Shown here piece by piece: positions 1 through 36,217 of a stretch of DNA of 36,217 nt (position 1 is its first letter; every line of letters begins with the position of its first letter). The DNA lies in NCBI RefSeq assembly GCF_016888135.1, contig NZ_JACSWB010000123.1:1-36217 (forward strand). The letters run 5' to 3'. Under the pieces are notes generated by a model. The model did not search any database. It was not told the DNA's origin and worked only from the letters and a program-made list of their open reading frames with translations. The translations under genes and the position numbers were made by a program. The DNA is from Leptolyngbya sp. CCY15150 (GTDB taxonomy: Bacteria; Cyanobacteriota; Cyanobacteriia; RECH01).

Positions 1-1
1 C

Positions 2-88
2 AATCAACAACGGCATTTTCGACGTTCCCCTGCAGCTTATTTAGCTAACCTGGAGCAGAAGGCTCTCCAGCTAGTTTTGCCGCCCTAG
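2..88 (+). CDS. Possible C-terminal end of an upstream ORF (partial)
   Basis: An open frame enters from the left edge and stops at 86-88. It encodes 28 residues rich in basic and hydrophobic residues, including RHFRRSPAAYLANLEQ. The composition is protein-like and a T-run (about 91-98) follows the stop. The other two forward frames close earlier, at about 45 and 48. The tail resembles the end of a transposase or other basic protein, but I cannot name a family from 28 residues. Low confidence that it is a gene. Confidence 0.3.
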   Translation, partial: NQQRHFRRSPAAYLANLEQKALQLVLPP

Positions 89-192
89 TTTTTTTTGAGA
101 ACATCGGGGTAGGAGTTTGTGGGATAACGTTATTCCACAATGACCGGAAGAACGCATCTGGGGAGTGAAGAAACGGTCAGGATGGTCATCAC

Positions 193-229
193 AGGAGGCT
201 GTGCTACGGACAACGGTAGCCTCCTTTTG
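193..229 (+). terminator. Hairpin with short T-run ahead of the conflict operon (terminator or attenuator)
   Basis: The 8-base arm AGGAGGCT (193-200) is complementary to AGCCTCCT (218-225), followed by a short T-stretch. A second pairing, GCTAC (203-207) with GTAGC (216-220), competes for bases 218-220, so two alternative folds are possible. It lies about 55 bases before the likely first start codon of the operon. It could terminate upstream transcription or act as an attenuator. The structure is visible in the sequence; the function is inferred. Confidence 0.4.
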
Positions 230-280
230 GCACATCGGTTAGACTGTGGTGACACTTGTATAGGTCAATGTAGGCTAACT

Positions 281-604
281 ATGACAAAGCTTGTGCAGTT
301 TGATTTGGGTGATGGCGAGAGCATCTTGATGGAAGTGGATGAAGTCGAGTCTGATGAAATAACACCTGTTTCCAAGTCACCAGGCGAAATTGCGGCCCAG
401 GCACGTCAAACCTTCAGCCAAGCTATGGCTGGCGTCACACCCATGGTGCGATCCTTGAAGGCACGGTTGGATGCTCTGAATGATCCGGCAGATGAAGTCG
501 AGGTGAAATTCAGCGTTAAGCTGAGTGGCGAGGTGGGGGCAGTTGTGACCAAAGTAGGGGGAGAAGCCACCTACGAAATCACGCTGAAGTGGAAGAAGCA
601 ATGA
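281..604 (+). CDS. Trypco1 / CU044_2847-type small protein of a trypsin-linked conflict system
   Basis: A protein of 107 residues starting MTKLVQFDLGDG. It has the layout of the trypsin-co-occurring domain 1 (CU044_2847) family: an N-terminal beta-rich 'L-V-x-F-x-L-x-D-G' strand, a central helix (about 45-70, IAAQARQTFSQAM) and C-terminal strands with the pattern VEVKFSVKLSGEVGAVV...GEATYEITLKW. In this family the protein is encoded beside trypsin-like peptidases and is thought to be a regulator or partner, not an enzyme. I prefer the start at 281. The longer frame from 140 adds 47 residues unlike the family and runs through the hairpin at 193-229. The stop overlaps the next start by four bases (ATGA), which suggests translational coupling. 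Confidence 0.7.
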   Translation: MTKLVQFDLGDGESILMEVDEVESDEITPVSKSPGEIAAQARQTFSQAMAGVTPMVRSLKARLDALNDPADEVEVKFSVKLSGEVGAVVTKVGGEATYEITLKWKKQ

Positions 605-2376
605 CGTTCAGTGTTACCGATTATGAACGGGCAACGGTGCGAATTCTTTCAAATGACAAGAATGTAGTTGTGGGAACCGGGTTCTTGGTTGCACCAGGGT
701 ATGTTTTGACCTGTGCCCATGTTGTACTGGAAGCCATGGGTATACCGAAAACAGATGTCAAGACCCATGAAGATCTGTTTACTAATATCATTCAGCTAAA
801 TTTCCATATCCTAGCTCCCAATGCCATGATCAAGGCTAGGGTAATCGACTGGGTTCCCTATCAATTAAACATGGGCGATATTGCAGGACTTAAGCTCCTG
901 AGTCCGGCCCCTGAAGCTGTGCGGCCGATTCATCTCCTTGAGACCCGTGGCGAAGATGTTGAAGCCGATTGCCATTTAGTGTACGGCTTTGGTAGTCCTG
1001 AAGGTGGACGTTCTGACGCCTATCGTCCCAAAACTCAGGTGACCGATGAGCGCTGGCAACTTTGCAAGTATGACGATCCCAACGATGAAACTATTCGTCC
1101 TGGATTTAGCGGTGCGCCGTTATGGAATGACAGGACAAAAGCTGTTCTTGGAATGATCGCAACGGCAGCGGTCAAGGCAAAAGAAGATTTAAAGAGTACG
1201 GCCTACGCCATTCCCACTTCGAAGCTCCGTCCCGTTCTCAATACGATTGATGCCCATTACATTGCAGATGTGCTGGAAGAACATTGGGATCAATCTCAGC
1301 TCACAACTATTACTGAAACGGCATTTCAATTATGTGACAGCGATGGCGATAAGGCTAAACATCCTGAGTTGCGAGATCGCCTGACCTTTCTAAGCAGCCT
1401 ATCTAATCGAGAGTGGTGGCAAAACGATAGGGAGGTTGATCGCCTCACTCAGTTCGTCATGTTTGTCATCGTCTTGCAAGATAATCCTGCGCCATCGCTT
1501 TTGCATGCGCTCAAGACATGGGTAACATTCCGCCAGTTTGACTTTGAAAAGCTCTACTTTAAAGCCGACCAATATCGTAAAAAGCGCAAGATATCTGCTA
1601 CTCAAACCCAGGAACACCTAGTCATCCAGATTAAGGCGGATGAGCAGGATCCTGCTAGAGCAAACATCTCGATTTGGATCATTCGCGATCGCGATCGCTA
1701 TGATCCCCTAGAGCCACCTAAACCGAGCTTGTCTAATGAGGCGATCGCTCTGGCTGACTTACCCGATTTCTTGGATCAATGGATTTCTAGTCAAGACATA
1801 TTGGATGAACCGATGCTGCATTGCTTTGTGGCCCGTTCTCAACTGAGCAGCGATCTAGATGCTTGTGGAACGCAATCAGATTTGACCCTTGGCAACCAAT
1901 ATCAACTGGTCATGCGGACGGATCTGAGCCAGTCGCCAACGAGCCCTCAATACTACCGTCGCTGGCAGCAAAAATGGCAATCTCTAGAAAGCAACTATCA
2001 CTCACAAGCCAACGTTAGCGTGGTACGAGCAGATAGCCGTCAATCTGCATTACTATTCAAACAACTCAAGTCGGCAGAGATTGGCATCTTGGAGAATCTG
2101 ACCAGCGATCGCACGGATGCAGTTTTCAAATTCTTGGCAGATAAAGTAGCGCTTCCGGTTGTTTTGTGGGCGAGAAAAGAGAACCTCTGTTCCGACATCG
2201 ATCGCATTCTCGATTGTACAGTGATCGACTTGCCTAAGCGTGTCCTAGAAGAACGCCAAGAGGCGATTGAAGATGAGGAAAAAGTGTCGTTAGGCTATCA
2301 TTTGAGCTTGGTATGGGATGATCCAAAGGTTGTCCCGCCTACGATGATGGCGCAGATCGATCCAGAGATGTGTTAA
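601..2376 (+). CDS. Trypsin-like serine peptidase with VMAP-type C-terminal region
   Basis: 591 residues from ATG 601; a GGAAG Shine-Dalgarno-like stretch sits at 591-595. ATG 589 in the same frame would add four residues. Residues 8-215 form a trypsin-fold protease with an apparently intact triad: His40 in TCAHV, Asp93 in MGDIAGLKL and Ser170 in PGFSGAP. Residues 255-330 are helical and may be an effector-associated or linker region. Residues 330-590 resemble the VMAP-C region: strands LVIQIKAD and ISIWIIRD, then LPDFLDQW, LHCFVARSQL, YQLVMR and a final VVLWAR-like strand. In vWA-MoxR-VMAP systems this protein is the likely effector, cleaving cell proteins when the ATPase module is triggered. 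There is no signal peptide, so it is probably cytoplasmic. The protease call is firm; the VMAP-C call is from pattern recognition. Confidence 0.75.
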   Translation: MTFSVTDYERATVRILSNDKNVVVGTGFLVAPGYVLTCAHVVLEAMGIPKTDVKTHEDLFTNIIQLNFHILAPNAMIKARVIDWVPYQLNMGDIAGLKLLSPAPEAVRPIHLLETRGEDVEADCHLVYGFGSPEGGRSDAYRPKTQVTDERWQLCKYDDPNDETIRPGFSGAPLWNDRTKAVLGMIATAAVKAKEDLKSTAYAIPTSKLRPVLNTIDAHYIADVLEEHWDQSQLTTITETAFQLCDSDGDKAKHPELRDRLTFLSSLSNREWWQNDREVDRLTQFVMFVIVLQDNPAPSLLHALKTWVTFRQFDFEKLYFKADQYRKKRKISATQTQEHLVIQIKADEQDPARANISIWIIRDRDRYDPLEPPKPSLSNEAIALADLPDFLDQWISSQDILDEPMLHCFVARSQLSSDLDACGTQSDLTLGNQYQLVMRTDLSQSPTSPQYYRRWQQKWQSLESNYHSQANVSVVRADSRQSALLFKQLKSAEIGILENLTSDRTDAVFKFLADKVALPVVLWARKENLCSDIDRILDCTVIDLPKRVLEERQEAIEDEEKVSLGYHLSLVWDDPKVVPPTMMAQIDPEMC

Positions 2377-2389
2377 ACCCCTTGCGGCC

Positions 2390-3529
2390 ATGAGCGATCC
2401 ACAACCTCCAACCCCCAATCCCAACCTCTTCTGCCCTATTTTCACCGGCAGCGGTGAGCCCAATCCCGATGCGTTGAACAATCTGCCACCACCGCCCACC
2501 TGGCGACAGGCCGATCGCCGCCAAGAGGAACGGGGCAAGACCTTCCAAGCCGAGCCCAATGAAATTGAATTGGTGAATGCAGCTCTCTACCTACGGCGGC
2601 CGCTTTTGGTGACGGGGAAGCCGGGCAGTGGCAAAACATCCCTAGCCTATGCGATCGCTCGTGAGCTAGATCTAGGTGAAGTCTTGTACTGGCCCGTTAC
2701 CACCCGAACCACGCTCAAGGATGGTCTATATCTTTACGACGCGATCGCTCGTTTGCAGGATGCCAGCAAGCAAGAGCCAAATGAGGATAAGCGCTTTGAC
2801 AACATCGGTCGATATATCCGCTTAGGGCCCTTGGGAACTGCCCTGCTGCCGTCGAAGAAGCCGAGAATCTTGATTGTGGATGAGATCGACAAGAGCGATA
2901 TCGACCTGCCCAACGATCTGCTCTACGTTTTTGAGGAAGGCCGCTTCGAGATTCCGGAATTGGTGCGCATTGAAGATATTCAATCCCAGGTGCCGGTGCG
3001 CACGGCCTACAAAGATCACCATGAATTTACGTTTAACCCGCCTCCGAGCCAGGATGAGACATCGCAGGAGAATTTGGAGGCGATTAAAAACGGAAAAACC
3101 ACCATCACCAATGGTCGAGTTGCCTGCACTCAGTTTCCTCTGATGATTTTGACGAGCAACGGTGAGCGCGATTTTCCCCCGCCGTTCCTGCGTCGCTGCA
3201 TTCGTTTGACCATGGGCGAACCCAATGAACAACGGTTGACGGACATCGTCAAAGCCCACCTACGGCAGGAGGTCAATGGTGAAGCTCTGATTACCCAAGC
3301 AGAGGAGCAGATCACGGCCCTCGTGAAGCGCTTTATTGAAAAACGCAGCGATCGCAGCAAGGGAGATCTGGCCACCGATCAACTTCTCAATGCGATTTAT
3401 TTAATTACCCGCGATCGCAAGCCCAATATCAGCACCGATGTTCATGCAACTGGAGACCTGATTGACCGCCTGTGGAAACATCTGAGCAGCAGCGAAGACC
3501 AACGATCGGACAGTTCGCGCAACGGTTAG
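2390..3529 (+). CDS. MoxR-type AAA+ ATPase of the conflict operon
   Basis: 379 residues. Walker A is GKPGSGKTS at residues 76-84, Walker B is ILIVDEID at 160-167, sensor 1 is LTSNGERDFP near 254-263, and candidate arginine-finger residues RR lie at 268-269 in FLRRC. The DEIDKSDIDLPNDLL stretch and the beta-hairpin-like insertion between Walker B and sensor 1 fit the MoxR/dynein-like helix-2-insert clade. It starts 13 bases after the peptidase stop and its last 58 bases overlap the following gene, so all are probably one transcript. By family knowledge it would hydrolyse ATP to remodel or license its partners, the vWA-like protein and the peptidase/VMAP protein. The N-terminal 50 residues are proline-rich and probably disordered. 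Confidence 0.85.
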   Translation: MSDPQPPTPNPNLFCPIFTGSGEPNPDALNNLPPPPTWRQADRRQEERGKTFQAEPNEIELVNAALYLRRPLLVTGKPGSGKTSLAYAIARELDLGEVLYWPVTTRTTLKDGLYLYDAIARLQDASKQEPNEDKRFDNIGRYIRLGPLGTALLPSKKPRILIVDEIDKSDIDLPNDLLYVFEEGRFEIPELVRIEDIQSQVPVRTAYKDHHEFTFNPPPSQDETSQENLEAIKNGKTTITNGRVACTQFPLMILTSNGERDFPPPFLRRCIRLTMGEPNEQRLTDIVKAHLRQEVNGEALITQAEEQITALVKRFIEKRSDRSKGDLATDQLLNAIYLITRDRKPNISTDVHATGDLIDRLWKHLSSSEDQRSDSSRNG

Positions 3530-6219
3530 CGCAACTGGGGCTAGATCTAGACGGCCGAGACCTAGCTGACGCGGTTTGGCTAGCTCAGTTTATGCCGCCA
3601 GCAATCTACACGGCTCCAGAACCGGAGGTAGAGCCCACGCCATCGCCCATTCAAACCGTAGAGGCTCCCTCTATCCCCGCAGCCGAACCCACCACGAGTC
3701 TCTACATCGACGATCGCCCTCCATCCACACCCCAAGACACTGCCGAGACTCCGGAACCTCAAGACAAGCCCCAAGGAACGCCGTTCCCAGTTCCAGCGGC
3801 TCCGGCTCTGCGCACACGGTTGGATCTAGCGCGATCGCTGCGGCCGTTGATGCGAAAGGTGCCATCCCGCAACCGCTACGACCTAGATGAAGAGGCCACC
3901 GTCACCCAAATTGCCGAAACTCAATTGCAACTTCCGGTGGTGCGATCGCAGCCAGAACGCTGGCTTGATCTAGAGTTTATCGTTGAAGATTCTAAAACGA
4001 CGGTCATCTGGGAACGGGCGATCGCTGAATTGCAGCACTTGATGGAATACCAAGGGGCCTTTCGCACCGTGCGCACGTGGCAGTTGAGCGTTCCCGATCC
4101 CAACACCGCCAAACCGGACGATGTGCGTCTGTTTCCTCGATGGCGCGATCGCTCTCCTGCCATGAATCAACGTCCTCGCAATACCCGAGAATTGCGGGAT
4201 ATGGGCGGGCGGCGGCTGTTGCTCTTGGTCACCGACTGCACATCCCTGCTATGGCGACGGGGCATCATCCACTATACTCTGCTGGATTGGGCTACGGTGC
4301 AGCCGGTTTCGATTGTGCAATTATTTCCAGAACGCCTATGGTCTCGCACCGCCTTGAGTGATGGGCACATGGTTCGATTGCGGGCGATCGCTCCGGGACT
4401 ACCGAGCGCGCTCCTAGATATGGATAACGCACCGGTCTTGTCTGGAGCTAGCGCTGATGACTGGGATGACGACGGGCAGGATCCGGCACAGGATGACGAT
4501 CAACGCCTGCTCACGTTGCCCATTGTGACGTTGAATCCACAATCGATGCTGCGCTGGGCCCGAGTGGTGGCTGGGATGGGCGATACACCAACGCCAGGAC
4601 GTGCTTTTGAGCTAAGTATGATCCGGCAAGCCGCCCAGGACTATGATGCATCACGGGAGGCGATCGCCCAACATCCCCCGCGTACGGCCCGCCAACGGGT
4701 TGCCCTGTTCCGCGCTACGGCATCGGAGACAGCGGAGAAGCTGGCAGGCTATATGGCCGCTACGCCGGTGAGTTTGCCGGTGATTGATCTGCTGCGCGAT
4801 GTCTTTGTGCCCGAGGCGCGGCAAGACCATGTGGCGGAGGTGTTGCTGAGTGGTTTATTGCAGCGTTGCGACCAGGTGGATGATGAGGTCTGCCGCTATC
4901 GGTTCTTTGGCGATCAGGAGACGGCTGGGGAGGGCGATCGCGTCCGTGATCTTCTCCTCGATGGCGTGCCGGTGCAGCGGACGATGGAGGTCTTAAATCG
5001 CCTCACCGAACTCATCCAAGATCGAGCTGGCAATACCCTCACCAGTTTTGAAGCCTTCCTCGCTGCTTTTGAAGAATCGGGAACGGCGTTGGGGGATAGG
5101 GCCTTACCGCTGGCCGAAGTCGGGCTGAGTGTTTTACGGCGTTTGGGAGGCTCCTACAGAGCGATCGCCCAGCGCTATGAGACGGTGTTGCGGCCTACGC
5201 CGTTGTCTTCTGATCAAAAACAGCCGGTTCAATCTGAAGGTATCACCTATGAAGAGCTGGAATACGAAGTCGCGGAATTCATCAACTTTCCGCCCCTGCA
5301 AACCATTACCTACACATCCAAAACCATTGTCGATATCCAAGATCGCTTCGACTTCATTACTGCCATGATCGAACAACAGCTTCGATTTCTAGGGATAGGG
5401 CAAGAGTGGGTCATCCAAGAGCAGGCAGGAGTGGCCTGGGGCTATGTTGAACCTTTAAACGATGATTCAGAACAACTCATCGCCCTCAACATGATCGCCA
5501 TTCCCGGCGGCACCTTCACCATGGGTGCGCCTGAGGGGGAGCTAGAGAGCAATGATAGTGAACGCCCGCAGCATGAGGTGACCGTTCCACCATTTTGCAT
5601 GAGCCAAACGCCCATTACCCAAGCACAGTGGCGGATTGTGGCAGGCTATGATCCGATAGATCGGAAACTAGATCCAGATCCTTCTCGCTTTAAGAGTGAT
5701 CACCGCCCCGTAGAGAGGGTATCTTGGGATGATGCTCAAGAATTTTGTCGGCGCTTATCTCTGAAAAAGGGGCAAGTCTATCGGCTGCCCAGCGAAGCGG
5801 AGTGGGAATACGCCTGCCGGGCTGGCACCACCACGCCGTTTCATTTTGGAGAGATGCTCACCACCGATCTAGCAAACTATAACGGGAACTCTAACTATGG
5901 CGATGAACCTAAAGGTGTGCATCATGAGGAAACAACAGATGTAGGATCATTTCCAGGTAATCCATGGGGTTTTTATGATATGCATGGCAATGTGTGGGAA
6001 TGGTGTGAGGATAGTTGGCACAATAATTACAAAGGTGCACCGGAGGATGGCAGTGCATGGATAAGCAAAAACGAAAAACATGAAAATAAGGTAAGCCGTG
6101 GCGGGTCTTGGAACTTCAAGCCGTGGCATTGCCGGTCTGCGTACCGTAACTACATCATCCCTGCAGATCGCAGCTACTACGGTTTTCGCGTTGTTTGTCA
6201 CGCCCGAGGCACTCCTTAA
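3472..6219 (+). CDS. SAV_2336 N-terminal-related, degenerate vWA protein with C-terminal FGE-sulfatase-like domain
   Basis: 915 residues from GTG 3472. Without this start the 5' part of the first domain would be lost. Domain order: SAV_2336-type N-terminal helix (10-45); Pro/Thr-rich linker (45-110); degenerate vWA-like domain (about 160-310, with VEDSKT where a MIDAS motif DxSxS is expected and LLLVTDCTSL as the second strand); helical repeat region typical of SAV_2336 proteins (about 375-570, FRATASETAEKLAGYMAATP and HVAEVLLSGLL); FGE-sulfatase/C-type-lectin-like domain (671-912, IPGGTFTMG, VSWDDAQEFC, RLPSEAEWEYACRAG, DMHGNVWEWC, RGGSW). The cysteine pair of true formylglycine-generating enzymes is missing after RGGSW, so I read it as a ligand-binding sensor, not an oxidase. 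It is a likely vWA partner of the upstream MoxR ATPase. Confidence 0.75.
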   Translation: METSEQQRRPTIGQFAQRLAQLGLDLDGRDLADAVWLAQFMPPAIYTAPEPEVEPTPSPIQTVEAPSIPAAEPTTSLYIDDRPPSTPQDTAETPEPQDKPQGTPFPVPAAPALRTRLDLARSLRPLMRKVPSRNRYDLDEEATVTQIAETQLQLPVVRSQPERWLDLEFIVEDSKTTVIWERAIAELQHLMEYQGAFRTVRTWQLSVPDPNTAKPDDVRLFPRWRDRSPAMNQRPRNTRELRDMGGRRLLLLVTDCTSLLWRRGIIHYTLLDWATVQPVSIVQLFPERLWSRTALSDGHMVRLRAIAPGLPSALLDMDNAPVLSGASADDWDDDGQDPAQDDDQRLLTLPIVTLNPQSMLRWARVVAGMGDTPTPGRAFELSMIRQAAQDYDASREAIAQHPPRTARQRVALFRATASETAEKLAGYMAATPVSLPVIDLLRDVFVPEARQDHVAEVLLSGLLQRCDQVDDEVCRYRFFGDQETAGEGDRVRDLLLDGVPVQRTMEVLNRLTELIQDRAGNTLTSFEAFLAAFEESGTALGDRALPLAEVGLSVLRRLGGSYRAIAQRYETVLRPTPLSSDQKQPVQSEGITYEELEYEVAEFINFPPLQTITYTSKTIVDIQDRFDFITAMIEQQLRFLGIGQEWVIQEQAGVAWGYVEPLNDDSEQLIALNMIAIPGGTFTMGAPEGELESNDSERPQHEVTVPPFCMSQTPITQAQWRIVAGYDPIDRKLDPDPSRFKSDHRPVERVSWDDAQEFCRRLSLKKGQVYRLPSEAEWEYACRAGTTTPFHFGEMLTTDLANYNGNSNYGDEPKGVHHEETTDVGSFPGNPWGFYDMHGNVWEWCEDSWHNNYKGAPEDGSAWISKNEKHENKVSRGGSWNFKPWHCRSAYRNYIIPADRSYYGFRVVCHARGTP
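6097..6198 (+). other. DGR-like variable region at the 3' end of the SAV_2336-FGE gene
   Basis: Codons for residues 876-909, from RGGSW to GFRVVC. The framework RGGSW, CRSA, R, DR and GFRV matches the second FGE-like gene, while the surface positions between differ. About ten of thirteen such positions use NNC codons (for example AAC, TTC, TAC, ATC), the outcome expected when AAC template codons are mutated at adenines. No matching template repeat was found in the window. Framework codons differ synonymously from the copy at 7255, so the two were not recently rewritten from one template. Confidence 0.4.
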
Positions 6220-6546
6220 CCCTCTGCTTTTTCCTTTATGCCAGCGTTTCGCGCCATTTTTTGTGCTTTGGGAGATATCAAACCTCATAGAGGTAACGTA
6301 GGGTGGGCAATGACCACATGTATGACACTTATACCTGCCCTCAAAGCCAATATGCCTTTTGAGAAAGGAGATGTAATGGACAGTTTTTGAGACGAAGAAA
6401 TAGGATCTCGTCGGTTGAGCCAATCAAGAGACGCTAGGCCATAGGTCAAGCTATAATTCAACGGTGCAGTTGATGAACGAGTAACAACAATGTTGGCTGT
6501 TGCGGTTGCGCCAGTCCCACCGACAAGAACATATGGGATATAACGG
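6220..6546. other. Intergenic stretch between the two FGE-like genes
   Basis: About 327 bases with no convincing gene. A GTAGGGTGGGCA motif (6299-6310), typical of dispersed bacterial repeats, is present but its second arm is incomplete. There is no clear terminator and no template-repeat-like AAC-rich copy of the adjacent 3' ends. An open minus-strand frame (6285-6581) has no family look and runs into the downstream gene. The spacing is unusual because all earlier genes in the operon overlap or nearly touch. Confidence 0.4.
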
Positions 6547-7389
6547 ATGCCTGAGTCTTCTACCCCCAGCCGCCGCCTCATTCTGCGGGAAACAACCCAC
6601 CAAGGTCAGTGCTTCATCGAACATCTGGATGACAACACGACCCTAGACATGATGCTCATCCCCGGTGGTCAGTTTCTTATGGGGTCAACTCCGGAGGATC
6701 CCGGTAGTTACGAGCGTGAGTATCCGCAACATCCCGTTAAGATCCAACCCTTTGCCATGGCCCGTACTCCCATGACTCAAGAACAGTGGCGAGTGGTAGC
6801 CGGGTACGACCGGGTTGATCGAGATCTAACACCTGATCCCTCCGGCTTTAAAGGTGCAAATCGACCAGTGGAGCAGGTATCGTGGGACGATGCCCAGGAG
6901 TTTTGTGCCCGTCTGTCTCGGCAAACCAATCGCACCTATCGCCTGCCCAGCGAAGCCGAATGGGAATATGCCTGCCGAGCTGGTACCACCACGCCGTTTC
7001 ACTTTGGCGAAACCCTCAGCGATGAACTGGCAAACTACAGAGCCAAAGAAATTTTTGGGCGAGGTATTCCTGGAGAATATCGAGATCAAACCACCGATGT
7101 CAAAACGTTTCCGCCCAATGCTTTTGGGCTATACGATATGCATGGTAATGTGCTGGAATGGTGCGAAGACGATTGGTATGGTAGCTATAATGAAGCGCCG
7201 AACGATGGCAGTGCGCAGGTAAATAAAAGTGAAGATAATAAAATTAAAGTGCTGCGCGGCGGTTCGTGGGTCTTCATTCCTAGGGATTGCCGTTCTGCCT
7301 ATCGCTACGGCGACTCGCGCGACACCCGCCACAACTACGCCTTCGGTTTTCGGGTCTGTTGCGTTTTGCCGAGTATTCTTCTTGATTAA
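6547..7389 (+). CDS. Free-standing FGE-sulfatase-like (C-type-lectin-fold) protein
   Basis: 280 residues, essentially one FGE-sulfatase domain (about 32-275) after a short N-terminal extension. The markers are MLIPGGQFLMGS, VSWDDAQEFC (111-120), RLPSEAEWEYACRAG (132-146), GLYDMHGNVLEWC (194-206) and RGGSW (237-241). It is closely related to the C-terminal domain of the preceding gene over its whole length, so one is probably a duplication. The cysteine pair of active formylglycine-generating enzymes is not present, which favours a binding role. No signal peptide is seen. It may be an additional interchangeable sensor for the conflict operon. Shine-Dalgarno is weak. Convergent with the FkbM gene 48 bases downstream. 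Confidence 0.8.
   Translation: MPESSTPSRRLILRETTHQGQCFIEHLDDNTTLDMMLIPGGQFLMGSTPEDPGSYEREYPQHPVKIQPFAMARTPMTQEQWRVVAGYDRVDRDLTPDPSGFKGANRPVEQVSWDDAQEFCARLSRQTNRTYRLPSEAEWEYACRAGTTTPFHFGETLSDELANYRAKEIFGRGIPGEYRDQTTDVKTFPPNAFGLYDMHGNVLEWCEDDWYGSYNEAPNDGSAQVNKSEDNKIKVLRGGSWVFIPRDCRSAYRYGDSRDTRHNYAFGFRVCCVLPSILLD
7255..7362 (+). other. DGR-like variable region at the 3' end of the second FGE-like gene
   Basis: Codons for residues 237-272 (RGGSW to FRVCC). Framework residues RGGSW, P, CRSA, R, RD, R and GFRV are shared with the copy at 6097, while the intervening positions differ. Eleven of about sixteen variable positions are NNC codons (GTC, TTC, TAC, GGC, GAC, ACC, CAC, AAC, TAC, GCC, TTC). 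This is the pattern left by adenine-specific mutagenesis of AAC codons in known DGR target genes of the FGE-type lectin fold. ATT, AGG, GAT, TAT and TCG do not fit a pure AAC template. No template repeat or reverse transcriptase is in the window. Confidence 0.45.
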
Positions 7390-7437
7390 TCTCTCCATCG
7401 TTTATCCCCCCATTTCCTAAGCTAAACTAACCAGCCC

Positions 7438-8205
7438 CTAGGATACTTTACTAAGCACCAGCGTCGAGAAAACTGGATTAGCCTGATAGCCACAGCGGTT
7501 GAGGAAATGCAGAATATCTTGCTCCGGCTTACCTCGCTTTTGCAGAATCGTCGGATGTAGCTCTAGGGCAATATGCTCAATCATACCCGTTTCAAACAAC
7601 GCTTGAGCGCCCAAAATCGCTTCATACTCAAACCCTTCCACATCAATTTTCATTAGCTTGATGCGATCGAGATCTAGCCAGCTCAGAAAGTCGCCCAACG
7701 GCATCTGGGGTACGGTTTCTGTCGGCGTTTTGTAGCGCGTGGTTTGAACCAGGCCACTACTGCCAGTATTCATATCTGGCGATAGGCAAAGCTCAGCCAT
7801 CCCCATCGAGTCGGCGATCGCCACCTGAAAAACCCGCACATTATAGGCATGGTTTTCGGAGATATTGCGAAATAAGATAGGCTGTAGACGGCTCTGGGGT
7901 TCAATGCTGATCACCTTGCCGCGATCGCCCACCAGCTTAGATGCCAACATCGAGAAAAAACCCTCATTGGCACCAATATCCAAAAACGTATCGCCCGCCT
8001 GAAGGAGACTTGTGCAAACCTCCACCATCTCCGGCTCATAGCCAGAATCGGAGGTGACGGCATGGCCAAAGTTCGAAGCCGGATCGATAAAAAATCGACC
8101 ATGATCCGAGGCGATCACAGACCGTTTGATCTGCAACACTTGCTTCAAAAATGAGGCTAAAAATGCGGGACGAACGCGCAGAAGCCATGGATGGTAAACA
8201 TTCAT
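7438..8205 (-). CDS. FkbM-family SAM-dependent methyltransferase
   Basis: 255 residues, normal for the family. The SAM-binding motif I is FLDIGANEGFF (74-84), followed by the acidic strand VISIEPQ (98-104), and the FkbM signature KIDVEGFEYEAILGA starts near 186. FkbM enzymes O-methylate sugars, polyketides or other small molecules; the substrate cannot be read from sequence. There is no membrane segment. It is convergent with the FGE-like gene and separated from its upstream minus-strand neighbour by 235 bases holding a palindromic repeat, so it is probably its own transcription unit. Confidence 0.88.
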   Translation of the reverse strand: MNVYHPWLLRVRPAFLASFLKQVLQIKRSVIASDHGRFFIDPASNFGHAVTSDSGYEPEMVEVCTSLLQAGDTFLDIGANEGFFSMLASKLVGDRGKVISIEPQSRLQPILFRNISENHAYNVRVFQVAIADSMGMAELCLSPDMNTGSSGLVQTTRYKTPTETVPQMPLGDFLSWLDLDRIKLMKIDVEGFEYEAILGAQALFETGMIEHIALELHPTILQKRGKPEQDILHFLNRCGYQANPVFSTLVLSKVS

Positions 8206-8300
8206 AGGAAATTAGCTTATCCGTAGAACAAGAGGGAGCAGTCTGTCAAACGGGTGAATGGCAAAGGGATAACTGTAGTAACACACCCATAAGGCTTTCA

Positions 8301-8324
8301 TGCGTTACGGCTTCGCCTAACGCA
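8301..8324. repeat. Palindromic intergenic repeat (TGCGTTA...TAACGCA)
   Basis: A hairpin of TGCGTTA and TAACGCA arms, extended inward by GGC/GCC around a TTC loop. It has the look of the dispersed 'GCGTTACGGCTTCGCC' repeats found between genes in many bacteria. It lies in the 235-base gap between the TPR gene and the FkbM gene. It may act as a transcript-end structure, but there is no T-run. Confidence 0.55.
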
Positions 8325-8440
8325 TTCTACGTATTGATCAGGTTGTCTACTCATAACGTCATCGAACTCAGGTTTAATCACAGCTATAGATACACTCATC
8401 CATTTCGTGGGCTATCAGGATAGTTTGCTGCTCCTGCCCA

Positions 8441-9850
8441 TTAGATCGATGATTTTGGCACCAGCTCCACTTCTTGGTCTAGAATGCGCAGTTGGTAATG
8501 TCGTAGTACATCCTGTCCTAGGACTGCTTCCGTTTCCTGGTTGGCGATCGCTGCCGTGATGTTTTGATGGGTCGCCGAACCGAGGGTGACGCTTTGCAAC
8601 AGACCCACCGCTAGCTCCATCATGCCGCCATCGTTGGTATAGCACCAGCGTTTGCCGGAGGGTATGACATTGGCGGTGCGGGCAATCACGGGAGAAATCA
8701 GCGTCAGGCTGAACTGCGGATCCAGGATCATGTTGAACCGATAATCACCATTCAGCACCACATCCACCACGGGACAATTGGCCACCATATATTTAATCAG
8801 GAGACGCAGGGCATTGGGCTTCCCCTTCGACTGCAGGCCCTGAATCCGATCCTGCATCGTTTGGTAGGCCGTCCACTGCCCCCGATTCAGCCAGAGGGTG
8901 GCGGCCTGTTGATAGTCCTTCAGCGCTTCTTCGCGATCGCCCTTCGCCTCCCACACCGCCGCCCGTCCAGCATAGAGGTCGGGATTGTCTGGCTCAAACC
9001 CTAGGGCATTGGCATAGTCTTTGAACGCATCATCCCAGGCCTGCATCTGGGCATAGGCCTTGGCCCGCTGGGACAGCAGCAAACGTGGATCGCCCCCATT
9101 GCGCAACAGTTGACTGAAGTCCTGCACAGCACCGCGTCCATCTCCCAAGACCAGGCGCACAATGCCCCGCTGTTTGATGCTATTCGGATTCTCAGGGTCA
9201 AGGCTGAGCGCCCTGGCTAGGTCTTGGATGGCGGCCTGGGCCTGTCCTGTCTTCGCATAGGCATAGGCGCGCTTGCACAGCACATCGGCCTGGTCTGGCT
9301 CAAACTTCAGCAGCCAACTCAGGTCAGCGATCGCTCCCTGGTAGTTCCGCTGCTCCATCTTAGCCAAGGCTTGCTCTAGGAAAGCTTGGGGAGAGATCAG
9401 GGGCTTGGCGGTGGGTTGGGAGGGTGGGGGCAATGGAGACGGTTGGGGCAAAACCGACGCCCGGAGCCGATCAATCTGGGCAATGCAGGCCTTGGCGCTG
9501 TCGGCATCAGCCTGGTTGAGATAGAGGTGGGCGGCTTGCTTATAGGCAGCGATCGCCTCGTCAACGTGACCCGCCATGGCATGGGCCTTGGCCAAGAGAT
9601 GGTGAGCGATCGCCATGGAGGGATCGAGCTGGGTGGCGCACTGGGCATCTAGGATGGCAGCGGCGCTGGTCTTGAGGCTGAGGTAGGCCGAGGCCCGCTT
9701 CAGAAAACGCTCGGGGGTGGGCTGATGCTGGAGGGCCGCGCTAAAGTGAGCGATCGCCCCGGTCACGTCTCCCGCTGCTAAGCAGGCTTGCCCCTGCTGC
9801 ATCGACTGCTCAGCATTGGGCTCCGGAATCGGGAAATGGGCGGTGGACAT
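8441..9850 (-). CDS. TPR-repeat protein with degenerate retropepsin-like C-terminal domain
   Basis: 469 residues. TPR units fill roughly residues 13-115 and 150-325 (for example ALAKMEQRNYQGAIADLSWL and RAYAYAKTGQAQAAIQDLARAL), with a proline-rich linker at about 133-150. Residues 345-465 have the layout of a cyanobacterial retropepsin-like domain: strand VVDVVLNGDYRFNMILD, a second-half strand and AVLGQDVLRHYQLRIL near 442. The catalytic triplet DTG/DSG is replaced by D377-P-Q, so it is probably inactive as a protease. The TPR arrays suggest a scaffold or binding role. No signal peptide. It is 62 bases downstream of the GST-family gene and may be cotranscribed with it. Confidence 0.75.
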   Translation of the reverse strand: MSTAHFPIPEPNAEQSMQQGQACLAAGDVTGAIAHFSAALQHQPTPERFLKRASAYLSLKTSAAAILDAQCATQLDPSMAIAHHLLAKAHAMAGHVDEAIAAYKQAAHLYLNQADADSAKACIAQIDRLRASVLPQPSPLPPPSQPTAKPLISPQAFLEQALAKMEQRNYQGAIADLSWLLKFEPDQADVLCKRAYAYAKTGQAQAAIQDLARALSLDPENPNSIKQRGIVRLVLGDGRGAVQDFSQLLRNGGDPRLLLSQRAKAYAQMQAWDDAFKDYANALGFEPDNPDLYAGRAAVWEAKGDREEALKDYQQAATLWLNRGQWTAYQTMQDRIQGLQSKGKPNALRLLIKYMVANCPVVDVVLNGDYRFNMILDPQFSLTLISPVIARTANVIPSGKRWCYTNDGGMMELAVGLLQSVTLGSATHQNITAAIANQETEAVLGQDVLRHYQLRILDQEVELVPKSSI

Positions 9851-9912
9851 AGCACAACCTCAATCACAGGCTCATCTGGATTATAGCCGTTGGGGCAAGG
9901 AAGGGCGATCGC

Positions 9913-11118
9913 TCACGATCGCGCAAACTCGGCCGGATTTTGATCCCGTCGATGCTGCTTCGGAATCGCTGGCCCTTGGCGATCGCCAGCGATCGCTGCC
10001 GTCGCTTCTAGGGACTCCCGCAGGCGTTTGGCAGCGTAGATAGACATATCCCGAGGTACACTGATGCGATCGCGCAAATAGCGCAGCGAGAGGTCAGAGC
10101 CTGGGGGTGGCGCACAAAAGTCACCGGTCATCAAATGGGTGAGGGCACAGCGCAGCGCCGTATCAAAGGCCGTATCATCCGCCGGATTGACGCGAACAAT
10201 ACTGGCCCGATGCTTCAGCACCCGATGCAAGGCCTCAGCGCGAGACGTTTCCGGTTCGGGATAGGTGACATCCGGTAACCCCAGCCATGGGCCCTGATCC
10301 ACCCGCAGTTGATTGATCCGGGTTTGGGGATGATCATTCTCCCAGCAACCGCCCATCTGGGGAGGCAGGTCATGGACATGGGTGTGGAAATCGCTTTGGG
10401 TGCCACGATAGGTCGGCCGGCTTTCCATGGCGTCAAACCAGTCTGATAGCCCAGGATTTTCTTCCCGCAGAGAATAGCCTTTGTAGTAGAACAAGCTGGC
10501 GTTCATCCGTTCCACATAGGGCGTGAAGATGACATCCGCACTGCCAAACTCAGGCAGAAAGTAAGGGCCAGAGGTGCTGGCTAGGGCCTGCTCCACCTTA
10601 GCGACCACGGCGATAAACTGGCTGCGGTTGCGCTCCTCCTGCCGAGATGAGGTGGTGGGATAGCATAGCCAAGCGCACCAAGCTCGAAACAGCAGGCGCT
10701 CTAACCGGCGCAGGGGCAGCACAGCAGCGTCTTCCAAGCCCTGGGTGAGGGGGCCAAACGTCTGCTCCAAGGCCAGCAAAATATCGTCACTTTCGGTGAT
10801 CATGCGATCGTCGAGGGACAGCGCTGGCAACATGCCCGACGGAACCAGGTCTTTGTACCACCGTTCCTTGTCCCCGTAGCAAAACATGGTGACTTTTTTG
10901 ATGCGGTAGGGAATCTGCTTTTCTTCCAGCCATAGCCACACTTTTTGGCAGTAGGGACACCAGGCATGGTTATCGCGGTAGAGGGTGACGCGGATATCCG
11001 ATTCCGCAGCACCAAACAGACGGAGCTGAGCTTGAGCATTGGTGGGGCCAGAAACCGGATCGATCTGAGTGCCAGTCAGAGCCTCCAGTTCTGCCCAGCT
11101 TAGAGGAGCGACGGTCAT
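9913..11118 (-). CDS. Glutathione S-transferase family protein (cyanobacterial type, 401 aa)
   Basis: The N-terminal thioredoxin-fold half (about 40-130) has [24 protein letters not shown] with a CPYC redox motif at 54-57 and [12 protein letters not shown], the cis-proline loop of GSTs. An all-helical GST C-terminal half follows (about 140-255). Residues 260-400 are an extra C-terminal region with no motif I know. At 401 residues it is longer than ordinary GSTs (about 200-250). The CPYC pair suggests glutaredoxin- or omega-class-like thiol chemistry (dehalogenation, reduction or conjugation). The substrate is not determined. It is transcribed divergently from the PAS/GGDEF/EAL gene across about 300 bases. 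Confidence 0.85.
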
Positions 11119-11420
11119 GGGACTTGTCCTTGCAATACAAACGGAGTGGGCTAATCAGGGCTGGTCTTATACGTCAGTGTAGCGCTGCATCTTGGTGAAT
11201 AGATAGAGGAGTGGAGGACGGCGTTGCAACTGCGTCCTAGGCAATGCTGCCCATGTCATCGTCTTAGGTCAAGCTCTACCCCGTTTCCCGCTTCAAGCAG
11301 GTCGTCAAACCCGTCACACCATCAACGATCCATCAACAGCATCAGCACTGGAAAGCTAGAAAAGCTACATTTAAGGCAATTCAAACCAATCATCCTTTAC
11401 CACTGCTGAGATCTGAGATC
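11119..11420. other. Divergent promoter gap between GST-family and GGDEF/EAL genes
   Basis: About 300 bases holding the 5' regions of two divergent genes. I see no confident -35/-10 pair and no RNA gene. A GAGATC doublet (GAGATCTGAGATC) directly precedes ATG 11421. The open frame at 11224-11409 has an implausible composition and I do not call it. Confidence 0.4.
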
Positions 11421-14400
11421 ATGGATCATCCTTCTTCCCTCTCTATTGAGCAGATTCCTGCCGCCGACTGGGACAACACGCCAGAGTCCGTGAAAATGCT
11501 GGTGACCTCGTTGCTCAACGCGCAGTCATTCTCGAAGGGTGAAACGTCACAAAGCGACCATCGTCTGCTGCAGTTTCTAGAGGCAACCCCCATCGGCATA
11601 GCCGTGCATGATGCGGCAGGGAAGCTGGTGTATGTGAATCAAGTGGGGCGATCGCTTTGGGGCGGCGATCGCTGGTTGGATCATTCTCTCTCAGATCTGT
11701 CGAATAGCCTACACCTCTATCATGGGTCGCGGCAGATTGTCTATCCCTTGGAAGACTTACCCGTGAGCCGCGCCCTACAGGGAGAAACCGTGTGGGTGGA
11801 TGATCTAGAAATCCATCGCCCCGATCGCATCATTCCCTTAGACATGTGGGGAACACCGATTTTTGATGACCAAGGGCAGGTTGTCTACGCGATTGTTGCT
11901 TTTCAAGACATTAGCGATCGCAAACGTCGGGAGCTGGAACAGCAGGTAATTGAAAATACTAGACAAACCCGCGATCGCCTCTACCGTCAAGTCATCCAAG
12001 CCCAGACCGATCTTATTTTGCGATCGCTGCCGGATACCACAATCACCTTTGCCAACGAAGCACTCTGTTCTGCCCTAGGTCTACCGCTAGAAGAGGTCTT
12101 GGGCCTTAGGTGGGGCGACTTTGTACCGCCGGACGATCTTGGTACAATCCATCGCAAAATTGCAGGACTAACTCCAGAGCATCCTACCTTTGAAAATATG
12201 AATCGCGATCAGCGATCGGATCACCAAATCGGCTGGACACAGTGGATTAATTTAGGAATTTTTGATGATGGGCAATTGGTGGAAATTCAGTCGGTAGGAC
12301 GGGACGTCACCGCGATCCAGAAGCAACTGCACCGTGAACAGGCGATGAATCGGGTGCTCCAAGCCATTCGCTCGACGGTTGATCTCAATCCAATCTTTAC
12401 CCTAGCTACCCAAGAAACAGCCCAGCTATTAGACTGCCCTCGGTGCGGTGTTATTCAGTATCAAGCCAAGCAAGAACTATGGCAACCCCTGGCAGACTAT
12501 TGTAGCCATCCCGATCAGCCCCCTGCCTGGACATTAGATAGGATAGGCAACCATACTCCCTGGAGCGATCGCCTCCAGCGCCTAGAGGTTGTGCAAGTGG
12601 ATGATATGAACCCAGATACGACCTTGTTCCCATCTGGCGCTTGGCTGCTGATTCCCTTAGTCGTGGATGACTGTCTATGGGGGAGCTTTGTCCTCTATAC
12701 TGATCAACAGCCCTTCACCTGGCACCCAGAGCAACGGGATCTGGCCCAGGCCATGGCCGATCAGCTTGAGATAGCTATCCAGCAGGCCACGCTATCCCAA
12801 CAGGTACAGGATGAATTGGCAGAGCGCTGCCGTGCTGAAGCGGCACTCCGAGAAAGCGAAGGGCGCTTTCAAACCATGGCAGATAATGTACCCGGCGTCA
12901 TCTATGGCTATCGTATCTGCTCTGATGGCTCAGATCACTATGCCTACATTAGTTCTGGCTTTCGAGAACTCTATGGCATTGACCCTGATCAGGCGTTACA
13001 AAATCCTCGGATCATCTCAACCATGACCCATCCTGATGATGCCTCGATGCTCCAGGAGTCTTTTATCCTATCTGAACAAACCTTGCAAACCTGGGAGTGC
13101 CAGTATCGCATTATCACAGCCGATGGGCAGCTAAAATGGTTGCAGGGCATCGCTCGACCAACAGGCCATGCCAATGGCGATATTAGTTGGGATGGCTTGA
13201 TCATTGACATCAGCGATCGCAAACGGGGTGAAGCAGAGCAACAGTATGCGGAAGCAGCCCTGCGAGACAGTGAGGCTCGTTACCGTCTATTAGCAGAAAA
13301 TACTAACGATCTTGTTTGTCTCCATGAGCTGAACGGTACATATATCTACGTCAGCCCGTCCTGTGAAAGTCTATTGGGCTATCAGTATAACGACATGGTG
13401 GGGCAGGAACCCTCAACGTTTCTCCATCCAGAGGATTGCGATCGCGTCTACCAAGAAAGTCGGGCTGTAGCTATCTCAGGTAAATCAACGCCGATTACCT
13501 ATCGTATGCGCCATCGATCTGGGCATTACATCTGGTTTGAAACCTTAACTCGCCCCATTTTAGATGCGACAGGGACTATTATCCAGTTGCAAACTACGTC
13601 CCGAGATGTCACCGAACGGATTCAAGTGCAGGAACGTCTGCGCTACGATGCTTTGCATGATGCACTGACCGGTCTCCCCAATCGCAATTGGCTGATGGAA
13701 CGACTATCCTTATCCATCCACCAAGCTCGTCGCCTTGACCATTATCAATATGCGGTGCTATTTCTAGACTTAGATCGCTTTAAGGTAGTCAACGATAGCT
13801 TGGGGCACCTAGCGGGTGATCAACTCCTCATAGCGATCGCCCAACGCTTGCAGTCGATTGTGCGAGCAACGGATCTGGTGGTACGGTTGGGGGGTGATGA
13901 ATTTGTCCTGCTGCTGGAAAGTGTAGAGGGCATTCAAGAGGTTGTTCATGCCACAGAACGTATCTTTTCTGAATTGCGATCGCCCCTCACGATTGAAGGA
14001 CGAGATGTGTATGTAACGTCGAGTATTGGTATTGTCCTCGGCAATAAAGCCTATCAACAAGCGTCCCACCTTCTGCGCGATGCTGACATTGCCATGTATC
14101 GGGCCAAAATGAATGGCAAAGCCCGCTATGAAATTTTTGACGCCGATATGCATCGACAGGCTATGCAGCGCCTGCATCTAGAGCAGGATCTACGGCAGGC
14201 CATTGATCGTCAGGAATTTGTGCTGTATTACCAGCCTATTTTCACCTTAGAAGACGGACGTTTAACGGGATTTGAAGCCCTCATTCGTTGGCAGCATCCC
14301 TCTCAGGGTCTTAAGTCTCCAGGAGACTTCATTGCCGTTGCTGAAGAAATAGGCTTAATTACCCTGATCGACGACTGGGCTCTGCATCAGGCCTGTCATC

Positions 14401-14954
14401 AGCTAGCGCTATGGCAAGCTAAATTTCCAGCGATGGAACAAATGAAAGTCAGCGTCAATCTTTCTGTTCAAGACTTAAAGCAGCCCGACTTACTAGATAA
14501 GATTGACCGGGTTCTGGCCACAACGCGCCTGGCAGGGCATTGTTTGACCTTAGAAATCACTGAAAGTATGTTGATTGATGATGTTGAAGCCACGATTGAC
14601 TTACTAAGAAGCATTAAAGAGCGCAATATCCAGATTAGCATTGATGATTTTGGTACAGGCTACTCATCCCTCAATTATCTGCATCGCCTACCGGTAGACA
14701 ATCTCAAAGTCGATCGCTCCTTTGTGGACGCTATGCAAAATGGACAGCGTAATTATCAAATCGTGGAAACCATTGTCGCGCTCAGCAATCAGCTTGGTCT
14801 AGAAGCGATCGCTGAGGGAATTGAGACGCGGGAGCAGCTTCAACAATTACAGCATCTTGGATACCAATTTGGGCAAGGCTACCTAGCATCGCGACCGTTG
14901 TGTGACGACGACGCGGAAAGGCTATTAGCCAAGCATCAACGCACGTTACTCTAA
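11421..14954 (+). CDS. PAS/GAF-GGDEF-EAL cyclic-di-GMP sensor protein
   Basis: 1177 residues, with no transmembrane helix seen. Order: PAS (about 48-168), PAS (about 185-300), GAF (about 310-455), PAS (about 480-600), PAS (about 615-735), GGDEF (about 740-905), EAL (about 915-1165). The GGDEF active motif is intact (RLGGDEF, 822-828), and an RxxD inhibitory site (RATD, 815-818) sits five residues upstream. The EAL motif is intact (FEALIRW from 951) with DDFGTG at 1075-1080 and a later E-G-I-E, so both synthesis and breakdown of c-di-GMP are possible. It is a soluble multi-input sensor of light, redox or small ligands. The GAF segment shows no obvious bilin-binding cysteine context (only LLDCPRCG near 336-343). 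Confidence 0.92.
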   Translation: MDHPSSLSIEQIPAADWDNTPESVKMLVTSLLNAQSFSKGETSQSDHRLLQFLEATPIGIAVHDAAGKLVYVNQVGRSLWGGDRWLDHSLSDLSNSLHLYHGSRQIVYPLEDLPVSRALQGETVWVDDLEIHRPDRIIPLDMWGTPIFDDQGQVVYAIVAFQDISDRKRRELEQQVIENTRQTRDRLYRQVIQAQTDLILRSLPDTTITFANEALCSALGLPLEEVLGLRWGDFVPPDDLGTIHRKIAGLTPEHPTFENMNRDQRSDHQIGWTQWINLGIFDDGQLVEIQSVGRDVTAIQKQLHREQAMNRVLQAIRSTVDLNPIFTLATQETAQLLDCPRCGVIQYQAKQELWQPLADYCSHPDQPPAWTLDRIGNHTPWSDRLQRLEVVQVDDMNPDTTLFPSGAWLLIPLVVDDCLWGSFVLYTDQQPFTWHPEQRDLAQAMADQLEIAIQQATLSQQVQDELAERCRAEAALRESEGRFQTMADNVPGVIYGYRICSDGSDHYAYISSGFRELYGIDPDQALQNPRIISTMTHPDDASMLQESFILSEQTLQTWECQYRIITADGQLKWLQGIARPTGHANGDISWDGLIIDISDRKRGEAEQQYAEAALRDSEARYRLLAENTNDLVCLHELNGTYIYVSPSCESLLGYQYNDMVGQEPSTFLHPEDCDRVYQESRAVAISGKSTPITYRMRHRSGHYIWFETLTRPILDATGTIIQLQTTSRDVTERIQVQERLRYDALHDALTGLPNRNWLMERLSLSIHQARRLDHYQYAVLFLDLDRFKVVNDSLGHLAGDQLLIAIAQRLQSIVRATDLVVRLGGDEFVLLLESVEGIQEVVHATERIFSELRSPLTIEGRDVYVTSSIGIVLGNKAYQQASHLLRDADIAMYRAKMNGKARYEIFDADMHRQAMQRLHLEQDLRQAIDRQEFVLYYQPIFTLEDGRLTGFEALIRWQHPSQGLKSPGDFIAVAEEIGLITLIDDWALHQACHQLALWQAKFPAMEQMKVSVNLSVQDLKQPDLLDKIDRVLATTRLAGHCLTLEITESMLIDDVEATIDLLRSIKERNIQISIDDFGTGYSSLNYLHRLPVDNLKVDRSFVDAMQNGQRNYQIVETIVALSNQLGLEAIAEGIETREQLQQLQHLGYQFGQGYLASRPLCDDDAERLLAKHQRTLL

Positions 14955-15283
14955 AAAATCGACCACTACGTTTAGGTATGAACTTATAGTCAAAGGGCAA
15001 TGGGGCTTGAAACATCAGCGCGATCGCCCCTCTGGTCAAAGAAACAGAGCGATCGCTAGTTCTACTGTTGAAGTCTAAAAAGGCGATCGCTTTTTCTTTC
15101 AATATCTGCAGACTGGCCTGTTCGTCTTAGGCAGATGCCGTATGGCTGAGTATTATAGAATGGTAGATTAACGTTTTGCCCATCACCTATCATCAATGCT
15201 CTTTACGTCATAACTGATCACCTTTCGACTGTCGGCGTGAATCGATATCATTCGCCTGCTAGCAGTAAAGCCCGAAAATTTAT
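14955..15283. other. Convergent intergenic stretch rich in HIP1 palindromes
   Basis: About 330 bases between convergent genes with four HIP1 or HIP1-like sites. Two structures are visible: a hairpin at 15020-15056 (HIP1 plus CTCTG, paired with CAGAG plus HIP1) and an A5-HIP1-T5 inverted repeat at 15077-15095. No gene is supported; a minus-strand open frame (14782-15102) overlaps the EAL coding sequence and is a shadow. Confidence 0.5.
15077..15095. terminator. A5-HIP1-T5 inverted repeat, possible bidirectional terminator
   Basis: Five A's, G plus the palindrome GCGATCGC, then five T's form a symmetrical short stem with T-runs reading out on both strands. It lies between the convergent GGDEF/EAL and hypothetical membrane-protein genes, where a two-way terminator is expected. 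The stem is short, so this is tentative. Confidence 0.4.
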
Positions 15284-15892
15284 TTAATCAGTCACACCCA
15301 GCAATTTTCTAAACTCAGATTCAATATATCTCCTTATTTCTTGATTCCTAGACTTAAAGGACTTCTCTTCTTTCCGAAAAGCTTCAATAAAATTTTCAAT
15401 ACTTTTGGGGCTTGAATGATAAACAATATTTATAGAAAGATTGAATATCAAATCATTAAAATCTTTTATTTTGTTAGCAATATTTTCAGGGAAATAAATT
15501 GCATGGGACTCAAAAAAAGAATTGAATTCAAAAAACTCATCAATAAATTTATCCGCTTTATCCTTAAGGTAGACATAATCTTCTGTTCTTGCCTCGGTAG
15601 TAAGATATGCTGATGATTTTTCCAAGGAAACTATTCTTTTATAGGTCTCTTCTATTACACTAACTCTTCGCTCTTGGAGTTTGGAGAACCTGATCTGATG
15701 TTTTAAAGCTTCAATATTCAGAGAATTTTTAAGGGATTCAATCTCTTTGTCAGCTTCTTTTTTTAATACAGACTTATACCTCTCAATATCTCTCGAAAAA
15801 ACTTGAAGCGTCAACGATCTAATAAGCCAGGCAGCAATAGCGAGGAAAGCTGTCCCACCCCCAATAAATTTGAGCAACTCTGTCCAGTTCAT
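15284..15892 (-). CDS. Uncharacterised membrane-anchored coiled-coil protein
   Basis: 202 residues, no recognised family. One N-terminal hydrophobic segment (about 8-28, LKFIGGGTAFLAIAAWLI) is followed by a charged, probably coiled-coil stretch (about 33-90, RDIERYKSVLKKEADKEIESLKN) and a helical tail rich in K, E and F. It looks like a single-pass membrane protein with a cytoplasmic helical body. The gene is clearly more AT-rich than its neighbours, with AAA/ATT-type codons, which hints at transfer. Similar single-helix plus coiled-coil proteins occur in accessory and defence-rich regions, but nothing here proves such a role. Confidence 0.65.
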   Translation of the reverse strand: MNWTELLKFIGGGTAFLAIAAWLIRSLTLQVFSRDIERYKSVLKKEADKEIESLKNSLNIEALKHQIRFSKLQERRVSVIEETYKRIVSLEKSSAYLTTEARTEDYVYLKDKADKFIDEFFEFNSFFESHAIYFPENIANKIKDFNDLIFNLSINIVYHSSPKSIENFIEAFRKEEKSFKSRNQEIRRYIESEFRKLLGVTD

Positions 15893-16166
15893 AAGGCTTA
15901 TAGATTTGATGGTCTTAACGCACTATTTCAACAGTAGTTGACTAGCCTCAGGAAATTACATTCCTGCCACTACATTGTCAGCCTTCAAGGGAGAAATTCT
16001 ATTTGTTGCCGCATCTTAAGAATAATTTTATGTTTGCTTCTCTACCAATAACTCCACATGTTAAAGGTGCCTATCACCTGCTGCAGACAATTTTTGCATC
16101 CAAGTAATGATTTTTGACGGTCGTCGTGCACAAACATTATTGGTTCCATGGATTCAACAGACTAAA

Positions 16167-17393
16167 TTATTTAAGCCAATTCATCGATAGCATTAATATA
16201 ACAGCAATATCACTTACTTTTTGATTTGCATAAATTTGTTCATTTTCCTCTGGATTTGATTTTTCTTCCATTGCTGCATCCATTTGTGTTACAAGCTCTT
16301 GAGCAAGCGTCCGTATATCATCCATAGATTTTATCTGGTTCTGAATCGATGGCTTGAGCGATTTTTCCTCCCACATACTTGAAACGAAGTCTGCACAAGT
16401 CGCCAACTTATTCTCATAGCTTGCTTGTTGCCATTCAAGTGCGCCCGCATTATGTAAGGTGCCTCCTTCATACCACTCACCTTGCTGCAACTGACTTTGC
16501 TCTTGACCTGATGCAGGCGAGGTAGATGTGGCAGTGCGATATGTAGTAGCCTGTTTCGGGAGAGCGCAATAACCTACTAAACCAATAATTAAAACAACAA
16601 CAACACCAAGACGTATGTTAAGAGAAGTTGTTTTGTCTACGACTTTACCATTCTTAAGAGCAAGAAATCGGTTCCATACTTGCGTCTTCTTGTCTGATGA
16701 AATCTCTGAAACTCTTACTAAATGTATTTTACCTGGCTGAATATCATTCAGTATGCTAGTTACAGCCTGGATGCAGGATTGAGGTTGCATTGTCGCTAGG
16801 GGATATATCTTCAACCACAAAGTAACCCTATCTTGCATTATCGCGTCCACCTTTATATTCCGAGGTGCAATTGCCCGACCGATAAGGCTGGAAATAGCCT
16901 GAAGATCTCCTTTTTGTGCTGCTTCTCGAAGCAAAATTACGTCTGGATTAGCATCACCGCCAGAATTAGGGACTAGATTACTATTTTGAGCTGTTGGAAT
17001 ATTATTCTTTTGAGAAGAGGATGTAGGAGTTTGCGCAGGGTGGGAATGCACATCTTGCGGTTCTGATATCACCTCCTGATTGGTTAAGGATGATGATGGC
17101 ATTTTTAAGCTAATTGTCTGACTCCATGCAGGAGCTTGATCACCTACCTTTCGTCCAAGAACCTGAAGAGTATTGAGTTCAACTATTCCGAGCTTTAAGA
17201 TACCATTGCGAACAAACTCGATCAAATTGTCCTGGTTGGGGACTTGATTTGATTCGAGCATAATCCTCAGGCAGTCATCCTTACGACTAACTTTTGCAGT
17301 TATCCCTTTGGGCTTAATATTATGGTTTATTAATACAGCAATAGAAATAGGATCTCCTTGTTTCGCAAGTTCGAGCGGACTCTGTTGAGGCAT
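16167..17393 (-). CDS. Uncharacterised single-pass membrane protein with two related cytoplasmic modules
   Basis: 408 residues. Two related modules, residues 5-95 (LELAKQGDPISIAVLINHNIKPKGITAKV) and 154-247 (LREAAQKGDLQAISSLIGRAIAPRNIKVDA), share the pattern 'A-x-x-G-D-x-x-A-I-x-x-L-I-x-R' and end in a W-containing strand (PAWSQTISL and TQVWNRFLAL). A Ser/Gln-rich linker joins them. A transmembrane helix spans about 262-277. The outer part has GEWYEGGTLHNAGALEWQQASYENKLATC near 305-332. I recognise this as a recurrent cyanobacterial architecture but know no assigned function. It sits in the AT-rich patch, transcribed with the next minus-strand gene. Confidence 0.72.
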   Translation of the reverse strand: MPQQSPLELAKQGDPISIAVLINHNIKPKGITAKVSRKDDCLRIMLESNQVPNQDNLIEFVRNGILKLGIVELNTLQVLGRKVGDQAPAWSQTISLKMPSSSLTNQEVISEPQDVHSHPAQTPTSSSQKNNIPTAQNSNLVPNSGGDANPDVILLREAAQKGDLQAISSLIGRAIAPRNIKVDAIMQDRVTLWLKIYPLATMQPQSCIQAVTSILNDIQPGKIHLVRVSEISSDKKTQVWNRFLALKNGKVVDKTTSLNIRLGVVVVLIIGLVGYCALPKQATTYRTATSTSPASGQEQSQLQQGEWYEGGTLHNAGALEWQQASYENKLATCADFVSSMWEEKSLKPSIQNQIKSMDDIRTLAQELVTQMDAAMEEKSNPEENEQIYANQKVSDIAVILMLSMNWLK

Positions 17394-17540
17394 ATGGGCA
17401 ACCTTGAATTTTGATTGATCGACTTTACTCTGTTATAGCAACATGAATGTATTTTTGCCCATACATAATACGTAACGGTAACTAGGCTCTGAACACAAGC
17501 AGATAGTTTTACAGTGTTTAAAGTTCCATAACAGCATCCA

Positions 17541-17798
17541 TCAGCCGTCCGCTGCATTTGAATTCTTAGCTTGTGCCGTTGGAGCGATCGCCTGATTATC
17601 CTGCATCACTCTAATCAAAAATCTCAGTGCCTCATTAACCGCATCAGCATCGGGAAATATCTCTGCAACATCAGGTTCTAACCGTACTGTTGTTCCACCA
17701 AAGCTCTTCCTTCCAGGCCCTAATCTTCTAACTCGGAGGCTTGTCAAGTCATACTCTGTTCTTAAGTCATCTTCCATGTCTAATTTATGCCTCTTCAT
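17541..17798 (-). CDS. Antitoxin of a BrnT-type toxin-antitoxin pair (toxin partner truncated)
   Basis: 85 residues. The N-terminus is RTEYDLTSLRVRR and the centre is TTVRLEPDVAEIFPDADAVNEALRFLIRV. This is the 'EYD-L' start plus ribbon-helix-helix-like segment usual in small antitoxins encoded next to BrnT toxins. The start overlaps the end of the toxin remnant by 14 bases, the usual tight overlap of such pairs. Antitoxins of this kind bind the toxin and repress their own operon. With the toxin broken, this one would be an orphan. The gene's own promoter region was probably lost with the toxin 5' end. Confidence 0.65.
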   Translation of the reverse strand: MKRHKLDMEDDLRTEYDLTSLRVRRLGPGRKSFGGTTVRLEPDVAEIFPDADAVNEALRFLIRVMQDNQAIAPTAQAKNSNAADG

Positions 17799-17976
17799 AA
17801 GATTCTCGTTCGGCTCGGGTCACTTCTCTGGCGCTGATGAGGCGTGTTAAATCGTCCCTTTCGGTATACGACACAATCAACAAGCGCCCTTGATTTGATT
17901 CTCCAATAATGAGGTATCGCTCTTCATCCTCAGAGTGGTCTGGATCGTAGAAGTCAATATAGAGAGGATCGTCGAA
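17785..17976 (-). pseudogene. BrnT-type toxin, 5'-truncated remnant
   Basis: In one minus-strand frame 63 codons plus a stop encode FDDPLYIDFYDPDHSEDEER..IIGESNQGRLLIVSYTER..RLISAREVTRAERESYEE. This is the C-terminal two thirds of a BrnT ribonuclease toxin: DPL, DPDHSEDEERY, GRLLIVSYTER and the final ISAR...ER..YEE. BrnT proteins are normally about 90-95 residues. The expected N-terminal part, with a FEWDxxK and KKHGV-type start, is absent. In frame upstream there are four sense codons and then a stop (TAA at about 17989-17991), and no start codon lies in the fragment. The toxin should therefore be inactive. Confidence 0.7.
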
Positions 17977-18193
17977 TCTTAATCTAAAGTATTACATCCA
18001 TTTCAGGGTGTTATGCCGCAAGCTTCAGAAAATCTTTACGGTCAGCGGGCAATCAAGGATAGAGTTCATGGAGCTAGTGGAGGGACTGAAGGGCGATCGC
18101 TCCTCTATCTCACAAAACACATACATTAGCGTCGGGCATCTGTATCATAGGCATGGCGATCGCCCTGTTGAGTTGTGAAGAGGAGTGAAGTCC

Positions 18194-19405
18194 ATGCCGG
18201 TTTCGTCTGTCCCGCCTTGGTGGATTGGTATTGCCATTTCCTACTACGCCTTCATAGCCATTGGGATTACAGAGGCTGGCCTAGGGGTATTACTGCCATC
18301 TATTTTGGTAGACTATGACCTCACCCCGGCAACCGTGACCCTGCTGTTTGTCAGCCAAATCAGTGGCTACATCCTCGCCGCACTGATGAGCAGCATTATC
18401 AGTCATCGGCTGGGGCTGGGGCCCATGCTGCTGCTAGCCTCGGGCGCATTAACCCTGGCGTTAATAGTCTATGGACTATCGCCCCTGTGGAGCATCATGG
18501 TGGTGATGGGGGCACTGCTGGGGTTAGGAATTGGGTTGATTGATGCCGGGGTGAATACGGCCATTGTGCAGGACAATAGCAGTGCGCCGTTGATTGGCAC
18601 CCTCCATGGCTTTTATGGCGTGGGTGCGCTGCTGGGGCCCGCGATCGCCACCACCTTGATGGCCGCCGGGTACGACTGGCGACTGGTATATCTGGTATTA
18701 GCCAGCTTGGTAGGACTGTTGGGCGTGGCGGTAGGGACAGCTCTGTTCTGTCGATATCCGCCCTTACTCCATCGCAATCCAGCAGGATCCACAACGGCCT
18801 GGAGAACCCTCAAGCGATCGCTTAAGGTACCAGTGGTGCTGCTTTCAGGATTATTTTTGCTGATTTATATTGGCATTGAAGCCGGGCTAGGCAACTGGGC
18901 CTATACAGTACAGGTGCTAGCCCGATCGACCCCCGAACTGGTAGCGGGGTATAGCGTCAGTGCCTACTGGCTGGGCCTAACCCTAGGGCGATTTCTGCTG
19001 GGATATTGTCTGACCTGGTTAGGGGCAATACGTACCCTTAGCGTTTCATTACTCACGCTGCTGCTGGGATTAATGGCATGGTGGCAACTGCCAGAACAGT
19101 GGATTAGCCTGCCGCTGATTGGGTTTGCCCTAGCGCCGATCTTTCCTGCCACAATCTGGCTGATTCCCAAACGCCTACCCGCTGCCCTGGTGCCCGCCGC
19201 CATTGGATTTACCACCAGTGCGGCCAGTTTTGGGGCGGCGCTGATTCCCACGGGCATCGGCTGGATTGCAGATTGGGCAGGGCTGGCAGTCATTCCGGCG
19301 CTGCTGCTGCCCCTAGCGATCGCCATGGTAGGTCTGCATCACTGGCTGGTGCGCTTATCTCGGGAGCGGCTGGCTCGGCTAGACTCTCGTACTGGGGGGC
19401 AATGA
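18194..19405 (+). CDS. Major facilitator superfamily transporter
   Basis: 403 residues with about 12 hydrophobic segments, the usual MFS size. ATG 18194 is preceded eight bases upstream by AGGAG (18181-18185). The GTG at 18185 overlaps that Shine-Dalgarno, so I reject it. The first half shows GLGVLLPSILVDYDLTPATVTLLF, and the loop-2 region ISHRLGLGPMLL is followed by GLGIGLIDAGVNTAI. The 'GLIDAGVNT' and 'LHGFYGVGALLGP' stretches resemble the FucP-like sugar/Bsc6-like MFS branch. The substrate is unknown. It is convergent with the cupin gene. Confidence 0.87.
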   Translation: MPVSSVPPWWIGIAISYYAFIAIGITEAGLGVLLPSILVDYDLTPATVTLLFVSQISGYILAALMSSIISHRLGLGPMLLLASGALTLALIVYGLSPLWSIMVVMGALLGLGIGLIDAGVNTAIVQDNSSAPLIGTLHGFYGVGALLGPAIATTLMAAGYDWRLVYLVLASLVGLLGVAVGTALFCRYPPLLHRNPAGSTTAWRTLKRSLKVPVVLLSGLFLLIYIGIEAGLGNWAYTVQVLARSTPELVAGYSVSAYWLGLTLGRFLLGYCLTWLGAIRTLSVSLLTLLLGLMAWWQLPEQWISLPLIGFALAPIFPATIWLIPKRLPAALVPAAIGFTTSAASFGAALIPTGIGWIADWAGLAVIPALLLPLAIAMVGLHHWLVRLSRERLARLDSRTGGQ

Positions 19406-19522
19406 CACTCATGTCAAATTCTGATTTTAACTCTGCCCAACAATCTTACCTAGGCGTTGTTGATGTATTATCTAAAGCGATCGCTAAGGTTGCCGTGCCA
19501 AAACACCTTCTCAAGGACTTCT

Positions 19523-20005
19523 TCAGCCATCCAATGGGCCAAACGGCATTGCATCTGCAAGGTCAAAAATATCAATGCGATCGCCATGACGGAACATTCG
19601 CTTGCCAAGATGAGGGAAATCCACAACATCCATATCTAGATTTTCTCCACCCGCTAGATACACCAAGTCTTGATCACTGTCATTGCGCAGATGATGGGCA
19701 ACCGCCGGTGTGGGAAAGGCCATGAAGTCTCCCTGAGAAACTGCGACCTCCAAACCATCCACCTCTGCAATACCCTGACCCGAGATAATATAAATCCATT
19801 CCTCTTCTTGATAATGGGCGTGATAGACAAAGGATTCCTTTCCAGGTGGAACTCTCGCTATATTAACACCGGTACGCTTCAGTCCAGCCGTGCGAGCTAG
19901 ATAGGCTCCTGATAGCTCAGACTTTGGATTCCAAGGGTGAGAAAATGTCTGCATTGACTCCTCAATAGCCTGCGATCGCAAAAGAAATGGCGTATTATCC
20001 GTCAT
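19523..20005 (-). CDS. Cupin-domain protein
   Basis: 160 residues, a single small beta-barrel cupin. Motif 1 is YHAHYQEEEWIYIISGQG (about 61-78), supplying His, His and Glu metal ligands in the pattern HxH(x)3-4E...G. Motif 2 is GDFMAFPTPAVAHHLRND (about 91-108), supplying the third His. Such proteins bind Fe, Mn or other metals and act as isomerases, dioxygenases or binding proteins; this one cannot be narrowed further. It is convergent with the MFS gene. Plus-strand frames over it (for example 19411-19725) are shadows. Confidence 0.8.
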   Translation of the reverse strand: MTDNTPFLLRSQAIEESMQTFSHPWNPKSELSGAYLARTAGLKRTGVNIARVPPGKESFVYHAHYQEEEWIYIISGQGIAEVDGLEVAVSQGDFMAFPTPAVAHHLRNDSDQDLVYLAGGENLDMDVVDFPHLGKRMFRHGDRIDIFDLADAMPFGPLDG

Positions 20006-20480
20006 AGCTAGCGTCCTTTCATCAACATAGTTGCGTTCATCGTCAGTCGTCTAACGTTAACCATCTAAGGATTGCTGTACAGTCACCTTTTTAATCTACA
20101 GTTTGATCAAACCAACCATCTTTTTATCCCATCCTTCATACCCAAAAAATCATCCAATTGGGGGATATTCAACAGCTCACGTCTATTTCGCGTCTATTTC
20201 GTCTCTGTAGATTATCTCAATTCTGCTTGCATCATAAATTCATATAGCCAACAATCCATATAACGATCAAGCAATATGACATGGTAGTATCTCATTTAAT
20301 CTTACGCTTCAGCTAGGTCCCTATCAACAGCCCATCATCGAGGCTCCATCCGGGCGATCGCTCCCCTGTCACCTAAACTTACCTCGGTAGCCAAAATCGG
20401 CAAGAGTATTACCTCTGAGTCCCTAGCTTAACATTGACACAAAACAACGACTGTTAGCATTTCTTAGGAACTTGTCATAC
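20006..20480. other. Non-coding gap upstream of the protoglobin gene
   Basis: About 475 AT-rich bases with no supported gene. A perfect tandem pair of an 11-base unit CGTCTATTTCG occurs at 20180-20201. No tRNA or clear riboswitch motif is visible. The open frame at 20072-20263 lacks a Shine-Dalgarno and has no family look. Confidence 0.4.
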
Positions 20481-20510
20481 TTGACACATACTTAACTCAA
20501 CCAGTATGAA
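20481..20510 (+). promoter_or_regulatory. Probable sigma-70-type promoter of the protoglobin gene
   Basis: A perfect -35 TTGACA (20481-20486) is followed after 18 bases by TATGAA (20505-20510) as the -10. The start codon is at 20629, so the transcript would have a leader of about 110 bases. The leader contains two small palindromes, CTACGTAG and CTCCGGAG, and a good AGGGG Shine-Dalgarno near 20616. Confidence 0.5.
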
Positions 20511-20628
20511 GATACGTTTCATGTTCTCGTAGAACGAAAACCTACGTAGTCCTCCGGAGTGTTTACCGCTCGAAAGTTGGTAGAACAAGAGAAGGTAATG
20601 TACCAGGAATTAGTTAGGGGCAAAGATT

Positions 20629-21183
20629 ATGGCATTAGATCCTCATCAATTCATGAGCAAGATGTCGAGCCGGATTGGATTTAGCTCTGAAGATAGAGAT
20701 TTGTTAAAAAATAATGCGGACTGGGGCTTAAAGGTTGCGCCGGACATGGCAGATTGTTTCTATGCCTATTTGGGGCGCGATGAAGAGATGAACACGATTC
20801 TTAATGCAACGGAGGGAAGAATTCATCGTCTTCGAGAAACCTTTGTGGAGTGGTTCCATGAAATGTTTACGGGCATGGATGATTGGGGCGACGCCTATGC
20901 CGATCGCCGCTGGCGCATTGGGCTGATTCACGTTCGCATTGGCATTGGACCGCAGCATGTGGTGCCAGCTATGGCGACTGTGGTGCATGAGGTTGGCCAA
21001 CAACTGAAGGCTGAAGGCAAGTCTGAGGAACTGAAGGAAGCCTTGGGCAAAATCTGCATGATTGACCTGACGTTTATTGAGCAAGCCTATATTGAGGTCT
21101 CTGCCGCCGCTGTGTTGAAGGAAACAGGCTGGACAGAGGGGTTGTTTAAGCGACTCATTAGCACGGGCGCAAATTCCATGTAG
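20629..21183 (+). CDS. Stand-alone protoglobin-type heme protein
   Basis: 184 residues, all helical, matching the protoglobin / globin-coupled-sensor globin fold. The pattern WRIGLIHVRIGIGPQHVVPAM (about 95-115) provides the probable proximal heme His101; the Trp83-Asp84 region is typical of the preceding helix. There is no signalling output domain, unlike globin-coupled sensors. In the family such proteins bind O2, NO or CO and may act in gas sensing or detoxification. It has a strong promoter and ribosome-binding site. The neighbours do not form an obvious operon with it. Confidence 0.8.
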   Translation: MALDPHQFMSKMSSRIGFSSEDRDLLKNNADWGLKVAPDMADCFYAYLGRDEEMNTILNATEGRIHRLRETFVEWFHEMFTGMDDWGDAYADRRWRIGLIHVRIGIGPQHVVPAMATVVHEVGQQLKAEGKSEELKEALGKICMIDLTFIEQAYIEVSAAAVLKETGWTEGLFKRLISTGANSM

Positions 21184-21382
21184 ATCACAAGCCACAGACC
21201 TATCTCAAGGTAGTGGGGGCGATCGCCCTTGACCTACCTTGGGGTAATCAGTCTAGGGATGTCTTGTCTCAGGCAAACCTGTCGATGTACTCAGGAAGAA
21301 CTCATCTATCCGTCAAGCAGTCGTTTACACTCAGAAACGTGGTGCCCGCCACAACGTCAATGCCTGGTTGACTGGCAAAACG

Positions 21383-21492
21383 ACCCTCACCCCAAACCCC
21401 TCTCCTAGGGCGGTAGAGAGGCTTTGAAAACACCTAAAACTTGTCTTGCTCCCCTTCTCCCACAAGGAGAGAAAGGATTGGGGGATGAGGGG
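21383..21492. repeat. Cyanobacterial interspersed repeat (CCCTCACCCC...GGGGGATGAGGG)
   Basis: The ends are inverted relatives: CCCTCACCCCAAACCCC (from 21384) and GGATTGGGGGATGAGGGG (to 21492), with an inner CTTGTCTTGCTCCCCTTCTCC block. This matches a widely dispersed cyanobacterial intergenic repeat that I recognise from many genomes. It can form an imperfect long hairpin. It lies immediately upstream of the cysteine-dioxygenase-like gene. Confidence 0.75.
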
Positions 21493-21563
21493 ATCAGATG
21501 TGTCAGCTAAGCAATGCCAATGCTGTTGTATCAAACCAGGGACTGCCCTGGTCACGCTGGATC

Positions 21564-22202
21564 ATGCCTGAGATGTTGATGGATAATCCTGTAGACTGCC
21601 ACGACTGGCTCGTGATCAACGATGGCACCTGCCAAGCCTGTGACGTGCCTGCCATCCCCGACTCCCCCGTTGAGCCCTATCGCCTCTATCGATTTCTCAC
21701 AGACCTAGAAGATATCCTCCACGCTACCCCGGATGACACCCAGCGCTTGGTGCAGATCTATCCCCTCGTGCGGCGATTGCTCACCAGTTCCTATTGGCTG
21801 CAGCTAGAGTTTGTCAATCCCCCTGCCAAGCCGGGTTGGTCGGTGCGATCGCTCTATAAGGAACATGACTTTCTGCTGACGCTGCAAATGGTGGCCTGGC
21901 TGCCGGGGAATGTGTCACCCATCCACAACCATGGCGCTTGGGGCGTGGTGGCGTTGATTGGTGGCCAGGAGAAAAATCAATTTTGGCAGCGATCGCCCAC
22001 GCCCAAGCATCCCGATCGCATTCGGTTGATCGGCGAGAAAATCTTTCATCCAGGCGATATTGTCGGCTTTTTGCCCAATGCGATTCATAACGTCGAGCCC
22101 ATCGGAGATCAGCCCGCCGTCACCTTTAACCTCTACGGAGTGACGGATTTTTCTAAGCGGTTTGAATTCGATCCCATCCATCATAAAGCCCGAAAATTTT
22201 GA
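21564..22202 (+). CDS. Cysteine-dioxygenase-like cupin protein
   Basis: 212 residues from ATG 21564; ATG 21573 and 21579 are also possible. The longer frame from 21498 starts six bases after the interspersed repeat and is unlikely. The cupin core has SPIHNHGAWGVVALIGG with two metal-binding His, then HPGDIVGFLPNAIHNVEPIG with the third His. This is the arrangement of cysteine dioxygenase and plant-cysteine-oxidase-like thiol dioxygenases, which bind iron with three histidines. Probable function: oxidation of a thiol such as cysteine or 3-mercaptopropionate. The RLVQIYPLVRRLL helix before the cupin fits the family. The substrate is not provable here. Confidence 0.75.
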   Translation: MPEMLMDNPVDCHDWLVINDGTCQACDVPAIPDSPVEPYRLYRFLTDLEDILHATPDDTQRLVQIYPLVRRLLTSSYWLQLEFVNPPAKPGWSVRSLYKEHDFLLTLQMVAWLPGNVSPIHNHGAWGVVALIGGQEKNQFWQRSPTPKHPDRIRLIGEKIFHPGDIVGFLPNAIHNVEPIGDQPAVTFNLYGVTDFSKRFEFDPIHHKARKF

Positions 22203-22318
22203 CCCCGTCATTCTGCCCAGACGGTTATCGAATCGGCATTGCTCAATGAACATCAGTGGGACGACGTCACGATTGACAAGCATGTCAACGTTGCTTAAAG
22301 CTTATATTTCTATGAAAC

Positions 22319-22391
22319 GAGGGTTGAGCGGAGTCGAAACCCGGCAAGCTTCATGACGAGAGGAGGGTTGAGCGACATCGAAACCCGGCAA
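22319..22391. repeat. Two copies of a GAGGGTTGAGCG-type repeat
   Basis: Copies at 22319-22347 and 22363-22391 share GAGGGTTGAGCG...TCGAAACCCGGCAA with a few changes, separated by 15 bases. GTTGAGCGGAGTCGAAAC is a familiar dispersed intergenic motif in bacteria. It sits between the convergent cysteine-dioxygenase-like and coaR genes. Confidence 0.6.
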
Positions 22392-22405
22392 CGTATGAAC
22401 CATCG

Positions 22406-23518
22406 TCAAGGGCGGGTCAGATAGCAATGGCAATCTGGCTTTTCAATCACCGTTTCCACCAGCGCATTCAGCGTCACCGCCGCCAGCAGCCCCCCACCCA
22501 AACTACCCTGCAGAGTAATGTAAGGAATCGGTAAAGTCATCAACCGTCGCTTGGCGGCGGGGGCATGGCTAAAGCCAATGGGCATCCCGATCACCAGGGC
22601 CGGCTGGATCTGCTGCTGGGCAATCAACTGGTCGATGGTGAGCAGCACCGACGGAGCATAGCCGACCACCAGCACAGATCCCTTAGGACAGTCCTGCAGC
22701 CGTTGCTTCCAGGCTGGGTCGTTCCAAAAGGCTTGCTCAGCATCGTTTACCCCGGTCACGTGGGGATCTTGAATCAGAACCTCCACGGAGCAGCCCAGAT
22801 GAGCCAATCGGGTGTGATCTAAGGCGGCAGCGATCGCCGGTAGATCCGCCACAATGGGGCAGCCATCTTTCAGCACATGACGAGCGGTAGCGATCGCATC
22901 GGGACTCCAGCGCACAAAATTGATCAGGCTCACATCTCCACAGGCCAAGACCAGTTGCCGCAGCAGGTGAGCGCTAATCTCAGAATAGTGAGACAAGTCG
23001 GGCAGTAAGCCCTGCAACGATTCTTGAAACGCCTCTGGGTGGGTCTCGGTTTCTGCATCAAGACGGCTCCAAAGCTGATCAAGCTGCCCCAGACCATCCT
23101 GAGCATCGACGTGCAAATGCTTCAACTGGGCCAGGGCCTCAGCCTGGGCCTGCTGTCCAGGGCGATCGCGCCCCAGTAACCCCTCCAATGCGGTGGCTGT
23201 ATGGCGGAGGCGGGTCAACTGCTGCATCACGGAGCGGTACTGCTGCTGCAACTGCGCCATCAGAGCTGGATTATCCGTGGTATCGGACGGACTGTCTAGC
23301 AACTGGCGAATGTGGGATAGCTGAAACCCCTGCTGCTTCAGCGCCACAATCCGCTGCAGTTGCTGCACATCTTGCTGGGTATACAGCCGATAGTTGCCCT
23401 GGGATCGCTGGGCAGGCGGCAGCAGGCCCAGGGTGTGGTAATGCCGCACCATGCGCGGGGTCACGTCGCCCTGAACCGCCTCCGTGAGTTCTTTGATGGT
23501 CAAATGTTGCGTTGTCAT
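22406..23518 (-). CDS. coaR: CoaR, MerR-family cobalt-responsive activator with precorrin-isomerase-like sensor domain
   Basis: 370 residues. The N-terminal MerR helix-turn-helix runs through about residues 5-75 (LTIKELTEAV, PRMVRHYHTLGLLPP, GNYRLYTQQDV). A helical linker (about 85-150) leads to a C-terminal precorrin-8X methylmutase (CobH)-like domain (about 160-360, ISAHLLRQLVLACGD, ADLPAIAAAL, PALVIGMPIGF, LQGSLGGGLLAAVTLNALV). The protein ends in Cys363-His-Cys365, the C-terminal metal motif known for Synechocystis CoaR. The His normally before 'A-C-G' in CobH is Leu here, which fits a sensor that no longer catalyses. It is divergent from coaT, its known target, so both domain order and context support the name. 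Confidence 0.9.
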   Translation of the reverse strand: MTTQHLTIKELTEAVQGDVTPRMVRHYHTLGLLPPAQRSQGNYRLYTQQDVQQLQRIVALKQQGFQLSHIRQLLDSPSDTTDNPALMAQLQQQYRSVMQQLTRLRHTATALEGLLGRDRPGQQAQAEALAQLKHLHVDAQDGLGQLDQLWSRLDAETETHPEAFQESLQGLLPDLSHYSEISAHLLRQLVLACGDVSLINFVRWSPDAIATARHVLKDGCPIVADLPAIAAALDHTRLAHLGCSVEVLIQDPHVTGVNDAEQAFWNDPAWKQRLQDCPKGSVLVVGYAPSVLLTIDQLIAQQQIQPALVIGMPIGFSHAPAAKRRLMTLPIPYITLQGSLGGGLLAAVTLNALVETVIEKPDCHCYLTRP

Positions 23519-23653
23519 AGCTCTAGTCTACCCAAGCTAGTATCGCAAGATTGAAAAACGAAGACTGAACAACGAAAAGGAAGCTAGGACATATAAGGGT
23601 TTCCGCCTTCGCAAATAGGCCGAAGTAATCTGCCTCAGAGTACTAGTCTATCC

Positions 23654-23690
23654 AAACATTGACATTAACACTGATGTCAATGTTTAAGGT
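23654..23690 (+). promoter_or_regulatory. CoaR-type operator-promoter of coaT
   Basis: The -35 TTGACA (23659-23664) and the -10-like TAAGGT (23685-23690) are 20 bases apart, the long spacing typical of MerR-family promoters. The dyad ACATTAACA-CTGA-TGTCAATGT (23662-23683) fills the spacer. A second perfect 11-base inverted pair AAACATTGACA/TGTCAATGTTT (23654-23664 and 23675-23685) overlaps it. CoaR would bind and, with Co2+, untwist this spacer to start coaT transcription. Confidence 0.7.
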
Positions 23691-23698
23691 AACAAGGT

Positions 23699-23847
23699 AT
23701 CCATAACCAGCAATTCTCAGTATGAACATCTTGCATGAGCTTATTGAGAACAGTGTCAATAGATTGCTTGAAAAAGCTCATTCTTTCGTTCAGGATTCGG
23801 CAGATTGGGCAAGCTACTGGTCAAAATGAGAATTGCTGATCCATAAC
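23699..23847. mobile_element. 131-bp MITE-like element with 9-bp target duplication inserted in the coaT leader
   Basis: The direct repeats ATCCATAAC at 23699-23707 and 23839-23847 flank an element of 131 bases (23708-23838). Its ends are perfect 12-base inverted repeats, CAGCAATTCTCA (23708-23719) and TGAGAATTGCTG (23827-23838). Inside is one small frame of 35 codons (23722-23829) whose stop falls in the right inverted repeat. It could be a transposase-start remnant or chance. There is no transposase gene, so movement would need help in trans. Removing the element and one duplication leaves the coaT start 36 bases after the promoter -10, a normal distance. Confidence 0.8.
23722..23829 (+). 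other. 35-codon open frame inside the MITE-like element
   Basis: ATG 23722 to TGA 23827-23829 encodes 35 residues beginning MNILHELIENSVNRLLEKAH. The composition is protein-like and helical, but there is no Shine-Dalgarno. It lies wholly inside the inserted element and its stop is part of the right inverted repeat. The simplest reading is a residue of a transposase coding sequence or a chance frame. In the coaT leader it could also be translated as an upstream ORF. Confidence 0.3.
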
Positions 23848-23865
23848 CTAACGACCTATTCACCC

Positions 23866-25785
23866 ATGACCTCTGCCACACCGCCCCTATCCAACCTGTT
23901 GAAAGACCATCCCGACGCGATCGCTGCCCTAGTCTGCGCGATTTTAGTGCTCTTGGGATGGCAAACTCTGGCCATGGGCTGGATTGGCGTCGGCCTGTTT
24001 ATTTTGACGGCAGCCTACGTCATCGGCGGCTTTGACAGTGCCCGCGACGGCATCACCACGCTGCTGGATGAAAAAGAACTGGATGTCGATCTGTTAATGA
24101 TTGTGGCGGCCTTAGGGGCGGCAGGGCTGGGGCTCTGGCAACAGGACTACTACTTGATGGTCGATGGGGGCGTGCTCATCTTGATTTTTGCCATTAGCGG
24201 CGCACTGGAAGGCTACGCCATGCGGCGCACGGAGCGCAGTATCCAGGGACTCATGAGTCTCACCACCGATACGGCTCGGGTGATCGTTCAGGGGCGGGAA
24301 ACTCAGGTGGCGATCGCTGCCCTCCAGATTGGCGACCAGGTTTTGGTGAAACCGGGAGAACTGGTGCCCACCGATGGAATTGTGGTGGAAGGCAGCAGCA
24401 CCCTCAACCAAGCCTCTATTACTGGGGAATCAATGCCTACGGAGAAAAGCATCGGTGATGAAGTCTTTGCCGGCACGCTGAACGGCAGTGGAGCCCTGCA
24501 ACTGCGCATTCATCAGCCTCCCGAAAGTAGCTTAATTCAGCGGGTGATCCGTCTGGTTCAGCAAGCCCAGCAGGATGCACCGCCGTCCCAGCAGTTCATT
24601 GAACGGTTTGAACGCGGCTATGCCAAGGTGATTGTGGGGGCGGGGATTATCCTGGGCACCTTACCGCCGTTTCTCATGGGCTGGAGCTGGGAAGAAACGA
24701 TTTATCGCGCCTTAATTTTCCTGGTGGTTGCCTCCCCCTGTGCTCTGATGGCCTCGATCATGCCGGCGCTGCTGTCGGGAATTGCCAACGGTGCCCGCCA
24801 TGGGATTTTGTTCAAAAATGGGGCGCAGTTGGAAAAACTTGGCAATGTACAGGCGATCGCTTTTGATAAAACCGGCACTCTGACCACCGGCAACCTGCAG
24901 GTCGTTGATAGCCTCGCTGTTCCCCATCAGTCTCCAGACCAAGTCCTACGGATAGCTGCCGCCTTGGAAAGCCTATCAGAACATCCTATTGGGGCAGCGA
25001 TCGTCCAAGCAGCCCGGCAGCAGCATCTCACTTGGACAACCGCCAGCCAAGGGCAGGCCCAAGCCGGACGCGGCATCGTCGGGACGGTTGATCAACAACC
25101 AGCACTGGTGGGGAATGCCACCTTTGTGCGATCGCATCTGCCGCACTTGGATCCAACTCTGATCGCCCAAAGCCAGCAGTGGGAAGCTGAGGGAAACACC
25201 GTCGTATGGGTCGCTCACGGTGGGAAGCTATTGGGCATCATTGCCGTGGCCGATACCGTACGTCCTGCAGCGGCGGCAGCGATCGCCCAGTTGAAAGCTA
25301 TGGGCATCAAGCATATCGTCATGCTCACCGGCGATAATTCTCGCACCGCCCACCACATTGCTCAGAACATTGGCGTAGACCAAGTGTATGCCGATCTGTT
25401 GCCGGAAGGTAAGGTAAGCGTTATCAAGCAGCTACAGACCCAGTATCAAACCGTGGCGATGGTGGGGGATGGCATCAATGACGCACCAGCCTTAGCCCAA
25501 GCATCCGTCGGCATCGCTATGGGACTTTCGGGCAGTGATGTGGCGCTGGAAACGGCTGATACCATCCTCATGGCAGATCGCCTAGAGCATCTGGAACGAG
25601 CGATCCGTCTTGGTCGGCGAGCCCAGAGCGTGGTCAAGCAAAATATTGCGTTCGCCCTTTTCTTTATTATGGTGCTCCTGATTGCAAACTTTATGGGCAA
25701 CATCACCTTACCCCTAGGCGTTCTGGGACATGAGGGATCCACAGTCATTGTTACCTTAAGTGGATTACGCCTGTTGAGAGGTTAA
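23866..25785 (+). CDS. coaT: CoaT, P1B-4-type cobalt-exporting ATPase
   Basis: 639 residues from ATG 23866. The TTG start at 23833 would begin inside the right inverted repeat of the inserted element, so I reject it. P-type ATPase motifs are complete: TGES (186-189), Ser-Pro-Cys in the transmembrane metal site (290-292), DKTGT phosphorylation site (334-338), SEHP (371-374), GDGIND (534-539). SPC plus the HEGST motif of the last helices (622-626) define the P1B-4 group, which exports Co2+ and related metals. There is no N-terminal heavy-metal domain. It is divergent from coaR; expression should be cobalt-inducible. The inserted element at 23708-23838 lengthens its leader. Confidence 0.9.
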   Translation: MTSATPPLSNLLKDHPDAIAALVCAILVLLGWQTLAMGWIGVGLFILTAAYVIGGFDSARDGITTLLDEKELDVDLLMIVAALGAAGLGLWQQDYYLMVDGGVLILIFAISGALEGYAMRRTERSIQGLMSLTTDTARVIVQGRETQVAIAALQIGDQVLVKPGELVPTDGIVVEGSSTLNQASITGESMPTEKSIGDEVFAGTLNGSGALQLRIHQPPESSLIQRVIRLVQQAQQDAPPSQQFIERFERGYAKVIVGAGIILGTLPPFLMGWSWEETIYRALIFLVVASPCALMASIMPALLSGIANGARHGILFKNGAQLEKLGNVQAIAFDKTGTLTTGNLQVVDSLAVPHQSPDQVLRIAAALESLSEHPIGAAIVQAARQQHLTWTTASQGQAQAGRGIVGTVDQQPALVGNATFVRSHLPHLDPTLIAQSQQWEAEGNTVVWVAHGGKLLGIIAVADTVRPAAAAAIAQLKAMGIKHIVMLTGDNSRTAHHIAQNIGVDQVYADLLPEGKVSVIKQLQTQYQTVAMVGDGINDAPALAQASVGIAMGLSGSDVALETADTILMADRLEHLERAIRLGRRAQSVVKQNIAFALFFIMVLLIANFMGNITLPLGVLGHEGSTVIVTLSGLRLLRG

Positions 25786-25986
25786 GGTTTAGAAGGAGCG
25801 ATCGCCCCTTAGGTTGACATCAGGATGATGACAATAGAAACCATATCCAATCATTGAGTTGGCAGACAATTCTTTATCTTAATTCAATGAGCTGTGATGG
25901 GCACAGGACAACTCCTCTGCCCATCTTACAGGTGCTGTGAACTCATCCTCTGAGGCTGAATCTGAGAGATCAGACTCAATCCATCG

Positions 25987-28900
25987 TTATCGAATCGAGG
26001 GTTCACGATTCTGCTCTGTCTCTAGGGCAGGGGTCAGTTTGCTCCGGGTTTTACGGCTCCAACGAGGGTCATGGAGCAGCGTGTAGAAACAGGGAATAAT
26101 AAACAGCGTCAGCAGCGTAGCTAAGGATAATCCTGAGAAAACAACGATCCCCAGAGGCTGCAAAAACTCTGATCCTTCTCCTATTCCCAACGCTAAGGGA
26201 AATAACCCCAGCACTGTAGTAATCGTGGTCATCAAAATAGGACGCAGTCGCTGGGGGGCAGCTTTCAAAATAGCAGCCCGATGGGAAATGCGATCGCGAT
26301 CGCGAATTTGATTGGCTAACTCGACCAAAATAATGGCGTTGTTAACCACAATCCCCACCAGCAGCACTGCACCCACAATCACCGTGGCCCCGATCGCTGT
26401 TTGCGTGACAAACAGGCCGAGAATGCCGCCAGCTAAGGCTAGAGGTACTGCCAACATAATCACCAGCGGATCGATCAGGGAGTTGTACTGCACTGCCATG
26501 ACCACAAACACCATGAACGATGCCAAACCACCCAGCAGTTTCAGCGAGTCTTGCAGTTCCTGAGCCGTTGCCGCACTGGCACTGGGTAGGCGCGTGATAC
26601 CATCCGGTAGATCCAGGTCAGCCAGAATCCCATCCACTTCAGCCAAGGCATCACTTAGGTTTGCATCGCTTGCTAGGCTACCGGCAATCAGGAACACCTG
26701 ACGTTGATTGATCCGCTGGATTTCTCCGGGAGCATTGCCGGTTTCAATATCAGCGATATCACCGAGGCGCACCTGCTGCCGTTGGCTAGCAAAGAGGGGA
26801 ATATCCCGCAGTTGCTCCGGTCGCTGCACAGCCCCTGGCTCAAGCTGCACCCTAATATCCACAAGGCGATCGCCCCGCTGCAGTTGGGTGGGTACTGATC
26901 CATTGAGAGAGGTTTGAATCACATCTCCCACATCTTGGGTGCTCAGCCCCAAATCAGCGGCTCGTTCCCAGTCTGGGCGAATTTGGATTTCCGGCTGAGG
27001 ATCTTCCCCATCAGAACGATAGCGGGCTAAGCGTGCATTGGCATTCAGCGCGTCTAAGACCTGACGTCCTGCCTGCTCTAAGGCTTGGCGATCGCTGCCC
27101 TGTAGACCCACATCCAGATCAGAGCGCACGGGAGAGTTGTTGAGCACCAGCCCCCGCACCGAGCCCGCCGACACCCGAATACTCGTGTCAATCAAGCTGA
27201 GTTGGGAAAACTCCTGCTCCATGCGCTCTACAAAGGCCAACACATTGCTACCCGGCTTTAGGGAGACAGTGCTTGACCCTCGCAGGGCATTTTCACTGGT
27301 CGAACTGCCAAATAAAGCGCCACCAGCCGTTGTAAACGCATAGTCTGTTTCCGGTTGCTCTAGCAACAAGTCATCGACGATCGCCATCACCCGCCGATTG
27401 GCTTCCAGGGTCGTGCCAGCGGGAAGCTGCACCCGCACATCGGCTAGCCCTGTATTAATCCGGGGCAAAATTTCCTGGGGAATGCGGCTGACCATCATCA
27501 GACTACTGCCTACCAAAGCCACCACAGCAATGGTTAATACCGGAATACGATGCTGCAACACCCAGGTCAGAACTTGGGTATAGCGTTGAGTCAAACCTTC
27601 AAGGCGCTGACTAAAGGCCACAATGGGGCCCAGGTTCCTGACGCCGCTGGTGGTCGGCACGGTTAAGAGCCGCGATGCCAAGGTTGGCACCACCGTCAAG
27701 GCCACGAGCAAAGATGCTGCGACGGCAAAGCTAATGGTGAGAATCAGTTCATTGAACAGCAGGGAGATGAAGCCGCCAATCAACAAAAAGGGCAGCACCG
27801 ATACCAGGTTAGTTGTTGTGGAGGCCAACAGCGCCGACTCTAGAGCCTGGCTGCTCTCTTGGGCCTGAGCGATCACCCGTCGCTGGGCATCGCGGCGAGA
27901 CCGCCGACTGCTGCGCACCACGGCCACGGCGGGCTTAGCATCTTTAGAAATGTTTTCCAGCATGACGATGGCATTGTCTACCACAATACCTACACCTAAC
28001 GCCAAACCACCCAGACTAAAGACATTCAGAGATAAGCCAAACAGCCCCATCATCATGATGGACGCAAGGGTGGCCAGGGGAATAGCTAGAACAATAATGA
28101 AGGTTTGCCGCAGGGATCCTAGGAACAGCAGCACAGCTACAGCCGCGAGGGTAGCTCCTGTGAGACCAGAAATTGCCACATTTTGAATCGAGTTATTGAT
28201 GAAGCGCGATTCATCCAGAGTGGCCGTCAGCAGCATATTTTCAGGAATTAACCCGGTTGCCCGCAGGCTGTCTAGACGGGCCTTCACCGCATCCACCACC
28301 TCCACCGTATTAGCGTCGGATTGCTTTTGAATACTGACCTTCACTGCGGGCTGTCCGTTCAGGAGTACGAAGATCCGCTGTTCTTCCGTGCCGTCCTGCA
28401 CCGTCGCCACATCTCGCAGATAGACACGCTGGGGTGGGTCGCTATCGTCCACCTGGATGGCTAGATTGCGCACCTCATCAGCACTTTGGAACTGGCCCAC
28501 TAGACGCGTCAGGGTTTCTTCCTCACCGCCCCGCAGCCGGCCGCCCGAAATATCCTGGTTGCGATCGCTGAGGGCGCTGATCACATCACTCACATTCACC
28601 CCAACTGCCTGCAGGCGCTGCAAGTCAACATTCACCTGCACTTCTTCCGATAGACCACCGGATATATCAACGCTAGCTACCCCTGGCACTTGGACTAGCT
28701 CCCGCGCTAATTCTTCATCAGCAAAAATCCGCAGTTCTGCATCATCGAAGGAAGGCGAGGTCAGCGCCAGCTCATACACCGGCAGTTGGGATGGATCAAA
28801 CTTAAACAGCCGAGGCGTACCAATGGTATCCGGCAAGCGATCGCGGGCCCGGTTGAGGGTAGCCGTAGCGTCGTTGAGAGCTTGATCGACATCACCGCCT

Positions 28901-29211
28901 GGCTCAAAGAATAAATCCAGGCTAATCCGTCCCTCTCTCGTCTGGGAAAAGATCTGCACCACGCCTTCGGTGGCCGACAGCGCTTCTTCTAACGGACGGG
29001 TGACTTCATCGACCGCCACCTCTGGGGCGAGCCCGGGCGCATCAATCCTTAGACCAATGCGTGGATAGGTAATCGAAGGCAGCAGATCCACCGGTAGTTG
29101 GGTAATCACGAAAAAACCCAAAATAATCGTAGCCACCGTCAGCACCAAGGTACCGATATGCTGTCGGATGGCAAGGCTACTCAGACCGGTTCGTTGGGGA
29201 GATTGAGACAT
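25987..29211 (-). CDS. RND-family efflux transporter permease (AcrB/HAE1-like)
   Basis: 1074 residues, the normal RND permease length. The first transmembrane helix is followed by QLPVDLLPSITYPRIGLRIDAPG and EVAVDEVTRPLEEAL, as in AcrB-like pumps, and two large periplasmic loops are present. The TM4 proton-relay segment reads GLALGVGIVVDNAIVMLENI (from about 402), with VDN (411-413) instead of the VDD of AcrB. A basic insertion (about 424-450, VVRSSRRSRRDAQRR) extends the loop after TM4. It exports drugs, lipids or metabolites by proton antiport; the substrate is unknown. It lies 92 bases downstream of its membrane-fusion partner. No outer-membrane TolC-like gene is in the window. Confidence 0.9.
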   Translation of the reverse strand: MSQSPQRTGLSSLAIRQHIGTLVLTVATIILGFFVITQLPVDLLPSITYPRIGLRIDAPGLAPEVAVDEVTRPLEEALSATEGVVQIFSQTREGRISLDLFFEPGGDVDQALNDATATLNRARDRLPDTIGTPRLFKFDPSQLPVYELALTSPSFDDAELRIFADEELARELVQVPGVASVDISGGLSEEVQVNVDLQRLQAVGVNVSDVISALSDRNQDISGGRLRGGEEETLTRLVGQFQSADEVRNLAIQVDDSDPPQRVYLRDVATVQDGTEEQRIFVLLNGQPAVKVSIQKQSDANTVEVVDAVKARLDSLRATGLIPENMLLTATLDESRFINNSIQNVAISGLTGATLAAVAVLLFLGSLRQTFIIVLAIPLATLASIMMMGLFGLSLNVFSLGGLALGVGIVVDNAIVMLENISKDAKPAVAVVRSSRRSRRDAQRRVIAQAQESSQALESALLASTTTNLVSVLPFLLIGGFISLLFNELILTISFAVAASLLVALTVVPTLASRLLTVPTTSGVRNLGPIVAFSQRLEGLTQRYTQVLTWVLQHRIPVLTIAVVALVGSSLMMVSRIPQEILPRINTGLADVRVQLPAGTTLEANRRVMAIVDDLLLEQPETDYAFTTAGGALFGSSTSENALRGSSTVSLKPGSNVLAFVERMEQEFSQLSLIDTSIRVSAGSVRGLVLNNSPVRSDLDVGLQGSDRQALEQAGRQVLDALNANARLARYRSDGEDPQPEIQIRPDWERAADLGLSTQDVGDVIQTSLNGSVPTQLQRGDRLVDIRVQLEPGAVQRPEQLRDIPLFASQRQQVRLGDIADIETGNAPGEIQRINQRQVFLIAGSLASDANLSDALAEVDGILADLDLPDGITRLPSASAATAQELQDSLKLLGGLASFMVFVVMAVQYNSLIDPLVIMLAVPLALAGGILGLFVTQTAIGATVIVGAVLLVGIVVNNAIILVELANQIRDRDRISHRAAILKAAPQRLRPILMTTITTVLGLFPLALGIGEGSEFLQPLGIVVFSGLSLATLLTLFIIPCFYTLLHDPRWSRKTRSKLTPALETEQNREPSIR

Positions 29212-29303
29212 GATGACTTGCGTGAGGAGTGGTCAAGAATGCGCCTAAGATTGGGGCTAGCCCTAACCTCCGGCGACAGGTGAATGAGACCGTTCAGCCG
29301 CCC

Positions 29304-30569
29304 TTAGGAGTCTGATAATAAACTTCGCTGTACGGATTCTCCCGCCTGCAGCGGTCGGTTACTGCGAATCACGTAGGCTTCCCCTAGGGTTAACCCATCT
29401 AGGATTTCAACTTGGCCATTACGGCGATCGCCCACCTGTACCGTACGGGGCTGCACCGTTGCCATCTCCCCCTCGCCAGTGACAATAAACACCACCGAAC
29501 CGTCACCCTCGCTCACCTCCAGGGCCGTTTCTGGCACCGTCAGGGCTTGGGAGGCCACGGCATCAAAGCGGACACGGGCAATTAAACCGCTGCTGATTTG
29601 ACCATCGGTATTGGGAATGGCGATGTACACCGGAATCAATCGCGATGAGGCATCAGCCACGGGAGAAATCCGGGTGATTTGCCCCGTTAACGACGACCCA
29701 ACAAAGGCATCCAGTTCCACCTGCACAGATTGCCCGACCCGCACCTGACTGCGATCGCGATCGGATATCTGAGCCACTACCTGCATATCTTGGAAGTCAC
29801 CCAGTTGCAGCACCTCTTGTCCAGACTGGATGAAGTCGCCTGGATCGGCCAAGCGATCCAACACCACACCATCAATAGGAGCCACAATCGTGGAATAGGA
29901 CAACCGCTCCTGGGCCTGCCGCACCAATTCTGATTGAACCGCAACCCGCTGCTCGGCCGAGGCGATCGCCTGTTCCCGAGTGCGCACCTGCTCTTGGGCT
30001 GATCGCAATTCCTGCTGGGTGGTGCGCAGGGTGGTCAAGGCAATTTCTGCCTGCTGGGTAGCGATCGCCCCTGCTTCCGCTAGACCTTGAAAGCGATCGG
30101 CATCAATCTGGGCCTGTTCTAGGGAAGCATTCACCTGCTCCACCCGCGCTAAGGCATCCGCCACTTGAGTTTCAGCCTGGGCCACCTCAAACTGACGGGC
30201 GGCTAACTCCGCCTCCGCCTCTCCTACCTCAGATTGCAACAAAGCATCATCTAAGCGCGCTATCACCTGCCCGGCTACCACGGGATCCCCAGCATCCACC
30301 GTCAAGCTCAGCAACTGACCATCCGCACGCGATCGCAGGGAAATTTGCTGAGCCGGTTCAGTGGTGCCGGTGTAAGACAATAGACCGTCATCGGGCTCTG
30401 TACCAGCTTGAGCCACATCGACAATTGCCACCGATTCCTCTGAACCTTCCGACGAAGGGGCTTGCCCTTCCACAACTCGTCCACAGCCCATCGGCAGCCA
30501 TACCATTGAAATCAGCAGCAACGTTGCTGCCCAAGGCCGATCCCGTTGCTGGTTCAGTGGTTTACCCAT
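29304..30569 (-). CDS. RND efflux membrane-fusion (periplasmic adaptor) protein, HlyD/AcrA type
   Basis: 421 residues from the ATG at 30569. That start has a GAGG Shine-Dalgarno nine bases upstream; the start at 30626 would add 19 unlikely residues. A hydrophobic signal LLLISMVWLPMGC ends at Cys29 and may be a lipoprotein signal with a weak lipobox. The lipoyl/barrel-sandwich halves SLRSRADGQLLSLTVDAGDPV and STIVAPIDGVVLDRLADPGDFI enclose a long alpha-hairpin coiled coil rich in A, E and Q. The beta-barrel VVAQISDRDRSQVRVGQSV and membrane-proximal domain follow. It links the permease to an outer-membrane channel and is cotranscribed with the permease gene. Confidence 0.88.
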   Translation of the reverse strand: MGKPLNQQRDRPWAATLLLISMVWLPMGCGRVVEGQAPSSEGSEESVAIVDVAQAGTEPDDGLLSYTGTTEPAQQISLRSRADGQLLSLTVDAGDPVVAGQVIARLDDALLQSEVGEAEAELAARQFEVAQAETQVADALARVEQVNASLEQAQIDADRFQGLAEAGAIATQQAEIALTTLRTTQQELRSAQEQVRTREQAIASAEQRVAVQSELVRQAQERLSYSTIVAPIDGVVLDRLADPGDFIQSGQEVLQLGDFQDMQVVAQISDRDRSQVRVGQSVQVELDAFVGSSLTGQITRISPVADASSRLIPVYIAIPNTDGQISSGLIARVRFDAVASQALTVPETALEVSEGDGSVVFIVTGEGEMATVQPRTVQVGDRRNGQVEILDGLTLGEAYVIRSNRPLQAGESVQRSLLSDS

Positions 30570-31018
30570 GTGTTTCATCCTCAGTCGTTCCACAACACTA
30601 TGCGCCAACCTAAATCCTGTATTCATCGCCCAACGGTGAACTTCTTGATGGAGGAGCGCTAGCGATCGCCTCCTCTCCCAAGCATCACGCTTGGCATGAT
30701 AGCGTAGCTAACTATTCTTTATTAAGTTTTTAGAATCTTCTTGTTGCCATTCTACAGCGCCCCCTAGAAAACGATCGGTTAGTCCAATACTTTTATGGAG
30801 CGATCGCCCAGAAACCGGCCAGAGATTGGACGAAGACTTGAAAGTGAAAGAATTGTTATTGAAAGATACGGACATCCCATCCGGTTGGATTTAAAGCTGT
30901 AAGGATTATTGACACAGATGCAGGGCTGGCTCCATGATCTGAGCGCCCATGCTGAGATCACATCCGGCTAGACGCGCTACTCATTCAGGGCGGCCATCCC
31001 CGACAGCGCCGTTTAGGT
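30570..31018. other. Intergenic stretch upstream of the efflux operon
   Basis: About 450 bases between two minus-strand transcription units. Two hairpin-forming inverted repeats occur: GGAGGAGCG with CGCCTCC (about 30650-30674) and CCAAGC with GCTTGG (30678-30694). A TAGCGTAGCTA palindrome near 30702-30712 could be an operator for the efflux genes. I find no convincing tRNA or small gene; the frames present lack Shine-Dalgarno sequences and family features. Confidence 0.4.
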
Positions 31019-33493
31019 TCATGACTGTCCACCGACTCGGGAATACAAGCGCTCATAGCCCCCTAGGATCAACAGCCAGACAACGACAATGACCCAGTGC
31101 ACCAAGGCGATCGCCCACAGGGAACCCGTCGCAGCATAGACCCCTGTGCAAACCAGACCTAGCCAAGCGGCAAGCAGCAGAAACGCTGGCTGGCGAAAGG
31201 TTACCGCCCCCTGACGAAACAAGGTCAGACCGTTCAGGGGATGATACAGCACAAATAATCCCACACTCAGCAGCGTCCACAGCAAAAAGGTTTCGACCCG
31301 TACTGCTTCTCGGGGATGGGGCAACAGCAAGACGCGAAATAGGCCTTCTTCTAGCAATGCTGGCACCACTAAGGCTGCGAGGGCAACCCGCAAACACTGC
31401 CAAGCCGACAAGGGGGTTCGTTTCAGAGAAGGCCTGGTCAAAAAGCCTAGTCGCCAGCCCAGGGGCAGGGCGATCGCCCCATACACCAGCAGCCCAAACA
31501 GCGCGATGCCTAGATCCGCTGCTGTCGGACGGCGCAGGCTTTCGATGGCTCGGGAAAAGAGGGTGGGAATCACCCAATAACGCCCAAATAATTCCGTGGG
31601 CGCCAGGGGAGCGATCGTGGCATCCCAGCCGCCCACCTGATTGGTGCGCAGCACCCAAACGCCAGCTCCCTGCTCCAAGAAACTGTTGACGAGCTGATCG
31701 TAGGCTACTCGTGGAATTACGGTGCGCCAACTGAGCAGTTGGGTCACCAGGTTATTCTGGCGTTCAAAGATAGGCTGTGCGCCAGCAATGGCATTGGCAT
31801 TATGCTGCCAGTCGGGACGAACAATACCCACAGGTACCAATTCTCGACGCAGGCGATCGCCCACTTGCACCAAACGCTGAAACCGCTGGGTTTGCGGATC
31901 GTTAGGGTGCTCCCGCAACCATTGCTGAATCGCCGGTGTGGTTGACACCTGCTGAGTGATGGTCTGAATCGTTTTGTACAAGGCTTGGCTGGAATCTTGC
32001 ACACAGGACTGGGCCGGCGTCACAATGGCAGCCCCCGTACCGTCCCCAGTGCGGTAGCGGGCCATCATAATCTGCAACTGGCGGCGGAGCTCATCCATCA
32101 CCGAGAGCTGGACGTCACCGAAGCGATAGTCCTCGGTGACCGCATCCAGCTTGATCAAGACATCCGATACCGGGCGCGTTCCCAGCCAGCCCGCTTGCAG
32201 GCCGCCCATGTAGTTCTCCCAGGCGATCGCCCCAGCAATGATGCCGTTGGGGTTATGGGAATAAACCTGAAAATAGTCCACCTGAAAGCGCAGCTCATCG
32301 GTGAAGCGATCGCGGATCAGCCTAGCCGTACCGTAGGCAAAATGTCCGGTCACGGTTCCCAAAACAGCCGGAGTTTCTGCCCTCTCGCCGCCAATGCCCC
32401 CAAACACATGCACCACTAAAAAGCGATCGCCCTCTTGGAAGTCCGGCTCCGGCTGGGTGCGATGCAGCCAGGCCGTTTGCACGGTGCCCTTGCGGCCGGG
32501 GGTATCTTGCCAATTGCGAAAATTAATATAGTTATGGGGGCGATCGCGGCCAACCCAACGCTGCTCGGAGGTCAACTCATCGGGATCGTAGCGCAACAAG
32601 GAGCGGGGAGCGATCGCCTGGACAACAAAAACACCCTCGGCATTCTGCGCCCCGTAGATATACCAGCCGGCTTGCCCCGCAGGAGATTGGTGTAGCTGAT
32701 GGGGCGTGGACTGAAAGATGTCGTAAGCGGGTAGCACCTGGGGAATACGCACCGTCTCCACCGGGCCATCAAATTGCCCGGTGCTGAGGTTGTAATGGCG
32801 CACCTGCATCTGCTCCGAGGCGCAAGGCGGCCCAGAAGGGCAGCGATCGGGACGATCCTCTGCGCTCGGGCTTGGCCCCAGCACCTGCACCAGTCCGTAA
32901 TATCGACCGATCACCTGGGTGGGCATCTCCGAGATCTGCAGCACCAACGGTTCACTGACCTGAAGCAGTTCCCCAGGTGGCAGCGCCACGATCACGTCGT
33001 CCTCAGGATGGGCTCCCGCTAGAGACTGCAGCGGCCCCACCTGCGGCCAGCCATCTAGTCGCTCCGGATGCACATTACCCGCTTGGATGCTCTGGCGGGT
33101 TTCGTCGGTAAAGGCAATGGGCTGGGTGACGGTCTGCAGGTAGGTTGCTAGATCAGGACGATCCTGCCACCGCAGGCGGGCTCGCCGCCCCACCCAGTCT
33201 GGTTCTGGAGCATTCAAGATCTCCAGCCAGACCCAATCCCCAGCCTCTTGATCAACTTGGCTACGATCAGGCAAGATCAACCGTCCTACCCAATCTGCCA
33301 CCGGCTGATACAAGGTTTCATCAACAGCTTGCTGCACAGGATAGTAGTCGGGATGGTTGAAGTCCGACTGTTGGGCGATCGCATACCGAGACAGCGTCGG
33401 CGACGTTGCCATCACACCCCCTGCCCACAGGCAAGCCACCATGCCCACGATCACCATCCAACCCCAGCCTCTGCGTACCCTCATCCTGTTCAT
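31019..33493 (-). CDS. Large exported protein with C-terminal CPBP-family intramembrane protease domain
   Basis: 824 residues. An N-terminal signal or anchor (about 10-30) precedes roughly 600 residues of predicted extracytoplasmic region without a motif I know. Several transmembrane helices follow (about 660-815). The CPBP (Abi) protease motifs are present: EEGLFR at 715-720, FxxxH as FVLYH at 747-751, and a later His799 in LVHW. CPBP enzymes are glutamate intramembrane proteases (CAAX-processing and bacteriocin maturation or immunity). The gene begins 48 bases after the ATP-grasp stop on the same strand, so it is likely part of the graspetide operon. It could cut or export the modified peptide or give immunity, which is an inference. 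The start could also be nine bases later. Confidence 0.75.
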   Translation of the reverse strand: MNRMRVRRGWGWMVIVGMVACLWAGGVMATSPTLSRYAIAQQSDFNHPDYYPVQQAVDETLYQPVADWVGRLILPDRSQVDQEAGDWVWLEILNAPEPDWVGRRARLRWQDRPDLATYLQTVTQPIAFTDETRQSIQAGNVHPERLDGWPQVGPLQSLAGAHPEDDVIVALPPGELLQVSEPLVLQISEMPTQVIGRYYGLVQVLGPSPSAEDRPDRCPSGPPCASEQMQVRHYNLSTGQFDGPVETVRIPQVLPAYDIFQSTPHQLHQSPAGQAGWYIYGAQNAEGVFVVQAIAPRSLLRYDPDELTSEQRWVGRDRPHNYINFRNWQDTPGRKGTVQTAWLHRTQPEPDFQEGDRFLVVHVFGGIGGERAETPAVLGTVTGHFAYGTARLIRDRFTDELRFQVDYFQVYSHNPNGIIAGAIAWENYMGGLQAGWLGTRPVSDVLIKLDAVTEDYRFGDVQLSVMDELRRQLQIMMARYRTGDGTGAAIVTPAQSCVQDSSQALYKTIQTITQQVSTTPAIQQWLREHPNDPQTQRFQRLVQVGDRLRRELVPVGIVRPDWQHNANAIAGAQPIFERQNNLVTQLLSWRTVIPRVAYDQLVNSFLEQGAGVWVLRTNQVGGWDATIAPLAPTELFGRYWVIPTLFSRAIESLRRPTAADLGIALFGLLVYGAIALPLGWRLGFLTRPSLKRTPLSAWQCLRVALAALVVPALLEEGLFRVLLLPHPREAVRVETFLLWTLLSVGLFVLYHPLNGLTLFRQGAVTFRQPAFLLLAAWLGLVCTGVYAATGSLWAIALVHWVIVVVWLLILGGYERLYSRVGGQS

Positions 33494-33533
33494 CCTGTGC
33501 TGACCATCGCCCTGATCTTGGCATACTCCAAAC

Positions 33534-33545
33534 CTGAGATCTCAG
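33534..33545. repeat. Perfect 12-base palindrome at the ATP-grasp/CPBP junction
   Basis: CTGAGATCTCAG spans the ATP-grasp stop codon. It may be chance or a small regulatory or transcript-processing site. Nothing else supports a function. Confidence 0.2.
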
Positions 33546-34447
33546 TCTGCGAGCAGCAAATCCACCAGCGCCTGGGTAATGGGATAGCGGGTTTGCCGTT
33601 CAAAATGGATAAACATAGGACTAGGATTGGCTTCCAGAAACACATATTGGCCATCCGGACGGCGTCGCCAGTCGATCGCCGTCCAGTCTAACCATAGGGC
33701 CCGGGCGATCGCTCGACAGTCTTGCTCCACAGCATCCGGCAAGGTTAGGGGAAGCAGTTCCGCTTGGGCATCTAGGCGGAAATCTAGGGACGGACTGCGA
33801 ATTTCAGCCCCATAGACGCGATCGCCAATCACGTAGGTGCGGATGTTGGTGCCGGGAATGTATTCCTGGAGAGCGATCGGCGCACAGGATAGCGCAAGCT
33901 GCAGGCGTTCGGGCTGCAGATGTTGCGGCGTTAGGGGCTGGATATAGGCTCCCCCATAAACCGGCTTGAAAATCACCTTAGCGTGGCGCTGGGCAAACGC
34001 CAGCACCGCCGCCGGATCATTGCCCACCAGAGTATCGGGAATCGTTATTCCCAACTGATGCACTACCCCCAACTGGCGAGGTTTTTCCTTGTGGAACTGG
34101 TAGGCCCGCCAAGAATTCACCCAGCGCGTTGACGTGCTCTGCATCACCGTGCGCAGAACGGCCATGGCATCATTCCCCGCAATCTGACGCTGGTCATCGG
34201 GTAGCGAGGGCACCTGTATCGGAGCCAAGCTTCGCCAAAACACGCTGCGGATGCTCTGCCAGTTCCATCGCTGCCCAGACGGCAAGGTCAAAAAGCCCTC
34301 GGACGTCTGGGGCGACCATGAAACACGGAGCTGGGTCGGAAACTGGGCAATGTCAAGGTAGTCTACGTCAGTGCCCGTCTGAGCGATCGCCTCCCGCAGG
34401 TGCGCCGCATGGACATCCTTAGAGTTGCCCAGAATGAGGATCTGCAT
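33542..34447 (-). CDS. ATP-grasp ligase, probable graspetide macrocyclase
   Basis: 301 residues, close to the size of microviridin/plesiocin-type ligases. ATP-grasp features: KVIFKPVYGGAYI (157-169, ATP lysine), QEYIPGTNIRTYVIGDRVYGAEI (194-216, hinge and nucleotide site) and VFLEANPSPMF (269-279) with Glu272 and Asn274 as metal ligands. The N-terminus MQILILGNSKDVHAAHL matches the pre-ATP-grasp domain. Its first 29 bases overlap the 3' end of the precursor gene, so the two are coupled. By family knowledge it would activate Glu/Asp side-chain carboxylates with ATP and join them to Thr/Ser hydroxyls, making omega-ester rings in each core. No second ligase is present; plesiocin-type pathways need only one. 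Confidence 0.82.
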   Translation of the reverse strand: MQILILGNSKDVHAAHLREAIAQTGTDVDYLDIAQFPTQLRVSWSPQTSEGFLTLPSGQRWNWQSIRSVFWRSLAPIQVPSLPDDQRQIAGNDAMAVLRTVMQSTSTRWVNSWRAYQFHKEKPRQLGVVHQLGITIPDTLVGNDPAAVLAFAQRHAKVIFKPVYGGAYIQPLTPQHLQPERLQLALSCAPIALQEYIPGTNIRTYVIGDRVYGAEIRSPSLDFRLDAQAELLPLTLPDAVEQDCRAIARALWLDWTAIDWRRRPDGQYVFLEANPSPMFIHFERQTRYPITQALVDLLLAD

Positions 34448-35543
34448 ACCCCAGTCCGCTATTCAAAACGCCAGATGATAGATCGGACTCATCAAGCCAA
34501 GGATCTACTCCACTCTGAAACTCGGTCGTTGCGCCGCCTTCTTCACCCAACGCCAAGGTAGTCACCACTTCATCTCCATCTCCCATGCCCCAGTCACCGC
34601 CTTCTTCACCCAGAGCTAAGGTGGTGAAATCGGGTTCAGAGCCAGGCTGTCCGATAATCGGATCGCTGTCTCCAAGAGCATCCGACGTTCCATCCGACGG
34701 GGGCCAGGCATCATCACCCCCCTCTTCCCCCAGGGCAAGGGTGGTAAAGCGAATCAAATCGTCCCCTTTGTCTCCCCCCTCTTCACCCAGAGCACGGGTT
34801 GACATCTGCATATCCTCGTAGCCAGTCAGGCAATCGCCCCCTTCTTCACCGATCGCTAGGGTCGTGGCCCAATCATCATCGAGCTCAATCAGCTCACCAT
34901 CGACCGGCTGGAGATCATCGCCACCTTCCTCGCCGATCGCAAAGGTTGTAGCCCAGCCATCACCGCCTTCCTCGCCGATCGCTTCGGTTGTAGCCCAACC
35001 ATCGCCACCTTCTTCCCCTAGGGCCAAGGTTGTAGCCCAACCATCGCCACCTTCTTCCCCAGATGCTTCGGTTGTGAGCACATCATCATCAACCGGCAGC
35101 CAACAGTCACCGCCTTCTTCCCCAACCATCCTAGTCGTAGCCCAGCCATCGCCGCCTTCTTCCCCTAAAGCTAGCGTCGTAGCCCAGTCATCTCCAATCT
35201 CGTCAGGAACCTCGCCTTCAACAACGCCAGGCTCGAAAAAACGCAGCACAATTGGCTCTAATTGCTGGTAGATAGCCTCAAACTCTTCTTCCCCAGCCAA
35301 GCCATGCTCACTCAGCAGATCACGAACCCATTGCTGCAAACGATCCGCCGTTAGATCCGTAGAGGAAGCGATCGCCAAGACCTGCTCCTGAACGGCTGGA
35401 TCGTCGAACAGAGCCACAGCCCGATCGAAAAGGCGCGGGGTCAAGTCAGGAACAATCTCACCAAGACGTGCCTCCCAGTCGGGGAGGGCGCGGGACAAAT
35501 CAGCAAACGACAGGCCAAACGGATGAGAAAATGTGGTACTCAT
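34419..35543 (-). CDS. Multi-core graspetide (plesiocin-like) precursor with eleven TTxxxxEE cores
   Basis: 374 residues. The leader (about 1-115) is helical and contains EEFEAIYQQLEPIVLRFFEP near 85-105, which may be the ligase-recognition helix. Cores follow at 122, 136, 157, 171, 185, 199, 227, 248, 267, 307 and 328, each eight residues of the form T-T-x-A-[LI]-G-E-E or close. The one at 248 begins Ser-Thr. Most are followed by GGD, often with a GDGWA spacer. A decayed core TSDALGDS lies near 286. TTxxxxEE is the motif of plesiocin (group 2 omega-ester peptides), in which Thr and Glu form ester-linked hairpins. AGGG lies a few bases before ATG 35543. The last 29 bases overlap the ligase gene. 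Confidence 0.85.
   Translation of the reverse strand: MSTTFSHPFGLSFADLSRALPDWEARLGEIVPDLTPRLFDRAVALFDDPAVQEQVLAIASSTDLTADRLQQWVRDLLSEHGLAGEEEFEAIYQQLEPIVLRFFEPGVVEGEVPDEIGDDWATTLALGEEGGDGWATTRMVGEEGGDCWLPVDDDVLTTEASGEEGGDGWATTLALGEEGGDGWATTEAIGEEGGDGWATTFAIGEEGGDDLQPVDGELIELDDDWATTLAIGEEGGDCLTGYEDMQMSTRALGEEGGDKGDDLIRFTTLALGEEGGDDAWPPSDGTSDALGDSDPIIGQPGSEPDFTTLALGEEGGDWGMGDGDEVVTTLALGEEGGATTEFQSGVDPWLDESDLSSGVLNSGLGYADPHSGQL
34539..35180 (-). repeat. Core-repeat array of the graspetide precursor
   Basis: DNA region coding residues 122-335. It holds eleven repeats of the sense (ACC/ACG/ACA)-(ACC/ACT)-...-GGC/GGT-GAA/GAG-GAA/GAG-GGC-GGT type. Six repeats in the leader-proximal half are spaced by 14 or 21 residues; spacing is looser towards the C-terminus. 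Nucleotide copies are similar enough to suggest unequal recombination or slippage. Confidence 0.8.
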
Positions 35544-35971
35544 ATTGCCCTAGGTTAAGCAAATGTAACGATTACGTTCGTCCCTACAGAGATCATCTCA
35601 ACAGTTCATTCATGCTGTCCGTCGGTGTGCAAACCTAGGACTAGCCTTGATCTGAGGAGTTATGCAACCTGTAGAATAGTGTCCAGCAAGATAACGGCAC
35701 CCAGTATGACAGCACTTGGGTACCCAACAATTCGAATGACGTGAAAACCCTACCTTCGATAGATGGGGGTCAAGCACATCATCGCTAGCATAGAAATAAG
35801 ACAGACAGACTTGAGACGTAGCCCTAACCGATGTTGTTCCTCAGGTCAGTTCATACCCCGATTAGTTAGGTCACAGGCTCACCAACTGCGATGTGACGTG
35901 GTGGCCGTGGATGTCCTTAGGCATAGGGATGGGGATGAATGTCTGGATGCAGTTATCGGAGATACGAGACA
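35544..35971. other. Upstream region of the graspetide operon and of the edge ORF
   Basis: About 430 bases with no supported gene. The minus-strand ATG 35543 has an AGGG-type Shine-Dalgarno. Promoter candidates are weak on both strands. On the plus strand, TTGATC and TAGAAT near 35650-35680 are 19 bases apart, and no confident minus-strand pair is seen. The open frame at 35763-35987 has no family look. Confidence 0.35.
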
Positions 35972-36178
35972 ATGTTGGCTCATTTGATACAAAAACGCAA
36001 GCCTTTGCTCCCGTTCGGGGTAGCGATCGCTGTTTCCCTTGGTCTAGGGGCGATCGGCGCTACGCCTGCCTTAGCTCTATCGCCATCCTCGATTAGAATT
36101 GACAGCCAAGATGGGGTTGACGTGGGAGCATCCCACTTTCGACAAAATAGTCAACAGGCAAGCTGCCCATTGAGGTAG
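35972..36178 (+). CDS. Short secreted protein, possibly frameshifted
   Basis: 68 residues from ATG 35972. A clear signal peptide is seen: basic start MLAHLIQKRKP, hydrophobic run FGVAIAVSLGLGAIGA and an A-L-A cleavage site near residue 34-36. Only about 32 residues follow before a stop at 36176. In another frame the sequence continues open to the window end with protein-like composition (GKLPIEVGTTQTQHRID), so the gene may be longer and frameshifted near 36150-36160. No family can be named. It may continue past the right edge. Confidence 0.45.
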   Translation: MLAHLIQKRKPLLPFGVAIAVSLGLGAIGATPALALSPSSIRIDSQDGVDVGASHFRQNSQQASCPLR

Positions 36179-36217
36179 GCACAACGCAAACTCAACATCG
36201 CATTGACAGAGGCCGTA

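Follow-up and report, generated by a model that had tools for sequence, protein, structure and literature searches.

The locus described here, from Leptolyngbya sp. CCY15150, encodes a protein with eleven copies of a short TTxxxxEE-type core next to an ATP-grasp ligase, and raises two questions: does the pair belong to the graspetides, and would its product be one large multi-ring protein or a set of eleven short peptides? It was analysed within the window, the whole 36,217-nucleotide stretch of contig NZ_JACSWB010000123.1 (positions 1 to 36,217, forward strand). Membership of the graspetide class is secure at the level of sequence. We consider it probable that the two genes form a graspetide pair, in which the ligase would make double rings on eleven cores of an intact, multi-headed protease inhibitor; ring formation, ring connectivity, the intact product and the protease targets are the parts of this reading that we infer.

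The precursor frame was read again from the sequence, which confirmed the coordinates, minus strand, length of 374 amino acids and visible core array given in an earlier note on this DNA (Table 1). It contains ten motifs of the strict TTxxxxEE form and one STxxxxEE motif, the latter being core 8, where serine replaces the first threonine at residue 248. The count of eleven intact TTxxxxEE motifs in that note is therefore ten when taken strictly, and eleven when STRALGEE is included. Every core (11/11) is closed by GEEGG, which had been claimed for nearly all of them. The spacing of the cores is, in order, 14, 21, 14, 14, 14, 28, 21, 19, 40 and 21. Strict motifs average 0.03 and never number more than 2 in 20,000 shuffles matched in composition.

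Table 1 Positions of the precursor, its cores and the neighbouring genes in the window.
Feature	Position	Strand	Basis or remark
Graspetide precursor gene, 374 aa, 11 cores	34419..35543	-	Frame and homologues
HPF leader motif, residues 7-9	35517..35525	-	Conserved in 42/44 leaders examined
Extra leader segment, about residues 30-106	35226..35456	-	Predicted helices; no double-glycine site
Core 1, TTLALGEE	35157..35180	-	Motif count
Core 2, TTRMVGEE	35115..35138	-	Motif count
Core 3, TTEASGEE	35052..35075	-	Motif count
Core 4, TTLALGEE	35010..35033	-	Motif count
Core 5, TTEAIGEE	34968..34991	-	Motif count
Core 6, TTFAIGEE	34926..34949	-	Motif count
Core 7, TTLAIGEE	34842..34865	-	Motif count
Core 8, STRALGEE, serine variant	34779..34802	-	Same ST- core in L002
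Core 9, TTLALGEE	34722..34745	-	Motif count
Core 10, TTLALGEE	34602..34625	-	Motif count
Core 11, TTLALGEE	34539..34562	-	TSLALGEE in L002
ATP-grasp ligase (graspetide synthetase), 301 aa	33542..34447	-	DFR at residues 222-224; Pfam, NCBIfam and PDB matches
Rce1/CAAX-type membrane protease, 824 aa	31019..33493	-	48 bases behind ligase; pathway membership doubtful

The core array is a protein-level feature under selection. Codon differences between the cores leave the residue the same in 262 cases and change it in 95, which indicates that the repeats are held by selection on the protein and not by recent DNA copying alone. The dN/dS of the precursor is 0.12 against the sister species (L002), and that of the ligase is 0.14. 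A frame on the opposite strand (34864-35271, plus strand) is a shadow of the precursor repeats. The sole cysteines of the core region, C147 and C238 (35103-35105 and 34830-34832), are each preceded by GGD, and the sister species retains both; a disulphide between them is possible. A promoter scan found nothing, and a search of a plasmid collection gave no match.

The ligase gene lies on the same strand as the precursor gene, and its first 29 bases are shared with the end of the precursor gene. Its product matches the RimK-type ATP-grasp family in Pfam and has TIGR04187 as its best NCBIfam match; the scores do not reach the curated cut-offs for TIGR04187 and for MvdD/MvdC, so that the assignment holds at the family level only. 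The best PDB relative is 7drm (6e-30), which we take to be PsnB, the plesiocin macrocyclase; it is placed ahead of 5ig9 and 5ig8, presumably the microviridin ligases, and of CdnC (7mgv). The DFR motif is present in the window ligase (D222, F223 and R224) and in all of the aligned homologues (71/71), with K161, E272 and N274 also conserved. This motif is reported to be critical for graspetide synthetase activity (PMC13097080).

Relatives were collected by scanning a single genome for each species, which gave 57 ligase loci in cyanobacteria. At most of these, a small precursor stands beside the ligase and comprises an HPF leader, a double glycine and 1-4 TTxxxxEEGG cores. C39-ABC exporters, HlyD proteins or PpiC isomerases are also encoded at several of these small-precursor loci. 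The window-type core is present in 53 related precursors, and the ligase is 51-67% identical to most of its cyanobacterial relatives, the sister species excepted. Among 386 genomes sampled from the phylum, 11 have the core array, in each case with the ligase near (hypergeometric p of about 2e-15). Within the genus the ligase is found in two of three genomes, and the pair is patchy. The shared core, the restriction of the array to ligase-bearing genomes, the DFR motif and the matches to 7drm and TIGR04187 bear out the earlier identification of a plesiocin-like graspetide precursor with an adjacent ATP-grasp ligase.

Several of the relatives have further features of their own. RTX calcium-binding proteins are encoded near the ligase at L004, L008, L022, L028 and L054, and the ligase is directly preceded there by a gene of the PpiC-type isomerase family. 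Such RTX neighbours were considered as extra substrates and rejected, as their sequences, when read through, contain no cores. At another locus (L103:2569-3093, plus strand), a divergently placed precursor contains T(T/K)xAYPSDDA-type repeats, which probably represent a further type of graspetide core.

The array is very acidic, with 66 D/E in 257 residues, a composition that would also suit an unmodified repeat protein, metal-binding or structural for instance, standing beside an unrelated ATP-grasp ligase. We regard this as highly improbable: across the 386 genomes every array lies beside a ligase of this family, the core is the same as that of plesiocin-type precursors, and the threonine and glutamate positions are conserved, unlike position 3. 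Among the core positions that are not fixed by the search pattern, compared over 190 cores, position 3 is hypervariable (L/M/Y/K/Q/E/R, 2.71 bits), positions 4 (A) and 6 (G) hardly vary, and position 5 is mainly aliphatic. In the window, position 3 reads, in order, L R E L E F L R L L L, that is, six L, two R, two E and one F. From plesiocin work, position 3 is presumably the specificity residue, and its variability fits a putative role in protease contact.

The leader departs from the common plan of the relatives. The HPF motif, a candidate for the leader motif recognised by the ligase, is kept, and the double-glycine cleavage site is gone: residues 10-121 of the precursor contain no GG between the leader and the first core. 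As the first core starts at residue 122, the leader has about 120 residues; the earlier note gave about 115, and the atypical architecture had been missed. HPF is separated from the first core by 112 residues, compared with a median of 33, and the segment of about 75 residues between them (about 30-106) occurs only in the window and in the sister species. Its helices are predicted from two sequences with modest confidence (mean pLDDT of 59, with blocks of 51-81). The segment has no match in Pfam, NCBIfam, PHROGs or PDB, and no credible relative outside the genus in the 386 genomes; the best match there, to a large glycosyltransferase-like protein (34%, 7e-5), is weak and was taken as chance.

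Precursors with a GG leader never carry more than four cores among the relatives examined. Arrays of at least six cores, which are those of the window, L002, Calothrix, Iningainema, L104 and L105-L108, have no double glycine just before the cores. These lineages are not independent, and the association is hence a pattern and not a test. In a quick ligase tree, arrays of at least six cores need about six label changes, at least two of them required by strongly supported branches; on this tree, such arrays have likely grown repeatedly. The sister species has eight cores in a different order, which indicates that the array is changing quickly. Eleven cores is a high number but not the record: relatives have up to 14. 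The statement that eleven is far more than the archetype thus stands against plesiocin, with four, and falls against these relatives.

Some relatives set their cores on Calx-beta domains or between helical-looking linkers. L104 follows the plan of an HPF leader, Calx-beta domains (PF03160, 2.7e-34) in the place of the helical segment of the window, and then cores, numbering seven by the search pattern and eight with one TNxxxxEE counted. Precursors L105-L108, from genomes of approximately 2 Mb in another class of the phylum, comprise 7-14 cores with helical-looking linkers. Individual frames of this kind include L104:7821-9623 (minus strand), a precursor directly before the ligase in which a folded domain is joined to graspetide cores, and L105:10874-12283 (plus strand), a 470-codon frame with 13-14 TTxxxxEE cores and amphipathic helical-looking linkers. 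In a Trichodesmium bin (L041:1-488, plus strand), a core array is followed by an RTX-like C-terminal tail and is cut by the contig start; the ligase frame of this locus has one TAA.

These architectures bear on whether the eleven cores stay together. A C39-type double-glycine peptidase, for example, could cut after each EEGG and release about eleven short bicyclic peptides. Consistent with such processing, GG follows 166 of 168 cores across the relatives, and D comes next in ten of the eleven window cores; C39 peptidases are encoded elsewhere in the same genome, a true GG is present in the leader of most relatives, and C39-ABC exporters are encoded at several of the loci. However, the usual C39 site has a hydrophobic residue at position -4, and in the window the residue at -4 before each GG is glutamate. 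Moreover, the window leader lacks GG, no C39 gene is linked, and in some relatives the cores sit on folded domains. We consider release as short peptides unlikely. The linkers between the window cores vary and have no common cleavage-like sequence apart from GG. An intact product is favoured because the leader GG site is absent and relatives mount their cores on folded domains; on the choice between one large product and eleven short peptides, the evidence leans towards the former.

Among the window genes searched, none encodes a dedicated exporter or peptidase linked to the precursor, upstream of which the contig ends after 674 bases. The gene 48 bases behind the ligase encodes a CAAX protease, which could be a dedicated enzyme for the maturation, or the removal of the leader, of precursors devoid of GG. 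It is also a neighbour in the Calothrix loci, where the leaders likewise lack GG, but it has another orientation there, and Iningainema (L029) and L104 lack it beside the ligase. Genes of the family occur in 47 of the 386 genomes; most of these have no ligase, and in those checked that do have it, the two are unlinked. On these counts we reject the CAAX protease as a general partner of the ligase, and a dedicated role in maturation seems improbable.

Two other groups of genes in the window were noted. A MerR-CbiC fusion (a CoaR-like cobalt regulator) is encoded beside a P-type ATPase at 22406-25785, a layout that we take to match the cobalt efflux system of Synechocystis. At 140-7389, genes for Trypco1, trypsin-VMAP, AAA and two FGE-sulfatase-domain proteins stand in a row that resembles a described NTP-dependent conflict system.

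The preferred reading, an intact many-ringed product, would proceed as follows. The ligase would bind the HPF motif of the precursor leader and, with ATP, form two ester bonds per core, linking Thr1/Thr2 to Glu7/Glu8; as plesiocin and AMdnA suggest by analogy, it would modify the cores one after another. Eleven hairpin-like double rings would result on one polypeptide, corresponding to 22 dehydrations and esters (-396.2 Da). The product would stay whole, as a protein-sized multi-headed serine protease inhibitor, and the mixed residues at position 3 would direct a single molecule against chymotrypsin/elastase-like, trypsin-like and Glu-specific proteases. The graspetides characterised by 2022 were all protease inhibitors (PMC8939145), and the potency of plesiocin rises with the number of motifs (PMC13097080). 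According to the latter source, rosaritide and corallotide showed no inhibition of growth, and some recent graspetides have no known activity.

Compared with plesiocin (PsnA/PsnB of Plesiocystis pacifica, graspetide group 2), the window system shares TTxxxxEE cores, several cores per chain and a single ATP-grasp ligase. It differs in having eleven cores rather than four, a GG after each core, a longer leader with an extra helical segment, and no linked NHLM/C39 transporter as far as the contig extends; co-occurrence of an NHLM-type transporter in group 2 is high but not universal (PMC13097080). The cyanobacterial HPF...GG precursors share the HPF motif, the cores and a ligase of the same family, whereas their leaders are short with GG, their cores few and their spacers often rich in proline. 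The AMdnA microviridin precursor of Anabaena also carries several cores on one chain that one ligase modifies independently, but these are three cage-type microviridin cores, with another ligase branch and leader (PMC5934393).

Large precursors are not new to the class. Long-repeat or large precursors are reported for groups 15, 34, 35 and 41 (PMC13097080), those of groups 34, 35 and 41 being long or large as in the window; large or repeat-type precursors also occur in cluster 13 (PMC8939145). Corallotide (CorA, group 15) has a large precursor with a predicted N-terminal helical domain and five C-terminal repeats, but is built on KxxxD isopeptide bonds with an oxygenase and has no TTxxxxEE core (PMC13097080). 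The combination of eleven cores, no double glycine, a leader insert and mixed position 3 was not found in the graspetide papers examined. The class is known, and this combination appears to be a new variant.

Taken further, and only tentatively, graspetide cores may serve as modules of whole proteins in several lineages of the phylum, where precursors without GG would carry 6-14 cores on a helical or Calx-beta scaffold and act as intact many-headed inhibitors, with position 3 diversified against several protease classes. The window pair would add protein-sized arrays to the plesiocin-type graspetides, alongside small exported peptides. Its mixed-specificity cores on one chain would represent a natural set, and its leader, ligase and scaffold may provide ready-made parts for multi-headed protease inhibitors.
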